A DNA stretch of 64,000 bases from Burkholderia pyrrocinia. GTDB taxonomy: Bacteria > Pseudomonadota > Gammaproteobacteria > Burkholderiales > Burkholderiaceae. The DNA is taken from NCBI RefSeq assembly GCF_022809715.1, contig NZ_CP094460.1:372001-436000 (forward strand), read 5' to 3'. The first letter of the stretch is position 1; the number at the start of each line of letters is the position of its first letter. The translations under genes and the position numbers were made by a program. Below, piece after piece: positions 1-64,000 of the stretch. The notes below the pieces were generated by a model. The model had not been told where the DNA came from and searched no databases. It saw nothing but the letters and a program-made list of their open reading frames with translations.

Positions 1-943
1 ACGACACATGCTGCGACACGGTCGCCTGGCCGCCCGTCGATTCGTGCGCACCGTTGTCGAGCAGCACGTGCGTGAGGTTGGCCGGGCCGTAGGTGCCGAG
101 CGTCGCGAACACGCCCATGCGCATCAGCGCCGCGCCGTCGCCGTCGACGGCCACCACGCGCAGGTCGGGGCGCGCGAGCGCGAGGCCGAGCGCGAGCGGC
201 GTCACGCAGCCCATCGAGCCGACCATGTACAGCTGATTCTCGCGATCGTCGATCGCGTAGAGTTCGCGGCCGCAGAAGCCGGTCGATGCGAGCACGACGG
301 TCGAGTCGACCGGCGTGTGCGCGATCACGCGCTGCAGCGCGTCGTGACGGGTCGGCCATGTGTCGGCCGACGCGGCATGCGACGACGCTTGCGCGGCGAC
401 ATGCGCGCGCGGCTTCGCCGCCGGGTTCGCCTTCAGTTCATACGGCGCGACGCTGCCTTTCTGCATCACGAGCGCGTACGGGCGGCCCGTCGCGTCCATG
501 TGCGCGATCGCGCGGTCGAGCGCCGGGCCGACCTGTTCGGGGTCGGTCGGGAACGTCTCCCACGGGATCTCCATCGTGTCGAGCATCGCGGGCGTGATCG
601 GGCCCATCAGCGCGTGCTGCGGCTCGTCGGCGACGCCAGGCTGGCCGCGCCACGTGACGATCAGCAGTTGCGGCAGGCGGAACGTCCAGGTCAGCGACGT
701 CAGCGGGCTCACCGCGTTGCCGAGCCCCGAGTTCTGCATCATCGCGATCCCGCGCTTGCCGCCGAGCGTCGCGCCCGCGATCAGCGCGACCGCGTCGCCT
801 TCGTTCGCGGCCGACACGTAGTGCAGCGTCGGGTCCTGCAGCACGTAATTGATGAACGGCGTCAGGTACGAGCAGGGCACGCCCGCGTACCAGTCGAAAC
901 CGCGTTCGCGCGCGGCCTCGACGAACTGGGCCGCTTCGATCAT
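1..943 (-). CDS. aepY: Phosphonopyruvate decarboxylase, 3' end outside window
   Basis: Thiamine-diphosphate enzyme that decarboxylates phosphonopyruvate to phosphonoacetaldehyde, the irreversible step that pulls the PEP mutase equilibrium forward. The reading frame starts at 943 and is open to the window edge, giving 314 residues of a protein usually near 380. The N-terminal half carries the pyrimidine-binding fold ([14 protein letters not shown] near residue 19, [13 protein letters not shown] near 46). The second half has the cofactor motif [18 protein letters not shown] followed by [13 protein letters not shown], typical of phosphonopyruvate and sulfopyruvate decarboxylases. Its ATG overlaps the stop of the PEP mutase gene (ATGA), so the two are translationally coupled, which favours phosphonopyruvate over sulfopyruvate as substrate. 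An aminotransferase may follow beyond the edge; none is visible here. Confidence 0.93.
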
Positions 944-2628
944 TGCGCGCCCCCGTTGCCGGCGCCCGGTTCGGACAGCGGCGTCTGGCCGTGCGCGAAG
1001 TCGCCCGCGCGGCGGAAGTCTTCGAGATCGTTGACGCCGCGCCAGTGGCCGTGCACGTACTGCACCTCGATCTTCTCGCCGGCGGCGATCAGTTCGTTGA
1101 GGAGCATCGGGATGTCGAGCGTGTCGAAATCGTCGCGCGCCTGCAGCGTCGCGAGCATCGCCTTCAGACGATCGACGCCGGCGCCGCGCACGTTCAGCAG
1201 GCCGATCCAGCGGCCGTGCGGCGTGCCTGCGGCGACGTCGCTCGATACACGTTGCAGATAAGTCTTCTGGCCGAACAGGCCGCGATCGTCCGCAGCCGAG
1301 CAGAGCGCGAAGTCGCGCACGCTCTGGTTGGTCGGCTCCGTCAGCGACGAATCGACGACGACGCTGAATTCGGCCTCGCTTTCGGCGAGGTCGCGCAGGA
1401 TGTAGCTGCGGAACAGCAGGTCGCCGTACGAGATCACGGTGTCGCCGGTCAGGCGTTCCGTCGCGCACGCGAGCGACGCGAGCTCGCCCGTCTGCGCATG
1501 GCGCTCGTTGACGACGAGCTTGATGCCCGACGTGTCGATCGCGTCGGCGCGATAGCCGCCGACCACGGTGATGTCGTTCACGCCTTGCTTCTTGAAGCCG
1601 TCGACGAGCCAGCGCAGCAGCGGCTTGCCGGCGACCGGCAGCATGACCTTGGGCTTGTCTTCGGTGACGGCTTCGAGCCCCTTGCCGCGGCTCGCGGCGA
1701 GCACGACCGCCGCATTCGACGCGCGCGACGACGACGACAGGTAGATGCGCTCGGCTGCCGAGTATTCGTCGGCGTCCTGCAGGCGGAAGATCTCGTTGAC
1801 CGACGCGACGCGATCTTCGACGTTGATCAGCGTTTCGTTCTCGTGGATCTCGCGCGCGACGGCCTGCATCGCGGAAGCCGATGCGCGGATCAGGTGGTTC
1901 GCCCAGATCACGGTGCTGATGCCGGCCTGGCGGAACACGTCGGTCGGCGTGCTGTAGTACTTGGTCGGCACGATCACGAGCGGCGCCTTGCCGCTCCATT
2001 CGCGCGCGAACTGCAGGATCTCGTCCGGGCGCGACAGCTTGCTGTGGATCAGGATCGCGTCGGCGCCGGCTTCCGCATACGCGTTCGCGCGGCGCAGCGC
2101 CTCGTCCATCCCCCAGCCCGCGATCAGTGCCTCGACGCGCGCGACGATCGAGAAGTCCGGATCGGTCTGCGAATCCTTGCCGGCCTTGATCTTGCCGCAG
2201 AACTCGTCGATCTCGGCGAGCGGCTGGCGCTCGCCGTCGATGAAGCTGTTCGTTTTCGGGAACTGCTTGTCCTCGATGCAGACGCCGGCGATGCCGCGCT
2301 GTTCGAGCTTCCTCACGAGGCGGCGCACGTTGTTGAAGTTGCCGTAGCCGGTGTCGCCGTCGAGCAGGATCGGCAGGTCGCTTGCGTCGGCCATGAATTC
2401 GAGCACGTCGACGACCTGGGTCCAGCTGGCCTCGTTGTTGTCGCGCACGCCGAACTGCGCGGAGATCGCGAGGCCCGATGCCCAGATCCCCTTGAAGCCG
2501 GCCTCGCGGACGATCCGCGCCGACAGGCCGTTGTGTGCTTCCATCAGGAATTCGAGGTCGCTGCTGACGAGCATGCGGCGCAGGCGCGCGCTGCGCGATT
2601 CGGTGAAGTTGGGTTCGCGTGCGTTCAT
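940..2628 (-). CDS. aepX: Phosphoenolpyruvate mutase fused to a nucleotidyltransferase
   Basis: A 562-residue two-domain protein. Residues about 1-300 are a PEP mutase of the isocitrate lyase superfamily: DGDTGYGN at 90-97 and the diagnostic [11 protein letters not shown] at 119-129, which separates true mutases from PEP-like lyases. It converts PEP to phosphonopyruvate, creating the C-P bond. Residues about 320-555 are an NTP-transferase domain ([14 protein letters not shown] with [15 protein letters not shown]). Such fusions are known in phosphonate pathways, where the second domain activates the phosphonate with a nucleotide, generally CTP. The ATG at 2628 overlaps the stop of the upstream nucleotidyltransferase gene (ATGA). 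Longer upstream starts would run into that gene and are rejected. The nucleotide and the exact phosphonate are inferred. Confidence 0.93.
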
Positions 2629-3392
2629 CGTGCGGCTCCTGCGGTGGTGCGTTGAATCAGGGGGAGGATTTCTTGGGTGGCGCGTGCGACGTCGTTCGGG
2701 AAGTCGATCTCGATCCACGGCGAGCCGGTGACGTCGGCGACGTCGAACGAATGGCCGCCTTCGAGCAGCAGGTCGCGCACGGCTTCTTCGTGCGGCATGT
2801 TCGCGCGGCCGCTGTCGACGTAACCCGCGACGATCGTCGCGAGGCGGCGCGCGGTGCCTTCGGTGAAGCGGAAGAAGCCGACCGATTCGCCGATCGTGTC
2901 GTAGTCGAGGTCGACCGCGAGCTGCTTGCGCAGCTCGACCGGCACGCCGTTCTTCACGCACAGCTTGACGGGTTCGTCGCCGGCCTCGAAGTCGCGGTCG
3001 ATCAGCAGGCGATCGACCGCCTTGTCGGGATCGGCGACCAGCGCGTGCAGGATGTTCTCGTCATACAGCACGTCGGCGTCCATCAGCAGCACGTCGCCGC
3101 CGCGCGTCATCGCATCGGCGACGGTATGCACGGTCAGCACGCTGCCGAGGTCGTAGCGCTCGTTCAGCACGATCTCGGCCTGACGGCCGAGGCGCTTCAA
3201 TTCCTGCTCGACCTTCCCGGCCTGGAAGCCGAGCCCGAGCACGATCTCGTCGACGCCCACGGCGTCGAGCACACGCAGATGGCGCTCGAGCAGCGAAACG
3301 TCGTCGAAGCGCAGCAGGCACTTCGGGAACTGCGCCTCGGGCGGTTGTTGCAGGCGCAAGCCGAGGCCTGCCGCAAGAATGATGGCTCGCAT
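2625..3392 (-). CDS. Stand-alone sugar/phosphocholine-type nucleotidyltransferase
   Basis: A 255-residue single-domain protein opening with [14 protein letters not shown], the nucleotide-binding signature of NTP transferases such as LicC phosphocholine cytidylyltransferase. A metal-binding [10 protein letters not shown] stretch sits near residue 105 and a C-terminal [12 protein letters not shown] motif resembles cytidylyltransferases of this type. The start at 3392 is preceded by a GGAG ribosome site; the upstream ATG at 3407 lacks one. The gene is 36 nt after the flippase-like gene and overlaps the PEP mutase start. It is the second nucleotidyltransferase of the operon. One domain may make CMP-aminoethylphosphonate and the other an activated alcohol or a second product; the sequence does not decide this. 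Confidence 0.85.
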
Positions 3393-3428
3393 GGGTTCTC
3401 CAACCAAAAAGCCGGCGGATCTGAACGA

Positions 3429-4430
3429 TCAGTCGGCGAGCGGCTGCGGCGCACGGCGCCGCTGCCAGTTTCTTTCACTGAAATGCAGATAGAGCAGGCC
3501 GGGCAGGCCGAGCGCGAGTTCGCGCGCGCGCTTCGCGAGCGACAGCGCGAGCGCCGCGTCGGGCGGCAGTCCGACCAGCGGCGCGAGCAGCAGGTAACCG
3601 CCTTCCTGCGCGCCGAGCGAGCCCGGGATCGCGAAGGCCGCGCCGCGGATCGCCTGGCCGACGCTTTCGAGCAGCAGCGCGTCGAGCCAGCTCACCGGGT
3701 GCCCGAGGAAGTGCAGCGCGAGCCACACTTCCGCGGTGCCGACGATCCAGCCGACGAGGCTCAATGCGAAGGTCTTCGCGACCCTCGCACGATCGCGGTA
3801 CAGCGCACCGACCGCGTCGTCGATCGCGTCGGCGCGGGTCGCGAGCGATGACCAGTCGCGCGGGCCCAGCAGCTTCGACGCGAGGCGCAGGCCGCGGCCG
3901 AACAGCCCGCGCCGCTGCGCCACGTAGAACAGCGCGGCGAGCGCGCCGAGCACGCCGGTGGCGATCAGCGCGGGCGTGCGCAGGTGCGCGACCGATTCGT
4001 GCGTCGCATACAGGCTGAACGCGGCGATGCCGATCAGCGCGAACGCCATCTGCGCGAGCGCCTGCATCGTCGTGCCGACGGTGACGGCGGCCGCCGCGTC
4101 GGCCATCCGCGTGCCGCGCTGCGCGAGGTGGCGCACCATCAGCACGGGGCCGCCGATCTGCCCGGCGGGCAGCAGGCTGTTGACCGATTCGCCGACCCAG
4201 CGCGCGCGCAGCGCGTTGCCGAGCTCGGCGCCCGGCTGGCCGCGGCGGAACATCACGGAGATCGCGATCGCGTCGATCACGAGCGGCACGACGTGAAACG
4301 CCGCGACGAGCGCGAGGCCCCAGCCGGCCGCGAGGAACGTCGACGCGACCGCGCCGACGCCCTGCCATGCAAGGAGTGCGACGAAGAGTGCGGTCCCGAG
4401 GGACAGCAGGATCAGGCCGGCGCGTGTCAT
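3429..4430 (-). CDS. Flippase-like integral membrane protein (LPG synthase TM / HpnL-type)
   Basis: A 333-residue polytopic membrane protein starting with a hydrophobic helix (LILLSLGTALFVALLAW). It contains the family hallmarks of the lysylphosphatidylglycerol synthase transmembrane (AglD/HpnL) group: RARWVGESVNSLLPAGQIGGP near residue 73 and AFAIPGSLGAQEGGY near 260. Members of this fold move or help move lipids across membranes. Inside an operon with a CDP-alcohol phosphotransferase and phosphonate genes, translocation of a newly made phosphonolipid is the natural role, but this is inference. The start at 4430 gives an ATGA overlap with the oxygenase stop. The longer frame reaching 4526 lies inside the oxygenase gene and was not used. 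Confidence 0.85.
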   Translation of the reverse strand: MTRAGLILLSLGTALFVALLAWQGVGAVASTFLAAGWGLALVAAFHVVPLVIDAIAISVMFRRGQPGAELGNALRARWVGESVNSLLPAGQIGGPVLMVRHLAQRGTRMADAAAAVTVGTTMQALAQMAFALIGIAAFSLYATHESVAHLRTPALIATGVLGALAALFYVAQRRGLFGRGLRLASKLLGPRDWSSLATRADAIDDAVGALYRDRARVAKTFALSLVGWIVGTAEVWLALHFLGHPVSWLDALLLESVGQAIRGAAFAIPGSLGAQEGGYLLLAPLVGLPPDAALALSLAKRARELALGLPGLLYLHFSERNWQRRRAPQPLAD

Positions 4431-5236
4431 GACCCGGCCGTGCGCCGCGTGGCCAGTTGCTTGAACACCTGGCGGAAACCGAAATACGCGATCGCGTCCT
4501 TCATGTTCGAGATGAAGCGCTTCCACGGCCGCATGCCGGGGTTCGTCACGTATTCGAAAGTCAGCGACACGCGCATCTCGTTCTGGCCGAGCGGCGTGAT
4601 GCGGTGGCGCAGCTTGTCGCCGTCGAACAGCACGATGCCGCCGTCGGCGATCTGCACGGAGCCCGGTTCGTCGGGCACGTCAGGGTTGCGCGTGTGCAGC
4701 TCGTAGTCGAGGCGGCACGACGATTCGTCGATCACGCCGATCAGCAGCGTGTAGCGGCGGCCGTCATAGTACGACGTGTCGTAGTGCCAGCCGATGTGGT
4801 CGCCGGGCTTCGTGTAGTAATACAGCGCGTACGCATGCGGATCGTCGTCCGGCGACAGCATCAGCTTGTCGCCCGTGAGCTTCTCGAGGAAGCCGATCAG
4901 CGCCTTCGAACGATATAGCTCGGCGATGTACGGCGCCTGCTCGTCGATCGTATGGCGGCTCACGCTGCCGCCCTGCTTGTGGCCGGGCAGGTAATTGCGG
5001 TTCAGGCCGGCCTGCATCGCGCGGGCGGCGGCCGCGAGCTTCGCGTGCGCGTCGGCCGGCAGGAAGGCGTCGAGGTACAGGAACGACCCCTGGCGCGTGT
5101 AGTCGCCGCGCAGGCGGTCGAGGTCGAGACGGCCGACGCAGTCGGCCACGGTGCGATCGGGGTCGGACGCGGCCGCGCGCGCAGGCGCGGGGCGTGCCGG
5201 GCTCAGCACGGAGTCGTCGCGCGTGCTCGGAGTCAT
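4427..5236 (-). CDS. 2-oxoglutarate/Fe(II)-dependent oxygenase
   Basis: A 269-residue soluble protein with the double-stranded beta-helix iron site: His151 and Asp153 in IGWHYDTSYYDGRRY, His211 in DKLRHRITPLG, and Arg222 positioned to bind 2-oxoglutarate. An SPDDDPHAYALYYYTKPGDH segment precedes the HxD motif. Enzymes of this class hydroxylate or halogenate unactivated carbons; no halogenase-type loss of the Asp is seen, so hydroxylation is expected. The gene overlaps both neighbours by four bases (ATGA), so its substrate is most likely a phosphonate intermediate, the phosphonate headgroup or the finished lipid. The first 30 residues are Ala/Pro-rich and look disordered. Confidence 0.88.
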   Translation of the reverse strand: MTPSTRDDSVLSPARPAPARAAASDPDRTVADCVGRLDLDRLRGDYTRQGSFLYLDAFLPADAHAKLAAAARAMQAGLNRNYLPGHKQGGSVSRHTIDEQAPYIAELYRSKALIGFLEKLTGDKLMLSPDDDPHAYALYYYTKPGDHIGWHYDTSYYDGRRYTLLIGVIDESSCRLDYELHTRNPDVPDEPGSVQIADGGIVLFDGDKLRHRITPLGQNEMRVSLTFEYVTNPGMRPWKRFISNMKDAIAYFGFRQVFKQLATRRTAGS

Positions 5237-5913
5237 TTGGAAGCCTGGATTTCGGTTGAATTCTGCGGGAGGTTGCCGCGCCGGACGATGCGCCACCAGT
5301 CGATCACGACCCATGCGGCGAACAGCGGGGCGCCGATCGACGCCGCGAGCAGGAACGGCTCGACGCCGTCGACGAGCGTCACGATCGGCAGCAGGTACAG
5401 CACGTCTTCGGTTTCGAAGCCGCCGGCGAATGCCTGTTTGGTGCCGGCCTTGCCGGCGATCGATTCGATCCGCATGCGCAGGAAGAAGATCAGCGCGACG
5501 GCCGCGCCGGCCACCGCGCCGAGCAGCACAGGCGACGCGGCCATCCGGCCGCCCTGGGCGACGATGCCGAGGCCCATGCTGACGAACAGCGCGATCGTCA
5601 CGAGCGCATCGGCCGCGAGGTCGTAAAAGTGACCGATCTTGCTGGACTTGCCGCTGATGCGCGCGAGCTCGCCGTCGGTGTGGTCGACGAAGTTCGACAG
5701 CACGATCAGGAACGCGCCTGCGTTGCTCCAGCCGAAGCCGCCGTGCGCGAGGCACCAGGCGCCGGCGAGGCCAATCATCAGACGAAGGGTGGTGAGGTGA
5801 TTCGGGGTGACCGGCGTATCGACAAGCGGTCGGACGAGCGAGCGCGCGAGCCGCGCATCCCAGGTGCGTGGCAGGGGGGGCTCGGATCGTGTGGCGGTTT
5901 TTCTTTGGTCCAT
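5233..5913 (-). CDS. CDP-alcohol phosphatidyltransferase
   Basis: A 226-residue membrane enzyme with the complete CDP-alcohol phosphotransferase signature at residues 77-102 (D77, D80-G81, A84-R85, G94, D98, D102). These residues bind the CDP-linked donor and two metal ions. Several hydrophobic helices surround it (SNAGAFLIVLSNF, LLGAVAGAAVALIFF, LFAAWVVIDWW). The family transfers a phospho-alcohol from a CDP carrier to another alcohol. Here the donor is predicted to be CMP-phosphonate and the acceptor diacylglycerol or a similar lipid. It is the first gene of the operon, directly behind an AT-rich promoter, and its stop overlaps the oxygenase start. The real substrate pair is unknown. Confidence 0.9.
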   Translation of the reverse strand: MDQRKTATRSEPPLPRTWDARLARSLVRPLVDTPVTPNHLTTLRLMIGLAGAWCLAHGGFGWSNAGAFLIVLSNFVDHTDGELARISGKSSKIGHFYDLAADALVTIALFVSMGLGIVAQGGRMAASPVLLGAVAGAAVALIFFLRMRIESIAGKAGTKQAFAGGFETEDVLYLLPIVTLVDGVEPFLLAASIGAPLFAAWVVIDWWRIVRRGNLPQNSTEIQASK

Positions 5914-5931
5914 CGGCGAAATATATACGGA

Positions 5932-5961
5932 ATTGTAATTTGTTGCTTTTTATTCGATCAA
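5932..5961 (-). promoter_or_regulatory. Candidate sigma70 promoter of the phosphonate operon
   Basis: On the minus strand TTGATC (5956-5961) and TACAAT (5932-5937) are separated by 18 bp, in a strongly AT-rich pocket unlike the surrounding GC-rich DNA. Transcription would start near 5925, about a dozen bases before the first ATG at 5913. No strong ribosome site is visible between. Confidence 0.55.
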
Positions 5962-6566
5962 TGTCCTGACATACGGGAGTGTTACCGCGTCTTGCGGGGC
6001 GCGGCCAGTCGAAAACCAAGCGTGGGAAAGGGCGCGCAAACGCGGCAGCCGGGCCCGTATTCCAGTGTGGTTCGCATCGCGCGGCTGTCAAGGGCGGACG
6101 GGCCTCGAAGGCCGGTGCGGCGGTGCTTTTCGCGCATGCCGGCGGACGGCGCGCGGCGCGTGCGATCTTGACATGCGTCAGGCCGGGAATAGATGCATCG
6201 GGCGACAATTGGCCGCGCCGCATCCGTATCGACAATTGCCGATCGGCGGGCGGCAAATTGCAATGGAAATCCGCCGATAGATTCGCGAAGGTTGGCGATC
6301 GGCGACCGGTCATTCGTCCCGATGCTTTCGTGCACCTTTCGCGTGCATCCGGTTCATTGAGGCCGCCTGTCACAGAACGGTCGTTCGATACCCGGCAAAT
6401 CCGGCAAGGATCTTTTGCATCCGGCGGACATTTCGCGGCGGTCGCCTCTGCGATACTCCGACCGTGCCTGTGGTGCCGGCCGCATCTTGCGGCCCCAAGG
6501 GCTTCATGTCGCTCAGGAGACACCCCCCGCGACGTCAACGACAGACCAAAGCGTCAGAAACCAGCC
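5962..6566. other. Long divergent intergenic region
   Basis: About 600 bp between the phosphonate operon promoter and the CoA-transferase gene. No convincing protein gene. It holds a repeated CGACAATTG at 6203-6211 and 6230-6238, a perfect TTGACA at 6168-6173 that could be a -35 box, and a 7-bp inverted repeat (6478-6484 / 6488-6494) about 70 bp upstream of the CoA-transferase start. Frames spanning it are extensions of the downstream gene frame with no start signal. Confidence 0.5.
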
Positions 6567-8081
6567 ATGTCTTCATCACGCATCCTCGCTCCCGCCCTGC
6601 GTTCGCTCGTCCGCACCGCCGACGAAGCCGCCGCGCTGATCCGTCCCGGCATGACCGTCGCCATGAGCGGCTTCACCGGGTCGGGCTATCCGAAGGCCGT
6701 GCCGGCCGCGCTTGCCGCCCACATCGACGCGGCGCACGCGCGCGGCGAGGACTTCCGGATCAACGTGCTGACGGGCGCATCGACCGCGCCGGAACTCGAC
6801 GGCGCGCTCGCCCGCACCAACGGCATCTCGATGCGCCTGCCGTACCAGTCCGACCCGACGCTGCGCGACAAGATCAACAGCGGCGAAGTCGACTACCAGG
6901 ACGTCCACCTGAGCCACGTCGCGCAATACGCATGGTTCGGGCTGTACGGCGATCTCGACGTCGCGATCGTCGAAGTCGCGGGCATCCGCGAGGACGGGCT
7001 GCTGATTCCGTCCGCATCGATCGGCAACAACAAGACGTGGCTCGAACGCGCGAAGCACGTGATCCTCGAGGTCAACTCGCGCCAGCCGCTCGGCCTCGAC
7101 GGGATGCACGACGTCTACTACGGCACCGCGCTGCCGCCGCATCGCAAGCCGATTCCGCTGACGAAGAGCGACGACCGGATCGGCGAGCCGTACCTGCGCT
7201 GCCCGGCCGACAAGATCGTCGCGATCGTCGAGACCGACGCGCCCGATCGCAGCAACGCGTTCTCCGCGCCGGACGAGACGTCGAAGCAGATCGCGCTGCA
7301 GCTGATCGACTTCCTGCGCCACGAAGTGAAGCGCGGCCGCCTGCCGGAGAACCTGCTGCCGCTGCAGTCGGGCGTCGGCAACATCACGAATGCGGTGCTC
7401 GCGGAACTCAGCTCGGCCGGCTTCTCGAACCTGACCGCGTACACCGAAGTGATTCAGGACGCCATGCTCGACCTGCTCGACGACGGCACGCTGAGCTTCG
7501 CGTCGGCTACCGCGCTGTCGCTGAGCCCGGCCGCCGTGCAGCGCTTCGCCGACGAGATCGCGACGTTCCGCGAGAAGATCGTGCTGCGCCCGCAGGAGAT
7601 CAGCAACCATCCGGAACTCGTGCGCCGCCTCGGCTGCATCGCGATGAACGGGATGATCGAGGCCGACATCTACGGCAACGTGAACTCGACGCACGTGATG
7701 GGCACGAAGATCCAGAACGGCATCGGCGGCTCGGGCGACTTCGCGCGCAACGGCTACCTGTCGTGCTTCATGTCGGCGAGTACCGCGAAGGGCGGCGCGA
7801 TCTCGCGGATCGTGCCGATGGCGAGCCACGTCGACCATACCGAGCACGACGTCGCGGTGGTCGTCACCGAGCAGGGCCTCGCGGACCTGCGCGGCCTGTC
7901 GCCGAAGCAGCGCGCGAGCAAGATCATCGCGACCTGCGCTCACCCCGATTACCGGCCGATGCTCGAGGACTACTTCGAGCGAGCGTCGCGCGAAAGCTTC
8001 GGCAAGCACACGCCGCACCTGCTCGCCGAGGCGCTGTCGTGGCACGAGCGCTACGTGCGCACGGGAACGATGAAGGCCTGA
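6567..8081 (+). CDS. Acetyl-CoA hydrolase / succinyl-CoA:acetate CoA-transferase family protein
   Basis: A 504-residue class I CoA-transferase. The oxyanion-loop region QSGVGNITNAV (268-278) is followed by the catalytic glutamate Glu294 in AYTEVIQDAMLDL, the same arrangement as AarC-type succinyl-CoA:acetate CoA-transferases. The C-terminal block GGSGDFARNGYLS near 390 is also conserved. It would move CoA between acetate and succinyl-CoA (or propionyl-CoA) in the cytoplasm, in acetate/propionate handling. The start at 6567 matches the family N-terminus; the frame is open further upstream but has no homologous content. It is a single-gene unit followed by two hairpins. Hydrolase and transferase activity cannot be separated by sequence alone. 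Confidence 0.9.
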   Translation: MSSSRILAPALRSLVRTADEAAALIRPGMTVAMSGFTGSGYPKAVPAALAAHIDAAHARGEDFRINVLTGASTAPELDGALARTNGISMRLPYQSDPTLRDKINSGEVDYQDVHLSHVAQYAWFGLYGDLDVAIVEVAGIREDGLLIPSASIGNNKTWLERAKHVILEVNSRQPLGLDGMHDVYYGTALPPHRKPIPLTKSDDRIGEPYLRCPADKIVAIVETDAPDRSNAFSAPDETSKQIALQLIDFLRHEVKRGRLPENLLPLQSGVGNITNAVLAELSSAGFSNLTAYTEVIQDAMLDLLDDGTLSFASATALSLSPAAVQRFADEIATFREKIVLRPQEISNHPELVRRLGCIAMNGMIEADIYGNVNSTHVMGTKIQNGIGGSGDFARNGYLSCFMSASTAKGGAISRIVPMASHVDHTEHDVAVVVTEQGLADLRGLSPKQRASKIIATCAHPDYRPMLEDYFERASRESFGKHTPHLLAEALSWHERYVRTGTMKA

Positions 8082-8130
8082 CGCGGCGCGAAGCGGGCGC
8101 GTCGGATGGATGCATGGCACAGGCGCGGCG

Positions 8131-8166
8131 CGTCGCAGGTTTCTGCGACGGCCGGCCGAGCCGGCC
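8131..8166 (+). terminator. Tandem hairpins after the CoA-transferase gene
   Basis: A perfect 8-bp stem (8131-8138 / 8143-8150, GTTT loop) is followed at once by a 7-bp GC stem (8150-8156 / 8160-8166). They lie 50 nt after the stop. There is no T-run, so termination strength is uncertain. Confidence 0.45.
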
Positions 8167-8404
8167 CCACCCGGCATGGCTCCCGCAAAGCCGCGTGCTC
8201 AACGGGCCAGCGCCGCGAGCGTGAACGCCGCCAGATAGAGCCCCCGCGCCGATCGGCAGCAGGTCGAGCAGGACGTCCGGCGGGCTCATCGCGCATCTCC
8301 GCGGCGAACGGGGAAAGCTGCGCGATGCAGCGGAATACGAGTCGGTTTCAGCGGTTTCATGGCGGTCCACGCTTGTCTTTACGGAGTCGGGCGATTATCT
8401 TGCA
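8167..8404. other. Intergenic stretch with a possible broken small membrane ORF
   Basis: No intact gene. On the minus strand an ATG at 8289 begins MSPPDVLLDLLPIGAG, then loses sense in-frame. Dropping one base from the five-G run (8240-8244) restores LYLAAFTLAALAR and a stop near 8203. This may be a decayed or very small membrane peptide downstream of the MerR-type operator, or chance. Confidence 0.25.
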
Positions 8405-8424
8405 ACTTCAAGTTCACTTGAGGT
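8405..8424. promoter_or_regulatory. MerR/SoxR-type operator dyad
   Basis: ACTTCAAGT-TC-ACTTGAGGT is an imperfect inverted repeat (one mismatch per 9-bp arm). It closely resembles the SoxR box core CCTCAAG-N4-CTTGAGG and ends five bases before the ATG of the MerR gene. On the minus strand it is preceded by TTGACC (8422-8427). It is the probable binding site of the adjacent MerR protein. Confidence 0.6.
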
Positions 8425-8429
8425 CAAGC

Positions 8430-8855
8430 ATGAGCCGTCTGGACATTGCGGACGTCGCGCGGCGCACGGGGTTGCCCGCGTCGACGCTGCGCTACTACGA
8501 GGAAAAGGGGCTGATCGTCCCGACCGGCCGGCACGGGCTGCGGCGGCAATACGACGAGTCGGTGCTGGAGCGCCTGGCGCTGATCGCGCTCGGCCGCGAG
8601 GCCGGTTTTTCGCTCGACGACATCCTCGCGATGGTCGGCGCGGACGGCCGGCCCGCGATCGATCGCGCGAAGCTCGACGGCAAGGCCGACGAACTCGATC
8701 GCACGATCCGCCGTCTCGGCGCCGTGCGCGATGCGCTGCGGCATGCGGCCGTGTGCCCGGCGCAGAACCATCTCGAATGCCCGTCGTTCCAGAAGCTGCT
8801 GCGCATCGCCGCGCATCGTCATCCGGCGCGCCGCACGAAGGCGGACGGCGCGTAA
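8430..8855 (+). CDS. MerR-family transcriptional regulator
   Basis: A 141-residue regulator with an N-terminal winged helix (RLDIADVARRTGLPASTLRYYEEKGLI, residues about 3-30), the family dimerisation helix near 80-110, and a C-terminal effector segment AVCPAQNHLECPSFQKLLRIA. Only two cysteines (in the CPAQNHLEC motif) are present, so it is not SoxR, which needs four for its iron-sulfur cluster. It belongs to the uncharacterised MerR group with this short C-terminal motif. The operator dyad lies immediately upstream, suggesting self-control. The effector is unknown. Confidence 0.85.
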   Translation: MSRLDIADVARRTGLPASTLRYYEEKGLIVPTGRHGLRRQYDESVLERLALIALGREAGFSLDDILAMVGADGRPAIDRAKLDGKADELDRTIRRLGAVRDALRHAAVCPAQNHLECPSFQKLLRIAAHRHPARRTKADGA

Positions 8856-8910
8856 GCGGTTGGCTGGCGCAATGCGGCATTCGCCGTCAGCGAAGCGGCC
8901 GACGCATGAC

Positions 8911-9792
8911 TCATCCCGCGTAATACACGCGGCACTCCATCTCGCGCCCGCGCACGATGCGCTTGCCGACGAGCGAGCCGAACGTTTCGGTGAAGACGGT
9001 GCGCTGGTGTTCGCGCTGCACGGCATCGTAGAAGTAGAGCGAAACCCAGTCCATCGTGTGGCCGGATTCCGGCGTGCGCGCGGCGGCATGCTGGCACAGC
9101 GCCGTGAAATGCCAGCCGCCTTTCGTCATGTGCATCACGGGCGGCGGCACATAGTCGTCCGCGTTCAGGCGCCGGTGCACGAGCATCGGCAGCACGCCGG
9201 CGGCGGCCTTGTGGCGGTACTGGCGATCGATGTAGAGCAGCAGCTCGACGGGCGGCTCAGTGCCGGGGCCGGCGTCTTGCATGTGACCCTGCCAGCGCCG
9301 GCGGCGGCTCAGCACGTCGTCGAGCGCGGTGCGGATGCCGACCGCGCGCCGTGGGCCGACGCCCGCGATCGTTTCGAGCTGGCCGTTGCGGGCCGCGCGT
9401 TCGAGCTCCTCGAGCGTGTCGATGTGCAGTGCGTCGTGAATGCGCAGCGCGAGCGCGTGGCCGATGCCCGGCACGGCCTCGAATGCGGATATCCGCTCGG
9501 TATCGCCGCGCAGCCGGTCGAGCTGGCGCCAGCGTCCCGTCACCAGCAGTTCGGCGATCGCCTGCGCGACGCCGGTGCCGATGTCGGGCAGCGCGCCCAG
9601 CGCGTCGACGCCACCGGCTTCGAACAAGGTGCGGATGTTGCGGTCGAGCGCATCGATCGTAGCGGCCGACGCGCGGTACGCAGCGACCCGGTACGGGTTC
9701 GCGCCCTGATCGGCGAGCCACTGCGCGGCCTCGCGCAGGCATGCCGCGATGTGCCGGTTTTCCTCGTACGTTTGGCTGGCGGTCGACTGCAT
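8911..9792 (-). CDS. Helix-hairpin-helix DNA-binding protein, Pol X N-terminal type
   Basis: A 293-residue protein whose residues about 5-175 match the helix-hairpin-helix 8-kDa region of family X DNA polymerases: NPYRVAAYRASAATIDAL, LGALPDIGTGVAQAIAELL, FEAVPGIGHALALRIHDAL and LETIAGVGPRRAVGIR. The polymerase palm and PHP domains of bacterial Pol X are absent. The C-terminal 110 residues, ending MECRVYYAG, are a separate domain I do not recognise (MHMTKGGWHFTALCQH). It probably binds gapped or branched DNA. It lies downstream of the RpoD paralogue in the same orientation, with a strong hairpin between them. The start at 9792 was chosen because upstream codons lack family similarity. Confidence 0.75.
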   Translation of the reverse strand: MQSTASQTYEENRHIAACLREAAQWLADQGANPYRVAAYRASAATIDALDRNIRTLFEAGGVDALGALPDIGTGVAQAIAELLVTGRWRQLDRLRGDTERISAFEAVPGIGHALALRIHDALHIDTLEELERAARNGQLETIAGVGPRRAVGIRTALDDVLSRRRRWQGHMQDAGPGTEPPVELLLYIDRQYRHKAAAGVLPMLVHRRLNADDYVPPPVMHMTKGGWHFTALCQHAAARTPESGHTMDWVSLYFYDAVQREHQRTVFTETFGSLVGKRIVRGREMECRVYYAG

Positions 9793-9925
9793 GGCGAGGG
9801 ACCCGGGGAAGCGCAAACGGAATGGACGCGGCGAGCGATGCGCCGGTCGGCTCTTGACCATTGTCGCGACGCGCGACGAACAAAACTTGACGCACGTCAA
9901 TGGCAAACGTAGCACAGGCGCGAAG

Positions 9926-9960
9926 CGCACGGTCGTGCCGCATGTGGGCACGACCGTGCG
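9926..9960 (-). terminator. 14-bp hairpin after the sigma factor gene
   Basis: A perfect 14-bp stem (9926-9939 / 9947-9960) with a 7-nt loop begins seven bases after the sigma-factor stop on the minus strand. There is no clear U-tract. It likely ends or stabilises the sigma transcript before the helix-hairpin-helix gene. Confidence 0.6.
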
Positions 9961-9966
9961 TCGCGC

Positions 9967-11505
9967 TTACGCGTCGAGAAACGACTGCGCGTTCTCGGCC
10001 TCGGCGGCCGTGCGCAGCGCGGCGAGCGCACGTTTCTCGATCTGCCGCACGCGTTCGCGCGACATGCCCGCGTCCTGCGCGATCGCGTCGTACGTATCGG
10101 GCTCGGCGCCGCCGAGGCCGAACCGCCGGCGCAGCACGTCGGCCTCGGCCGGCGTGACCGACCGCAGCAGCGACGTCACGCATTCGCGCATGCGCGTGTC
10201 GGCCAGTTGCTCGAACGGGCTGGCCGACGCCTGATCCTCGATCAGGTCCACGAGGCCGGTGTCCGCGTCGGGCAGCGGCGTGTCGAGCGAGACGGGCTCG
10301 GCGGGCAGCGCGAGCACCGCGCGCACCTTGTCCTCGTCGAGCCCGGTTTCGGCCGCGAGTTCGGCAGGCGTTGCCTGGCGGCCGGTGTGCTGGCGAAAGC
10401 GCAGCGCATGCCGCCGTACACGCTGGTACTGGTCGCCGACGTGCACCGGCACGCGGATCGTGCGCGAGCGATCCGCGACCGCGCGCGCGACCGCCTGGCG
10501 GATCCACCAGGTCGCATAGGTCGAGAACTTGAACCCGCGCCGGTATTCGAATTTCTCGATCGCGCGCATCAGGCCGACACAGCCGTCCTGCACCAGATCG
10601 GGCAGGTCGATGCCGCGGTTCATGTACTTGCGCGCGATCGACAGCACGAGCCGCAGGTTCGCTTCGAGCATCGCGCGGGTCGCGTCGTGCACTTTCTGCT
10701 GGCCGTCGGTCAGCGCCGCCGCGAGGGCACGGCGGGCGACGGTGTCGAAGCAGGCGGCTTCGCCCGCTGCGGCGTCGTGCGGGGCTGCCGCGAGCGCGCG
10801 CACGACGCGGCTTGCGTCGTCGACGGCCGGCGCGACCCACGCGATCGTGCCGAGCAGCGCGGCCACGCGGTTGCGCGCGTCGCGGTATTCGGCCGAACGG
10901 CAGCCATGCGCAAGCAAGGCGCCGCGCAGCGCCGACACGGCTGCCTGCAGCGCGTCGTAGCTGGCGGGCATGGGCGTGTCGCCGTCGTCGTCGTCGGGCG
11001 ATCCGGTTGCGCCGGCGGCACCCGCCGTTGCACGGTGACGCGCAAGCAGCGCGTCGACCGCCGCCGGACAGCCGGCGAGCGCGTGCAGCACCTGGTGGCG
11101 GCCCGTCTCGATTTCGCGGGCGAGCACGATTTCGCCTTCGCGCGTGAGCAGCGGTACTGCCTGCATGCGCCGCATGTAGAGCGCGAGCGGATCGGTCGAT
11201 GCGCTCGTGCCGCGTGCGAGATCGCCGAGCACGGCCCGGCCTTCGTCGAGCGTGTCGCGATCGACATCGACAGGTGCCGTACCGGCGAACGGCGCAGGCG
11301 CGGCCGGCTCGTCGAGCACGGCGATGCCGATGTCGGCGAGCGCGGCGCGCACGACGTCGAGCGCGTCGGGGCTGTCGCTTTCGGGCGGCAGCGCGTCGAC
11401 GAGGTCGGCGTGCGTCAGATAACCCTGTTCGCCGGCGAGCGCCAGCAACTGGATGATCGGATCGAGCGGCGTGTCCGCCCGGGGAGTGGGGCGTGGCGTA
11501 GTCAT
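9967..11505 (-). CDS. RpoD-family sigma factor paralogue with region 1.1
   Basis: A 512-residue sigma factor. Residues about 16-66 ([24 protein letters not shown] onward) match region 1.1 of primary sigma factors. Region 1.2 is at 105-135 ([21 protein letters not shown]). Region 2 is at 281-355 with [18 protein letters not shown] (2.3-2.4), region 3 follows, and region 4.2 carries [22 protein letters not shown]. The stretch between 1.2 and 2.1 is shorter and Ala-rich compared with housekeeping RpoD. At 512 residues it is smaller than the usual 600-plus, so it is probably a second RpoD-like sigma rather than the primary one. Near-identity in 2.4 and 4.2 suggests promoters close to the sigma70 consensus. 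Confidence 0.9.
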
Positions 11506-11802
11506 GTCGATGGCGGCGTGGGCCGCGCTCCTGTCGGGGGCGGACCGAAGTCCGCCGGTTTCGGGCCGCCGTGTGTCCGCGAACGCTCGTCCGCGCCGGT
11601 CAGCCTGACATCGTTCAAGTTGAGGGCATCTGCGCCAACTTCAATGCGGGCGCGGCAGACAGGCAGCATGGGGTATGCCCGCACGACCGTCCGGTGCAGG
11701 AAACAAAAAGTAACCGATCATACCCGCGGAAATCTGCAGGGGACGTAAGCTAGAGTCAGGCGCGCGCCCGGCGGCGGCGCGCGGATTCTGCCGGAGCACG
11801 AG

Positions 11803-12234
11803 ATGAACCCGATTTCCGCCGCGAGGCCCGCCGTCATCGCGCTGGCCGCGCTGACGCTCGGCGGCTGCTACTACACGAGCCCGTACGGGTATGCGCCTTA
11901 TTACGCGCCGGCGCCCGCCACGGTAACACAGCGCGAGATCCCGGTTGCACCGGCCGCGCCCGGCGCGGCCCTTTCGCCGGCCCCCGATACGCCGGCCGAC
12001 GTCGTTGCGCCGGTGCCGGTGTATGTCGCGCCGGCCTATGTGCCGCCGCCGTATCCGTACTACTACCCCGCGTACCCCGCGTACTACCCCGGCTGGTACG
12101 GGCCGCCCGTCACGATCGGCTTCTGGGGCCGTTGGGGCGGCGGGTACCGGGGCGGGCGCGGCGGGTACTGGCATCGTCCGTGGGGCGGCGGGCATTGGGG
12201 CGGCGGCCACTGGGGCGGCGGCCATCGGCACTGA
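11803..12234 (+). CDS. Tyr/Pro-rich lipoprotein with Gly-His-Trp tail
   Basis: A 143-residue exported protein. The signal peptide ends in the lipobox LGGC (Cys about 23), so a lipid anchor is expected. The mature part is almost all low complexity: a Tyr/Pro/Ala segment (YYTSPYGYAPYYAP; YPYYYPAYPAYYPGWYGPP), then a Gly/Trp tail with GGGHWGGGHWGGGHRH. The His-rich end could bind metal, but that is speculation. It is 32 bp upstream of, and probably cotranscribed with, the SH3-domain protein. It is an envelope component of unknown function. Confidence 0.8.
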   Translation: MNPISAARPAVIALAALTLGGCYYTSPYGYAPYYAPAPATVTQREIPVAPAAPGAALSPAPDTPADVVAPVPVYVAPAYVPPPYPYYYPAYPAYYPGWYGPPVTIGFWGRWGGGYRGGRGGYWHRPWGGGHWGGGHWGGGHRH

Positions 12235-12266
12235 GGGCGCGCGGCGGGGCCGCGCGGGAGAGCATC

Positions 12267-13193
12267 ATGAGCAACACGATTGTCCGAAGTCTGTGCGTCG
12301 TCCTGCTTGGCCTCGCGGCCGCGCCGGGCGTCGCCGATGCGCAGAGCAGCGCCTACACGAACTCGCCGGCCGAGCTGTACGCCGGGCCGGCGCCCGATTA
12401 TCCGGTGGTCGCGCAGATCCCGCCCGACACGGCGCTGGAGGTATTCGGCTGCCTGAGCGACTACTCGTGGTGCGACGTCGCGCTGCCGGGCGTGCGCGGC
12501 TGGATCGATGCGCAGTTGCTCGAGTATCCGTACCAGGGCAACTACGTGCCGTTGCTCGAATACGGCGCGATCATCGGGGTCCCGGTGACCGGATTCGCGA
12601 TCGGCGCGTACTGGGATCGTTATTACCGGCACCGCCCGTGGTACCACGACCGCGATCGTTGGGCGCATCGCGCGGAACCGCGGCTCGGCCCCGGCGGGTT
12701 CCCGCCGGGACAGGGCCGTCCGCGGCCGGGCGGGCCGATACAGGCCGTGCCGGGCGGCCCGCCGCCGGGGCCGCATGATGCACGGCCGTCGGCCACGCGC
12801 GGCGGCTGGAACGGAGCGAACCGCACGCCGGCGCCGGCGGCACCTGCACCTGCACCGATGCAGGCCGCGCCGGGCGGCCCGCAGCCCGCGCCGCATGATG
12901 CGCAGCCGTCGGCCACGCGCGGCGGCTGGAACGGAGCGAACCGCATGCCGGCGCCGGCGGCACCTGCGCCTGCACCGATGCAGGCCGCGCCGGGCAATGC
13001 CCGTCCGGCGGGCCCGCCGCCGGCCGTATTGCGCCCGCCGCCCGCACCGGGCGGTGAAGCCCGTCCGATGCCGCCCGTGCATCAGGGAGGTGGCGGCGGT
13101 GGCGGTGGTTACGCGCGGCCGCAAGGCGGCGGAAACGGCGGCGGTACCCGCGGTGGCGGCGGTGGCGGCGGTACCGACGAATACCGTCATTGA
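12267..13193 (+). CDS. Exported bacterial SH3-domain protein with Pro/Gly-rich repeats
   Basis: A 308-residue protein with a cleavable signal peptide (cut after VADAQ near 26) and an SH3b-like domain at about 27-90 (NSPAELYAGPAPDYPVVAQIPPDTALEVFGCLSDYSWCDVAL...GWIDAQLL), a fold that binds cell-wall peptides. The rest is disordered: a DRYYRHRPWYHDRDRW basic-aromatic patch, two 40-residue repeats (ending PAPMQAAPG) and a poly-Gly tail. It pairs with the upstream lipoprotein, suggesting a shared cell-surface role. The reading frame is open upstream inside the lipoprotein gene; ATG 12267 starts the signal peptide. Confidence 0.8.
   Translation: MSNTIVRSLCVVLLGLAAAPGVADAQSSAYTNSPAELYAGPAPDYPVVAQIPPDTALEVFGCLSDYSWCDVALPGVRGWIDAQLLEYPYQGNYVPLLEYGAIIGVPVTGFAIGAYWDRYYRHRPWYHDRDRWAHRAEPRLGPGGFPPGQGRPRPGGPIQAVPGGPPPGPHDARPSATRGGWNGANRTPAPAAPAPAPMQAAPGGPQPAPHDAQPSATRGGWNGANRMPAPAAPAPAPMQAAPGNARPAGPPPAVLRPPPAPGGEARPMPPVHQGGGGGGGGYARPQGGGNGGGTRGGGGGGGTDEYRH
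12741..12995. repeat. 120-bp tandem duplication inside the SH3-protein gene
   Basis: 12741-12860 and 12861-12980 are near-identical 120-bp copies, followed by 15 bp of a third. The unit is a whole number of codons (40), so copy-number change would keep the frame. Confidence 0.9.
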
Positions 13194-13229
13194 CCGTACC
13201 AGCCCCGCGATTTCTCCGCGCGCAGGACG

Positions 13230-13256
13230 AAAAAAAGCCGCTCCGGAGAGCGGCTT
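13230..13256 (-). terminator. Rho-independent terminator of ilvD
   Basis: A 9-bp stem (13235-13243 / 13248-13256) with a CGGA loop is followed on the minus strand by seven T residues (complement of A 13230-13236). It lies about 100 nt after the ilvD stop. Confidence 0.85.
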
Positions 13257-13351
13257 CTGGATCAGGCGAGCGGGCGGCCGGGCGGTTGCGTGGCGCCGCA
13301 GCCCGAGCGGACTGTCCGTCGCCGGTTGCCCGTCGTCGGTAGACCGCCCCG

Positions 13352-15211
13352 TCAGTCGTCGAGCAGCGACACGTCGCGCACCGCGCCCTTGTCGGCCGAC
13401 ATGACCAGCTTCGCGTACGCCTTCAGCGCCGCAGACACCTTGCGCGGACGCGGCTGCGCCGGCTTCCAGCCCTTCGCGTTCTGCTCTTCGCGGCGGCGCG
13501 CCAGTTCCTCGTCCGATACCAGCACGTCGATCGTGCGGTTCGGGATGTCGATGCGGATTCGGTCGCCGTCGCGCACGAGGCCGATCGCGCCGCCCGCTGC
13601 CGCTTCCGGCGAGCAGTGACCGATCGACAGGCCCGATGTGCCGCCCGAGAAGCGGCCGTCCGTCAGCAGCGCGCATGCCTTGCCGAGCCCCTTCGACTTG
13701 ATGTAGCTGGTCGGGTAGAGCATTTCCTGCATGCCGGGGCCGCCCTTCGGGCCTTCGTAGCGCACGATCACCACGTCGCCCGCCTTGACCTTGTCGTTCA
13801 GGATGTTCTCGACCGCTTCGTCCTGCGATTCGGTCACGTGAGCCGAGCCTTCGAACACGAGGATGCTTTCGTCGACGCCGGCCGTCTTCACCACGCAGCC
13901 GTCGAGCGCGATGTTGCCCGTCAGCACCGCGAGGCCGCCTTCCTTCGAGAACGCATGCTCGTACGAGCGGATGCAGCCTTCGGCGCGGTCGAGGTCGAGG
14001 CTCGGCCAGCGCGTGTTCTGGCTGAATGCGACCTGCGTCGGGATGCCGGCCGGGCCGGCCAGGTAGAACGTACGGACCGCTTCGTCCTGCGTGCGCACGA
14101 TGTCCCACTGGTCCAGCGCATCCTTCAGCGTCGGTGCGTGGATGGTCGGCACGTCGGTGTGCAGCTTGCCGGCGCGCTCGAGCTCGCCGAGGATCGCCAT
14201 GATGCCGCCTGCGCGGTGCACGTCCTCGATGTGGTACTTGTTCGTGTTCGGCGCGACCTTGCACAGCTGCGGCACGGTGCGCGACAGGCGGTCGATGTCC
14301 TTCATCGTGAAGTCGATGCCGGCTTCCTGCGCGATCGCCAGCAGGTGCAGGATCGTGTTGGTCGAGCCGCCCATCGCGATGTCGAGCGTCATCGCGTTCT
14401 CGAACGCCTTGAAGCCGACCGAGCGCGGCAGCACGCGTTCATCGTCCTGCTCGTAGTGCTGGCGCGTCAGTTCGACGATGCGGCGGCCGGCGCGCTTGAA
14501 CAGTTGCTCGCGATCGGCGTGCGTCGCGACCACCGTGCCGTTGCCGGGCAGCGACAGGCCGAGCGCTTCGGTCAGGCAGTTCATCGAGTTCGCGGTGAAC
14601 ATGCCCGAGCACGAGCCGCAGGTCGGGCAGGCCGAGCGTTCGACTTCGGCGACGTCGGCGTCCGAATACGACTGGTCGGCCGCGATCACCATCGCGTCGA
14701 CGAGGTCGAGCTTCTTCAGTTCGACGGTCTTGGTGACCGGGTTAGCGAGGCGCGTCTTGCCGGCTTCCATCGGGCCGCCCGACACGAAGATCACCGGAAT
14801 GTTCAGGCGCATCGCGGCCATCAGCATCCCCGGCGTGATCTTGTCGCAGTTCGAGATGCACACCATCGCGTCCGCGCAGTGCGCGTTCACCATGTATTCG
14901 ACCGAGTCGGCGATGATGTCGCGGCTCGGCAGCGAATACAGCATGCCGTCGTGGCCCATCGCGATGCCGTCGTCGACCGCGATCGTGTTGAATTCCTTCG
15001 CGACGCCGCCGGCAGCCTCGATCTCGCGCGCGACGAGCTGGCCGAGATCCTTCAGGTGCACGTGCCCGGGCACGAACTGGGTGAACGAGTTGACGACCGC
15101 GATGATCGGCTTCGAGAAATCGTCGTCTTTCATGCCGGTGGCGCGCCACAGCGAGCGCGCACCTGCCATGTTGCGGCCGGCGGTGGAGGTTTTGGAACGG
15201 TAAGTGGGCAT
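13352..15211 (-). CDS. ilvD: Dihydroxy-acid dehydratase
   Basis: A 619-residue enzyme of valine, leucine and isoleucine synthesis that dehydrates 2,3-dihydroxy-isovalerate and -methylvalerate to the 2-keto acids. It uses an iron-sulfur cluster: cysteines in [14 protein letters not shown] (near 122) and [19 protein letters not shown] (near 195) are the usual ligands. [22 protein letters not shown] and the C-terminal [20 protein letters not shown] are diagnostic. The length is that of the E. coli type. Start 15211 ([22 protein letters not shown]) matches the family N-terminus. It is a single-gene unit with its own terminator. Confidence 0.97.
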
Positions 15212-15491
15212 CGTGGTTGCTGAAGAAATATCGCGGAAAAGGGTGGAGGCACGGGAATAAAGGCCTCTCTCGCGCCCGTGCGAACAACCTCTTGAGCTGC
15301 GCCCTGGGCAAACCGGGCGATTATCCCACAGCCGCCGGGGGCGTGGCGCCCGCGGGGCCGGCAAGCGGCGCGTGCGGCCGGCGCGGCGCGCAACGCGCGG
15401 GCGGTTGCGGCACGCCCGCGCGGCCGGTTCGAGAGGCGGCCGGATCGCGCTTTTATCGACGATCCAGCCGCGCCACTCCCGCGCTCCGGCG

Positions 15492-16514
15492 TCAGTCGAG
15501 CAGCGTCAGGATCTCGTCGTAAAGCGCCTGCGGAATCCGCACGCCGTTCGCGATGCTGCGCGCGCGGGCGTCGAACCGCCGTTGCGACGGCAGCCGCGCG
15601 CCCTGCGCGACGATCGACCCGAACATCCGCTCGCCGCGCGCGAGCCCCGCGTCGAGATCGTCGCCGAGGAACACCTTCGGATCGAACGCGATCACGAGCT
15701 CGCCGTGGCATGGCGTCGCGCCGACGCCTTCGTCGAAATCCATCGATTCCCGGCTCGTCATGTCGCCGATCAGCGCGCCGCCGAGCAATTCGACCATCGC
15801 CGCGAGCGCCGAGCCCTTGTGGCCGCCGAACGTGCGCATCGCGCCCTGCAGCGCGGCCTTCGGATCGGTGGTCGGCTGGCCGTCGGCGTCGATCGCCCAG
15901 TGCGGCGGAATCGCCTTGCCTTGCTTCGCGTGCAGCTCGATGTCGCCGCGCGCGATCGCGCTCGTCGCGAAATCGAACACGAACGGCTCGCCATCCGGGC
16001 GCGGCCATGCGAACGCGATCGGGTTCGTGCCGAACACCGGTTCGCGGCCGCCTTCCGGCGCGACCCAGCTGTGGCTCGGGTTCATCGCGATGCCGACCAG
16101 CCCCTCGGCCGCGATCGCCTCGACCTCGGGCCACAGCGCGGAGAAGTGGTAGCAGTGGTTGATCGCCATCGCGGCGATCCCGTGCTGTTTCGCCATCTCG
16201 GCGAGCACGGGCAGCCCGGTTTCGAAGCTCAGCAGCGAGAAGCCGCGATGCGCGTCGACCGCGACGATCGACGACGACAGCCGGCGCAGCGTCGGCACCG
16301 CTTGCGGATCGACCTTGCCCTTCTTCAGCGAACGTACGCAGACGAGCAGCCGGTACACGCCGTGCGAATGGCATTCGTCGCGCTGGCCCTGCGTGATCAC
16401 GTTGGCGATCGCCCGCGCATGCGCATCGGACATCCCGTTGTGCGTCAGCACGCGCAGCGCGAGCGCATGGACTTCGTCGAGTGACAGGACGACTTCGGCG
16501 GTTTGCTCAGACAT
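15492..16514 (-). CDS. Malate/L-lactate dehydrogenase-family imino-acid reductase
   Basis: A 340-residue NAD(P)H-dependent enzyme of the Ldh2/DpkA family, with [17 protein letters not shown] near the C-terminus, [12 protein letters not shown] near 45 and [23 protein letters not shown] near 145. In hydroxyproline clusters this family works as delta-1-pyrroline-2-carboxylate or delta-1-piperideine-2-carboxylate reductase, making L-proline or L-pipecolate from cyclic imines. It is last in the minus-strand half of the cluster, and its ATG overlaps the aldehyde dehydrogenase stop by eight bases. Its substrate is inferred from the neighbours; malate dehydrogenase activity is less likely. Confidence 0.85.
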
Positions 16515-18099
16515 GGTTCACCTCGCGCGGCGCGGGCACGCCGTCGATGCGCTGCGGCACGTTCAGCGGATTGCTATCGCGGATCGCGTCCGGCAGCAGC
16601 GCGTCCGGCAGGTCCTGGTACGACACCGGGCGCAGGAAGCGCTCGATCGCGCGTGCGCCGACCGACGTCGTGCGCGTGTCGGACGTCGCCGGGAACGGGC
16701 CGCCGTGCACCATTGCATGGCCGACCTCGACGCCGGTGCCGAAGCCGTTGACGAGAATGCGGCCGGCCTTGCGCTCGAGCGTCGGGCGCAGCGCGGCGAA
16801 CAGCGGCGCGTCGCCGTCGGCGAGATGCGCGGCGATCGTCAACTGGCCTTCGAGCGACTTCAGCACGCGATGCAGCGTGTCGGCATCCGGGCAGCGCACG
16901 ATCAGCGAAGCGGGGCCGAACACTTCTTCGCGCAGTTCGGGGCGCGCGATGAACGCGTCGGCCGACGTCGCGAACAGCGCCGCGCGGGCCTGGTAGCGAC
17001 TGCCTTCGACGCCTTCCGCCAGCAATTCGACCGCGTCGTGCCCGCGCAGCGCCGCGACGCCTTGCGCATAGCTTGCGTGGATGTGCGGCGTCAGCATCGT
17101 CTGCGCGGCCGCCGCGCGCACGGCATCGGCCGCCGCGGCTTCGAACGCGCGCAGCGCGGGGCCGTCGACGGCAAGCACGAGACCGGGGTTCGTGCAGAAC
17201 TGGCCCGCGCCGAGCGTGAGCGACGCGACGAACTGCGGCGCGATCGCATCGTGACGCGCGTCGAGCGCGGCGGGAAACAGCAGCACCGGATTGATCGAGC
17301 TCATTTCCGCATAGACGGGAATCGGTTCGGGGCGCGCGGCCGCGATATGCATCAGCGCGACGCCGCCGCGGCGTGAGCCGGTGAAGCCGACGGCCTTGAT
17401 GCGTGGATCGGCGACGAGCGCCTGGCCGATCTCGCGCGACGCGTCGAACAGCAGCGAGAACACGCCGGCCGGCATCCCGCATTCGCGCGCCGCCTGCTGG
17501 ATCGCGCGGCCGACGAGTTCCGACGTGCCCGGATGCGCGGAATGCGCCTTGACGATCACCGGGCAGCCGGCCGCGAGCGCCGAGGCCGTATCGCCGCCGG
17601 CGACCGAGAACGCGAGCGGGAAGTTCGACGCGCCGAACACGGCGACGGGCCCGACCGCGACGTTGCGCAGGCGCAGGTCGACGCGCGGCAGCGGCTTGCG
17701 CTCGGGGCGCGCCGGATCGATCCGCGCGTCGAGAAAACCGCCGTCGCGCACGAGCGACGCGAACAGCGCGAGCTGGCCGACCGTGCGGCCGCGTTCGCCT
17801 TCGACGCGTGCGCGCGGCAGGCCCGTTTCTGCGACGCAGCGTTCGATCAGGTCGTCGCCGAGCGCCATGATGTGCCGGCCGATCGCGTCGAGAAACGCGG
17901 CGCGCGCGTCGAGCGTCGTTTCGCGATACGTGTCGAACGCGTCGTCGGCGAGCGCGCAGGCCGTCTCCAGGTCGTGCAGGCTCGCGCCGCCGAAAGCGGG
18001 TTCGAGTGGCTCGCCGGTCGCGGCGGCGATCGCGTGGAGGGTGCCGTTCTGTCCGGCGACGGCGGACTGGCCGATCAGGAGCTGACCTGTGAGTTGCAT
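16507..18099 (-). CDS. 2-oxoglutarate semialdehyde dehydrogenase (aldehyde dehydrogenase family)
   Basis: A 530-residue NADP-type aldehyde dehydrogenase. The catalytic block is [17 protein letters not shown], with the nucleophilic Cys preceded by [19 protein letters not shown] carries the general-base Glu, and [13 protein letters not shown] is the cofactor loop. These features are those of ketoglutaric semialdehyde dehydrogenases, which oxidise 2,5-dioxovalerate to 2-oxoglutarate, the last step of hydroxyproline (and some sugar-acid) breakdown. Start 18099 ([11 protein letters not shown]) fits the family; the longer open frame runs into the permease gene. It overlaps the downstream reductase gene. 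Confidence 0.92.
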
Positions 18100-18175
18100 G
18101 GTTTTCCTCGAAAAAAACAGTAGCCGGGCATGGCGCGCCCGGCCGGAGTGATGGTGCGAAGAGGGAGCGGGTGCG

Positions 18176-19801
18176 TCAGTCCTCGTCGTCGTCGAGCTGC
18201 AGCTTGTCGGAACGGATGCCGGTATTCGCGCCCCAGTAGTAGATGACGAGCGCAACCGCCGCGACGACGACCGTGTCGTACGGATGCGCGAGCCGGCCCG
18301 TGCCGCCGAAGCCGCCGAGATACGACAGCACGATCATCGCGGCATAAAACGCGATCAGCCACGCGGACGAGCGCACCTGTTCGGCGAGGCTCAGGTGTGC
18401 GGTCGGCACCCAGCGGCGGCACGCGAGATAGATGACGAACATCACGATCTGCAGGCCGAGCAGCCAGGACACCGTGCTCCAGCCCGACCAGTAGACGATC
18501 AGCGCGGCGATCACGAACGACGCGGGGCCGGTGATGCCGAACGCGCTTGCGCGGAACGGCCGCGGCAGGTCGGGCGCGGTGCGGCGCAGCGCGGCGACCG
18601 ATACCGGCGCGACCGCGTAGCTCAGCACCAGCGCGGCCGACACGATGTTGATCAGCGCTTCCCACGACGGGAACGGCATCGTCCAGAAGATCGCGAGGCC
18701 GAACGTGAGCCACAGGCCCGCGCGCGGGATGCCCGACGCTTCGTCTACGCGCGTGAAGACCTTGAAGAACGTGCCCGTCTTCGCCCAGCCGTAGACCACG
18801 CGTGGCGTCGCGTTCATGTAGATGTTGCCGCAGCCGCTCGGCGAGATCATCGCATCGGCGACGACCATCACCGCGAGCCAGCCGACGCCGAGCGCGAGCG
18901 CGATGTCGCGGTACGGCAGCGTGAACGCCTTGCTGATGTCGTGCCAGCCGCCGGCGAGCATCGCGGTCGGGATGCTGCCGATGAACGCGAGCTGCAGCAG
19001 CACGTAGATCAGCGTCGACAGCAGGATCGACAGGATCAGCGCGATCGGGATCGTGCGCTGCGGATTGCGCACCTCGCTCGCGACCGACACGATCGGCGTG
19101 AGCCCGAGGTACGCGAAGATGATGCCGCCGGCGGACACGGCCATCTCGATGCCCGGCATGCCGAACGGCGCGAAGCCGTGCACGGTCAGGTTCGCGGGCT
19201 TGAAGAACGTGAACAGCACGCCGATCACCGCGAGCGGCACGATGAACTTGAAGATGCTGATGATGTTGTTCGCCTTCGCGAACGTCTTCACGCTCGAATA
19301 GTTCAGGTAAAAGAAGAAGCAGAGCAGTGCGGCCTGCACGAGCCAGCCGAGCGTCGTCGGGTCGCTCGATCCTTCGACGGTGAGGCCCGGAAACCACGCG
19401 GCCGCGTACTGGCGCGCGGCGACGACTTCGATCGCGATCAGGCTGGAGAACGCGATCAGCGTGATGAAGCCCATCAGGTAGCCGAGCAGCGGGCCGTGCG
19501 AGAACACCGGGTAGCGGACCACGCCGCCCGCGCGCGGCAGCGCGGCGCCGAGTTCGCAGTAGACGATGCCGAGCAGCAGCACCGCGAAGCCGCCGAGCAG
19601 CCACGAGAAGATGCCGGCCGGGCCCGCGATCGTCGACACGTGACTCGCGGCGAACAGCCAGCCCGAACCGAAAATGGCGCCGAGACCGATGAACGTGAGA
19701 TCGGTCAGCGACAACTGTTTCTTGAACTTGCCGTGACCCGCGTCGGGGTGCACGGCACGGGAAAGCGGGACGGACGGGTGAGCGTTGCCTTGGCCTGGCA
19801 T
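18176..19801 (-). CDS. APC-superfamily amino-acid permease
   Basis: A 541-residue, roughly twelve-helix inner-membrane transporter. The first helix has [18 protein letters not shown], the substrate-binding Gly-rich turn of APC permeases. [25 protein letters not shown] gives the family loop. A soluble N-terminus of about 30 residues and an acidic tail (LQLDDDED) flank the core. Sitting between the deaminase and the semialdehyde dehydrogenase, it is the natural importer of hydroxyproline or proline for this cluster, by proton symport. It resembles aspartate:proton-type permeases; the substrate is an inference from context. Confidence 0.85.
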
Positions 19802-19986
19802 GGGCTTGTCTCCTGGGGGGATATCGGTGCAGGCGTCTGGTGCGCCGCGCTCCGACGGAGCAGCGGCGTACGCCTGCCGGCCGGCGTCGCCCGGTTCGAA
19901 CGACCGGGGCGGGCCGCGGGCCGTTCACGTGCGGCGCAGGCGGGCGCCGGGGCGAACGGGCCCGCAGGCCATGCCGGACCGGAGAC

Positions 19987-20017
19987 GGCGGCGCGAGGGG
20001 GAAAGCCTTGCGCCGCC
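19987..20017 (-). terminator. Hairpin between the deaminase and permease genes
   Basis: A perfect 8-bp GC stem (19987-19994 / 20010-20017) lies 15 nt after the deaminase stop, in a 230-bp gap. There is no U-run, so it may attenuate or protect the transcript rather than end it. Confidence 0.35.
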
Positions 20018-20031
20018 GCAGAGGGAGTCGG

Positions 20032-20952
20032 TCAGAGACCGACGTCGGGCAGCGCCGGGCGCGTTTCGAGCGCCTTCGCGACGATTGCCTTCACTTCCGC
20101 GAGCGTGTCGCCCTGCAGCGCGAGGCGCGGCGGACGCGTGACCGCGCTGCCGCGGCCGACCAGCTCTTCGCACAGCTTGATGCACTGCACGAGGTCGGGG
20201 CGCGCGTCGAGGTGCAGCAGCGGCATGAACCAGCGGTACAGCGCGAGGGCTTCGTCGAAGCGTTTCTGCTTCGCGAGGCGGAACAGCGTCTCGCCTTCCT
20301 TCGGGAACGCGTTCGACATGCCCGACACCCAGCCTTCGGCGCCGACCGCGATGCTCTCGACCACGACGTCGTCGAGGCCCGCGAACAGCACGAAGCGATC
20401 GCCGACAGCGTTGCGCAGGTCGATGAAGCGGCGCGTGTCGCCCGACGAATCCTTGAAGCAGACGATGTTCTCGCAGTCCTGCAGCGCGATCAGCACGTCG
20501 GGCGTCACGTCGTTCTTGTAGATCGGCGGGTTGTTGTAGACCATCACCGGCAGGTCGGTGCTGGTCGCGACCGCGCGGAAGTGCGCGGCGGTTTCATGCG
20601 GCTTCGCCGAGTAGACCAGCGCGGGCATCACCATCACGCCGTCGACGCCGACGCGCTGCGCTTCGCGCACCGTGTTGCGCGCGAATTCGGTCGTGAATTC
20701 GGCGATGCCGGCGATTACCGGAATCTTGCCGCCGGCCGCGTCGCGCGCGGCTTCGATCACCTGCAGCTTCTCGCTCGTCGACAGCGACGTGTTTTCGCCG
20801 ACCGTGCCGCAGACCACGAGGCCCGACACGCCGTCGTTCACCAGGTTCTTCACCACGCGGTGGGTGGCGTCGATGTCGAGGGAAAAGTCCGGCTTGAACT
20901 GGGTGCTGACGGCCGGGAAAACCCCGGTCCACTGAATGGCTTTGCGGCTCAC
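20032..20952 (-). CDS. lhpC: Pyrroline-4-hydroxy-2-carboxylate deaminase (DapA family)
   Basis: A 306-residue member of the dihydrodipicolinate synthase/N-acetylneuraminate lyase family. The Schiff-base lysine is Lys167 in IVCFKDSSGD, and Tyr139 lies in VMVYNNPP; GTVGENTSLS near 50 is the carboxylate-binding loop. In hydroxyproline clusters this enzyme deaminates and dehydrates the cyclic imine from D-hydroxyproline to 2-oxoglutarate semialdehyde. It is the first gene of the minus-strand arm, divergent from the epimerase gene, and shares with it a long palindromic control region. Function is well supported by position between the dehydrogenase and the semialdehyde dehydrogenase. Confidence 0.9.
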   Translation of the reverse strand: MSRKAIQWTGVFPAVSTQFKPDFSLDIDATHRVVKNLVNDGVSGLVVCGTVGENTSLSTSEKLQVIEAARDAAGGKIPVIAGIAEFTTEFARNTVREAQRVGVDGVMVMPALVYSAKPHETAAHFRAVATSTDLPVMVYNNPPIYKNDVTPDVLIALQDCENIVCFKDSSGDTRRFIDLRNAVGDRFVLFAGLDDVVVESIAVGAEGWVSGMSNAFPKEGETLFRLAKQKRFDEALALYRWFMPLLHLDARPDLVQCIKLCEELVGRGSAVTRPPRLALQGDTLAEVKAIVAKALETRPALPDVGL

Positions 20953-21058
20953 TGAAATCTCCTACGTTCGTATCGGTCGGCCGACAGGTGTGTCGGTGTG
21001 GCAACCAGTATCGCCGCGCAAATGCCCATCACGCTTGAGTTGTATCGCGGAGCAAAAT

Positions 21059-21121
21059 GACGAAATCGGCACAGCGGCCGCCCGGTGCGCGAAGGGCGCC
21101 TCGCACTATGCCGATTTCGTC
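21059..21121. promoter_or_regulatory. 13-bp inverted repeat in the divergent hydroxyproline control region
   Basis: GACGAAATCGGCA (21059-21071) and its perfect complement TGCCGATTTCGTC (21109-21121) are 37 bp apart between lhpC and the epimerase gene. The spacing suggests two operators for one dimeric repressor or a looped pair. No regulator gene for this cluster lies in the window. Confidence 0.6.
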
Positions 21122-21203
21122 GTCGTCCTTATCGAAAAGCCACAAGCGGATGGACGCGCGACGGAGGAAGCTATGCTCCTTTCCCCACTTCGGACGGCTC
21201 ATG

Positions 21204-22136
21204 ATGAAGCGCATCCAGATCATCGATTCGCACACGGGCGGCGAACCCACTCGGCTCGTCGTGTCCGGTTTTCCGTCGCTCGGCAGCGGCACGATGGCCG
21301 AGCGGCGCGACGTGCTCGCGCGCGAGCACGATCGTTATCGCACCGCGTGCATCCTCGAGCCGCGCGGCAGCGACGTGCTGGTCGGCGCGCTGCTGTGCGA
21401 ACCGGTATCGCCCGACGCGGCGGCCGGCGTGATCTTCTTCAACAATAGCGGCTATCTCGGCATGTGCGGGCACGGCACGATCGGCGTCGTGCGCACGCTG
21501 CATCACATGGGGCGCATCCGGCCCGGCGTGCATCTGATCGAAACGCCCGTCGGCACCGTCGAGGCGACGCTGCACGACGACCTGTCGGTCAGCGTGCGCA
21601 ACGTGCCCGCGTATCGCCACGCGAAGGGTGTCGCGGTCGACGTGCCCGGTTACGGCCCCGTGAAGGGCGACATCGCATGGGGCGGCAACTGGTTCTTCCT
21701 GATCAGCGACCACGGGCAGCGCGTCGCCGGCGACAACGTCGCGGCGCTTACCGCGTATGCGTCGGCCGTGCGCGCAGGGCTCGAACGCGCGGGCATCACC
21801 GGCGCGAACGGCGGCGAGATCGACCATATCGAGCTGTTCGCCGACGATGCCGAGCACGACAGCCGCAGCTTCGTGCTGTGCCCGGGCCTCGCATACGACC
21901 GTTCGCCGTGCGGCACCGGTACGAGCGCGAAGCTCGCGTGTCTCGCGGCCGACGGCAAGCTCGCGCCGGGCGCCGTGTGGCGGCAGGCGAGCGTGATCGG
22001 CAGCGTGTTCCAGGCCAGCTACGAGCAGGCCGACGGCGGCATCGTGCCGACGATTCGCGGCAGCGCGCACCTGAGCGCGGAAGCGACGCTGCTGATCGAG
22101 GAAGACGATCCGTTCGGCTGGGGCATCGCGCCGTGA
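21204..22136 (+). CDS. lhpA: 4-hydroxyproline 2-epimerase
   Basis: A 310-residue cofactor-independent epimerase of the proline racemase family. Both catalytic cysteines are present: Cys88 in GMCGHGTIG and Cys236 in [10 protein letters not shown]. The second Cys, instead of Thr, separates true two-base epimerases from the dehydratases of the family. It converts trans-4-hydroxy-L-proline to cis-4-hydroxy-D-proline. An ATG three bases upstream (21201) is equally possible; 21204 gives the usual [17 protein letters not shown] start and catalytic numbering. It begins the plus-strand arm, and its stop overlaps the GTG of the next gene. Confidence 0.95.
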
Positions 22137-23260
22137 GCGACGCAAGGACCGACGTCGTCGTGATCGGCGCCGGCATCGTCGGCGCGGCGTGCGCGCACGA
22201 ACTCGCGCAGCGCGGGCTGCGCGTGCTCGTCGTCGACGACGCGAGCGGCGGTGCGACCGGCGCGGGGATGGGCCACCTCGTCGCGATGGACGACAACGCG
22301 GCCGAGCTCGCGCTGAGCCATTACTCGATCGAACTGTGGCGCGCGTTGAGCGGCGAGATGCCGGAAGGCTGCGCGTACCGCAACTGCGGCACGTTGTGGC
22401 TCGCGGCCGACGCGCACGAAATGGATCTCGCGCGCGCGAAGCAGGCGACGCTTGCCGCGCACGGCGTGGCCGGCGAGCTGATCGACGCAGCGACGCTCGC
22501 GCAACTGGAGCCGATGCTGCGCGCGGGGCTCGGCGGCGCGCTGAAGATTCCGGGCGACGCGATCCTCTATGCGCCCGTCACCGCGAACTGGCTGCTGCAG
22601 CGCGCCCCGCGCATCACGTTGCGCCGCGACCGGGCCGTTGCGGTCGACGGCCCGCGCGTGACGCTCGCGGGCGGCGACACATTACGCGCGGAACGCGTGG
22701 TCGTCGCGAACGGTGTCGCGGCACGCACGCTGCTGCCCGAGCTGCCGCTGCGCCCGAAAAAGGGCCACCTGCTGATCACCGACCGCTATCCGGGCCACGT
22801 GTCGCACCAGCTCGTCGAGCTTGGTTATGCGGCGAGCGCGCATGCGAGCGACGGCACGTCGGTCGCGTTCAACGTGCAGCCGCGGCCGACCGGCCAGTTG
22901 CTGATCGGCTCGTCGCGCCAGTTCGACACCGAAGACGCGCGCGTCGAGCCGCCCGTGCTCGCACGGATGCTGCATCGCGCGGTCGGCTACCTGCCGGATC
23001 TGGCCGACCTGAACGGGATCCGTTCATGGACAGGTTTCCGTTCCGCGAGCCCCGACGGCCTGCCGCTGCTCGGCGAGCACCCGGCGCGGCCGGGCGTGTG
23101 GCTCGCGGTCGGGCACGAAGGGCTCGGCGTGACGACCGCGCCGGGTAGCGCGCGGCTCGTCGCCGCACAGATGGCCGGCGAACGGCCGCCCATCGATATC
23201 GAACCGTATTTGCCGGGACGCTTTCTGACCGCGTCCCCCGTAGCCGGAGCGCTGACATGA
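22133..23260 (+). CDS. D-hydroxyproline dehydrogenase, FAD subunit (DadA-like)
   Basis: A 375-residue flavoprotein opening with the FAD-binding [29 protein letters not shown]. The C-terminal FAD contact is [19 protein letters not shown]. It is the catalytic D-amino-acid oxidase-fold subunit that oxidises cis-4-hydroxy-D-proline to the pyrroline. The start is a GTG whose GTGA overlaps the epimerase stop, and its end overlaps the ferredoxin-like gene, so three subunits are made from one coupled message. Related proteins form the beta subunit of the heterotrimeric enzyme and of hydrogen cyanide synthase. Confidence 0.9.
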
Positions 23261-23490
23261 TCATTCATCTGGACGGCCGCGCGCTGACGGTGGCCGGCGG
23301 CGCGACCGTCGCGGCCGCCGTCGCGGCGAGCGGCGACGACACGACGCGCGTGTCGTGCACGGGTGCGGCGCGTGCGCCGTTTTGCGGAATGGGCATCTGC
23401 CAGGAGTGCCGGATGACGATCGACGGCCGCCGCCGGCTGGCCTGCCAGACGTTGTGCCGCGACGGGATGCAGGTGGAGCGCACACGATGA
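23257..23490 (+). CDS. D-hydroxyproline dehydrogenase, [2Fe-2S] subunit
   Basis: A 77-residue ferredoxin-like protein with the plant-type cluster motif CTGAARAPFCGMGICQEC, then CQT near 69, enough cysteines for one [2Fe-2S] centre. It is the HcnA-like small subunit that passes electrons within the heterotrimeric dehydrogenase. Both ends overlap neighbouring genes by four bases (ATGA), so expression is stoichiometric by coupling. Confidence 0.9.
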   Translation: MIIHLDGRALTVAGGATVAAAVAASGDDTTRVSCTGAARAPFCGMGICQECRMTIDGRRRLACQTLCRDGMQVERTR

Positions 23491-24755
23491 AACAGGAACG
23501 ACTGAGTGTCGACGTCGCGATCGTCGGGGCGGGCCCGGCCGGGCTGTCGGCCGCGCAGGCCGCCGCGCAAAGCGGTGCAACGGTTGCGATCGTCGACGAC
23601 AACCCGCGGGCGGGCGGGCAGATCTGGCGGCAAGGCGCAGCGGCCACGCCGGTGCAGGCCGCGGCCGAACGCCTCACCGTACTGCGGCAGCCGAACGTCA
23701 CGCACCTTGCAGGGACACGCATCGTCGCCGAAACGCAGCCGGGCACGCTGCTGCTCGAGGACGACGAGCGCGGGCTGCTGCTCGAGTTCCGGACGCTGAT
23801 TCTGTGCTGCGGCGCACGCGAGCTGCTGCTGCCGTTCCCGGGCTGGACGCTGCCGGGCGTCACCGGCGCGGGCGGCTTGCAGGCGCTGATCAAGTACGGC
23901 CTCGACGTGCGCGGGCAGCGCACGGTGATCGCGGGCAGCGGGCCGCTGCTGCTGGCGAGCGCGGCGACGGCACGTCAGGCCGGCGCGCGCGTGTCGCATG
24001 TGCTCGAACAGGCCGCATGGGGCGACGTGGCCGGCTTCGGGGCAGGGCTGTGGCGCTGGCCGTCGAAGCTTGTGCAAGCAGCGAAGCTCTTCACGGCCGC
24101 CTATCGGCCGGACGCGCACGTCGTCGCAGCGTTCGGCGACAAGCGGCTCGAACGCGTGCGGATTCGCCACGGCGATCGCGAGTTCGACGTCGACTGCGAC
24201 CGGCTGGCGTGCGGCTTCGGCCTCGTGCCGAACACCGTGCTGCCGAGCCATCTCGGCTGCCGGATCGAGAACGGCGCGGTGGCGGTCGACGCGCATCAGC
24301 GGACGAGCCGCGACGGGTGCTTCGCGGCCGGCGAGTGTACGGGCGTCGGCGGCAGCGAGCTGGCGATGGTCGAAGGCGAAATCGCCGGTTATGCGGCGAC
24401 CGGGCAGACGGCGCCATTGGCCGCGCTCGTCGCGCGGCGCGCGCACTGGCAGGTTTTCGCAGATGCCGTACGCGAGCGTTTCGCGATCCGCGAGCCGATC
24501 CGCCGGCTTGCGCGGCCCGATACGCTGCTGTGCCGCTGCGAGGATGTGCGTTTCGATGCGGTCGCGCAGGAGCCGGGCTGGACGGCTGCGAAGCTGCAGT
24601 CGCGTTGCGGGATGGGCGCGTGCCAGGGCCGCGTTTGCGGTGCGGCCGCGCAGGCGCTGTTCGGCTGGACGCCGCCGGTGCCGCGTACGCCGCTCGTGCC
24701 CGCGCGGGTCGGCACGCTGATGCTCGACGGCACGGCGTCCTGCGACGGCGCGTGA
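23487..24755 (+). CDS. D-hydroxyproline dehydrogenase, second flavoprotein subunit (HcnB-like)
   Basis: A 422-residue pyridine-nucleotide-disulfide-reductase-fold protein. VAIVGAGPAGLSAAQAAAQSG binds FAD, RTVIAGSGPLLLASAATARQAG is the second Rossmann motif, and the Cys-rich C-terminal domain (LLCRCEDVRF and SRCGMGACQGRVC) is the BFD-like [2Fe-2S] region common to this subunit. It accepts electrons from the catalytic subunit and probably hands them to a quinone or an oxidised cofactor. It is the last gene of the plus arm and is followed by a hairpin. Confidence 0.9.
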   Translation: MKQERLSVDVAIVGAGPAGLSAAQAAAQSGATVAIVDDNPRAGGQIWRQGAAATPVQAAAERLTVLRQPNVTHLAGTRIVAETQPGTLLLEDDERGLLLEFRTLILCCGARELLLPFPGWTLPGVTGAGGLQALIKYGLDVRGQRTVIAGSGPLLLASAATARQAGARVSHVLEQAAWGDVAGFGAGLWRWPSKLVQAAKLFTAAYRPDAHVVAAFGDKRLERVRIRHGDREFDVDCDRLACGFGLVPNTVLPSHLGCRIENGAVAVDAHQRTSRDGCFAAGECTGVGGSELAMVEGEIAGYAATGQTAPLAALVARRAHWQVFADAVRERFAIREPIRRLARPDTLLCRCEDVRFDAVAQEPGWTAAKLQSRCGMGACQGRVCGAAAQALFGWTPPVPRTPLVPARVGTLMLDGTASCDGA

Positions 24756-24769
24756 CGCGTCGCGGCGAA

Positions 24770-24793
24770 GCGGCCCGGTTTGCGCCGGGCCGC
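24770..24793 (+). terminator. Hairpin after the hydroxyproline dehydrogenase operon
   Basis: A perfect 9-bp GC stem (24770-24778 / 24785-24793) with a 6-nt loop starts 15 nt after the stop. It is followed by a T-rich but interrupted stretch. Confidence 0.65.
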
Positions 24794-25087
24794 GCCATTT
24801 ACTTCATCTTCGCTTTCCCCCATCTACGTGCCTGAGGCGCCGCGCCTGCGTGCAGGCATTCGATCGTCGCGGCCACGGCCACGGCCGCGCGATTCGCGCT
24901 GTCGGGGTTCAGGGTACCGGTACACCGACACCGCGCCTTGGCTCTCGCGTTTTTCGGCAGGATGCTGGCGCTAGGCATGGTTCGCGCCGATGCGACGCGT
25001 GCGTCGGTCTCGAGTGCGATCGCCGGCGACCAAGCCTGAGCGAAGAGGGCGCAAGGTCGCCGATGGATAAATAGCAGGAAGCAACAT
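24794..25087. other. Non-coding gap before the sulfur module
   Basis: About 290 bp of GC-rich sequence with no convincing gene; it turns abruptly AT-rich after 25075. Confidence 0.5.
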
Positions 25088-25103
25088 TATATGAATTGAT
25101 ATA
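25088..25103. promoter_or_regulatory. AT-rich dyad upstream of the ArsR-type repressor
   Basis: TATAT-GAATTG-ATATA is an inverted repeat in an AT-rich pocket (about 25080-25120) ending some 30 bp before the repressor ATG. AT-rich dyads of this kind are bound by BigR/SqrR-type ArsR repressors, which would give autoregulation of the whole operon. Confidence 0.6.
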
Positions 25104-25134
25104 TTATTTGTTCTTTAATTGTCATCCCGCTCCG

Positions 25135-25485
25135 ATGAACCACGATCTTCCCGCCGGGCTGCCCGAGCCCGACCAGATGCGTGCAGCCGCCGAATCGGCC
25201 TGCGCGTTCCTCAAGGTGCTGTCGAATCCCGACCGGCTGCTGCTGCTCTGCGAACTGTCGCAGGGCGAGCGCTGCGTGAGCGATCTCGAGACGACGCTGG
25301 ATATCCGCCAGCCGACGCTGTCGCAGCAACTCGGCGTGTTGCGGGACAACGCGCTGGTCCGCACGCGCCGCGAAGGCAAGAACATCCACTATTCGCTCGA
25401 CAGCCCGGCCGCGATCGCGGTGATGGGCGTGCTGTACGAGCAGTTCTGCGGCCCGGCCGCGAAGGGGACGCGCGATGCAGCTTGA
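25135..25485 (+). CDS. bigR: ArsR-family repressor, BigR/SqrR type
   Basis: A 116-residue winged-helix repressor (LSNPDRLLLLCELSQGERCVSDLE; TTLDIRQPTLSQQLGVLRDNALV is the recognition helix region; REGKNIHYSL the wing). Cys39 and Cys105 sit where BigR/SqrR proteins have the pair that forms a disulfide or polysulfide link on sulfide stress. Cys23 and Cys47 are extra. The MNHDLP start at 25135 is preferred over the hydrophobic upstream ATG at 25096, which lies near the operator. The operon continues with two sulfur-transporter halves, which fits control by reactive sulfur. Confidence 0.85.
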   Translation: MNHDLPAGLPEPDQMRAAAESACAFLKVLSNPDRLLLLCELSQGERCVSDLETTLDIRQPTLSQQLGVLRDNALVRTRREGKNIHYSLDSPAAIAVMGVLYEQFCGPAAKGTRDAA

Positions 25486-25909
25486 TACGCTTCATTTCAC
25501 GCCGTGGCTGTCGTTGGCCGGCGGCGTGCTGATCGGGCTCGCCGCCGCGTGGCTCGTCGCGTTCAACGGCCGGATTGCCGGCATCAGCGGAATCGTCGGC
25601 GGCCTGTTCACGGCGGGTTCCGGAGAGCGCGACTGGCGCGTCGCATTCGTCGCCGGGCTGATCGCCGCACCGATCGCGATGCGCGTCGTCGGAGCCGGTC
25701 TGACGCCGCAGGTCGACGCAAGCTGGCCCGAGCTGCTGGCGGCCGGGCTGCTGGTCGGGATCGGCACGCGCTACGCGGGCGGCTGCACGAGCGGCCACGG
25801 CGTGTGCGGGATGTCGCGCGGTGCGCTGCGCTCGGTGGTCGCGACCGCGACTTTCATGATCGCGGGCTTCGTGACCGTATTCGTGCGGCGGCACGTGCTG
25901 GGAGGCTGA
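25475..25909 (+). CDS. pmpA: YeeE/YedE-family transporter, first half
   Basis: A 144-residue membrane protein with four hydrophobic segments and the family signature [19 protein letters not shown] near 105. The cysteines of this motif line the channel for thiosulfate or persulfide sulfur in YeeE-type proteins. It overlaps the repressor gene by 11 bases and sits one base before the second half. In BigR operons this pair is thought to move sulfur compounds alongside sulfide-detoxifying enzymes; no such enzyme is present in this operon. Confidence 0.88.
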
Positions 25910-25910
25910 C

Positions 25911-26333
25911 ATGCAGGCAGGATTCGCGTTTCTGGCGGGGCTGCTGTTCGGCGTCGGCCTCATCGTGTCGGGCATGGCCAATCCGCAGAAGGTGCTCGGC
26001 TTTCTCGACCTGGCGGGCCGCTGGGATCCGTCGCTCGCGTTCGTGATGGCCGGTGCGATGGGCGTGGCCGTGTTCGCGTTCGCGTGGGCGAAACGCCGGA
26101 CGCGGTCGTGGCTCGGCTTGCCGATGCAGTTGCCGGCCTTGCGAACGATCACCGTGCGCCTGGTCGCCGGAAGCGCCGTGTTCGGCATCGGCTGGGGGAT
26201 GGCCGGGTTCTGCCCGGGGCCCGCGATCGTGTCGATCGGCTTCGGGTCGGCCAAGGGGATCGGGTTCGTCGTCGCGATGCTGGCGGGGATGGCGATATTC
26301 GAGTGGGTCGAGCGCCGCAGGAACGTGCGGTGA
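25911..26333 (+). CDS. pmpB: YeeE/YedE-family transporter, second half
   Basis: A 140-residue membrane partner with [20 protein letters not shown] at the N-terminus and [15 protein letters not shown] near 100, the second-repeat signature of YeeE/YedE transporters. The two halves correspond to one full-length YeeE and probably assemble together in the inner membrane. It begins one base after the first half ends. The octamer repeat array starts about 130 bp downstream. Confidence 0.88.
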
Positions 26334-26464
26334 TTCGATGGCCGCCGCGTGCCGGGCAGGCAGCGGCGGACGACGCGGTTTCTTCGGATGAGGATGGCTG
26401 GAGCGCAGTGCGGTCGCTCGTTGCCGCGATGATGCGGTGGCTGCGTGGCCGTCTCCACGTGTCG

Positions 26465-26728
26465 GTGAATCAGCAAATCGGTGCAACGGTGAATCGGTGA
26501 ATCGGTGAGTCGATGAATTGGTGAACCGGCAAACCGGCAAACCGGCAAACCGGCAAACCGGCAAACCGGCAAACCGGCAAACCGGCAAACCGGCAAACCG
26601 GCAAACCGGCAAACCGGCAAACCGGCAAACCGGCAAACCGGCAAACCGGCAAACCGGCAAACCGGCAAACCGGCAAACCGGCAAATCGGCAAATCGGCAA
26701 ATCGGCAAATCGGCAAATCGGCAAATCG
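26465..26728. repeat. Array of 33 octamer repeats in constant phase
   Basis: 264 bp made of 33 consecutive 8-bp units. Eight degenerate units (GTGAATCG-like) at 26465-26528 lead into 19 perfect GCAAACCG units (26529-26680), then six GCAAATCG units (26681-26728). Because eight is not a multiple of three, all three frames of one strand read the same octapeptide cycle (NRQTGKPA on plus, CRFAGLPV on minus), and no frame has a stop within the regular part. It lies between convergent genes, ending five bases before the DUF2917 stop. Homogeneous centre and diverged edges suggest recent slippage expansion. Confidence 0.95.
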
Positions 26729-26733
26729 CGACG

Positions 26734-27084
26734 TCAGGAATGCTCTCGCCCATGATGGCTGCCGCGCACCCGCCCGGACAGCCGGCGCAGGATCGCACTG
26801 CACGCCGCGAGCACGTCTCTGCGGCCAGCAGGCTCCACAACCGCCGTGCTGACCGCACCGGCACCGCCGGCCGACAACGCCACGTGACCGGCCGTCTCGA
26901 GCACCAGGCATTCGCCTTCGTCGAGCACCCGGCGAATGTACTGCGGCGCATCGGGCAGCCAGTCGAGCCCGCCGTGACGCAGCGTAATCGCGAGCGCGCC
27001 GTCCAGCACGATCACCTGGCTGCCCTTGTCGAACCACGCAAAGTGGCTTTGCCCGGCGTCGAGCCGGATATGTTGCGTCCGCAT
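26734..27084 (-). CDS. DUF2917-type small protein
   Basis: A 116-residue protein (MRTQHIRLDAGQSHFAWFDKGSQVIVLDGALAITLRHGGLDWLPDA) with the beta-rich, cupin-like profile of DUF2917 proteins, commonly found beside MocR regulators in Burkholderia. No catalytic motif or membrane segment is evident. The basic tail (RRLSGRVRGSHHGREHS) is low complexity. It is divergent from the MocR gene, with which it shares three GAATCTGT-type sites, so that regulator probably controls it. Its stop codon lies directly beside the octamer array. Confidence 0.75.
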   Translation of the reverse strand: MRTQHIRLDAGQSHFAWFDKGSQVIVLDGALAITLRHGGLDWLPDAPQYIRRVLDEGECLVLETAGHVALSAGGAGAVSTAVVEPAGRRDVLAACSAILRRLSGRVRGSHHGREHS

Positions 27085-27167
27085 GGCGATCCCTTTTCCT
27101 GGTTGCGCGGCCTCGCGACGGCGAGGCGACGGCGTGCAGTCAGGTTAGGGAAACAGGCGCGGGCACG

Positions 27168-27248
27168 ACAGATTCAGGGGACGGGAATCTGTTGCGGTGC
27201 AGGCGCCGATTTTGCGTCGCTGTATCGGTGGTTTTTCCCGGAATCTGT
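27168..27248. promoter_or_regulatory. Three-site operator for the MocR regulator
   Basis: ACAGATTC (27168-27175) and GAATCTGT (27185-27192) form a perfect inverted repeat with a 9-bp spacer. A third GAATCTGT at 27241-27248 is a direct repeat 56 bp from the second. MocR/GabR-type proteins typically bind spaced direct repeats between divergent promoters, which matches this layout. Confidence 0.65.
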
Positions 27249-27287
27249 ATCTGGCGTGCACTCGGACGCGCGGGCACGATGGCCCGC

Positions 27288-28772
27288 ATGACGCCTTTCG
27301 CCGACGCATCCCGCACGCCTTTGCCGATGGACGGCGAGCCGCTTTACGAACGGCTCGCCGAACATTACCGCCGCATCATCGCGGCCGGCACGCTGTCGCC
27401 CGGCGACCGGATGCCGTCGGTGCGCGCATTCATGGCGCAGCACGGCGTGAGCCTGTCGACCGCGATCCAGGCATTCCGGCGGCTCGAGGATACGGGCTGG
27501 TGCGAGGCGAAGCCGCGCTCGGGCTACTTCGTGCGGCGCCGCGCGTCGGCCGTGCTCGAAACGCTGCCGGAAAGCGAAGGCCCGCCGCTGAGTGTCGAGC
27601 CGCCGTTCGCGGGCCTGCACGAACGCGTGTCGCGCGTGATCGACCGTGCGAATGCGGCAACCGATGCGCTGAATCTCGGCGGTGCGTCCGCGCTGGCTGC
27701 GCTGTATCCGACCGAGCGCCTGCAGGCGCTGGCGATCCGGCTGCTGCGGCGCAAGCCGACGCTGCTGACCGACGCGGGGCCCGTCGGCGGTTCGCCCGAA
27801 TTCCGGCAGACGATGGCCAAACGCGCGCTGTCGTACGGCGTGACCGTGTCGCCGGACGACGTGATGTCGACGAGCGGCGGCGTCGATGCGGTGAATCTCG
27901 CGCTGCGCGCGGTGGCGCGCCCCGGCGACACGATCGCGATCGAATCGCCGGCGTTCTTCGGCTTGATCCAGCTGCTCGAAAGCCTTGGCCTGCGCGCGCT
28001 CGAAATCCCGGCCAGCCCGACGACCGGCCTGTCGATCGAGGCGCTCGAAGTGGCGCTGACCGCGTATCCGGACATTCGGGCCGTGGTCGTCGTGCCGAAC
28101 CTGCAGAACCCGCTCGGCTGCGTGATGCCCGACGAACGCAAGGCCGCGCTCGTCGCGCTGTGCTCGCGCCACGGCGTGGCCGTGATCGAGGACGAGCCGT
28201 ATCGCGAGCTCGTCGAGGCGCCGCAGGCGGTCAAGCCGGCCAAGGCATGGGACCGCGACGGCACGGTGATCTACTGCCCGTCGTTCAACAAGGTGCTGGC
28301 CCCCGGGATGCGGCTCGGCTGGATGAGTGCGGGGCGCTGGCATGCGCGCGTGAAGATGCTGAAGTTCGCGCACAGCCGGCACAACGCTGCGTTGCTGCAG
28401 GCCGTTGCCGCCGAATTCGTCGGCTCGGGCGCGTTCGATCGCCATCTGCGCCGGTTCCGCGAACAGTTGCGCGTGCAGCGCGATGTGACGATCGACGCGA
28501 TTGCACGGCATTTCCCGGCCGGAACCCGGATGAACCAGCCGCCGGGCGGGATGCTGCTGTGGATCGCGTTGCCGGAAGGCGTGCGCTCCGACGCGCTGTT
28601 CGACGCCGCATTGGCGCACGGGGTCAAGATCGCACCCGGTTCGATCTTCTCGAATTCCGACCGCTTCGACGCTTATATCCGGCTTGCGTGCACGCGCGTG
28701 TTCGATGCGGCGCACGAGGCGGCTTTCGAAACGCTCGGCCGCCTGATACGCGACGCGGCTGCTGCTGCATAA
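27288..28772 (+). CDS. MocR-type regulator (GntR DNA-binding domain plus aminotransferase domain)
   Basis: A 494-residue fusion. Residues about 18-85 are a GntR winged helix (LYERLAEHYRRIIAAGTLSPGDRMPSVRAFMAQHGVSLSTAIQAFRRLE). Residues about 120-490 are a fold-type I aminotransferase with GGVDAVNLALRAV, NLQNPLGCV, EDEPYRELVE and the PLP-lysine motif SFNKVLAPGMRLGWM. Such proteins sense a PLP-reactive amine or amino acid. ATG 27279 is an alternative start nine bases upstream. The divergent DUF2917 gene is the probable target, but the ligand is unknown. Confidence 0.92.
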   Translation: MTPFADASRTPLPMDGEPLYERLAEHYRRIIAAGTLSPGDRMPSVRAFMAQHGVSLSTAIQAFRRLEDTGWCEAKPRSGYFVRRRASAVLETLPESEGPPLSVEPPFAGLHERVSRVIDRANAATDALNLGGASALAALYPTERLQALAIRLLRRKPTLLTDAGPVGGSPEFRQTMAKRALSYGVTVSPDDVMSTSGGVDAVNLALRAVARPGDTIAIESPAFFGLIQLLESLGLRALEIPASPTTGLSIEALEVALTAYPDIRAVVVVPNLQNPLGCVMPDERKAALVALCSRHGVAVIEDEPYRELVEAPQAVKPAKAWDRDGTVIYCPSFNKVLAPGMRLGWMSAGRWHARVKMLKFAHSRHNAALLQAVAAEFVGSGAFDRHLRRFREQLRVQRDVTIDAIARHFPAGTRMNQPPGGMLLWIALPEGVRSDALFDAALAHGVKIAPGSIFSNSDRFDAYIRLACTRVFDAAHEAAFETLGRLIRDAAAAA

Positions 28773-28780
28773 GCACGACA

Positions 28781-28812
28781 GCGGCCGGCGCGCGATCGCT
28801 CCGGCCGGCCGC
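28781..28812. terminator. GC hairpin between convergent genes
   Basis: GCGGCCGG (28781-28788) pairs with CCGGCCGC (28805-28812), placed between the convergent MocR and small LexA-box genes. With no T-run, it is only a weak terminator candidate. Confidence 0.3.
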
Positions 28813-28836
28813 GCGCCGCAGCGGCGGGACGTCATG

Positions 28837-29112
28837 TCAGCGGCCTGCCGAGTGCGAAGCGAGGTGCTGGCGGATCAACGACAGGTAACGATCGCCGACC
28901 GAGAAATCGCGTGCGACGCGCGGCCGTTCGGCTTGGCGCAGCGTGGCCGGCGCGCTCATGCCCAGATACCGGCAGACGGCCGACGGAAACGGCTTGCGGG
29001 TATGCCCGAGCTGGCGCGCCGCGCGCTCGACGCGGGCGTCGCCGACCTGGGCGCGAAGCCACGCCAGCACTTGGCGATCGGTGTCGTTGACGATACGGAC
29101 CAGATGTTCCAT
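28837..29112 (-). CDS. Small protein with a LexA-type promoter, function unknown
   Basis: A 91-residue soluble, basic protein (MEHLVRIVNDTDRQVLAWLRAQVGDARVERAARQLGHTRKPFPSAVCRYLGMSAP). I do not recognise a family. The DARVERAARQLG...PFPSAVCRYLG part could form a small helical DNA- or protein-binding unit. ATG 29112 has a GAGGTG ribosome site; the ATG at 29124 lacks one and lies in the operator. Directly upstream are two overlapping LexA-type boxes on a good promoter, so it is predicted to be induced by DNA damage. The gene follows the di-haem peroxidase in the same orientation, but the promoter lies within the 3' end of that frame. Confidence 0.65.
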   Translation of the reverse strand: MEHLVRIVNDTDRQVLAWLRAQVGDARVERAARQLGHTRKPFPSAVCRYLGMSAPATLRQAERPRVARDFSVGDRYLSLIRQHLASHSAGR

Positions 29113-29122
29113 CGCGCACCTC

Positions 29123-29175
29123 ACTGTTCATAAATACAGTACTGTAAATATAACCAGTGTTTGCGGCGGCCGCAA
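29123..29175 (-). promoter_or_regulatory. Promoter with two overlapping LexA-type boxes
   Basis: Minus-strand -35 TTGCGG (29170-29175), 17-bp spacer, -10 TATATT (29147-29152). A perfect SOS-type box CTGT-N8-ACAG covers 29124-29139, and a second, CTGT-N8-CCAG, covers 29142-29157, over the -10. An internal perfect palindrome TACAGTACTGTA spans 29135-29146. LexA binding here would block the start site of the small downstream gene. Confidence 0.7.
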
Positions 29176-30627
29176 GCGGGTGCGCTTGCGACTGGCCGTT
29201 CGGCCAGGGTCAGCGCGCCGGCGCGGTGGTTCGGCGGTCCGGCGATCTGGAAATCCTGGCAGCGGGAGCGGCAGGGGAGCAGCCGCGGCGATGCCCGTAT
29301 AGCGCGCGTCGGTCAGCGTGCCGAGGAACGCGACGATGTCGTCGATTTCCGCGTCGGTCAGCGCGGGCGGCGTGCCGGGCCGGCGGTTCATCGGCGTCGA
29401 GTTGACGTTGATGTTGCCGCGATAGGCGGCCGGCACGTCGTCGAACGTCGTGGCGCCGTGATACCAGAAGCCGGGGTCGGTCGAGCGCGTGTTGTAGAAC
29501 GCGACCGCGTCGCGCAGCGTCGTGAACACGCCGTTGTGCATGAAGGTCTGCTTGATCGCGACGTTGCGCAGCCCCGGCGTACGCAGGTAGCCGCACCATT
29601 GCGTTGGCTCGGGCCAGCGCAGCCGCCGTGCGGTGTCGCACAGCCCGTTGTCGAAATGGCTCGGATCGCGGTTCGCAGGCAGCGCGCGGTTGCGCGGCAC
29701 GGCGATCGCGTCATAACCGAAATCGGTGAACAGCGAGCGCTCCGGGCGGCTCGACGTGTCCGACAGCGTATGGCAGGTCATGCAGTTGCCCTTGTCCGGA
29801 TTCCGGAACAGCGCGAGGCCGCGCATCTCGGCCGGTGCGAGCGGTTTGCGGGTGCGCAGGAACGCGTCGAAGCGCGACGTGAACGGCGCCATCTCGTCGC
29901 TCTGCAGATAGGCCTCCACGGCCGAACCCAGCGCGCGCACGAGTTGCTCGGGATCGCGCCGCACCGGCGTGCCGAAGCGCGCGGCGAGATCGGGCGCGAG
30001 TTCGGTCGCATTGACCTTGCGCAGCAGCGCGGCCGGCGACCGGTTGTTCATCTCGTTCGGATCGAACAGCGGCCCGCGGATCTGCTCGGCGAGCGTATCC
30101 GCGCGGCCATCGCTGAACAGTCCGCCGAACGGCGACGGCGCGGGCGCATCGTCGTCCTGGTAGAAGTGGCGGCGCGGCACGTAGCGCACATAAAGCAGCG
30201 ACGGCGCATTGCGCCGGCTGAAGCGCCCGGGCCGGCTGCCTTCCGGCACGCCGGGCCCCGCGAGCGAAGCCGCCGACAGCGTCGGCGCGAACGCACGGCC
30301 CGGATCGTGGCAGCCCGCGCACGACATGCCGCGCGGCTCGGACAGCCGCGGGTCGAAGAAGATCCGGCGGCCGAGCGCGACGAGCGTCGGATCGGGCGCG
30401 AAGCGCGCGGTGGCCGCGTCGATCTTGCCCGTCACCTGCGGCGTGCCGTTGCCGATCGTGTCGACGACGCGCGACGGCGGCGCGCCGGGGAGCAGGACCG
30501 TTGCGGACGGCGCGGCGTGCGCTGCGTGCGCCGCCAGCGCCAGGCCGGCGAGCACGGTCGCGGCAAGCGTATGCAGCGTTTGCCGGCCGCGCGCAACGCG
30601 GCCGTCACATCGAACCTCTTCACTCAC
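29128..30627 (-). CDS. Di-haem cytochrome c peroxidase / MauG-family protein
   Basis: A 499-residue periplasmic protein. The N-terminal signal sequence (HTLAATVLAGLALAAHAAHA) is followed by two haem c sites: SCAGCH at 102-107 and NCMTCH at 281-286. TPGLRNVAIKQTFMHNGVFTTLRDAVAFY near 375 is the usual C-terminal haem region. It reduces peroxide or carries out MauG-like oxidation. The start is a GTG forming a GTGA overlap with the phosphatase stop, so both are coupled. The last 40 residues (after PLPG) are Arg/Pro-rich, resemble no family member, and overlap the LexA-type promoter. Confidence 0.85.
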   Translation of the reverse strand: MSEEVRCDGRVARGRQTLHTLAATVLAGLALAAHAAHAAPSATVLLPGAPPSRVVDTIGNGTPQVTGKIDAATARFAPDPTLVALGRRIFFDPRLSEPRGMSCAGCHDPGRAFAPTLSAASLAGPGVPEGSRPGRFSRRNAPSLLYVRYVPRRHFYQDDDAPAPSPFGGLFSDGRADTLAEQIRGPLFDPNEMNNRSPAALLRKVNATELAPDLAARFGTPVRRDPEQLVRALGSAVEAYLQSDEMAPFTSRFDAFLRTRKPLAPAEMRGLALFRNPDKGNCMTCHTLSDTSSRPERSLFTDFGYDAIAVPRNRALPANRDPSHFDNGLCDTARRLRWPEPTQWCGYLRTPGLRNVAIKQTFMHNGVFTTLRDAVAFYNTRSTDPGFWYHGATTFDDVPAAYRGNINVNSTPMNRRPGTPPALTDAEIDDIVAFLGTLTDARYTGIAAAAPLPLPLPGFPDRRTAEPPRRRADPGRTASRKRTRLRPPQTLVIFTVLYL

Positions 30628-32087
30628 GGCGCAATGAACCCCGTCTTGTCGCAGGCGAGCGTCGTGCCCGACTGGTTGCACGACGCGAGCAGCTTGCCCG
30701 CCGCCGAATACGCACGGAACACCCAGCCTGTCGCGGGTGCCGCACGGCGTTCCATGATCAGGAAGCCGAAGCTGTTGTTGTGCGACAGCCGCTCGATCAC
30801 GGCGCCCGGTGCCGGCGTCAGGCCGGCCGGGAACGGGTCGGGCAGTGCAACGTCGAGGTTGTCACCGCCGTTGCCGGACACGATCGTCGCCGGGTGCCCG
30901 GACGAGAAGTTGATCGCCTGGAAGTCGTGCACGTGACCGTGCAGCGCGACGTGTACGCCCGGCGGGTAGTACGCCTGCGCGTTGAGGCTCGCCATCACCG
31001 ACTGCAGCGCGAGGTTGCCCGGTGCGGGCGTGCTGCCGGCGATCGGCGCGAACGCGAGGATCGGATGATGGTTCGTGAAGATCGTCGTCGTCATGCCGGC
31101 CTTCGACGCGAGCGCGGCCACCGTCTGGAACTGCTTCTGGTAGATGCCGAATTGTGCGTCGGTCGTCTTGAGCGGCGTGCGGCCGACCTTCGCGGTGTCG
31201 AACACGATCACCTGCGAGCCGCCGCCGAGCGACACCGCATAGGGTTCCGAATAGTTCGCGTTGGTGTCGTTGGCCGGATCGTCGCACGAGCGGGCGGCCG
31301 AATACGGGCGCGGATCGAGGAAGCGGTACCAGCCCTGGCCTGCGCGCGCGCATTCCTCATGGTTGCCGCGCACGACGACCCACGGCGCCTTCGCGAGCAG
31401 CGGTGCCGCCGGGCGGAACAGGTCGGCCTGCCACGTATCCCAGCCATAGCCCCACGGGCTGTCCTTGCAGCCGGCGATATCCGGCGGGCATGCGTTCTCG
31501 CGATAGTGGTAGTCGCCGACGTGCAGCACCAGGTCGGGCGACAGCTTCGCGACGCTGGCCGCGATCGTGTCGAACGGCCAGACCGTCGCGTCGTTGCACG
31601 CCTGCCATGCGTTGTCGGCCTTCTTCATCCGGCAGCCGGTGTCGGCGATGATCGCGATGCGCTGCGGCTGCGCTTTCGGCAGCGGCAGCGTGCGGCCCGC
31701 GACGCTCGCCGCCTGCGCATCGGCCGGCAACGTCGTTTCGCAGACGGAGACCGGGAAGCTCGACGGCTTCGAATCGGCCGGGTCGCTGGCGGTCGGCCGC
31801 TGGGCCGGGGTCGCGGCGCCGGCGCGCAGCGTCATGCGCGACAGCTTGCCGTCGACGGTCAGTTGCGGACACAGCGGATCGCCGGCCGACGCGGGGGTGT
31901 AGTTCGTGATGACGCGCGCGATCGCCTGGTTCGCGTCGCCGATCTCGACCCATGCGGCCTGGACGTTGACCGACGCACTGGCCGGGTCGGCCGGCGAATC
32001 GATGTGGTTCGAGCACGCGGACAGCGCGGCGAGGGCAACAAGGGGGGCGCAGCGCGCGAGCAGTGCGCGCGGGAGGAGTCGTCGCAT
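30624..32087 (-). CDS. Lipoprotein metallophosphoesterase
   Basis: A 487-residue exported protein with lipobox LSAC (Cys25) and a calcineurin-like phosphoesterase domain. Metal-binding blocks in order are IAIIADTGC, HVGDYHYRENAC, VVRGNHEECARAG, TNHHPILAF and ALHGHVHDFQA. The enzyme is expected to cleave a phosphomono- or diester in the periplasm; the substrate is unknown. An N-terminal 110-residue region before the catalytic domain is not recognised. Start 32087 gives the signal peptide MRRLLPRALLARCAPLVALAAL; the longer ATG at 32126 adds non-signal residues. Its stop overlaps the GTG of the peroxidase gene. Confidence 0.85.
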   Translation of the reverse strand: MRRLLPRALLARCAPLVALAALSACSNHIDSPADPASASVNVQAAWVEIGDANQAIARVITNYTPASAGDPLCPQLTVDGKLSRMTLRAGAATPAQRPTASDPADSKPSSFPVSVCETTLPADAQAASVAGRTLPLPKAQPQRIAIIADTGCRMKKADNAWQACNDATVWPFDTIAASVAKLSPDLVLHVGDYHYRENACPPDIAGCKDSPWGYGWDTWQADLFRPAAPLLAKAPWVVVRGNHEECARAGQGWYRFLDPRPYSAARSCDDPANDTNANYSEPYAVSLGGGSQVIVFDTAKVGRTPLKTTDAQFGIYQKQFQTVAALASKAGMTTTIFTNHHPILAFAPIAGSTPAPGNLALQSVMASLNAQAYYPPGVHVALHGHVHDFQAINFSSGHPATIVSGNGGDNLDVALPDPFPAGLTPAPGAVIERLSHNNSFGFLIMERRAAPATGWVFRAYSAAGKLLASCNQSGTTLACDKTGFIAP

Positions 32088-32198
32088 GGGAGGCACCGTA
32101 GGAAAGTCGTCAACGATACGCAGCACGAATGTAAGAAATGTGAAAAACCGGGGCGCGGCAGGGTGCTCGCCTACGCGCCGGGATTCGCGGCCGAGGCC

Positions 32199-32220
32199 TT
32201 GACCTCAAGCCGGCTTGAAG
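32199..32220 (+). promoter_or_regulatory. SoxR-like box before the methyltransferase gene
   Basis: TTGACC (32199-32204) leads into CCTCAAG-CCGG-CTTGAAG, whose core TCAAGCCGGCTTGA is a perfect palindrome. It shares CTCAAG-N4-CTTGAAG with the dyad beside the MerR gene at 8.4 kb. MerR-family activators bind between -35 and -10 elements in this way. Confidence 0.55.
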
Positions 32221-32266
32221 CAGCACAGTGCGCTTTATGATCAACGAACCAAAAGGGGAATCGACG

Positions 32267-33115
32267 ATGGAAACCAACCGGCCCAACGACGAACAATCCG
32301 CGCTGTGGAACGGCCCGTCGGGGCGTGCATGGGTCGATGCGCAGGCGCTGCTCGACCGGATGTTCGAGCCGTTCGAGGCGCTGCTCGCCGATGCGGCGGC
32401 CGCGTCGTCAGCGCGCAGCGTGCTCGACGTCGGCTGCGGCACGGGCGCGGTCACGCTTGCGATCGCGCGCCGGCTCGGCACGGACACGCAATGCACGGGC
32501 ATCGACATCTCGGCCCGGATGATCGATGCCGCGCAGGCGCGCGCCGAACGCAGCGGCATTCATGCCCGCTTCGTGTGCGCGGACGTGCAGACTCATGCGT
32601 TCGAGCCCGCGAGCGTCGACCTGATCGTGTCGCGCCTCGGCGTGATGTTTTTCGACGACCCGGTCCGGGCGTTCGCGAATCTGCGGCACGCGGCGCGGTC
32701 CGACGCGCAGATGCGGTTCGTCGCGTGGCGCAGCGCGGCCGACAACCCGTTCATGACGACGGCCGAGCGGGCCGCCGCGCCGTTGCTGCCGAACCTGCCC
32801 GCGCGCCGGCCCGGCGCGCCGGGGCAGTTCGCGTTCGGCGACCGGCAGCGGATCGCGTCGGTGCTGTCGGACAGCGGCTGGGCCGATATTGCGATCGAGC
32901 CGGTCGACAGGGCGTGCGTGTTGCCCGAGCCCGCGCTGGACGACTACATCGCGCGGCTGGGCCCGGTCGGGCTCGCGCTGCTGGAGACGGACGAGGCGAC
33001 GCGGCGGAGCGAGGTCGAGAAGGTGCGTGTCGCGTTCGAGCGTTACGTGCACGGCACGGAGGTGTGTTTCGACGCGGCCTGCTGGCTCGTGACGGCGCGC
33101 GCGCCGTCCGCGTAA
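32267..33115 (+). CDS. Class I SAM-dependent methyltransferase
   Basis: A 282-residue Rossmann methyltransferase with VLDVGCGTGAVTLAIARRL (52-70), the acidic GIDISARMIDAAQARA motif that holds the SAM ribose, and a ligand segment VSRLGVMFFDDPVRAFANL. The style is that of UbiE/COQ5-like small-molecule methyltransferases, but the gene is not near quinone genes. A strong AAAAGGGGA ribosome site supports ATG 32267 over the ATG at 32228. A SoxR-like dyad upstream suggests induction by redox-active or toxic compounds, which might be what it methylates; this is inference. Confidence 0.85.
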   Translation: METNRPNDEQSALWNGPSGRAWVDAQALLDRMFEPFEALLADAAAASSARSVLDVGCGTGAVTLAIARRLGTDTQCTGIDISARMIDAAQARAERSGIHARFVCADVQTHAFEPASVDLIVSRLGVMFFDDPVRAFANLRHAARSDAQMRFVAWRSAADNPFMTTAERAAAPLLPNLPARRPGAPGQFAFGDRQRIASVLSDSGWADIAIEPVDRACVLPEPALDDYIARLGPVGLALLETDEATRRSEVEKVRVAFERYVHGTEVCFDAACWLVTARAPSA

Positions 33116-33211
33116 CGCGTTGCGATAAAAGGCGGATCAGGAAAGGGCCGCCTGCCGGCCTGCGCATTGCTGTTCGCGCACGACGCAACAGCGCCGCGCG
33201 ACATGTACGCG

Positions 33212-33523
33212 TCAGCGTTTCCTCGCGCGCAGCATCAGCCACGCGCAACCTCCGGCAACCAGCGCGAGGCCGAGCAGGACGGCTTCGACGCCGAGCGCGA
33301 AACCCGGCGGCATTTCACCGCTGTTCGGCACGGGCGACAGGTTGCCGCCCATCGCGATGGCGCCGCCGGCCAGCAGCGCCATGCAGACGATCCAGTAGGC
33401 CTTGCCGCGCGGCGCCGCGGCCCGAATCCGCCACAGCGCGATGCCGGTTCCGCCGAGATAAAGCACGGCGAGCGTGCCGAGCGCGACAAGGTCGGCGGCG
33501 CGGCTTTGCAGAAGCCCGTTCAT
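33212..33523 (-). CDS. Small three-helix membrane protein
   Basis: A 103-residue hydrophobic protein with three predicted transmembrane helices (LVALGTLAVLYLGGTGIALW, YWIVCMALLAGGAIAMGG, ALGVEAVLLGLALVAGGCAWLML) and a basic C-terminus RARKR. No family is recognised. It follows the BCCT transporter gene by 61 bp on the same strand and may be cotranscribed with it. Confidence 0.65.
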   Translation of the reverse strand: MNGLLQSRAADLVALGTLAVLYLGGTGIALWRIRAAAPRGKAYWIVCMALLAGGAIAMGGNLSPVPNSGEMPPGFALGVEAVLLGLALVAGGCAWLMLRARKR

Positions 33524-33584
33524 CGTGCGGCTCGGTCGGACGTGGCGGACCGGCGCGGCGCAGCAAGGGCGGCGGCGTGCGCGC

Positions 33585-35615
33585 TCATTCGGCCTCCGTC
33601 GCGTGCCCCGGTGCGCGGCTCAGCAGATGCGTACGCTTGTCGGCCGCGAGCGACACGTAGCGTTCGTACTGGCGCAGCACGTCGGCGATCACTTCGTCGC
33701 CGCGCAGGTATTCGACGTCGTAGCCGAGCCGCCCGTCCTCGAAGAACGTGACGATCCCATACACGTGCGCGCGCGCTGCTTCCGGCTCGGCTGCCTCGCG
33801 CACCAGGAACGCGGCCGCGGATTTCACCGTCACGCGCACGCCGTACACGAAATCGCGATGCTCGGCGGTCGGCACGGTGAGCCGCACGGCGTCGTCGCTG
33901 TCGCGCTGCACGTGCGCATCGACGCCGCTCGCGCGCAGTTCATCGGCGACCTTGCGCAGCGCGGGCTCGACCGTCTCGGCGACGAACTGGCGCGCCTCGG
34001 CCTCGGTCGTCTGCCGCAGGATGTGCGTCAGGCGGTGGCGCCAGTGCTGGCCGGTCCAGTAGCTCGCCGCAGGCGCGATCTCCTGCGAATAGTGCGCGCG
34101 GTCGGCCGCGAGCCCGCGCCACAGCCCGTAGCAGAGCGCGAGCATGATGATGGCGACCGGCAGCGCGGCGATCAGCGTCATCGCCTGCAATGCGCCGAGC
34201 CCGCCGGCGACCAGCAGCACCGCGGCCGTCACGCCGAGCAGCACGGCCCAGAACAGCCGTTGCCAGACGGGCGAATGCGCGTTGCCGCGCGTCGCGATCT
34301 GGTCGATCACGAACGCGCCCGAATCCGCGGACGTGACGAAGAACACCGCGATCAGCACGATCGCGGCGATCGACAGCAGTTGCGACAACGGCAGGAAATC
34401 GAAGAAGCGGAACAGCAGCGCATCGACGTTGGTGGCCGTTTGCGCGAGCGCGCCGGCCGCGCCGTGCGTGTCGAGCCAGATCGCGCTGTTGCCGAACACG
34501 GTCATCCACACGAGGTTGAACGCGGTCGGCACGAGCAGCACGCCGATCACGAACTGGCGGATCGTGCGGCCGCGCGAGATGCGCGCGATGAACATGCCGA
34601 CGAACGGCGACCACGAGATCCACCACGCCCAGTAGAGGATCGTCCAGCCGCCGAACCAGCCTTCCTCGCGCGGCGACGCATACGCATAGGTGCGAAACGA
34701 CAGGTCGACGAGATTCGACAGGTACTGGCCGATGTTGTCGCCGAGCGCGCGGAACAGGAAGGCCGTCGGGCCCGCGACGACCACGAACGCGAGCAGCAGG
34801 AACGCGAGCAGCAGGTTCAGCTCGGACAGCCGGCGCACGCCCTTGTCGAGGCCGCTGGCGGCCGACAGGCCCGCGAGCAGCACCACGATCGCGACGAGCC
34901 CGATGCGAAACAGATTGCTGCCGGTCTCCCAGCCGACGACCGTATGCAGGCCCGCGCTCATCTGCATCACGCCATAGCCGAGCGTGGTCGCGATGCCGGC
35001 GACCGTGCCGACCAGCGCGAACGCGTCGACCGTGTGGCCGATCCAGCCGTTGATGCGCTCGCGCAGCACCGGATACAGCCCCGAGCGCAGCGTCAGCGGC
35101 AGGTTGTAGCGAAAGCCGAAGTACGCGAGCACGAGCCCCATCAGCCCGTAGATCGCCCACGCATGGAAGCCCCAGTGGAAGAAGGTCATCAGCATCGCCT
35201 CGCGTGCGGCGGCAGGCGTGCCGGGGTCGACGGTCGGCGGCTTCAGGAAGTGCTGCATCGGCTCGCCGACGCCGAAGTACATGAGGCCGATGCCCATGCC
35301 TGCCGCGAACAGCATGGCCGTCCACGATACGAAGCTGAACTCGGGTTCGGCGTCGTCGGGGCCGAGCCGGATGTTGCCGAAATCGCTCGCGGCGATCAGC
35401 ACGAGAAACACGAGGAACGTGGTGACGGCCAGGACGTAGAACCAGTCGAAGCGCATGACGACCCATTGCTGGCCGGCGGAGAACAGCGTGCCGGCTTCGC
35501 TCGGGAGCAGCGCACAGACGGCCAGCAGTGCACCGATGACCGCGAGCGCGGGCAGGACGACCTGCGGCTTGAATGTCGTGCGCGGGGAGGGACGGGAATC
35601 TGGCATGTCGGGCAT
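33585..35615 (-). CDS. betT: BCCT-family choline/betaine transporter
   Basis: A 676-residue inner-membrane transporter. The glycine stretch GMGIGLMYFGVGEP in helix 3 forms the sodium/substrate route, and YWAWWISWSPFVGMFIARISRGRTIRQF is the BCCT signature carrying the tryptophan cage for trimethylammonium groups. Twelve helices are followed by a soluble C-terminal domain of about 150 residues (RQTTEAEARQFVAETVEPALRKVADELRASG...), typical of osmoregulated BetT. Substrate is probably choline or glycine betaine. The start is taken at MPDMPDSRPS (35615); the frame reaching 35660 adds a non-homologous leader. No choline oxidation genes are nearby. Confidence 0.88.
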   Translation of the reverse strand: MPDMPDSRPSPRTTFKPQVVLPALAVIGALLAVCALLPSEAGTLFSAGQQWVVMRFDWFYVLAVTTFLVFLVLIAASDFGNIRLGPDDAEPEFSFVSWTAMLFAAGMGIGLMYFGVGEPMQHFLKPPTVDPGTPAAAREAMLMTFFHWGFHAWAIYGLMGLVLAYFGFRYNLPLTLRSGLYPVLRERINGWIGHTVDAFALVGTVAGIATTLGYGVMQMSAGLHTVVGWETGSNLFRIGLVAIVVLLAGLSAASGLDKGVRRLSELNLLLAFLLLAFVVVAGPTAFLFRALGDNIGQYLSNLVDLSFRTYAYASPREEGWFGGWTILYWAWWISWSPFVGMFIARISRGRTIRQFVIGVLLVPTAFNLVWMTVFGNSAIWLDTHGAAGALAQTATNVDALLFRFFDFLPLSQLLSIAAIVLIAVFFVTSADSGAFVIDQIATRGNAHSPVWQRLFWAVLLGVTAAVLLVAGGLGALQAMTLIAALPVAIIMLALCYGLWRGLAADRAHYSQEIAPAASYWTGQHWRHRLTHILRQTTEAEARQFVAETVEPALRKVADELRASGVDAHVQRDSDDAVRLTVPTAEHRDFVYGVRVTVKSAAAFLVREAAEPEAARAHVYGIVTFFEDGRLGYDVEYLRGDEVIADVLRQYERYVSLAADKRTHLLSRAPGHATEAE

Positions 35616-35914
35616 CCAGTTGTGGGCGCAACGAGGCGCGACGCCGTCCGGCGCGCACATTGCGCGGCGGACCCTGCTACGGCGTGCGTCGAGTGTACCG
35701 CGGTGTCAGGACTGCAAGAAGGAGCATGCAGAAGGGAAAAACCTGACGGATTGTAAGGTATTGCGGCGATCGAGAACACCCGCGCGGTTTGCGTGGCGGG
35801 CGGACGGGACGTGGAAAGCCCGGTGGACGCCGGGCCTCGGGCGCCCGGATGGCGCGTGCAATGCGCATCGTCCGGGGTGCGGGCAGCGCACTGAAGGCGC
35901 TGCGGTGCGGGTTC
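35616..35914. other. Gap between the BCCT transporter and porin genes
   Basis: About 300 bp with no supported gene. It should contain the BCCT promoter on the minus strand. Short frames here are Arg/Pro-rich and unconvincing. Confidence 0.45.
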
Positions 35915-35963
35915 TCAAGAAAACGCCGGGCCGCCCCAAGTTTTCTTGACCCCCCTCGGGGGG
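35915..35963 (-). terminator. Nested hairpins downstream of the porin gene
   Basis: A perfect 10-bp stem (35915-35924 / 35940-35949) abuts a C6-TC-G6 hairpin (35950-35955 / 35958-35963). They lie 30-80 nt after the porin stop on the minus strand. The paired block looks like a mobile intergenic hairpin as well as a terminator. Confidence 0.55.
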
Positions 35964-35993
35964 CCTGGCGCGAAGCGACAGGTCTGGGGGCGC

Positions 35994-37181
35994 TCAGAAA
36001 GTGACGGCGATCCCGGCCATGCCGACGAACTGGCCGTGCGTCGTCGACGGCGTGAGCTGCTGCGAATCGCCGACGATCGGCGCCGCATCGATGATGTGGC
36101 CGGCACCTTGCGCGCCGAGCGTCTGCCCGCTCGAATGCGTGTACGCCTGCAGCGCATAGAGCGTCGTGCGCTTCGACAGGCTGTACGACTCCTTCAGCGA
36201 ATACTGCTGGTAGCGGGCCGCGCTCGCGACGCCGTTCGCCTTCGATGCCAACGTGTATGCGAATGCGCCGGCCACCGAGAACGCCGGCGTGAAGCGGTAC
36301 GCGGCAAGCACACCGTAGGTGTTGAACACGGCCGTGTCGGTGAACGCGGAGCCGTTGCCGGGCAGGTACTTCACGTTCGAATAGTTGATGCCCATCGTCA
36401 GGTCGCCGAGCGTGTAGTTGCCGGCCGCCGCGACCTGCTCGACGGCCTTCGCGGTCAGGTAGCCCTGGTTCAGCACGGACACCGCGAAGCTGCCCGACGA
36501 CGCGGTGGCCGGATTCAGGAAGCCTGCCGACGAGCCCGAGCTGTTGATGCGCAGGTAGCCGGCCGCGATCCCGACCGGCCCGTTCGCATAGCGCAGCGCG
36601 GCGCTGAACGTGTTGCCCTTGCCGGTCGAGCCGGCAATGCCGCCGAATGCGTACATCGCGCTCGCGCTCAGCCCGGCGAAGGTCGGCGACGTATAGGTAA
36701 CCGAATTGTTCACGCGGATCGTCGTGTCGAGGCCGTCGATGTCGCCCGGATGCGCACCCGTCGCGCCGGTCAGCCAGCTGCTCGACGCGTACGGGCCGAC
36801 GAACAGGAAGTAGGGCGTGTACTGGCGGCCGGCCGTCAGCGTGCCGTAGCGAGCGTTGCGCAGGCCGACGAACGCCTGACGATTGAATATCGTGCCGGCG
36901 GCGGCCTGCGCCCCGTTGTTCAGGTTGAAGCCGGACTGCAGGTCGAAGATCGCGTGCGTGCCGCCGCCGAGATCCTCGTCGCCGCGCAGCCCGAACTTCG
37001 ACGCATACAGGTTGCCGTCGCGCATGTAGATGTTCGAATGGCCCTGCTGGTTGTTCACGTACGCGATCGAATCGTCGACGACGCCGTACAGCGTCACGCT
37101 GCTCTGCGCGCGGGCAGCGGTCGTGCCGAGCGATGCGGCCGATAAAATCAGGATTGCATAGCGATTGGCGGGTGCTTTCAT
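35994..37181 (-). CDS. Gram-negative general porin
   Basis: A 395-residue outer-membrane beta-barrel of the Burkholderiales porin family. The signal peptide is cut after AARAQ near 25, the first strand is QSSVTLYGVVDDSIAYV, then SKFGLRGDEDLGGGTHAIFDLQSGF. It has the eyelet loop 3 segment and a C-terminal aromatic residue (GIAVTF) needed for barrel assembly. It is the third gene of the MFS-GH31-porin unit, so it probably admits the glycoside into the periplasm. It ends before a nested hairpin. Confidence 0.93.
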   Translation of the reverse strand: MKAPANRYAILILSAASLGTTAARAQSSVTLYGVVDDSIAYVNNQQGHSNIYMRDGNLYASKFGLRGDEDLGGGTHAIFDLQSGFNLNNGAQAAAGTIFNRQAFVGLRNARYGTLTAGRQYTPYFLFVGPYASSSWLTGATGAHPGDIDGLDTTIRVNNSVTYTSPTFAGLSASAMYAFGGIAGSTGKGNTFSAALRYANGPVGIAAGYLRINSSGSSAGFLNPATASSGSFAVSVLNQGYLTAKAVEQVAAAGNYTLGDLTMGINYSNVKYLPGNGSAFTDTAVFNTYGVLAAYRFTPAFSVAGAFAYTLASKANGVASAARYQQYSLKESYSLSKRTTLYALQAYTHSSGQTLGAQGAGHIIDAAPIVGDSQQLTPSTTHGQFVGMAGIAVTF

Positions 37182-37294
37182 TGTCGATCTCCAGATCTCT
37201 TCATCAGTTCAACGGGGCGGGAGGCTGAAGTGCCTCCTCTGTGGCGGGGGGCGGGCCGCGCGAACGGCCCGCCCGATCGGTGCGGCGTGCGCGG

Positions 37295-39715
37295 TCAGTG
37301 ATCGAACGCGACGACGATGCGGCGCCAGGCGCCGTCCTGTACATCCTGCTCGACGCGCGCGCCGCGGACGGCGAGCGGGCCTTGCAGCGATGCAGGCAGA
37401 AGGATCTCGACGCGGTCGGCCGGGCGGGCCGGTCGGCCGTCCCAGCGGACCGACACGCCGAGCGCGCCCGACGCCTCGCGGCCGGTCTCGATCCGCCACA
37501 GTCCGTATTCGCCGTCGCGCCACGCTTCCGTCTCGCCGTCGTCCTCGACGCATTCGCCGTACGCGACGCCGTCCTCGATGCGCGGCGCGACGAGGAAGCC
37601 GCGCGTGTCGCCGCGCGCGCCGAAATGCTGGTCCGCGACGTTCAGCGGCAGCACGCGGCCTTCACGCAGCAGCATCACCGGCGTATCGAGCGGTGCGGGC
37701 AGCGTGACGCTTGCGCCGCCGTCGAACGACTGCGCGCTCGCGCAGCACGTCCAGCGCGCGCCCGACGGCAGGTAGACCGTGCGCTCCGTGCAGCCGGGAT
37801 CGACGACCGGCGCGACCAGCAGCGCGTCGCCGAGCATCATGTCGTCGCACTCGTCGTAGCAGCGCGCATCGCCGGGGAAATCGGCGAAGGTCGGCCGCAG
37901 CACGGGCTCGTAGCGCGTCGTCGACAGCCACAGCAGGTGATAGAGGTACGGCAGCAGCCGGTAGCGCTGCTTGATCAGCGATGCGACCTGCGCGGCGATC
38001 TCCGGATACATCCATGGTTCGTTGACGGTGCCGTCGTCGTTCCACGAGTGGATGCTGAAGCGCGGCATGAAGATGCCGAACTGCACCCAGCGCAGCAGGA
38101 GTTCGGGCGACGGCGCGGGCCCGGAGAAGCCGCCGATGTCGTGACCGATGTTCGACACGCCCGACAGCGCGAGCCCGAGGCCCATCTTCAGGTTGTAGCG
38201 CAGCGTTTCCCACGATGTGTAGTTGTCGCCGGACCAGGTCTGCACGTAGCGCTGCATGCCGGCGCCGCCGGAGCGCGACACCAGGAACGGCCGCTGCGTC
38301 GGCGCATGCGCGCGCTGCGCGTCGCGCGATGCGCGCATCATCAGCATCGTCTGCAGCACCTTCGCCTCGCGCGCGGGGAACGGCTGGCCAAAGCCGTGCG
38401 CGATCGCATCCGGTGACCAGATCTCGTATTCGTTGTTGTCGTTCCAGGTCGACTCGATCCCGTATTCGAGCAGCGCCGAGGTGACCTGCTCGCGCCACCA
38501 GCGGTACGCGTCCGGCTGCGTGAAGTCGAGATACGCGCCGACTTCGTCCCAGAACTGCACCCACGCAGGCTCGCCGGACGCGGAGCGGATCAGCAGCCCA
38601 CGTTTTGCGGCCTCGTCGAACGCCGGATGGTCGCGCAGCAGGCACGGCTTGATGTTCGCGCACAGGCGGATGCCGTGGTCGCGGTAGTGCTTCACGAAAC
38701 CCTTCGCGTCGGGAAACTTGTCGCGGTTCCAGTTGAACACGTAGCGCTTCGCGCCGATCGACGTATAGCCCGACGACAGGTGGAACGAGTCGCACAGGAT
38801 GTCGTGCGCGTCGCACTGCTCGACGAACTGGTTCATCTGCTGCTGCGCGTCCGGCGCATCGGTATAGCTCATCGTCGAGCCCGAATAGCCGAGGCCCCAT
38901 TTCGGCGTGCGCGCGGGGCGCCCGGTGAGCCACGTGAAGCGCCGCGCGGCCGCGAGCGGCGTATCGGGCGACGCGATGAAGTAGTAGTCGAGATCGCCGT
39001 GCTCGGCGACGAAATAGCGGTACGGGCCGTGATAGTTGTCGAGCTCGCGGCCCATGTCGAACGAGCAATCCGACAGCGTGTCGTAGAAGAGGCCGAAGCC
39101 CTGGCACGCAGCGGGCGACCACGTGATGTAGAACGGGATGTGCTTGTAAAGCGGGTCGGTGTGCTTCGCGCTGTAGCCCATCGCGTCGATGTTGCGCATC
39201 TCGAAGCGCGCGCCCGTGCGGTCGAGGTCGCCCGCGCGTTCGCCGAGGCCGAACATCTTGTCGCCGCGCTCGCGGGCGACGTAGTGATACGCGCGGTCGT
39301 CCCACCAGCCGAAGTTGTACGCCTGCGTCGCGCGGTCGGCGAGTGCGACGCGCCATGCGCCGTCCGCGCCGCGCATCGACCACGTGCAATGGCCGCCTTG
39401 CCAGCGCACCGCGAGCCGGATCTGCGCGGTTTCGATGCGCAGGCCGTCGTCGTCTTCGGCGAGGCTCCAGGAAGGAAGCGCGAAGCCGTCCAGGTCGAGG
39501 CGGTCGCGCCCGTCGAGCGGCACGTCGTCGAGGCCCGGCGCGATCGACCACGTGCGCGGGTTGCGTGCCGTCGCATCGGGCAGCACGCGCACGCGCACGA
39601 TGTCGTCCTCGAGCACGAAGATCTCGAGGGTCGCGCCCGCGTCGGACGCGAGCAGCAGGCGGTTCGCGTGCCGGGCGGCGATACGGAACACGGGCGGATG
39701 AAGAAGCGAAGTCAT
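37295..39715 (-). CDS. Glycoside hydrolase family 31 alpha-glycosidase
   Basis: An 806-residue cytoplasmic enzyme (no signal peptide). The nucleophile is Asp426 in STWNDNNEYEIW and the acid/base Asp497 in TWSGDNYTSW, both in canonical GH31 surroundings. An N-terminal beta-sandwich (to about 260) precedes the barrel, and a DUF5110-like beta domain ends it. It cleaves alpha-linked glucose, xylose or a related sugar from a small glycoside imported by the adjacent MFS carrier. It lies 27 bp from the MFS gene and 113 bp from the porin. The exact sugar is not fixed by the sequence. Confidence 0.93.
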   Translation of the reverse strand: MTSLLHPPVFRIAARHANRLLLASDAGATLEIFVLEDDIVRVRVLPDATARNPRTWSIAPGLDDVPLDGRDRLDLDGFALPSWSLAEDDDGLRIETAQIRLAVRWQGGHCTWSMRGADGAWRVALADRATQAYNFGWWDDRAYHYVARERGDKMFGLGERAGDLDRTGARFEMRNIDAMGYSAKHTDPLYKHIPFYITWSPAACQGFGLFYDTLSDCSFDMGRELDNYHGPYRYFVAEHGDLDYYFIASPDTPLAAARRFTWLTGRPARTPKWGLGYSGSTMSYTDAPDAQQQMNQFVEQCDAHDILCDSFHLSSGYTSIGAKRYVFNWNRDKFPDAKGFVKHYRDHGIRLCANIKPCLLRDHPAFDEAAKRGLLIRSASGEPAWVQFWDEVGAYLDFTQPDAYRWWREQVTSALLEYGIESTWNDNNEYEIWSPDAIAHGFGQPFPAREAKVLQTMLMMRASRDAQRAHAPTQRPFLVSRSGGAGMQRYVQTWSGDNYTSWETLRYNLKMGLGLALSGVSNIGHDIGGFSGPAPSPELLLRWVQFGIFMPRFSIHSWNDDGTVNEPWMYPEIAAQVASLIKQRYRLLPYLYHLLWLSTTRYEPVLRPTFADFPGDARCYDECDDMMLGDALLVAPVVDPGCTERTVYLPSGARWTCCASAQSFDGGASVTLPAPLDTPVMLLREGRVLPLNVADQHFGARGDTRGFLVAPRIEDGVAYGECVEDDGETEAWRDGEYGLWRIETGREASGALGVSVRWDGRPARPADRVEILLPASLQGPLAVRGARVEQDVQDGAWRRIVVAFDH

Positions 39716-39742
39716 GAATGCGATTCCTGGTGAGAGCGAATG

Positions 39743-41014
39743 TCAGGCGTGCCGTGCGAGCAGGCGTTCCTGCTTCGACTGCCCGCGGATCAACACCGCG
39801 AGCAGCGTAACGCCGATGAGGTCGAACAGGCCGAGGCACGCGAACAGCGGCGCATAGCCGATCTTGTCGGCGAGCGCGCCGACCAGCAGCGAGAAGCCGA
39901 GTCCGCCGATCCACGCGGCCATCCCGGCGAAGCCGCTCGCGGTGCCGACTTCCTCGGAATCGAACACGTCGGCCGACAGCGTGTTGACGAGCGCGGAGAT
40001 CATCTGGTGCGCGAAGCCGCCGACACAGAACAGCGCGATGGCCGTGTACGGCGACGATACGAGGCCGATCATCGCGGGCCCGAGCATCAGCACCGCGCCG
40101 AGCGCGACGCCGGCGACGCGCGACCACACGAGCGGCAGCTTGAAGCGGTTGGCGAGATACGGCGACAGATAGCCGCCCGCGATGCCGCCGGCGTCGGCCG
40201 CGAGAAACGGCATCCACGCGAAGATCGCGATCTGCGTGAGCGGCATGTGGCGCTCGGTCGCGAGGTACAGCGGAATCCAGAAGCTGAAGGTCTGCCACGC
40301 GGGTTCGGCGAAAAAGCGCGGCAGCGCGATGGCCCAGAAGCGCCGCGCGGTGACGACGTCGCGGATGCGGCGCTTCGACACCGGCGGCATCGTGGCCTGG
40401 CCGTCGCGGATCAGCGCGCGCTCCTGCGACGTGATGCGCGGATGATCGGCCGGCGACCGGTACTGCGTGTACCAGAGCGCGGCCCACACGAAGCCGAGCG
40501 CGCCGGTGACCATGAACGCCGACTGCCAGCCGAACCGCATCGAGATGAACACGACGAGCGGCGGCGCGATTGCTGCGCCGAGCGACGTGCCCGCGTTGAA
40601 GTAGCCGACCGCGACGGATTTCTCGCGATCGGGAAACCATTCGGCGACGGCCTTCATCCCCGACGGAATCGCGGCGGCCTCGAACAGCCCGAGAAAGCCG
40701 CGCAGGATGCCGAGCGACAGCCAGCCCGACGCGAAGCCGTGCGCGACGCCGACCACCGACCACAGCATCGCGAACAGCGCGAACCCGAGCCGCAGCCCGA
40801 TCAGGTCGACGATGAACCCGCACACGGGCTGCATGATCGTGTAGCCGATCTGGAATGCGCCGACGATGTACGAATACTGCTGCGTCGAGATCGCGAATAC
40901 CTGCTTCAGCTCGGGGGCGAGCACCGCGAGGGAGTTCCGTGCGAGGTAGTTGAGGATCGTGCCGAGACACACGAGCACGATGATCCACCAGCGCAACGCC
41001 TTGACTGTTTTCAC
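39743..41014 (-). CDS. MFS transporter, anion:cation symporter (hexuronate-like) family
   Basis: A 423-residue twelve-helix carrier. LNYLARNSLAVLAPELKQVF follows helix 1, WLSLGILRGFLGLFEAAAIPSGMKAVAEWFP carries the family motif, and GTASGFAGMAAWIGGLGFSLLVG lies in the second half. Relatives import hexuronates, glucarate or other sugar acids. It is the first gene of the unit with the GH31 enzyme and porin, so it is likely the inner-membrane step for the same glycoside. A GTG start at 41014 with AGGAG six bases upstream is preferred over ATG 41050, which lacks a ribosome site. Confidence 0.88.
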   Translation of the reverse strand: MKTVKALRWWIIVLVCLGTILNYLARNSLAVLAPELKQVFAISTQQYSYIVGAFQIGYTIMQPVCGFIVDLIGLRLGFALFAMLWSVVGVAHGFASGWLSLGILRGFLGLFEAAAIPSGMKAVAEWFPDREKSVAVGYFNAGTSLGAAIAPPLVVFISMRFGWQSAFMVTGALGFVWAALWYTQYRSPADHPRITSQERALIRDGQATMPPVSKRRIRDVVTARRFWAIALPRFFAEPAWQTFSFWIPLYLATERHMPLTQIAIFAWMPFLAADAGGIAGGYLSPYLANRFKLPLVWSRVAGVALGAVLMLGPAMIGLVSSPYTAIALFCVGGFAHQMISALVNTLSADVFDSEEVGTASGFAGMAAWIGGLGFSLLVGALADKIGYAPLFACLGLFDLIGVTLLAVLIRGQSKQERLLARHA

Positions 41015-41165
41015 TGCTGTCTCCTGTTGGGCAGGGCGGGCATGCGGCACCTGCCTGATCCATGCAAGCCGTCCGGTCAGGGAGGCTTTTTCAGCTTATT
41101 TGTACGATGTCCGATCTTGATGGGCGCCGATTTTACCGGTTTTCATCGAAATGACGCTGTTCGAG

Positions 41166-41267
41166 CGAACATTTAGTCGTCGCTGGATACAGATGTTATC
41201 TGACGACTGATCATTTTCGAACATCCTATGTTCGAATGCGAATCCGGTCAACGTGAATTTGCATTCG
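41166..41267. promoter_or_regulatory. Cluster of inverted repeats upstream of the MFS-GH31-porin unit
   Basis: CGAACAT occurs at 41166-41172 and again at 41218-41224, where with ATGTTCG (41228-41234) it forms a 17-bp dyad. AGTCGTC/GACGACT (41175-41181 / 41202-41208) and CGAATGC/GCATTCG (41233-41239 / 41261-41267) are further perfect pairs. This is probable operator DNA; the regulator is unknown. Confidence 0.5.
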
Positions 41268-41408
41268 AATGAACGTGCTCGGGGTTTTCCCGAGGAGAGG
41301 GGGAGCGGCGTGGGTGGAAGCGCATGGCGGTTGCGTGCCAAAGCCCGTGCGGCGGGGCTGTGCGATGGCCTGGCGATCCGTGGGCGCAGGACGGGACGTG
41401 ACAACCCT
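41268..41408. other. GC-rich spacer between two control regions
   Basis: Nothing gene-like is seen here. It separates the operator cluster of the MFS unit from the AT-rich RpiR control region. Confidence 0.4.
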
Positions 41409-41460
41409 GATGAAAATTTATTTTTTTCTCGGTTGCGGATTGTGTAAATTGATTTTCATC
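41409..41460. promoter_or_regulatory. Inverted repeat upstream of the RpiR gene
   Basis: GATGAAAAT (41409-41417) and ATTTTCATC (41452-41460) are perfect complements 34 bp apart, in an AT-rich pocket ending 21 bp before the rpiR ATG. RpiR-family proteins often bind TGAAA-type half sites, so this is the likely autoregulatory operator of the peptide operon. Confidence 0.6.
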
Positions 41461-41481
41461 TTCCTTGCAACAACCATTCGC

Positions 41482-42426
41482 ATGACGCCTCTCGTTTCGC
41501 ACGACGCCAGTCACGACGAACCCGCGATCGCCGAGCGGATCGCGTCGGCGATGCCGTTGATGACGCCGATCCACCGGCGCATGGGCGAATTCGTGCTCGC
41601 GAATCCGTTTCGCGCGGCGACGATGCGGATCGACGAACTCGCACAGGCCGTGAATGCGTCGATCGCGACCGCGAACCGCTTCGCGAAGGCGCTCGGCTTC
41701 GACGGCTATCCGGCGATGCGCGCGGCACTCGTGCGCGGCTTCGAAGCGACGCTCGGGCCGGTCGAGCGGTTGCGCTCGGCGCAGGAGCAGGAGTCCGGCG
41801 TGCGCGGCGCGGCATGGATCGACGCGGTGTTCGACCAGGCCGTCGCGAACATCGAGAACACGCGCGCGCAACTGGACGCGGCCGATGTCGAGGCTGCGGT
41901 CGAGGCGATCGTCGGCGCGCGGCGCGTGCTGATCCTCGGCGCGGGGTCGAGCGCGTTTCTCGCCGGGCTGATGGAGCACGGGCTGTCCGTGTGTCACGAC
42001 AGCGTGCAGTCGCTCGCGCTGCTCGGCGGCCCGTCGCACGCGGCGCGGCGCCTGTATACGGCCGACTCGCGCGATCTCGTGATCGCGCTCGCGTTTCCGC
42101 GCTACGTGAAGGACACGATCGAGCTGGCCCGCCGCGCGGCGGCGCGCGGCGCGCGCGTGCTCGGCATCTCCGACGGCCCGCAATCGCCGCTTGCGCCGAT
42201 CGCGTCGCTGAACCTGTACGTCAAGGCCGAACGGCGCTTCGCGGCCACGTCGGAAGCGGCGGTGCTCACGATGATCGAGGCGCTGATCGACGCGGTCGCG
42301 CTGCGCACGCACCGGTCCGCGAAGTCCGCCGCCGAGATGACCGAATTCCTGCTGCCGTGGCTCGTGCAGCCGCAAGCGGCGCTGTCGGCCGCCAACCCTT
42401 CTTCCCCCCGTCCGAAAAAATCATGA
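41482..42426 (+). CDS. RpiR-family transcriptional regulator
   Basis: A 314-residue regulator with an N-terminal helix-turn-helix (MRIDELAQAVNASIATANRFAKALGFDGYPAMRAAL, residues about 50-90) and a SIS domain at about 130-270 (ARRVLILGAGSSAFLAGLMEHGL). SIS domains usually bind phosphosugars; in this operon the inducer may be a muropeptide-like compound or something quite different. Its stop overlaps the isoaspartyl peptidase ATG (ATGA). An inverted repeat lies just upstream. Longer upstream starts lie in AT-rich control DNA and were rejected. Confidence 0.9.
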   Translation: MTPLVSHDASHDEPAIAERIASAMPLMTPIHRRMGEFVLANPFRAATMRIDELAQAVNASIATANRFAKALGFDGYPAMRAALVRGFEATLGPVERLRSAQEQESGVRGAAWIDAVFDQAVANIENTRAQLDAADVEAAVEAIVGARRVLILGAGSSAFLAGLMEHGLSVCHDSVQSLALLGGPSHAARRLYTADSRDLVIALAFPRYVKDTIELARRAAARGARVLGISDGPQSPLAPIASLNLYVKAERRFAATSEAAVLTMIEALIDAVALRTHRSAKSAAEMTEFLLPWLVQPQAALSAANPSSPRPKKS

Positions 42427-43421
42427 CTTCTCCCGCGATCGTCGCGATTCACGGTGGCGCAGGCACGATCCTGCGCGATGCGATGGATACCGAAACCGAA
42501 CGCCGGTACCGCGCCGAACTGACCGCGATCCTGCAGGCCGCGCAGCAGGTGCTGGCCGACGGCGGCAGCGCGCTCGACGCCGTCACCGTCGCGGTGCGGA
42601 TGCTCGAGGACTGCCCGCTGTTCAACGCCGGACGCGGCGCCGTGTATACGGCCGAAGGCAAGCACGAGCTCGACGCGGCGGTCATGGACGGCGCGACGCT
42701 CGGCGCCGGCGCGATCTGCTGCGCGACGCGCGTGCGCAATCCCGTGCTGGCCGCGCGGCGCGTGATGGAGGCGAGCGAACACGTGCTGTTCGCCGGCGCG
42801 GGCGCCGATGCGTTCGCGGCCGCGCAGGGGCTCGAACTCGCGGAACCCGGCTATTTCGACACCGAAGCGCGTCACGCGCAGTGGCTCAAGGCGCGCGCGG
42901 CGGCCGGCATGATGCTCGATCACGACGCGGCGACGTTCGCGTTCGGCAAATCGCAATCGCAGCCGCAGCCGGCCGAACCGCTCGATCCGGACCGCAAGCA
43001 CGGCACGGTCGGCGCGGTCGCGTGCGACCTGCACGGCCACATCGCGGCGGCGACGTCGACGGGCGGCATCACGAACAAGCAGCCGGGGCGTGTCGGCGAT
43101 TCGCCGATCATCGGCGCGGGCTGCTATGCGGACGATGCAACCTGCGCAGTGTCGTCGACGGGCACCGGCGAGACGTTCATCCGGCTCGCGACCGCGCACG
43201 ACGTTGCCGCGCAGATCGCGTATCGCGGCGCGTCGCTGGCCGACGCCGCGCACGACGTCGTGATGAACAAGCTGCCGCGCCTGGCGGGCCGCGGCGGGAT
43301 CATCGCGGTCGACGCGCACGGCAACGTCGCGATGCCGTTCAACACCGAAGGGATGTACCGCGGCTACGCGCGTGTGGGCGAAGCGCCTGTCGTCGGCATC
43401 TATCGCGACGACGCAGCCTGA
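42423..43421 (+). CDS. iaaA: Isoaspartyl peptidase / L-asparaginase
   Basis: A 332-residue Ntn-hydrolase precursor. The proenzyme is predicted to cut itself before Thr195 in [12 protein letters not shown], leaving Thr as nucleophile. Upstream [11 protein letters not shown] and downstream [14 protein letters not shown] and SSTGTGE are family motifs. It removes beta-linked aspartyl residues from dipeptides and hydrolyses asparagine. It is the first enzyme after the regulator and precedes a peptide ABC importer, the same order as the E. coli iaaA-gsiABCD locus. Confidence 0.94.
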
Positions 43422-43446
43422 TTCCGGATCGCACGAGGAGATACGC

Positions 43447-45333
43447 ATGACTTCGAGCCGTAACCCGTCCGGCCTGGCGCTGCCCGAGCAGCGCGTCGTC
43501 GCCGTGGACGACCTGTCGGTCACGTTCCGCCGCGAAGGCGCGACGTTCGACGCGGTGCGCAACGTGTCGTTTCACGTCGATCGCGGCGAGACGCTCGCGA
43601 TCGTCGGCGAATCGGGTTCCGGCAAGTCGGTCACGTCGCTTGCGCTGATGCGGCTCGTCGAGCATGGCGGCGGCGCGATCACGAGCGGCCGGATCGCGTT
43701 CCGGCGCCGCGGCGGTGCGCTGCTGGATCTGGCGCAGGCGAGCGCCGCGACGATGCGCGGCATCCGCGGCTCGGACATCGCGATGATCTTTCAGGAGCCG
43801 ATGACGTCGCTGAACCCGGTGTTTACGGTCGGCGACCAGATCAGCGAGGCGATCGCGCTGCACCAGTCGAAAAGCGCGGCCGAAGCGCGCGCGGAAGCGC
43901 TGCGGCTGCTCGATCTCGTGCGCATCCCGGAAGCGCGCCGGGTGTTCGTGCGTTATCCGCACCAGTTGTCGGGCGGGATGCGGCAGCGCGTGATGATCGC
44001 GATGGCGCTGTCGTGCCGGCCGGCGCTGCTGATCGCCGACGAGCCGACGACCGCGCTCGACGTGACGATCCAGGCGCAGATCCTGCAGCTGATTCGCGGG
44101 CTGCAGGACGAGATGAACATGGGCGTGATCTTCATCACGCACGACATGGGCGTGGTGGCCGAAGTGGCCGACCGCGTGCTCGTGATGTATCGCGGCGAGA
44201 AGGTCGAGGAGGGCGAATCGGAGCGCATCTTCGCGACGCCCGCGCATCGCTACACGCGTGCGCTGCTCGCGGCCGTGCCGCGGCTCGGCTCGATGCAGGG
44301 CACCGACATACCCGAGAAATTCCCGCTGCTGAAGGTGGACGGCACCAGCGCCGCGCCTGCGGCGAACGACGATGTGCAGCCGCCCGTCGACCCGGCTTCG
44401 ACGCCGATCCTGCGCGTACGCGATCTCGTCACGCGCTTTCCGGTGAAGAGCGGCGTGTTCGGCCGCGTGTCGCAGTACGTGCATGCGGTCGAGCGCGTGA
44501 GCTTCGAGCTGCGCGCGGGCGAGACGCTCGCGCTGGTCGGCGAGTCGGGCTGCGGCAAGTCGACCACCGGCCGTTCGCTGCTGCGCCTCGTCGAATCGCA
44601 AAGCGGCTCGATCGAATTCGACGGCCGCGACATCAGCGCGCTGAAGGGCCCGGACCTGCAGGCGCTGCGCCGGAACATCCAGTTCATCTTCCAGGATCCG
44701 TTCGCGTCGCTGAATCCGCGCCTCACGGTCGGTTTCTCGATCATGGAGCCGCTGCTCGTGCACGGCGTCGCGAGCGGCCGCGAAGCGCAGGCGCGCGTCG
44801 ACTGGCTGCTCGACAAGGTCGGCCTGCCGCCCGAGGCCGCGCGCCGCTATCCGCACGAATTCTCGGGCGGCCAGCGCCAGCGGATCGCGATCGCACGTGC
44901 GCTCGCGCTGAACCCGAAGGTCGTGATCGCCGACGAATCGGTGTCGGCGCTCGACGTGTCGGTGCAGGCGCAGATCGTCAACCTGATGCTCGATCTGCAG
45001 CGCGAGCTCGGCGTTGCATACCTGTTCATCTCGCACGACATGGCCGTCGTCGAGCGCGTCAGCCATCGCGTCGCGGTGATGTATCTCGGCCAGATCGTCG
45101 AGATCGGCCCGCGCCGCGCGGTGTTCGAAGCGCCGCAGCATCCGTACACGAAGAAGCTGATGAGCGCGGTGCCCGTGGCCGACCCCGCGCGCCGGCATGC
45201 GCCGCGCCAGCTCGCGGCGGACGAAATTCCGAGCCCGATCCGCGCGGTCGGCGACGAGCCGGTGGTTGCGCCGCTCGTCGCGGTCGGTCCCGATCATTAC
45301 GTCGCGACGCATCGCGTCGGCGGCGCGTACTGA
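43447..45333 (+). CDS. gsiA: Peptide/glutathione ABC importer, double ATPase
   Basis: A 628-residue protein with two complete ABC ATPase domains. The first has Walker A GESGSGKS (54-61), signature LSGGMRQR and Walker [13 protein letters not shown]. The second has [17 protein letters not shown] and [12 protein letters not shown]. Each half ends with the oligopeptide-transporter C-terminal region. The fused arrangement is the GsiA/DppDF-type pump for short peptides and glutathione. It is in order with the binding protein and two permeases. Confidence 0.93.
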
Positions 45334-45462
45334 ACGCGCGGGAGGTTGCATATGGACCGCAGCTGCGCACGAGCAAGGCAACGGCGTCTTTTTCCCGAGC
45401 GGGGGCAGTCACGCCGCGATTTCCACCACGCGTTACCGAATCATCCACAGGAGCCAAACAAG

Positions 45463-47025
45463 ATGAACAAGCCGCATTCGTTCCCGATGTTCCGTCCGCG
45501 CGCGCTGATCGTCGCGGGCGCCAGCGCGTTCGCGCTGTCGGCCGCGCTGCCCGCATTCGCGCAGCAAACCGCGGTGATCGCGGTCGGCGAGACGTTCACG
45601 ACGATGGACCCGTACGATTCGAACGACACCGTGTCGCAGGCTGCCGCGAAGTCGTTCTACGAGGGATTGTTCGGCTTCGACAAGGACATGAAGCTCGTCA
45701 ACGTGCTCGCGACGAGCTATACGGCGTCGCCGGATGCGAAGGTCTATACCGTCAAGCTGCGCCAGGGCGTGAAGTTCCAGGACGGCACCGATTTCAACGC
45801 GGACGCGGTGAAGGTGGTGTTCGACCGCGTGACCGATCCGGCGAACAAGCTCAAGCGCTACAACCTGTTCCGCGTGATCGAGAAGACCGAGGTCGTCGAT
45901 CCCTACACGGTGCGGTTCACGCTGCGCGAGCCGTTCTCGGCGTTCGTCAACACGCTCGCGCATCCGTCCGCGGTGATGATCTCGCCGACGGCGCTGAAGA
46001 AATGGGGCCGCGAGATCGGCCTGCATCCGGTCGGCACCGGGCCGTTCGAGTTCGTCGAGTGGAAGCAGACCGACGACATGAAGGTGAAGAAATACGCCGG
46101 CTACTGGAAGAAGGGCTATCCGAAGATCGACATGATCGACTGGAAGCCCGTGATCGACAACAACACGCGTGCGGCGCTGATGAAGGCCGGCCAGGCGGAT
46201 CTGGCGTTCCGGATTCCGTACGAGCAGGTCGCGGACCTGAAGACCAATCCCAAGCTCGACGTGATCGAGCGGCCGTCGATCGTCGTGCGCTACATCTCGC
46301 TGAACACGCTGCAGAAGCCGTTCGACAATCCGAAGGTGCGCCAGGCGCTCAACTACGCGATCAACAAGGATGCGCTCGCGAAGGTCGCGTTCTCGGGCTT
46401 CGCGACGCCGGCGCCGGGCGTCGTGCCGCCGGGTGTCGAGTATGCGACGAAGACCGGCCCCTGGCCGTATGACCCGGCGAAGGCGCGCACGCTGCTGAAG
46501 GAGGCAGGCTATCCGAACGGCTTCGAATCGACGCTCTGGTCCGGCTACAACAACACGACGTCGCAGAAGGTGATCCAGTTCGTCCAGCAGCAGCTCGCGC
46601 AGGTCGGCGTGAAGGTGCAGGTGCAGGCGCTCGAATCGGGCGAGCGCGTCGCGAAGGTCGAGAGCGCGCAGGACCCGGCGAGCGCACCGGTGCGGATGTT
46701 CTACATCGGCTGGTCGTCGTCGACCGGCGAGGCGAACTGGGCGCTGACGCCGCTGCTCGCGTCCGCGTCGAAGCCGCCGAAGCTGTTCAATACCGCGTAC
46801 TACCAGAACGGCATCTTCGACGACGCGCTGGAGAAGGCGCTGGCGACCACCGACCGCGCGAAGAAGGCCGAGTACTACGCCACCGCACAGAAGCAGATCT
46901 GGGCCGACGCGCCGTGGATCTTCCTCGTGCAGGAGAAGATCGTCTACGCGCGCAGCAAGCGCCTGCAAGGCATGTACGTGATGCCGGACGGTTCGTTCAA
47001 CTTCGACGAAATCTCGCTGAAATAA
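45463..47025 (+). CDS. gsiB: Peptide/glutathione ABC importer, substrate-binding protein
   Basis: A 520-residue periplasmic protein with signal peptide (cut after PAFA, near 33) and the type II peptide-binding fold (SBP family 5): [51 protein letters not shown], and [14 protein letters not shown]. The binding pocket usually recognises backbone rather than side chains, so the spectrum may be broad. The start at 45463 has an AGGAG-type ribosome site at 45449. A 129-bp gap separates it from gsiA. Confidence 0.92.
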
Positions 47026-47092
47026 GCGCGTTCGCGCGCGTCACGGCGCGCCGGCTGCGGGATGCCGGCGCGCCGCACTGGTTCGGTGCCCT

Positions 47093-48013
47093 ATGCTGAA
47101 TTTCATCATCAAACGCCTGTTCGGCCTGCTGCCCACGCTCGCGATCGTCGCGGTGCTGGTGTTCCTGTTCGTGCACCTGCTGCCGGGCGATCCCGCGCGG
47201 CTCGCGGCCGGCGCCGAAGCCGACGACGCGACGGTCGCGCTCGTGCGCGCCGATCTCGGGCTCGACAAGCCGATGCCAGCCCAGTTCGCGAACTTCTTCG
47301 TGAAGATCGCGCACGGCGACTTCGGCGTGTCGACGCGCAGCAAGCGGCCGGTATCGACCGAGATCGGCGAGCGCTTCATGCCGACGCTGCTGCTGACGCT
47401 CGTCAGCATGGCGTGGGCGACGCTGTTCGGGATGGCGATCGGGATCGCGTCGGCGGTGTGGCGCAATCGCTGGCCCGACCGCATCGGTATGACGATCGCG
47501 GTGTCGGGCATCTCGTTTCCCGCATTCGCGCTCGGCATGCTGCTGATGGAGATCTTCTCGGTGAAGCTCGGCTGGCTGCCGGTCGTGCCGGACGGCACGT
47601 GGAAGAGCTACGTGCTGCCGTCGGTGACGCTCGGCGCCGCGGTCGCGGCCGTGATGGCACGCTTCACGCGCGCGTCGTTCGTCGAGGTGCTGAACGAGGA
47701 TTTCGTGCGCACCGCGCGCGCGAAGGGCGTGCACGAGCCGATGGTCGTGCTCAAGCACTGCCTGCGCAACGCGATGATCCCGGTCGTCACGATGATGGGG
47801 CTGCAGTTCGGCTTCCTGCTCGGCGGCTCGATCGTCGTCGAGGCCGTGTTCAACTGGCCGGGACTCGGGCGCCTGCTCGTCGATTCGGTGACGATGCGCG
47901 ACTACCCGGTGATCCAGGCGATCGTGCTGCTGTTCTCGCTCGAATTCATTCTGATCAACCTGACCGTCGACGTGCTGTACGCGGTCATCAACCCGACCAT
48001 CCGGTTCAAGTGA
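47093..48013 (+). CDS. gsiC: Peptide/glutathione ABC importer, permease 1
   Basis: A 306-residue, six-helix inner-membrane protein. The cytoplasmic EAA coupling loop [19 protein letters not shown] contacts the ATPase. [32 protein letters not shown] is the DppB-type first helix. It is paired with GsiD. Confidence 0.93.
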
Positions 48014-48020
48014 GGCGCGT

Positions 48021-48914
48021 ATGAACGCGACTGTCCAGACCGCGGCGCCTGCCGCATCGACCGCGATCCGCACGCCGTGGCGCGAATTCTGGCGCAAGTT
48101 CCGCAAGCAGACGGTGGCGCTCGTCGCGGGCGGCTTCGTGCTGGCGCTCGTCGTGCTGGCATTCGTCGGCCCGCACATCGTGCCGTTCGATCCGGAGAAC
48201 TACTTCGACTACGACGCACTGAACGCGGGGCCGTCGGCCGTGCACTGGTTCGGCGTCGATTCGCTCGGCCGCGACATCTTCAGCCGGATCGTCACCGGCA
48301 CGCGCATCTCGCTCGCGGCCGGCTTCTTCTCGGTCGCGCTCGGCGCGCTGATCGGCACGGTCTTCGGGCTGCTCGCCGGCTACTACGAAGGCTGGTGGGA
48401 TCGCATCACGATGCGCATCGCCGACGTGCTGTTCGCGTTCCCGGGCATCCTGCTCGCGATCGGCGTGGTCGCGATTCTCGGCAACGGGATGATCAACGTG
48501 ATCTGCGCGGTCGCAATCTTCAGCATTCCGGCGTTCGCCCGGCTCGTGCGCGGCAACACGCTGATGCTCAAGCACATGACCTACGTCGAAGCTGCACGCA
48601 GCATCGGCGCGTCGGACTGGACGATCATCATGCGGCACATCCTGCCGGGCACCGTGTCGTCGGTCGTCGTCTACTTCACGATGCGGATCGGCACGTCGAT
48701 CATCACGGCCGCGAGCCTGTCGTTCCTCGGGCTCGGCGCGCAGCCGCCGACGCCGGAGTGGGGCGCGATGCTCAACGAGGCGCGCGCGGACATGGTGACG
48801 GCGCCGCACGTCGCGATTTTCCCCAGCCTCGCGATCTTCCTGACCGTGCTCGCGTTCAACCTGCTCGGCGACGGGCTGCGCGACGCGCTCGATCCGAAGC
48901 TGGAGCGCCGCTGA
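48021..48914 (+). CDS. gsiD: Peptide/glutathione ABC importer, permease 2
   Basis: A 297-residue partner permease of DppC type with EAA loop [23 protein letters not shown] and the N-terminal [42 protein letters not shown] region typical of this subfamily. Its stop overlaps the next ATG by one base. Confidence 0.93.
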
Positions 48915-49996
48915 TGCCAGCTGCACCGATGTGGGCCGCGACGCAGCCGGCCGGGCCGCGCGGCACGATCGCCGACGTGCCGGGCGTGACGGTCGGCCAT
49001 TGCACGCTCGATGCCGGCAACGTGCAGACCGGCGTGACCGTCGTGAAGCCGCATCAGGGCGACGTGTACCGCAGCAAGGTGCCGGCCGGCGCGGCCGTGA
49101 TCAACGGTTTCGGCAAGAGCGTCGGGCTCGTGCAGGTCGACGAGCTCGGCACGCTCGATACGCCGATCGCGCTGACCAACACGTTCGGCGTCGGCGCGGT
49201 CGCGCAGGCGCAGATCCGCGCGGCGATCGCCGCGAATCCGCAGGTCGGCCGCGACTGGCCGACCGTCAATCCGCTCGTGTTCGAGTGCAACGACGGTTAT
49301 CTAAACGATATCCAGGCGTTCGCGGTCACCGCCGCGCATTACGACGACGCATGCCGCGCCGCGTCGCGCGACGTCGCACGCGGCGCGGTGGGCGCCGGGC
49401 GCGGGATGTCGTGTTTCGACCTGAAGGGCGGGATCGGTTCGGCGTCGCGCGTCGTCGTCGCGGCCGGCCGGCCTTATACGGTCGGCGCGCTCGTGCTCGC
49501 GAATTTCGGCCGGCTGCCGATGCTGACGCTCGGCGGCGTGCCGCTCGGGCGCATCGTCGCGCAACGGCGTGCGGCCGGGGCTGCGCACGCGGCGCCCCCC
49601 GAGCAGGGCTCGATCATCCTGTTGCTCGCGACCGATGCGCCCCTCGACGCGCGGCAGTTGTCGCGGCTCGCACGCCGCGCGGCCGCGGGGTTGGCCCGCA
49701 CGGGTTCCGTCTACGGGCATGGCAGCGGCGACATCGCGCTCGCATTCTCGACCGCGTACACGATCGCGCACGACGCGTCGACCATCGCGCTGCCGGCCCT
49801 CGTGGCCGATGCAGCGCTCGACCCGCTGTTCATGGCCGCGGCCGAAAGCGTCGAGCATGCGATCGCCGATGCATTGCTGCAGGCCGTGACGGTCGCCGGG
49901 CGCGACGGCCACGTGCGGCAATCGCTGCGCGATGCTGTGCCCGATCTCGATCATCTGTTCAACGAACACAACGAAGGGCGTCTTACCCAGTCATGA
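48914..49996 (+). CDS. P1-family aminopeptidase (DmpA/BapA type)
   Basis: A 360-residue Ntn-hydrolase precursor. The predicted autoprocessing nucleophile is Ser233 in EQGSIILLLATDAPL, as in DmpA; NGFGKSVGLVQVDELG and NPLVFECNDGYLNDIQA are further family motifs. Members cut N-terminal residues from peptides of D-amino acids or beta-amino acids that ordinary peptidases reject. Its start overlaps the permease stop and its stop overlaps the D-aminopeptidase start (ATGA), so it belongs to the importer operon. Confidence 0.9.
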   Translation: MPAAPMWAATQPAGPRGTIADVPGVTVGHCTLDAGNVQTGVTVVKPHQGDVYRSKVPAGAAVINGFGKSVGLVQVDELGTLDTPIALTNTFGVGAVAQAQIRAAIAANPQVGRDWPTVNPLVFECNDGYLNDIQAFAVTAAHYDDACRAASRDVARGAVGAGRGMSCFDLKGGIGSASRVVVAAGRPYTVGALVLANFGRLPMLTLGGVPLGRIVAQRRAAGAAHAAPPEQGSIILLLATDAPLDARQLSRLARRAAAGLARTGSVYGHGSGDIALAFSTAYTIAHDASTIALPALVADAALDPLFMAAAESVEHAIADALLQAVTVAGRDGHVRQSLRDAVPDLDHLFNEHNEGRLTQS

Positions 49997-50820
49997 AGAT
50001 CCTGATCTCGACCGACATCGAGGGCGTCGCCGGCGTATTCGCCACCGAGCAGACGCGCGCCGGCAATCCGGAATACGAGCGCGCGCGCCGCTGGATGACC
50101 GCCGAGGCGAACGCGGCGATCGAAGGCGCGTTCGCGGGCGGCGCGCAGGCCGTCTGGGTCAACGATTCGCATGGCGGCTATCGCAACCTGCTGCCCGACG
50201 GGCTCGATGCACGCTCACGCGTCGTGCTCGGCAAGCCGCGCACGCTCGGGATGATGGCGGGCCTCGAACAGCAGCCGGACCTCGTGTTCATGATCGGCTA
50301 TCACGCGAAATCGCAGACGCGCGGCGTGCTTGCGCACACGATCAACAGTTTCGCGTTCACGCAGGTATGGCTGAACGGCGTCGAGCTCGGCGAAGCCGGG
50401 CTGTACGGCGCGCTGGCGCGCGAATATGGCGCGCACGTCGTACTGGCAACCGGCGACGACGTGTTCGCCGAGGAAACGCAGCCGCTGTTTCCGGACGCAC
50501 GTTTCGAGACGGTCAAGACGGCCGGCGGCGCATCGAGCGGCGACACGCTCACGCCTGCCGCGTCGTGTGCGCGCATCGCGACCGCCGCGCGCGAAACGGT
50601 CGCGCACGCGCTGTCGGCGGGCTTGCGCGCCGGCACTCATCGGCCCGCGCCGGCCGCTTGCACGCTGCGCGTGCAGACGGCCGCGCTGGCCGACCTGTTC
50701 TGCGTGCTGCCGTCGCTCGAGCGCGTCGATGCGGTGACGCTGCGCTTCGACGGGCCGTCGGTCGAGCATGTGGTGCGCACGCTGAACAGCCTGTCGGCGA
50801 TGTCGTTCATGCTGCGGTGA
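49993..50820 (+). CDS. dppA: D-aminopeptidase, M55 family
   Basis: A 275-residue zinc peptidase of the DppA family. The metal ligands Asp8, Glu10, His60 and His104 line up exactly (STDIEGVAG; VNDSHGGYRN; IGYHAKS). The family is specific for D-amino acids at the N-terminus of short peptides. It ends the operon, so peptides imported by GsiABCD can be attacked by three peptidases with unusual stereochemistry or bond preference (beta-aspartyl, beta/D-, and D-). Confidence 0.93.
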   Translation: MKILISTDIEGVAGVFATEQTRAGNPEYERARRWMTAEANAAIEGAFAGGAQAVWVNDSHGGYRNLLPDGLDARSRVVLGKPRTLGMMAGLEQQPDLVFMIGYHAKSQTRGVLAHTINSFAFTQVWLNGVELGEAGLYGALAREYGAHVVLATGDDVFAEETQPLFPDARFETVKTAGGASSGDTLTPAASCARIATAARETVAHALSAGLRAGTHRPAPAACTLRVQTAALADLFCVLPSLERVDAVTLRFDGPSVEHVVRTLNSLSAMSFMLR

Positions 50821-50855
50821 TGCGTGCCGCAACGATGCCGCTTGCGTGCGGCGGG

Positions 50856-51635
50856 TCAGTCGATGGCGGCGGGGTGTGCCGTCGCGGCGAGCAGGAACGC
50901 CTCCATCGCCGCGACCAGCGCGAGCGGCGTCTCGTTCATCGGATAGTGGCCCGCGTTGCGCAGCACGTCGACGCTGGCGCGCGGATAGCGCCGCAGGTAG
51001 GTTCGCGCCATCAGCGCCGCGTCGAACGCCGGATCGTGCTCGCCGATCAGCACTTTCACCGGATGGACGCCCACGATCCCGTCGCTGAAATCCGTATTGG
51101 CCCACGCGCGAAAGTACGCGCCGAACGCGTGCGGCGACGAACAGGCTGCCGAATACGCGGCTTTCCACTCGACCCAGGCGGCGGGTAGCCGGCCGCCCGT
51201 GCTGCGATCGATGATGGTCCTGCGATCGGCAAGATTGTCGGCGGCGCGCTCGAATAGCGCGCGCCGCTCGGCGTCGAACGGCAGGCCGCCGCACGGCACG
51301 GGCGCGATCGGCACCAGCGCGCGCACGCGGTCGGGTGCGACGGCGGCGATCTTCTCGATCGCCATGCCGCCCATCGAATGGCCGACGAGGCTGAAGGCCG
51401 GGAAGCCGAGCGCGTCGGCGAGCGCGAGGGCATCGGCGGCGATCTCGTCGATCGTGTAGTCGCCGCGTGCGTCGCGCATGCGGCCGTAGCCGCGGTAGTC
51501 CATGAACACATAGCTGAAGTGCTCGCGCGACAGCCACGCTTCGACGGGTTCGAACGCGCGGGCGTCGCCGAACCAGCCGTGCAGCACGAGAACAGGGTGA
51601 GGGCCGTCCCCCACGCGATGAAACGTATTCGGCAT
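50856..51635 (-). CDS. Alpha/beta hydrolase
   Basis: A 259-residue hydrolase with HGWFGDARAF (oxyanion hole, near 19), nucleophile Ser87 in VGHSMGG and a late His in RNAGHYPMNE. VLIGEHDPAFDAAL holds the catalytic acid. The substrate is unknown; esterase-like. It is convergent with the D-aminopeptidase gene and divergent from the AraC regulator, which may control it. Start 51635 (MPNTFHRVGDG) fits the family; the frame extends further upstream with no homology. Confidence 0.85.
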   Translation of the reverse strand: MPNTFHRVGDGPHPVLVLHGWFGDARAFEPVEAWLSREHFSYVFMDYRGYGRMRDARGDYTIDEIAADALALADALGFPAFSLVGHSMGGMAIEKIAAVAPDRVRALVPIAPVPCGGLPFDAERRALFERAADNLADRRTIIDRSTGGRLPAAWVEWKAAYSAACSSPHAFGAYFRAWANTDFSDGIVGVHPVKVLIGEHDPAFDAALMARTYLRRYPRASVDVLRNAGHYPMNETPLALVAAMEAFLLAATAHPAAID

Positions 51636-51777
51636 GTCCGCTCCGATGAGGTTGCAATCCGGCCGATCAGGCCGGCGGGTCTTGCGGCCGTCAGGTCGCG
51701 CAAGCGTGGAGCGGATCGTAGATCGATCGAAGGAGACCCGCCTTCGATATCGGGTCATTGATGATGGAATTCGGGCC

Positions 51778-52557
51778 GTGAGAAATACGCTGCTAGATCC
51801 CTACGAACACATTCCCCGGAGCGTGGTCGTAACCGCCAACGACTATGCGGCGGGCACGACGTTTCCGGAACACGCGCACGGGCGCGGGCAATTCGCGTTC
51901 GCGTCGCGCGGCACGATCAGCGTGTCGACGCCGCACGGCCGCTGGCTGGTGCCGCCGCAGCGCGCATGCTGGGTACCGGCCGGCGTGCGGCACGAAATGA
52001 CGATGACCGGGCCGGTCACGATGCTCAACGCGTTCGTGTCCGGCGACGCCGCGCAGGAGGCCGGCCTGCCCGGGCAGTGCGGCGTGTATGGCGTGTCCGC
52101 GCTGCTGCGGCAGCTGATCGACGATGCGATCGACCTGCCGGCCATGTACGACGTAGACGGCCGCGCGGGCAAGCTGATGGCGCTGCTGATCGCGGAAATC
52201 GCGACGATGCCGCGCCTGTCGCTGCATGCGCCGCTGCCGGCCGACGCACGGCTCGCGAAGGTGTGCCGGCACCTGTTCGCGTCGCCGTCGATCGCGGCCG
52301 ATCTCGACCGGGTGGCCGCCGACGCGGGCGTGAGCCGGCGCACGTTCACGCGGCAGTTCCGCGCGCAGACGGGCGTGAGTTTTGCCGCATGGCGCCAGCA
52401 GGTGTGCATGCTCGCGGCGATTTCCCGCCTGAGCGACGGGCAGCCGGTGACGCGCGTCGCGCTCGATCTCGGGTATGCGAGCGCGAGCGCGTTCACGTCG
52501 GCGTTTCGCCGCATTCTGGGCGACACGCCAAGCCGGTATCTGGAGATTCGGCGCTAG
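51778..52557 (+). CDS. AraC-family regulator with cupin sensor domain
   Basis: A 259-residue regulator. Residues about 20-95 form an AraC-type cupin (TTFPEHAHGRGQFAFASRGTISVST; VPPQRACWVPAGVRHEM). The C-terminal double helix-turn-helix is at about 160-258 (VAADAGVSRRTFTRQFRAQTGVSFAAWRQQ; VALDLGYASASAFTSAFRRILG). The start is taken as GTG 51778 since no family-like ATG is present; it could lie a few codons away. Divergent orientation suggests it controls the alpha/beta hydrolase gene. Confidence 0.85.
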   Translation: MRNTLLDPYEHIPRSVVVTANDYAAGTTFPEHAHGRGQFAFASRGTISVSTPHGRWLVPPQRACWVPAGVRHEMTMTGPVTMLNAFVSGDAAQEAGLPGQCGVYGVSALLRQLIDDAIDLPAMYDVDGRAGKLMALLIAEIATMPRLSLHAPLPADARLAKVCRHLFASPSIAADLDRVAADAGVSRRTFTRQFRAQTGVSFAAWRQQVCMLAAISRLSDGQPVTRVALDLGYASASAFTSAFRRILGDTPSRYLEIRR

Positions 52558-52600
52558 GCGGAAGGAGTCGGCGCCACGCCCGTTCGTCCGTCACAGCCGC

Positions 52601-52637
52601 AAAAAAATACGCGCCTGCCCGATTCGGTCAGACGCGT
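52601..52637 (-). terminator. Second minus-strand U-tract hairpin
   Basis: An imperfect stem (arms about 52609-52620 and 52626-52637) is followed on the minus strand by seven T residues (A 52601-52607). It is a back-up terminator about 50 nt after the first. Confidence 0.6.
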
Positions 52638-52655
52638 TTAAAGGCACTCGGTCAG

Positions 52656-52745
52656 AAAAAAAACGCGCACGGCCAGCAGGGCTGGTGTCGCGCATTGCCT
52701 GCGAGATTATTTCTCTTTTAGATTTAATCCTGCTGGCTCGTTGTG
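52656..52745 (-). ncRNA. Candidate small RNA with intrinsic terminator
   Basis: On the minus strand an AT-rich segment is followed by a bulged GC hairpin (arms 52665-52677 / 52681-52693) and eight T residues (A 52656-52663). GCCAGCAGG (52672-52680), part of the terminator stem, is also perfectly complementary to CCTGCTGGC (52729-52737) at the front of the transcript, so two mutually exclusive folds are possible. No gene upstream on this strand needs the terminator, as pcaG has its own. The 5' end and promoter are not clear. Confidence 0.4.
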
Positions 52746-52927
52746 GATACCAAAGAATACGCCGCATAACGCGCAAACGATATCCTGTCGGCCCGACGAT
52801 TCATGTGCTGTCGCAGCATGCGTTTCAATCGCGCGTTTGATGTGGGGGCAGAAGGCCGGAGCAACGGACATCGGCAACTGTGTCCCGGTGTGCTGCGGCG
52901 CAGCATCGAAAGATTGCGACTGGATAG

Positions 52928-52975
52928 AAAAAACGCCGCGTGGCGCGATGCCTGTCGGTATCGCGCCACGCGGCG
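52928..52975 (-). terminator. Rho-independent terminator of pcaHG
   Basis: A perfect 16-bp stem (52934-52949 / 52960-52975) with a 10-nt loop lies 40 nt after the pcaG stop and is followed on the minus strand by six T residues (A 52928-52933). Confidence 0.9.
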
Positions 52976-53015
52976 GTGCGTCTGCATCCGGAACCGGCCT
53001 GTGCCGGCACGTGCG

Positions 53016-53609
53016 TCAAACGTCGAAGAACACCGTCTCGTCGGGCCCCTGCATGCGGATGTCGAAGCGGTAGACGATCGGGCGGCCCGGCTGCGCGTCG
53101 CGTTTCGCGACGAGCGTCGCACGGCGCTCGGCCGGCACTGCGTTCAGCACGGGGTCGGCTGCGTTCGCCGCGGCTTCGTCGTCGAAGTACACGCGCGTGA
53201 ATGCATGGGAGAGGATCCCGCGCATCATCACGGTCACGTTGACGTGCGGCGCTTCGTCGGCGGCGATGCGGCCCGGCTTCACCGTCTCGACGACGAAGCG
53301 GTGCTGCGCATCGGTGCCCGTGCCGACTCGCGCGAAACCGGTGAAGCCGGATTTCGCGATGTCGCCGCGCGACGTCGGGTAGCGGCCCGCGCCGTCCACC
53401 TGCGTGAATTCGAGCACCGCGTCGCCGACGACGTTGCCGTCGCCGTCGAACACCTGGCCGACCAGCAGCACGTGCTCGCCTTCGGCGTGCGACGCGGCGA
53501 TCGTCGGCGTGAACAGGCTTTTCAGGTCGTAGTCGTATTGCTGCGGGCACAGGCCGTACGCGAAGTACGGGCCGACCGTCTGCGAAGGGGTTTGCTTCAG
53601 CGTCGTCAT
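53016..53609 (-). CDS. pcaG: Protocatechuate 3,4-dioxygenase, alpha subunit
   Basis: A 197-residue subunit of the intradiol ring-cleaving enzyme of the beta-ketoadipate pathway, starting TLKQTPSQTVGPYFAYGL and ending DIRMQGPDETVFFDV. It has the beta-sandwich core of the dioxygenase (GQVFDGDGNVVGDAVLEFTQVDGAGRYP) but lacks the iron-ligand set, as expected for alpha, which shapes the active site with the beta subunit. It is three bases downstream of pcaH. Confidence 0.95.
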   Translation of the reverse strand: MTTLKQTPSQTVGPYFAYGLCPQQYDYDLKSLFTPTIAASHAEGEHVLLVGQVFDGDGNVVGDAVLEFTQVDGAGRYPTSRGDIAKSGFTGFARVGTGTDAQHRFVVETVKPGRIAADEAPHVNVTVMMRGILSHAFTRVYFDDEAAANAADPVLNAVPAERRATLVAKRDAQPGRPIVYRFDIRMQGPDETVFFDV

Positions 53610-53612
53610 GGT

Positions 53613-54320
53613 TCAGCGCTCCATCGGGGTAGCGTCGCGGCCGCGCAGCACGATGTCGAATTCGTAGCCGAGCGCATAGCCTTCTTCGGTGATGTCCATC
53701 GAGAAGCGCGAGATCAGGCGATCGCGCGCGGCCTCGGGCGTGCCCTGGAAGATCGGGTCGTACGCGAGCAGCGGGTCGCCGGGGAAGTACATCTGCGTGA
53801 CGAGACGCGAGCCGAAGTAATCGCCGAACAGCGAGAAGTGGATGTGATTCGGGCGCCACGCGTTCGGATGGTTGCCCCACGGATACGCGCCGGGCTTGAT
53901 CGTCAGGAAGCGGTAGCGGCCTTCGTCGTCGGTCAGGCAGCGGCCCGCGCCGAGGAAGTTCGGGTCGAGCGGCGCGTCGTGCTGGTCGACCTTGTGCACG
54001 TAGCGGCCGGCCGCGTTTGCCTGCCACACCTCGACGAGCGTGTTGCGCACGGGCTTGCCGCCTTCGTCGAGCACGCGGCCCGTGACGACCATGCGCTCGC
54101 CGAGCGGCTCGCCGTTCTTCACGGCATTCTTCGTCAGGTCGTGGTCGAGTGCGCCGAGATCTTCAGCGCCGTAGACGGGCGCGTACTGGTCGCGCAGCTT
54201 GTCCTTCAGCGGGATCAGCGGGCGGGTCGGGCCGCGCTTCACCGACGAGCGGTATTCGGGGTGGACATAGGCCGGATGCGACGGCCAGTCGCGCGGCGTG
54301 AGGATCGTGGGGGAATCCAT
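53613..54320 (-). CDS. pcaH: Protocatechuate 3,4-dioxygenase, beta subunit
   Basis: A 235-residue catalytic subunit. The non-haem Fe(III) ligands are Tyr107 (NAAGRYVH), Tyr146 (IKPGAYPW), His159 and His161 (RPNHIHFSLFG). It opens the protocatechuate ring between the hydroxyls to give 3-carboxy-cis,cis-muconate. The start at 54320 (MDSPTILTPRDW) fits the family. A PcaQ-type operator lies about 60-110 bp upstream. The other pathway genes are not in the window. Confidence 0.96.
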   Translation of the reverse strand: MDSPTILTPRDWPSHPAYVHPEYRSSVKRGPTRPLIPLKDKLRDQYAPVYGAEDLGALDHDLTKNAVKNGEPLGERMVVTGRVLDEGGKPVRNTLVEVWQANAAGRYVHKVDQHDAPLDPNFLGAGRCLTDDEGRYRFLTIKPGAYPWGNHPNAWRPNHIHFSLFGDYFGSRLVTQMYFPGDPLLAYDPIFQGTPEAARDRLISRFSMDITEEGYALGYEFDIVLRGRDATPMER

Positions 54321-54381
54321 CGGGCGTCTCCTGATAGGTATTTCGCGAAGTGCGATGGCAGGACTTTAGCCAATCCAGGAA

Positions 54382-54429
54382 GTTATGAAAAATGACCTTT
54401 TTTCGCGAGAAGCATAACCATTCGTTATG
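54382..54429. promoter_or_regulatory. PcaQ-type operator upstream of pcaH
   Basis: A GTTATG half site (54382-54387) lies 31 bp from the start of a CATAAC-N5-GTTATG dyad (54413-54429). PcaQ, a LysR regulator, is known to bind ATAAC-N-GTTAT type sites. The same pattern and spacing recur at pcaQ. Confidence 0.75.
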
Positions 54430-54448
54430 TGCGATGCGCCAATGAAAA

Positions 54449-54479
54449 ATCCGCCGGACAGGATGCCTGTCCGGCGGAT
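54449..54479 (-). terminator. Terminator of the YiiX-like gene
   Basis: A perfect 14-bp stem (54449-54462 / 54466-54479) with an ATG loop is followed on the minus strand by a five-T run. It lies about 120 nt after the stop at 54599 and insulates the pcaHG promoter. Confidence 0.8.
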
Positions 54480-54598
54480 GAAAGCGATCGGGCTTTGCGT
54501 CGTCGGTGACGACCCCGTGCACGGCCCTCCAGCCAGCCCGTCGCTATTTTTTGTCTTTTGTTCTTGTTGTTATCCGGCCTCCCCGAGCCTGCCCGTCG

Positions 54599-55162
54599 TC
54601 ATTTGTGGCCGGGATCGAACACGATCCCGTCGAATTCGAGCGACAGCGTGCCGCTGCGCAGCAGTGCGGCCGGTGTCGCGGCCCGGTCGGCGCCGAGCAC
54701 ATCGTTCACGTACTGCGCGCAGAACCCGCGCCGCACCCGCAGGTTGAAGCGGTTGCCGAGCAAAGCGTCGATCCGCTGTTCGGCCATTGCATGCAACCGG
54801 CGCTGCTCGTCGGCGGTCGGTGCCGCGACGCGGCGCGCCAGCGCGATGCGTCCGCCGTCGGCATGGGCGACGAAGCGCGACAGCGGCGTGAGCTTCGTCC
54901 ACGCAAACGCGGGCTCGGCGATCACGGGTTCGTCGCCCGACGTATCGACGACGATGCCGAAACGATTGGCCCATGCGCCCGTCGTGCCTGCCGCGTTGCG
55001 CGGCGAGCCGGCCGGCACACGGATGAACACGAGATCGCCGACATGCGCGCCGGCGGCCAGCGTGCGGACGGTGGCGAGCGGCATCGTGCGATCCGTGTCG
55101 CGTGCATCGCGCGGTGCGGTGTGCTGCGGTTCGTAAGCGGCGGTTTCGGTTCGGGTGGCCAT
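54599..55162 (-). CDS. YiiX/YebB-like NlpC/P60-superfamily protein
   Basis: A 187-residue protein with the permuted papain-like pattern of YiiX/YebB: GAHVGDLVFIRV near 38 (family start block), NRFGIVVD near 66, and Cys148 in RRGFCAQYVNDVLG. In active relatives a His usually precedes the GIV block; here the position is Arg67-Phe68, so activity is doubtful, or the His lies elsewhere. No signal peptide is visible. It is divergent from the XRE regulator at 55283 and ended by a strong terminator. Confidence 0.7.
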   Translation of the reverse strand: MATRTETAAYEPQHTAPRDARDTDRTMPLATVRTLAAGAHVGDLVFIRVPAGSPRNAAGTTGAWANRFGIVVDTSGDEPVIAEPAFAWTKLTPLSRFVAHADGGRIALARRVAAPTADEQRRLHAMAEQRIDALLGNRFNLRVRRGFCAQYVNDVLGADRAATPAALLRSGTLSLEFDGIVFDPGHK

Positions 55163-55282
55163 TTCGGCTCCGTCGTTGAGTGACAGGACGGAGCGGATTA
55201 TGCAGACAAGTATCCAAAAGTGTTCATCTTCATGCGGAGGTAGCCTAATATCCGACCTTGAGCATCGTTTTTCGATACCAAA

Positions 55283-56020
55283 ATGACCGAAACCGCCCAA
55301 CTCATCGAAACGCTGAAGCGCCAGTTGAAGGCGCAGGGAATGACCTACCGCGACGTGGCGCGTGCGCTCGACGTTTCCGAGACGAGCGTGAAGCGGCTGT
55401 TCGCGAGCGGCCGCTTTACGCTGGAGCGCGTCGCGGAGATCGCGCAGTTGCTCGGCTATACGCTGGCCGAGCTCGTGCAGGAGGCATCGGCGTCGGCGCC
55501 GAGGCTGCACGTGCTGACCGAGCAGCAGGAGGCGCTGCTCGTGTCGGACGAGAAGCTGCTGCTCGTCGCCGTCTGCGCGATCAACTACTGGACCGTGCAG
55601 GACATCGTGTCGGCCTATCGATTGACGAAGGCCGAGTGCGTGAAATACCTGTTGATGCTCGACCGGATGAATGTCGTCGCGCTGCTGCCGGGCGACCGGA
55701 TTCGCGTGCGCGTCGCGCGCGATTTCGACTGGCTGCCCGGCGGGCCGATCCGTCGTTATTTCCATGCGCACGCGCTCGGCGATTTCCTCGACAGCCGTTT
55801 CGACGGCGCGGGCGAGACGATGACGTTCTCGCAAGGGATGCTGACGGAGGCGGCCGCCGCGGAACTCGAACTGGAATTGCGCCGGCTGCGCAGCAAGGCG
55901 GCCGCGCTGCATGCGGAATCGTCGTCAGCGCCGCTCGGGCAGAAGCACGGGACGGGCTTGCTGATCGCGAAGCGGGTCTGGGAGCCGACCGGTTTCCATG
56001 CGCTGCGGCGTGCCGCGTGA
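55283..56020 (+). CDS. XRE-family helix-turn-helix regulator
   Basis: A 245-residue protein. Residues about 5-65 are a Cro/C1-type helix-turn-helix (KAQGMTYRDVARALDVSETSVKRLFASGRFTLERVAEIAQLLG). The 180-residue C-terminal domain (LSAYRLTKAECVKYLLMLDRMNVVALLPGDRIRVRVARDF) is found in similar regulators but its ligand is unknown. It is transcribed away from the YiiX-like gene, its probable target. Together they separate pcaHG from pcaQ. Confidence 0.85.
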   Translation: MTETAQLIETLKRQLKAQGMTYRDVARALDVSETSVKRLFASGRFTLERVAEIAQLLGYTLAELVQEASASAPRLHVLTEQQEALLVSDEKLLLVAVCAINYWTVQDIVSAYRLTKAECVKYLLMLDRMNVVALLPGDRIRVRVARDFDWLPGGPIRRYFHAHALGDFLDSRFDGAGETMTFSQGMLTEAAAAELELELRRLRSKAAALHAESSSAPLGQKHGTGLLIAKRVWEPTGFHALRRAA

Positions 56021-56052
56021 CGTGTCACCGAATGCTTGGGCTTATCCGGAAA

Positions 56053-56100
56053 GTTATGCAAAATGGCATTTCATCGTCATTCGCATAACCACCCGTTATG
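56053..56100. promoter_or_regulatory. PcaQ-type operator overlapping the pcaQ start codon
   Basis: GTTATG (56053-56058), then CATAAC-N5-GTTATG (56084-56100), with the same 31-bp spacing as at pcaH. The last half site contains the pcaQ ATG (56098-56100), so occupancy would directly block pcaQ expression (autorepression). Confidence 0.75.
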
Positions 56101-57084
56101 AATAACCGTATCGCCGACGGCCGCGTCAAGTTTCGGCACCTGCAGTGCTTTCTCGCGGTCGCGCAGCTGGGCGGCGTGCAGAAGGCGGCCGAAAGCCTGT
56201 CGATCACGCAGCCGGCCGTGTCGAAGACGATCGCCGAACTGGAGGCGATCCTCGGCGTGAAGCTGTTCGAGCGCGGCCGGCAGGGCGCGCAGCCGACCCG
56301 CGAAGCGCAGTTGTTCATGCCGCACGCGAATGCGTGCGTGCTGGCGCTGCGGCAGGGTGTCGGGCTGCTCGCGCGCGAGGGCGGGGCCGCTGCCGCGACG
56401 CTGGAAATCGGCATGCTGCCGACTGTCGCGGCATCGCTTGCGCCCGCGTTGATGAAGGCGCTGGCGGAGCGCTGGCCGCGCATCGTCGTGCGGATCGCGA
56501 CGGCCGCGAACGCCGATCTGCTCGAGCGCCTGAAGTCCGGTGCGATCGAATGCGCGATCGGGCGACTGTCGGAACCGGAGCGGATGATCGGGCTCGCGTT
56601 CGAGCAGTTGTACAACGAGCCGCTCGTCGCGGTCGTGCGCGCAGGGCACCCGCTGCTGTCGAGCACGGCGCCGGCCACCGAGCTCGCGCGCTATCCGGTC
56701 GTGCTGCCGCCGTACGGCACGCTGATCCGCCAGTCGGCCGAGCAACTGCTCGGCACATGCGGCGTGCCGCCGCTGGATTCGTTCATCGAGGTGCTGTCGG
56801 TCTCGGTCGCGCGCGCGCTGGCGCTCGAGAACGACGCGGTCTGGTTCGTGCCGCTCTACGCGGCCGAATACGATCTGTCGGCCGGTGCGCTGGCGCGCCT
56901 GCCGCTGCCGTCCGCGGGTACCGACGAGCCGGTCGGGCTCATTCTGCGCACCGATGCGCAGCCGTCGCCGGTCGCACGGACGCTGATCGATGCCGTGCGC
57001 GACATCGCGCGGTCGCGGTTCGGCGACAAGCGCCCGCACCGGACGCCACGCGCCGCGCGCAAGCCGGGGCGCGGCGATCGCTGA
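56098..57084 (+). CDS. pcaQ: LysR-family activator of the protocatechuate pathway
   Basis: A 328-residue LysR regulator: helix-turn-helix at about 12-70 (VKFRHLQCFLAVAQLGGVQKAAESLSITQPAVSKTIAELE) and a periplasmic-binding-like effector domain from about 95. Its gene order and operator sites at pcaH identify it as PcaQ rather than another LysR. In other bacteria PcaQ activates pcaHG in response to beta-carboxy-cis,cis-muconate. The tail (RTPRAARKPGRGDR) is basic. Confidence 0.9.
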   Translation: MNNRIADGRVKFRHLQCFLAVAQLGGVQKAAESLSITQPAVSKTIAELEAILGVKLFERGRQGAQPTREAQLFMPHANACVLALRQGVGLLAREGGAAAATLEIGMLPTVAASLAPALMKALAERWPRIVVRIATAANADLLERLKSGAIECAIGRLSEPERMIGLAFEQLYNEPLVAVVRAGHPLLSSTAPATELARYPVVLPPYGTLIRQSAEQLLGTCGVPPLDSFIEVLSVSVARALALENDAVWFVPLYAAEYDLSAGALARLPLPSAGTDEPVGLILRTDAQPSPVARTLIDAVRDIARSRFGDKRPHRTPRAARKPGRGDR

Positions 57085-57175
57085 TCCTTCGTGCCGGGCG
57101 ACAGCCCGGCTCAGTCTTTTTCTCCGTTTCCGGATTGGCCATCCGGCCAGTAGCCGTCCTCGCGGTGCTTGGCAT

Positions 57176-57197
57176 ATCGTATCGTTTTTGGTACGAT
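57176..57197. promoter_or_regulatory. Operator of the toxin-antitoxin pair
   Basis: ATCGTA (57176-57181) and TACGAT (57192-57197) are an inverted repeat with a 10-bp spacer, 13 bp before the toxin ATG. It is a likely autoregulatory site. Confidence 0.5.
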
Positions 57198-57210
57198 CGG
57201 TGACAAGACG

Positions 57211-57570
57211 ATGGCGAGACAGCAGATTCAGGTCACGCTCGGCGTGCGGTTCTTCAGCACGGCATGCGGCAACGAGCCGGTACGCGAATGGCTCAAGGCG
57301 CTTGAGCGCGCGGAGCGAAGGGCGATCGGCGAAGAGATCAAAACCGTTCAATTCGGCTGGCCGCTCGGCATGCCACTGGTTCGGAAGATGGCGAAGGATC
57401 TGTGGGAGATCAGGATCGTGCTGCCCACGCGCAACGCTCGTGTCCTCTTCACGGTTGTCGGCGACACGATGGTCCTGCTGCACGGGTTCATCAAGAAGTC
57501 GCCGGCCACGCCGTCGGACGATCTCGACGTCACCGTCGCGCGCCTGACAGCGCTGACGCACGCCATTTGA
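57211..57570 (+). CDS. HigB/RelE-type toxin (Gp49-like)
   Basis: A 119-residue protein with the RelE/HigB fold pattern: RFFSTACGNEPVREWLKALERAERRAIGEEIKTVQFG, then KDLWEIRIVLPTRNARVLFTVVGDTMVLLHGFIKKSPATP. The last block is typical of phage-derived Gp49-like HigB toxins, which cleave ribosome-bound mRNA. ATG 57211 is chosen; ATG 57169 would put the inverted repeat inside the gene. It precedes its antitoxin, the usual order for higBA. Confidence 0.85.
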   Translation: MARQQIQVTLGVRFFSTACGNEPVREWLKALERAERRAIGEEIKTVQFGWPLGMPLVRKMAKDLWEIRIVLPTRNARVLFTVVGDTMVLLHGFIKKSPATPSDDLDVTVARLTALTHAI

Positions 57571-57641
57571 ATTCCCGGTTGCGCCGGAACGCACCGTCTC
57601 CGACGGTCGGGCAGCCGCAACGCCATGCACTGGAGTACGAC

Positions 57642-57938
57642 ATGACGACCACGAACAACCCGCATATCGGCAGCGATTTCGATACCTTCCTCGAAGAGGA
57701 CGGCAATCTCGAAGCGGCCACCGCCACCGCGATCAAGCGCGTGATCGCGTGGCAGATCGGGCAGGAAATGAAGGCGCAGCACATCACGAAAACCGCGATG
57801 GCCGCGCGGATGAAAACCAGCCGTGCCGCGCTCAACCGGCTGCTCGACGAAACCGACACGAGCCTCACGCTGGCGACGCTCGCGAGCGCGGCCGCAGCAC
57901 TCGGCAAACGGCTCAGCTTCGAGCTGGTGCCGGCCTGA
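57642..57938 (+). CDS. HigA-type XRE antitoxin
   Basis: A 98-residue protein whose C-terminal half is a Cro/C1 helix-turn-helix (ITKTAMAARMKTSRAALNRLLDETDTSLTLATLASAAAALGKRL). The N-terminal part likely wraps the toxin. It lies 71 bp after the toxin gene and probably represses the operon at the upstream dyad. Confidence 0.85.
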   Translation: MTTTNNPHIGSDFDTFLEEDGNLEAATATAIKRVIAWQIGQEMKAQHITKTAMAARMKTSRAALNRLLDETDTSLTLATLASAAAALGKRLSFELVPA

Positions 57939-58079
57939 CCGGCGTGACGAAACGGCGCGCGGTCGGTTTGCGGCGATCGTCCGCGTGATGCGTGCAGCGA
58001 ATTGGCCGGTGATCCGGCCTGCGAGTCACCGGCGCGTCGCCGTGAGCGGGCAGGCGTCGGCCCAGGCGCATTCGGCGGG

Positions 58080-59354
58080 TCATTTGCGCGGCCCGGTCAC
58101 CTGCAGATAAAGCAGCGCGCCGCCCGCGAGCAGCAGCGGGCACAGCAGATACCAGCCCGTCGTCAGGAACAGCCCGGCAACCGCAACCAGCGAAATCCAC
58201 GCGCAGCGGTAAGCGATGCCGCCGCGCGGCAGCAACTTCAGCGCGGCGGCAGCACCGAGCCCATACACCATCACGAAACACCCGGACGTCACGAGCACGA
58301 GCGGTTTCGGCCCGACGTCCGAGATCGTCGTCGCGGCCAGCGCGACGGCCGCGAGCACGGCGATCACGCCGAGGCTGCGGCGCGGGACGCCGCCGACCTG
58401 GCTGCCTTGCGCGAGCCACGCGGGCAATGCGCCGTCGCGCCCGAGCGCCGCGCCGAGCTTGGCCGCGCCCGCGAAATACGCGTTCATCGTGCCGAGCGTG
58501 AGCAGCAGCGCGGCCGCGGCCGCGAGCACCTGCGCGTGGCCGCCGATGCCGCCCGCGATCAGTTCGGCGAGCGGTGCGCCCGATGCGCCTGCAGACGGCC
58601 CGAGCACCGTCACGCTCGCGGCGGCGACCGACAGATACAGGAACCCGACGACCACGACCGCGATGCCGGCCGAGCGCGGCATGTCGTGCGCGGGCCGGCG
58701 GAATTCGGCCGCGAGATGCGTGATCGCTTCCCAGCCGGCGAAGCTCCACACGAGCAGCGCGGCAGCCTGGCCGACCGCGAGCCAGCCGTGCGGCGCGAAC
58801 GGCTGCAGGTTCGAGGTGCGCGCATGCGGCGCGGACGCCAGCACCGCGGCGAGCAGCAGCGCGACGAGCAGTGCCGACAGTACGAGCTGCATGCGGCCTG
58901 ATACGGTGACGCCGAATGCATTCGCGGCCGACACGGTGGCGATCAGTGCGGCAGCCGTGACGATGACCGTCGTGTGCCCGCCGCCCGTGACGGCCGCGAC
59001 GTACGCGCCGCCGAACATCGCGGCGGCCGGCGCGCCGGCCGGCACCGCAAAGTAGAAGCACCAGCCGACGATCGCCGCCGCCTTCGGCCCGAATGCGCGC
59101 CGTGCGTAGGTCGACACGCCGCCCGCGTCGGGATAGCGTGCGCCGAGTGCGGCGAAGGTGGCCGCGAGCGGCCCGGACAGCACGACGAGCGCAGCCCACG
59201 CGAGCAGCGACGCCGGGCCGGCGACCTCGGCGGCCAGCGCAGGCAACGCGATCACGCCGGTGCCGAGCACCGCGCCGATATACAGTGCGGCACCCTGGAA
59301 AATGGTCAGCGAGCCCGCGTGATGAGCGGCGGGCGAGTCGGCATGCGCAGGCAT
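58080..59354 (-). CDS. APC-family amino-acid transporter (YjeH-like)
   Basis: A 424-residue, twelve-helix inner-membrane protein. YIGAVLGTGVIALPALAAEVAGPASLLAW is the first-helix APC motif, and SFAGWEAITHLAAEFRRPAHDMPRS is the family loop. The pattern is closest to YjeH-type exporters of methionine and branched-chain amino acids; import cannot be excluded. It is an isolated gene between the toxin-antitoxin pair and lhr. Confidence 0.82.
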   Translation of the reverse strand: MPAHADSPAAHHAGSLTIFQGAALYIGAVLGTGVIALPALAAEVAGPASLLAWAALVVLSGPLAATFAALGARYPDAGGVSTYARRAFGPKAAAIVGWCFYFAVPAGAPAAAMFGGAYVAAVTGGGHTTVIVTAAALIATVSAANAFGVTVSGRMQLVLSALLVALLLAAVLASAPHARTSNLQPFAPHGWLAVGQAAALLVWSFAGWEAITHLAAEFRRPAHDMPRSAGIAVVVVGFLYLSVAAASVTVLGPSAGASGAPLAELIAGGIGGHAQVLAAAAALLLTLGTMNAYFAGAAKLGAALGRDGALPAWLAQGSQVGGVPRRSLGVIAVLAAVALAATTISDVGPKPLVLVTSGCFVMVYGLGAAAALKLLPRGGIAYRCAWISLVAVAGLFLTTGWYLLCPLLLAGGALLYLQVTGPRK

Positions 59355-59489
59355 GAGCGGCAGTCTCCGGAAGTCTTGTTGTGTGTGGGCGCGGGAGCCC
59401 GCGCGGTCAATCGCACGATGCTACCCGAACGATGGCGGCAGCGCGGCCCGGCGATCAGTAGTCTGCGCTGCGCCGTCTGTCAGCCGATG

Positions 59490-62400
59490 TCAGCAGTGGC
59501 GCGCGAGCCGCAGGCGCGCATCCTCGCGCGCGGCGGGCGACAGTTCGGGCGCGTAGTGGAATGAACCCGACACGAGCGATGCGACGGGCACGCCGTCGCG
59601 GAACAGCACGCGATTGCCGGCCAGCGCCGGCACCTTGTCGCCGGGCAGCAGCGTGCCGGCGAGATTCAACGGGTCGGCGCCCGTCACGCATATGTACTGC
59701 CCGTCGCCGGGTTGCCGCCGCAGTTCGCGCAGGATCGGAATCGCCTCGGGCAGCGCGAACTGCTCGCCCGCGAGCCCGGCGACGAAACGTCCACCGCGAA
59801 TCTCGCCGCGCGCTTCGAGGCGCTGCAGCACGCGCGCGAGTTCGCGCCAGCTCGGCAGCCAGTCGGCCTCGCGTTCGAGCAGCCGCCAGAACACGACGCC
59901 GTAGCGGCGCAGCAGCGTCCACGCGATGTGTTCGAGCGCGTCGGGATCGGTCGCGGCCGGGCCGCGTTTCGGCGTCGGCGCATCGTCCGGCGGCGCGTGA
60001 CGCTGCACGAGCGCCCAGCGGCCCGCATCGTCCATCCCGCCGATCAGCGCGCCGCCGCGCCGCGTGCGCGGCGCATAGGTCGCGCTGCGCTTGACGGCCG
60101 GCTTCAGCAGCGCACGCAGGCCCGCGTAGCTGTCCGCATTCACGAGGCCGGCCGACACGAGCTCGCCGAGTGCCTGTTCGAGTTCGACGGGCAGCATGTG
60201 CAGGTCGTCGAGCAGCGCATCGAAAAACATCGCGCCGTGCGCGGCGAGCGCGTCGCGTACCTGCGTGGCCCGCGCGGACAGCGCCGGTTGCGCGTCGGGG
60301 TCGCGCAGTGCCTGCCATGCGGCGAGGTGGCGGCGCGGCAGCAGCACGATCGGCGTCGTCTTCACAGGCGTGCCGGCCGTGCGCGCCGGTGCGCCGATGC
60401 GGGTCCACACGAGCTTGCCCGAGCGGCACAGCTCGTCGAGGCCGCCCGCCATGTAGTCGGTGAGCCGTGCGGGCAGCAGCGCGTCTTCCCACGCGCTTGC
60501 CGCGGCTTCGTAGCCTTCGAGTTGTTCGACCACGGCCGCGAGTGCGTCGCGGCCCGTGCCGCGCGTGTCCGGCGTCAGGTGTTGCCAATGGAACAGGAAG
60601 CGCATGAAGTCGGCGCGCTCGACCGGTTCGATCTCGCGGCGCAGCCGCTTCACCGTATAGCGATGAATGCGCGCGAGCAGATGGCGTTCGCACCATTCGT
60701 CCGTCATCGCACCCGGCGTGAACCGGCCGCGCATCACATAGCCTTCGCGCTCCAGCGCCGCGAGTGCCGTCGCGATCGACGCCGGCGGCAGGCCGAGCGG
60801 TGTCGCGATCGCGTCGAGCGCAAGCGGCCCGAAGCCGGTGAGCCGCGCGCGGACCACGTCGACGAGTGCGGCATCGGCTTCCCACGGTTGCGCGCAGGCG
60901 GCCGGCACCTTGAGCGCCGGCGCCACGCGCGCGTCGGGATGCAGCGCGCGCAGGCATACGAGCCGTTCGACCGGCACCCACAGCGCGGCGCCCTCCGGCG
61001 CGACGAGTTTTGTCGCGCGGCGGCGCTCCGCGAGTTCCGCGAGCCGGTCGGGCCAGCCTTCGTGGGCCTGTGCTTCGCTGTCGGCGACGCATGCGAGCGT
61101 GAGCAGCGCATCGTGCATTTCGTCGGCGTCGCGCACGAGCGGCCATGCCTCGTCGCGCACCGCATCGATCGCGTCGGCGTCGAGCGCGCCGAGATCGTCG
61201 GCCGATTCGGGATCGCTCCAGCGGCGCGACTGCACGGCCTGCGTGCGGCGTTCCTCGAGCGGCGCATCGTCGAGGAACGCGTAGGGTTTCGCGTTCAGGA
61301 TCTCGGCCGCGAGCGGCGACGGCGCGGGCAGGTCGCGCGCGACGAGCTCGATCGCGCCGCTTTCGATCCGGCGCAGCAGCGCGAGCCAGCCGTCGGTGTC
61401 CATCGCGTCGTGCAGGCAATCGTCGAGCGTCTGGTCGACGAGCGGGTGATGCGGTATCTCGCGTTCGCCGACGATGTTCTCGAGGCACGCGACCTGATCC
61501 GGGAACACGGTCGCGAGCAGATCCTCGCTCTTCATCCGCTGCAGTTGCGGCGCGGTGCGCCGGCCGCCCGTGAAGCGCGGCAGCGCGAGCGCGGTCGTCG
61601 CGTTCCAGCGCCAGCGCACGCCGAACATCGGCGCGTCGAGCAGCGCCTGGACCAGCACGTGCTCGGCGCTGGCCGAACGCAGGTAGCGCCACACCTCGTC
61701 GAGCGCGAAGCTGTGCGCGAGCGACAGCGACAGGATGATCGCGTCGTCGGTCGCGGCGGCCTGCAGCTCGAAGTTGAAACTGCGGCAGAAGCGCTTGCGC
61801 AGCGCGAGCCCCCACGCGCGGTTGATGCGGCTGCCGAACGGCGAATGGATCACGAGCTGCGTGCCGCCCGATTCGTCGAAGAAACGCTCCATCACGAGCG
61901 TGTCCTGCGTCGGCAGCGCGCCGAGCGCGGCGCGCGTGCGGGCGAGGTAGTCGGCGATCTGGTGCGCGGCGTCGGGCGACAGGTGGAGATCGTCGATGAG
62001 CCAGCGCAGTGCCGGCGCGAGGCGGCTTTCGGCGGGGGCGATCGCGGTGCCTGTTGCGGTTTCCGCTTTGGCTGCCGCCTTGCTCGCGGCGTTACTGCTT
62101 GCGCGCTTGCGTCCGCCGATGTCCGCTTGCCGGTCGCCGTCGGCGAACAGCCCGTCGAGCCGTGCACGCAGCCGGCCGACCGCCGCCGACAGCTCGTCGC
62201 TGCGCCCCGGCGCCTCGCCGAGCCAGAACGGAATGTTCGGCGACTGGCCCTGCGCGTCCTCGACGCGCACGCGGCCCGTCTCCACGCGAATGATCCGGTA
62301 CGACTGGTTGCCCAGCTGGAACACGTCGCCGGCCAGGCTCTCGATCGCGAAATCCTCGTTGACGGTGCCGACCTGGATGCCCTGCGGTTCGAGCAGCACT

Positions 62401-63944
62401 GCATAGTCGGCCATGTCGGGGATCGTGCCGCCCGACGTGGTCGCGGTCATCATCGCGTTGCGGCGCCCGCGCACCGTACCGCCGACCACGTCGCGATGCA
62501 GGTACGCGCCGCGCACGCCGCGGCGGCTCGTGAAGCCTTCGGCGAGCATCTTCATCACTTCGTCGAAGCGCTCGCGCGTCAGCCTCCCGTACGGCGCCGC
62601 GCGCGTGAAGCTCGCATACAGCGCGTCCTCCTGCCATTCCGTGCACGCGACTTCGGCGACGATCTGCTGCGCGAGCACGTCGAGCGGCGCTTCGGGAATC
62701 CTCAACGTGTCGAGTTCGCCGCGTTGCACGCAATCGAGCAGCGCCGCGCATTCGACGAGTTCGTCGCGCGACAGCGGGAACAGCCGGCCCTTCGGCACGC
62801 CGCCGACGTGGTGCCCCGAGCGGCCGACGCGCTGCAGGAACGGCGCGATGCCGCGCGGCGAGCCGACCTGGCAGACGAGATCGACATCGCCGATGTCGAT
62901 GCCGAGTTCGAGCGATGCGGTGGCGACGAGCAGCTTCAGTTCGCCGCGCTTCAGGCGCTGCTCGGCATCGAAACGGTGCTCCTTCGCGAGACTGCCGTGA
63001 TGCGCGGCGATCGCTTCCTTGCCGAGCCGGTCGGCGAGATGGCGCGCCATGCGCTCGGCAGTGCGCCGCGTGTTGACGAACACCAGCGTCGTGCGATGCG
63101 CGGCCGCGAGCCCCGCGATCCGGTCGTATATCTGTTCCCACACGTCGGTCGCCATCACGGGTTCGAGCGGCACGTTCGGCAGTTCGAGCGCGAGGTCGCG
63201 CTCGCGCGTGTGGCCCGTGTCGACGATCGTGCAGTCGCGCGGCGCATCGGCCGGGCCGCCGACCAGGAAGCGCGCGACCGCGTCGATCGGCTTTTGCGTC
63301 GCCGACAGCCCGATGCGCGGCAGCGCATGGCCGGCCAGCGCGTCGAGACGTTCGAGCGACAGCGCGAGATGGCTGCCGCGCTTGGACGATGCGAGCGCGT
63401 GGATTTCGTCGACGATGACCGAGCGCACGTTCGACAGCATCTGCCGCCCCGATGTGGACGACAGCAGTACGTACAGCGACTCGGGCGTCGTGACGAGGAT
63501 GTGCGGCGCGCGCTTGCGCAGCGCGACGCGCTCGGCCTGCGTCGTGTCGCCGGTGCGCACGGCGGTGCGGATCGCCGGCACCGGCAGGCCGAGTTGCGCG
63601 AGCGATTCGCCGATGCCGGCGAGCGGTGCGTCGAGGTTCACGTGGATGTCGTTCGACAGCGCCTTCAGCGGCGACACGTAGACGACGAGCGTCGCATCGG
63701 GAAGCGCGCCGTCGTGCGACAGCGCATCGCGCACCAGATCGTCGAGCGCGCACAGGAACGCGGTGAGCGTCTTGCCGGAGCCGGTCGGCGCGGCGACGAG
63801 CGTCGAGCGGCCGGCCTTGATGTGCGGCCACGCGAGCGCCTGCGCGCCGGTCGGCGCGGCGAACGTGCGCCGGAACCACGCGGCGACGGCCGGGTGGAAC
63901 ACGTCGAGCGCACTGGCGGCAGGGCGGGTAGCGGTGACGTCCAT
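59490..63944 (-). CDS. lhr: Lhr-type ATP-dependent helicase, full length
   Basis: A 1484-residue superfamily 2 helicase. Walker A APTGSGKT is at 52-59, VDEIHAL (DEIH) at 178-184, then [21 protein letters not shown] and [16 protein letters not shown] (motif VI) in RecA domain 2. The Lhr winged-helix and the long C-terminal region (DUF4011/Lhr core, HTH_42-like) follow to the end. Full-length Lhr is a single-stranded DNA translocase that unwinds RNA:DNA hybrids and is linked to the DNA-damage response. No partner gene is in the window. Confidence 0.95.
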
Positions 63945-64000
63945 CGGAGCGTTGAAATGGGGTGCGAGCGCGCGGACGGATCGCGCGCGAATCGAATCGT

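Follow-up and report, generated by a model that had tools for sequence, protein, structure and literature searches.

A conserved Burkholderia operon with a complete AEP route, predicted to form a phosphonolipid, probably on a hopanoid

The gene content of a seven-gene operon of Burkholderia pyrrocinia and the neighbourhood of its relatives suggest that its product is probably a phosphonohopanoid, in which CMP-activated 2-aminoethylphosphonate (AEP), itself probably hydroxylated, would be joined to bacteriohopanepolyol. Hopanoids are the sterol-like lipids of bacteria. In the proposed mechanism, PEPM would form phosphonopyruvate, PPD phosphonoacetaldehyde and AEPT the AEP, as indicated by their curated family matches, and a nucleotidyltransferase, most likely NTP, would convert it to CMP-AEP. 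OXY would hydroxylate the head group or the acceptor, CDPAP would move the phosphonate off CMP and onto a bacteriohopanepolyol hydroxyl, as the genomic linkage suggests, and the HpnL-family FLIP may carry the product, phosphorus-bearing and probably zwitterionic, across the membrane. This reading is preferred because the AEP route is complete, related loci are linked to hopanoid genes, and OXY is nested within the distribution of HpnH.

Organization of the operon and the AEP route

The window, i.e. the whole stretch of 64,000 nucleotides analysed, carries the operon at its left edge in the order CDPAP-OXY-FLIP-NTP-PEPM-PPD-AEPT, all co-directional (Table 1). The original prediction had placed six genes on one strand, with ATGA overlaps at the CDPAP/OXY, OXY/FLIP, NTP/PEPM and PEPM/PPD junctions and a gap of 36 nt between FLIP and NTP, and all of this was read in the sequence. 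Its extent had to be revised, as the phosphonate aminotransferase that it had proposed to look for beyond the edge is present as a seventh gene, overlapping PPD by one base. A hairpin with a T tail follows AEPT. Two terminator-like sites were found (0.6 expected in shuffled sequences) and one weak candidate sigma-70-like promoter upstream of CDPAP (0.3 expected), a match that does not by itself indicate function.

Table 1. Features of the operon; positions are those of the window unless marked L007
Feature	Description	Position	Strand	Remarks
CDPAP	CDP-alcohol phosphotransferase, 226 aa	5233..5913	-	proposed to transfer the CMP-activated phosphonate to a lipid
OXY	Fe(II)/2-oxoglutarate oxygenase, 269 aa	4427..5236	-	HxD...H triad H151/D153/H211, hydroxylase type
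FLIP	HpnL-family membrane protein, 333 aa, proposed lipid flippase	3429..4430	-	TIGR03476
NTP	stand-alone MobA-like nucleotidyltransferase, 255 aa, PntC-like	2625..3392	-	PF12804, 48 bits
PEPM	PEP mutase fused to a second MobA-like nucleotidyltransferase domain, 562 aa	940..2628	-	TIGR02320; EDKxxxxxNS
PPD	phosphonopyruvate decarboxylase, 393 aa	1..943, running off the left window edge to -238	-	TIGR03297
AEPT	2-AEP transaminase, 354 aa	-1302..-238; L007:12698-13762 (outside the window)	-	TIGR03301
Terminator-like hairpin	with T tail, after AEPT	L007:12656-12673		
Candidate promoter	sigma-70-like, just upstream of CDPAP	5932..5961	-	weak, 9/12

The gene families were confirmed by Pfam and NCBIfam. 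The formation of the C-P bond by mutase and decarboxylase, as predicted, agrees with the scores of PEPM (411.2 bits, cut-off 319.55) and PPD (482 bits, cut-off 312.5). The PEP mutase motif named in the original prediction is present in the window protein and conforms to EDKxxxxxNS, given as the PepM motif in a passage of PMC6697681. AEPT exceeds the cut-off of the 2-AEP transaminase (PhnW/AepZ) model (403.5 against 360.8 bits) and does not reach that of the narrower PhnW model TIGR02326 (267.7 of 400.8). These family matches support AEP as the phosphonate of the operon.

Of the two nucleotidyltransferase domains predicted to activate the product, NTP is the more likely to do so. The closest solved relative of NTP by sequence is PntC (6pd1, 43.6 bits), and at least 118 of 121 homologues retain GxGxR, with L or R mostly replacing the T/S of GxG(T/S)R...PK; the window protein has FPK. 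The PEPM-fused domain is closest to LicC (1jyk, 56.3 bits), and the canonical Arg of GxG(T/S)R is absent in 92 of 92 sequences (one decayed copy, L089, left out), which carry [STAG]RG with an Arg three residues earlier and retain PK; the fused domain thus departs from the PntC motif. As it has lost the Arg that NTP keeps, it may not be the activating enzyme, and the likeness to PntC makes NTP the most likely source of CMP-AEP.

Searching related genomes for the same block, as had been suggested, recovered all seven genes in identical order at 20 of 20 Burkholderia loci, a subset of the 64 available in which divergent loci were favoured; one of the 20 (G025, L055) has its genes in pieces. The PEPM fusion occurs in 64 of 65 Burkholderia genomes, with full-length matches 86-99% identical; the arrangement is thus not due to chance. 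The Paraburkholderia-like genus g20 carries the pathway as two separate modules, CDPAP-OXY-FLIP-NTP and PEPM-PPD-AEPT, and both occur in 22 of 26 OXY-positive genomes. This co-occurrence favours the phosphonohopanoid, as does the presence of two SHC, HpnH, HpnB, HpnI and HpnJ in the genome of the window. Three near-complete g20 genomes (G125, G258, G277) count against it, as they retain the whole four-gene lipid module although no PEP mutase in them exceeds the cut-off. Across 249 Burkholderiaceae genomes, 140 carry OXY and PEPM, five OXY only, one PEPM only and 103 neither.

The oxygenase and its possible substrates

The predicted Fe/2OG oxygenase was confirmed by family, and its triad indicates a hydroxylase rather than a halogenase. 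HalD/BesD halogenases have no carboxylate at the Fe site, with HxG in place of HxD. D153 of OXY is invariant in 32 of 32 sequences, and HxD was found in 111 of 113 matches to a pattern that does not require D, while the remaining two show a single string that looks unrelated. OXY scores 28 bits against the BesD equivalog NF042920 (cut-off 450). It was thus rejected as a HalD/BesD halogenase, and since it keeps HxD, labels of that kind look wrong. It is set apart from the halogenases of the HalD/BesD family (7u6h, 7u6i, 6nie, 7jsd) by the aspartate that it keeps, and is thus of hydroxylase type; one of these structures, 7jsd, is by its title a hydroxylase homologue of BesD.

Whether OXY acts on the hopanoid side chain (e.g. 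a pentol-type acceptor) instead of AEP or its CMP derivative is a separate question, and action on the side chain appears rather unlikely. Among solved structures, OXY comes closest to enzymes of amino acids that have lysine or ornithine in their crystals, and a small amino-phosphonate would fit this relationship. In favour of the side chain, OXY belongs, where the pathway is split, to the lipid module with CDPAP and is separate from the AEP genes. In 8 of 9 Nitrospirota/Nitrospinota loci, a few of which are short, it likewise stands apart from its pathway partners. HpnH was detected in five of six such genomes tested, the miss being a 1.5-Mb bin (G662), and four have only a PepM-like fusion lacking EDKxxxxxNS. 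These solitary genes, and those of two distant gammaproteobacterial genomes (L104, L105), also count against the phosphonohopanoid. In Nitrospirota and Rokubacteria, EDN.....CS replaces the motif in 5 of 5 genomes checked, and the fusion fell below the PEP mutase cut-off in the two tested; therefore a C-P product is not established for these phyla.

Hopanoid linkage and the lipid acceptor

The linkage to hopanoid genes was tallied over 80 named loci kept by the scan, a locus being counted if at least one hopanoid gene lay beside or inside the block, with NCBIfam identities established for representative loci. Such a gene was found in 18 of 18 loci from Pseudomonadota outside Burkholderiaceae (three, on short contigs, by HpnA alone), 2 of 2 Rokubacteria, 1 of 9 Nitrospirota/Nitrospinota and 3 of 14 cyanobacterial loci; HpnI/J/K adjoin the block in these three, and the other 11 had no counted hopanoid gene. 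None of the 37 Burkholderiaceae loci of the tally had one, which also serves as a check on promiscuous matching. The operon genes thus occur within hopanoid clusters in several lineages, and PepM with the true motif shares its locus with hopanoid genes in both Pseudomonadota and Cyanobacteria. In L101 (the record of L106) squalene synthase-HpnG-CDPAP-HpnA-OXY-NTP-PEPM-PPD-AEPT form one co-directional run, with squalene synthase and HpnG each below its family cut-off. HpnR (897 bits) follows AEPT by 0.8 kb in Nitrococcus mobilis (L138), and HpnJ-HpnK-HpnI precede CDPAP in Nostoc (L111).

Within Burkholderiaceae, the distance of the Burkholderia operon from hopanoid genes (HpnH 1.6 Mb off on the same replicon) counts against the phosphonohopanoid. 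In genus g11, with 26 OXY-positive genomes in all, HpnH lies 13.5-17.8 kb from OXY in 19 of the 20 with a listed HpnH position; it is near OXY (about 13-18 kb) in two of four genomes of genus g8, and three loci (L189-L191) form a joined island with SHC, HpnA, HpnB, HpnG and HpnN. HpnH was found in 145 of 145 OXY-positive genomes (n = 249), 29 having HpnH only and 75 neither, and the nesting holds by genus (11/11 vs 1/14, p 2.7e-6), though co-occurrence counts of this kind lack phylogenetic independence and owe part of their pattern to small genomes without either gene. The CDPAP subfamily is absent in 29 of 29 HpnH-positive, OXY-negative genomes (best 33.7 bits), and each of the four positives scores at least 323 bits, which further argues for the phosphonohopanoid.

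The predicted flippase-like protein belongs to the HpnL family (TIGR03476, 373.3 bits, cut-off 195.65), and two paralogues lie beside hpnI/hpnJ in the same genome; HpnL-like proteins of three distant loci (L102, L103, L138) score 140-154 bits, below the cut-off. The function of HpnL is described as not established in a passage of PMC12583986. For the predicted phosphonolipid, the AEP route, activation and transferase are supported; its acceptor was changed, a hopanoid being more likely than diacylglycerol in view of the relatives of the operon found in hopanoid clusters of other Pseudomonadota and some Cyanobacteria and of the HpnL-family flippase. Alternatively, two membrane lipids may simply be co-regulated, which would account for the hopanoid neighbours, as in a classical phosphonolipid, in which CMP-AEP or CMP-hydroxy-AEP is joined to diacylglycerol or a similar glycerolipid. 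This is improbable, as CDPAP stands between hopanoid genes in many loci, once co-directional with HpnG and HpnA, and none of the 145 OXY-positive Burkholderiaceae genomes lacks HpnH; the HpnL-family flippase also speaks against it.

CDP-alcohol phosphotransferases carry D-x2-D-G-x2-A-R-x8-G-x3-D-x3-D. The predicted membrane protein of this kind, CDPAP, has both motif and fold; its closest folds use inositol phosphates or CDP-lipids, and the direction of transfer is thus not fixed. An inverse transfer, in which one nucleotidyltransferase makes CDP-hopanoid from a hopanoid phosphate and CDPAP attaches it to 1-hydroxy-AEP at the hydroxyl, so that the phosphonate stays free, would give OXY a role in making the acceptor hydroxyl. 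CDPAP and NTP are closest to IPCT-DIPPS domains and PIPS/AIPS, whose acceptors carry a phosphate, and HpnG is named a phosphorylase. It is nevertheless very unlikely, as a soluble MobA-like enzyme must then act on a very hydrophobic phosphate, and the solved structure nearest to NTP in sequence is that of an AEP cytidylyltransferase, PntC. A soluble phosphonate or phosphonoglycan is the least credible product: nucleotidyl activation also serves soluble phosphonates (Fom1) and is proposed for glycans in a passage of PMC6697681, but none of the seven genes matches a LicD or glycosyltransferase family, two encode membrane proteins of lipid type, and related loci are hopanoid-linked.

Significance and comparison with known systems

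It seems fairly likely, from gene content and linkage, that Burkholderia, many other Pseudomonadota, some Cyanobacteria and perhaps members of three further phyla make phosphonohopanoids, with AEP or hydroxy-AEP in a C-P-O ester to bacteriohopanepolyol, using a dedicated CDPAP and an HpnL-family flippase. If so, an acceptor is named for a pathway of nearly all Burkholderia genomes examined, HpnL gains a testable role, and soil and water gain a source of C-P compounds. Hopanoids serve as biomarkers and are linked to membrane robustness; a new phosphorus-bearing class with a phospholipid-like zwitterionic head would be added to them. The literature searched yielded no phosphonohopanoid, which counts against this reading; standard bacteriohopanepolyol methods are, to our knowledge, not aimed at phosphorus-bearing zwitterions, and this could account for the lack of reports.

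Bacterial phosphonate genes are mostly predicted to decorate cell surfaces, with later steps and acceptors mostly unknown, according to a passage of PMC6697681. As described there, the Pnt pathway of Treponema denticola and Atopobium rimae has the same PepM, Ppd, AEPT and CTP-dependent AEP activation, with PepM-fused plus separate nucleotidyltransferases; its clusters point to glycans through LicD and glycosyltransferases, whereas the Burkholderia operon has CDPAP, OXY and an HpnL protein. The 'undiscovered terpene-phosphonate' of Acetobacteraceae (PMC8776678) is alike by description, terpenoid genes lying close to a PEP mutase gene; that passage specifies neither a pathway nor an acceptor nor a set of genes. 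In Archaeoglobus, IPCT-DIPPS (4mnd) and AF2299 come close in sequence and fold to the pairing of a nucleotidyltransferase with a CDP-alcohol phosphotransferase, but fused in one chain and at about 16-21% identity. IPCT-DIPPS substrates are inositol phosphates. The HpnI-HpnK-HpnJ-HpnL assembly, which yields bacteriohopanetetrol glucosamine and cyclitol ether, likewise places an HpnL-family membrane protein next to enzymes of the head group; unlike the Burkholderia operon, it adds a sugar-derived group without C-P chemistry. A phosphonolipid cluster of the Nostoc/Burkholderia kind was reportedly described by Yu in 2013. For a lichen Nostoc cluster and its Burkholderia homologue, the legend in PMC5987646 gives CDP-alcohol phosphatidyltransferase, 2OG-Fe(II) enzyme, NTP transferase, pepM, ppd, AEPT and an hpnL label; the acceptor is left as a phosphonolipid, and words beginning with hopanoid or hopene do not occur in the main text. 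The operon is thus already in print as a predicted phosphonolipid cluster, and the addition made here is its probable hopanoid acceptor.

Organization of the operon and its spread in the family

The window is part of a genome of 7.69 Mb in three contigs, assigned to Burkholderia by its named protein relatives. It comes from the second of these contigs (3.0 Mb), and six of the seven operon genes run from position 5913 down to the left edge of the window (abbreviations and strands in the table). The original prediction of a six-gene operon is correct in its genes, their order, the junction overlaps and the 36-nt gap between FLIP and NTP, but falls short in extent by one gene; the phosphonate aminotransferase, which it suggested seeking beyond the window edge, is present there as AEPT. 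ATGA is common to the CDPAP/OXY, OXY/FLIP, NTP/PEPM and PEPM/PPD junctions, and PPD and AEPT overlap by one base (TGATG). A weak promoter-like site is located directly upstream of CDPAP, and a hairpin of seven base pairs followed by a run of T lies 3' of AEPT. A divergent open reading frame is separated from the operon by about 0.65 kb; judged by eye, its product is presumably a protein of the acetyl-CoA hydrolase/transferase type.

Genes of the phosphonate operon in transcriptional order, and the divergent reading frame (positions of the window; those below 1 lie to its left)
Feature	Product	Position	Strand
CDPAP	CDP-alcohol phosphotransferase		minus
OXY	Fe(II)/2-oxoglutarate oxygenase	4427-5236	minus
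FLIP	HpnL-family membrane protein, proposed flippase		minus
NTP	stand-alone MobA-like nucleotidyltransferase		minus
PEPM	PEP mutase (PepM) fused to a second nucleotidyltransferase domain		minus
PPD	phosphonopyruvate decarboxylase		minus
AEPT	2-aminoethylphosphonate (AEP) transaminase (outside the window)	-1302..-238	minus
Divergent frame		6576-8081	plus

The PepM fusion is present in 64 of the 65 Burkholderia genomes and the seven genes stand in identical order in all 20 Burkholderia loci read, so that the block proposed for a search in related genomes is complete in each of these loci; the two counts rule out a chance association of neighbours. The sole exception among the 65 (G016) gave no match above the cut-off of the PEP mutase model TIGR02320 and has kept HpnH. 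Among the 249 sampled genomes of the family, OXY occurs in 145 and PEPM in 141 (both in 140, OXY only in 5, PEPM only in 1, neither in 103). The complete set is together in 17 of the 20 loci read from ten other family genera, the remaining three, all of the Paraburkholderia-like genus g20, having only the lipid half CDPAP-OXY-FLIP-NTP. Decaying or frame-broken copies with gene fragments are seen at L088 (G194), L089 (G255), L090 (G220) and L055 (G025, an operon with frame breaks), and G058 has one stop within PEPM.

The PEPM loci read in six g20 genomes hold PEPM and PPD without the lipid half, with AEPT in five of the six; PPD is in two pieces at that of G143. A replacement of PepM by another head-group source in g20 is mostly rejected, as 22 of the 26 OXY-positive g20 genomes possess both halves, with PepM elsewhere in the genome. 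That the halves, when unlinked, are still mostly retained in the same genome argues for one common product. Three g20 genomes (G125, G258 and G277; loci L085, L086 and L087) gave no TIGR02320 match above the cut-off though their lipid module is intact, and the lipid half may therefore work there with a different head group or an imported one. G194 also had no match above this cut-off, and its lipid module is decayed.

Linkage of the operon to hopanoid genes

A hopanoid as the acceptor of the phosphonate is the new part of the present reading, and the linkage and nesting of the operon with hopanoid genes make it fairly probable. The original prediction appears right as to a C-P lipid, but is probably wrong as to the kind of lipid in view of this linkage.

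Within the family, the operon and hopanoid genes are joined in one island in two genera, g11 and g8, to which the distance measurements apply. An HpnH position is listed for 20 of the 26 OXY-positive g11 genomes, and in 19 of these 20 HpnH and OXY are 13.5-17.8 kb apart; in g8 they are near each other in two of four genomes and on different contigs in the other two. The order in G204 is CDPAP, OXY, FLIP, NTP, PEPM, PPD, AEPT, Dxs, HpnN (other strand), IspH, HpnH, HpnA and HpnB (tblastn), with HpnG, squalene-hopene cyclase (SHC), HpnE and HpnD further on the other strand (tblastn); HpnA, SHC, HpnE, HpnD and Dxs were confirmed by NCBIfam. The operon has no hopanoid neighbour in Burkholderia itself. 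The window's genome encodes two SHCs and three HpnL proteins, namely FLIP, one adjoining HpnI, and one adjoining HpnI, HpnJ and an HpnK-like gene.

HpnH was found in 145/145 OXY-positive as against 29/104 OXY-negative family genomes and, at genus level, in 11/11 as against 1/14 (p 2.7e-6), counts that are phylogenetically non-independent. G255 is the only PEPM-positive genome without HpnH, and its operon is decayed. A generic role of CDPAP as a hopanoid CDP-alcohol enzyme is ruled out, as its subfamily is missing from all 29 HpnH-positive, OXY-negative genomes and present in 4/4 positives.

Outside the family, OXY matches were obtained in six genomes of a 369-genome class sample that includes the window's own; the block stands among hopanoid genes in four of them, and the other two have a remote OXY. 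NCBIfam models near the block gave HpnH (552 bits), HpnA (488 and 519), HpnN (1000) and Dxs, with HpnG (153 bits) and squalene synthase (107 bits) under their family cut-offs. A scan of 84,980 species genomes yielded 439 relatives; from these, 80 loci were retained and tallied by tblastn (1e-15) for HpnA, B, E, G, H, I, J, K, N, R and SHC only. At least one of these genes was detected in 18/18 loci of other Pseudomonadota (three counted on HpnA alone on short contigs, at 60-63% identity in two and 55% over a fragment in the third), 3/14 of Cyanobacteria, 1/9 of Nitrospirota/Nitrospinota, 2/2 of Rokubacteria and 0/37 of Burkholderiaceae. L100/L134, L101/L106 and L102/L112 are duplicate records, the first of each pair being outside the 80-locus tally. 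A possible HpnP, of the B12 radical-SAM type, reached none of the NCBIfam cut-offs and was excluded from the tallies.

HpnJ, HpnK and HpnI directly precede CDPAP in Nostoc (L111), and HpnR follows AEPT by 0.8 kb in Nitrococcus mobilis. Where PepM is apart from OXY in Cyanobacteria, the PepM block lies at most about 6 kb from HpnA-HpnH in three of six genomes. Both Rokubacteria loci carry SHC (tblastn, 47% identity), followed in one of the two genomes (L203) by HpnH and HpnA; the HpnN-like protein of L164 is far under the cut-off (69 of 752 bits). On a quick tree, the linked state needs five changes, at least four of them forced, a count compatible with ancestral linkage and with repeated gain alike, which the tree can't separate. 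The hopanoid-phosphonate block also occurs in two metagenome bins titled Klebsiella pneumoniae (L126 and L143), which fall among uncultured gammaproteobacteria on this tree and are probably mislabelled.

Twenty-one distant genomes were selected from the 80 loci; HpnH is present in 20 and a PepM-like fusion in 19, the double miss being a 1.5-Mb bin. The motif was read in 17 of the 19 fusions (all but those of G670 and G671): twelve have EDKxxxxxNS and five (G657, G658, G660, G661 and G663; four Nitrospirota, one Rokubacteria) have EDN.....CS. Two of these five were scored, at 277 and 286 of the 320 bits of the PEP mutase cut-off. The EDN type is either a variant PEP mutase or an enzyme of another reaction. 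EDN fusions at L198-L201 (Nitrospirota) and L164/L203 (Rokubacteria) are 34-37% identical to the window's PEPM, and those of L199 and L200 adjoin NTP, AEPT and PPD homologues. Five Nitrospirota loci (L128, L130, L145, L168 and L176) have OXY without NTP, CDPAP or PEPM; four of these genomes bear an EDN-type fusion elsewhere, and none was found in the fifth. In Nitrospinota, HpnH is 7 kb from OXY-NTP-CDPAP, with an EDK-type PepM elsewhere. Of the groups covered, Pseudomonadota and Cyanobacteria show a true PepM next to hopanoid genes; since they supply the main linkage evidence, the EDN fusions leave the likelihood of a hopanoid acceptor unchanged.

Enzymes of the proposed route

The Arg of GxG(T/S)R is absent from 92/92 PepM fusions (alignment of 93 sequences, one decayed copy excluded); an Arg three residues earlier, within [STAG]-R-G, is conserved instead. 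A passage on Treponema PntC reports that Ala at the canonical Arg leaves <10% activity (PMC6697681). At least 118 of 121 homologues of the stand-alone NTP retain GxGxR, counted with a pattern that does not require the Arg, and the nearest solved relative of NTP is PntC; both sequence sets contain some duplicate records. Taken together, these findings suggest that AEP activation is mainly due to NTP. Its fused counterpart may be altered, may act on another substrate, or may do no more than draw the unfavourable mutase reaction forward.

The HxD triad rules out OXY as a halogenase. Many of its relatives (P0001-P0120) are labelled 'HalD/BesD family halogenase' in public sources, likely a systematic misannotation, since the hydroxylase-type aspartate of HxD is kept. 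Two remote homologues, L104 (G350) and L105 (G545), of 32-34% identity, showed no match to the remaining operon genes up to 9 kb from OXY, and a different substrate is possible for them.

In the proposed route, PEP would be converted via phosphonopyruvate and phosphonoacetaldehyde to AEP, three steps that rest on curated families. Fold, motif and linkage point to the later ones: NTP would form CMP-AEP, OXY would hydroxylate either the phosphonate, prior to or following its activation, or the acceptor, CDPAP would transfer the phosphonate to a hydroxyl of bacteriohopanepolyol, and FLIP would flip the resulting phosphonohopanoid.

Comparison with known systems

No phosphonohopanoid was found in the open-licence literature searched, and the main text of a 2025 hopanoid survey contains no word beginning with 'phosphon' (PMC12583986). 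As a phosphonolipid cluster, the operon has precedents in print: a 2018 Nostoc paper draws it beside a Burkholderia homologue, after Yu et al. 2013 (PMC5987646), and a 2025 paper cites Yu et al. on a Burkholderia phosphonolipid whose head is hydroxylated (PMC12723261). A 2021 Acetobacteraceae survey describes terpenoid genes close to a mutase gene and speaks of an 'undiscovered terpene-phosphonate' (PMC8776678). Flavophos, another Burkholderia phosphonate, differs in that it is derived from a different cluster, according to a portion of its report (PMC12871164).
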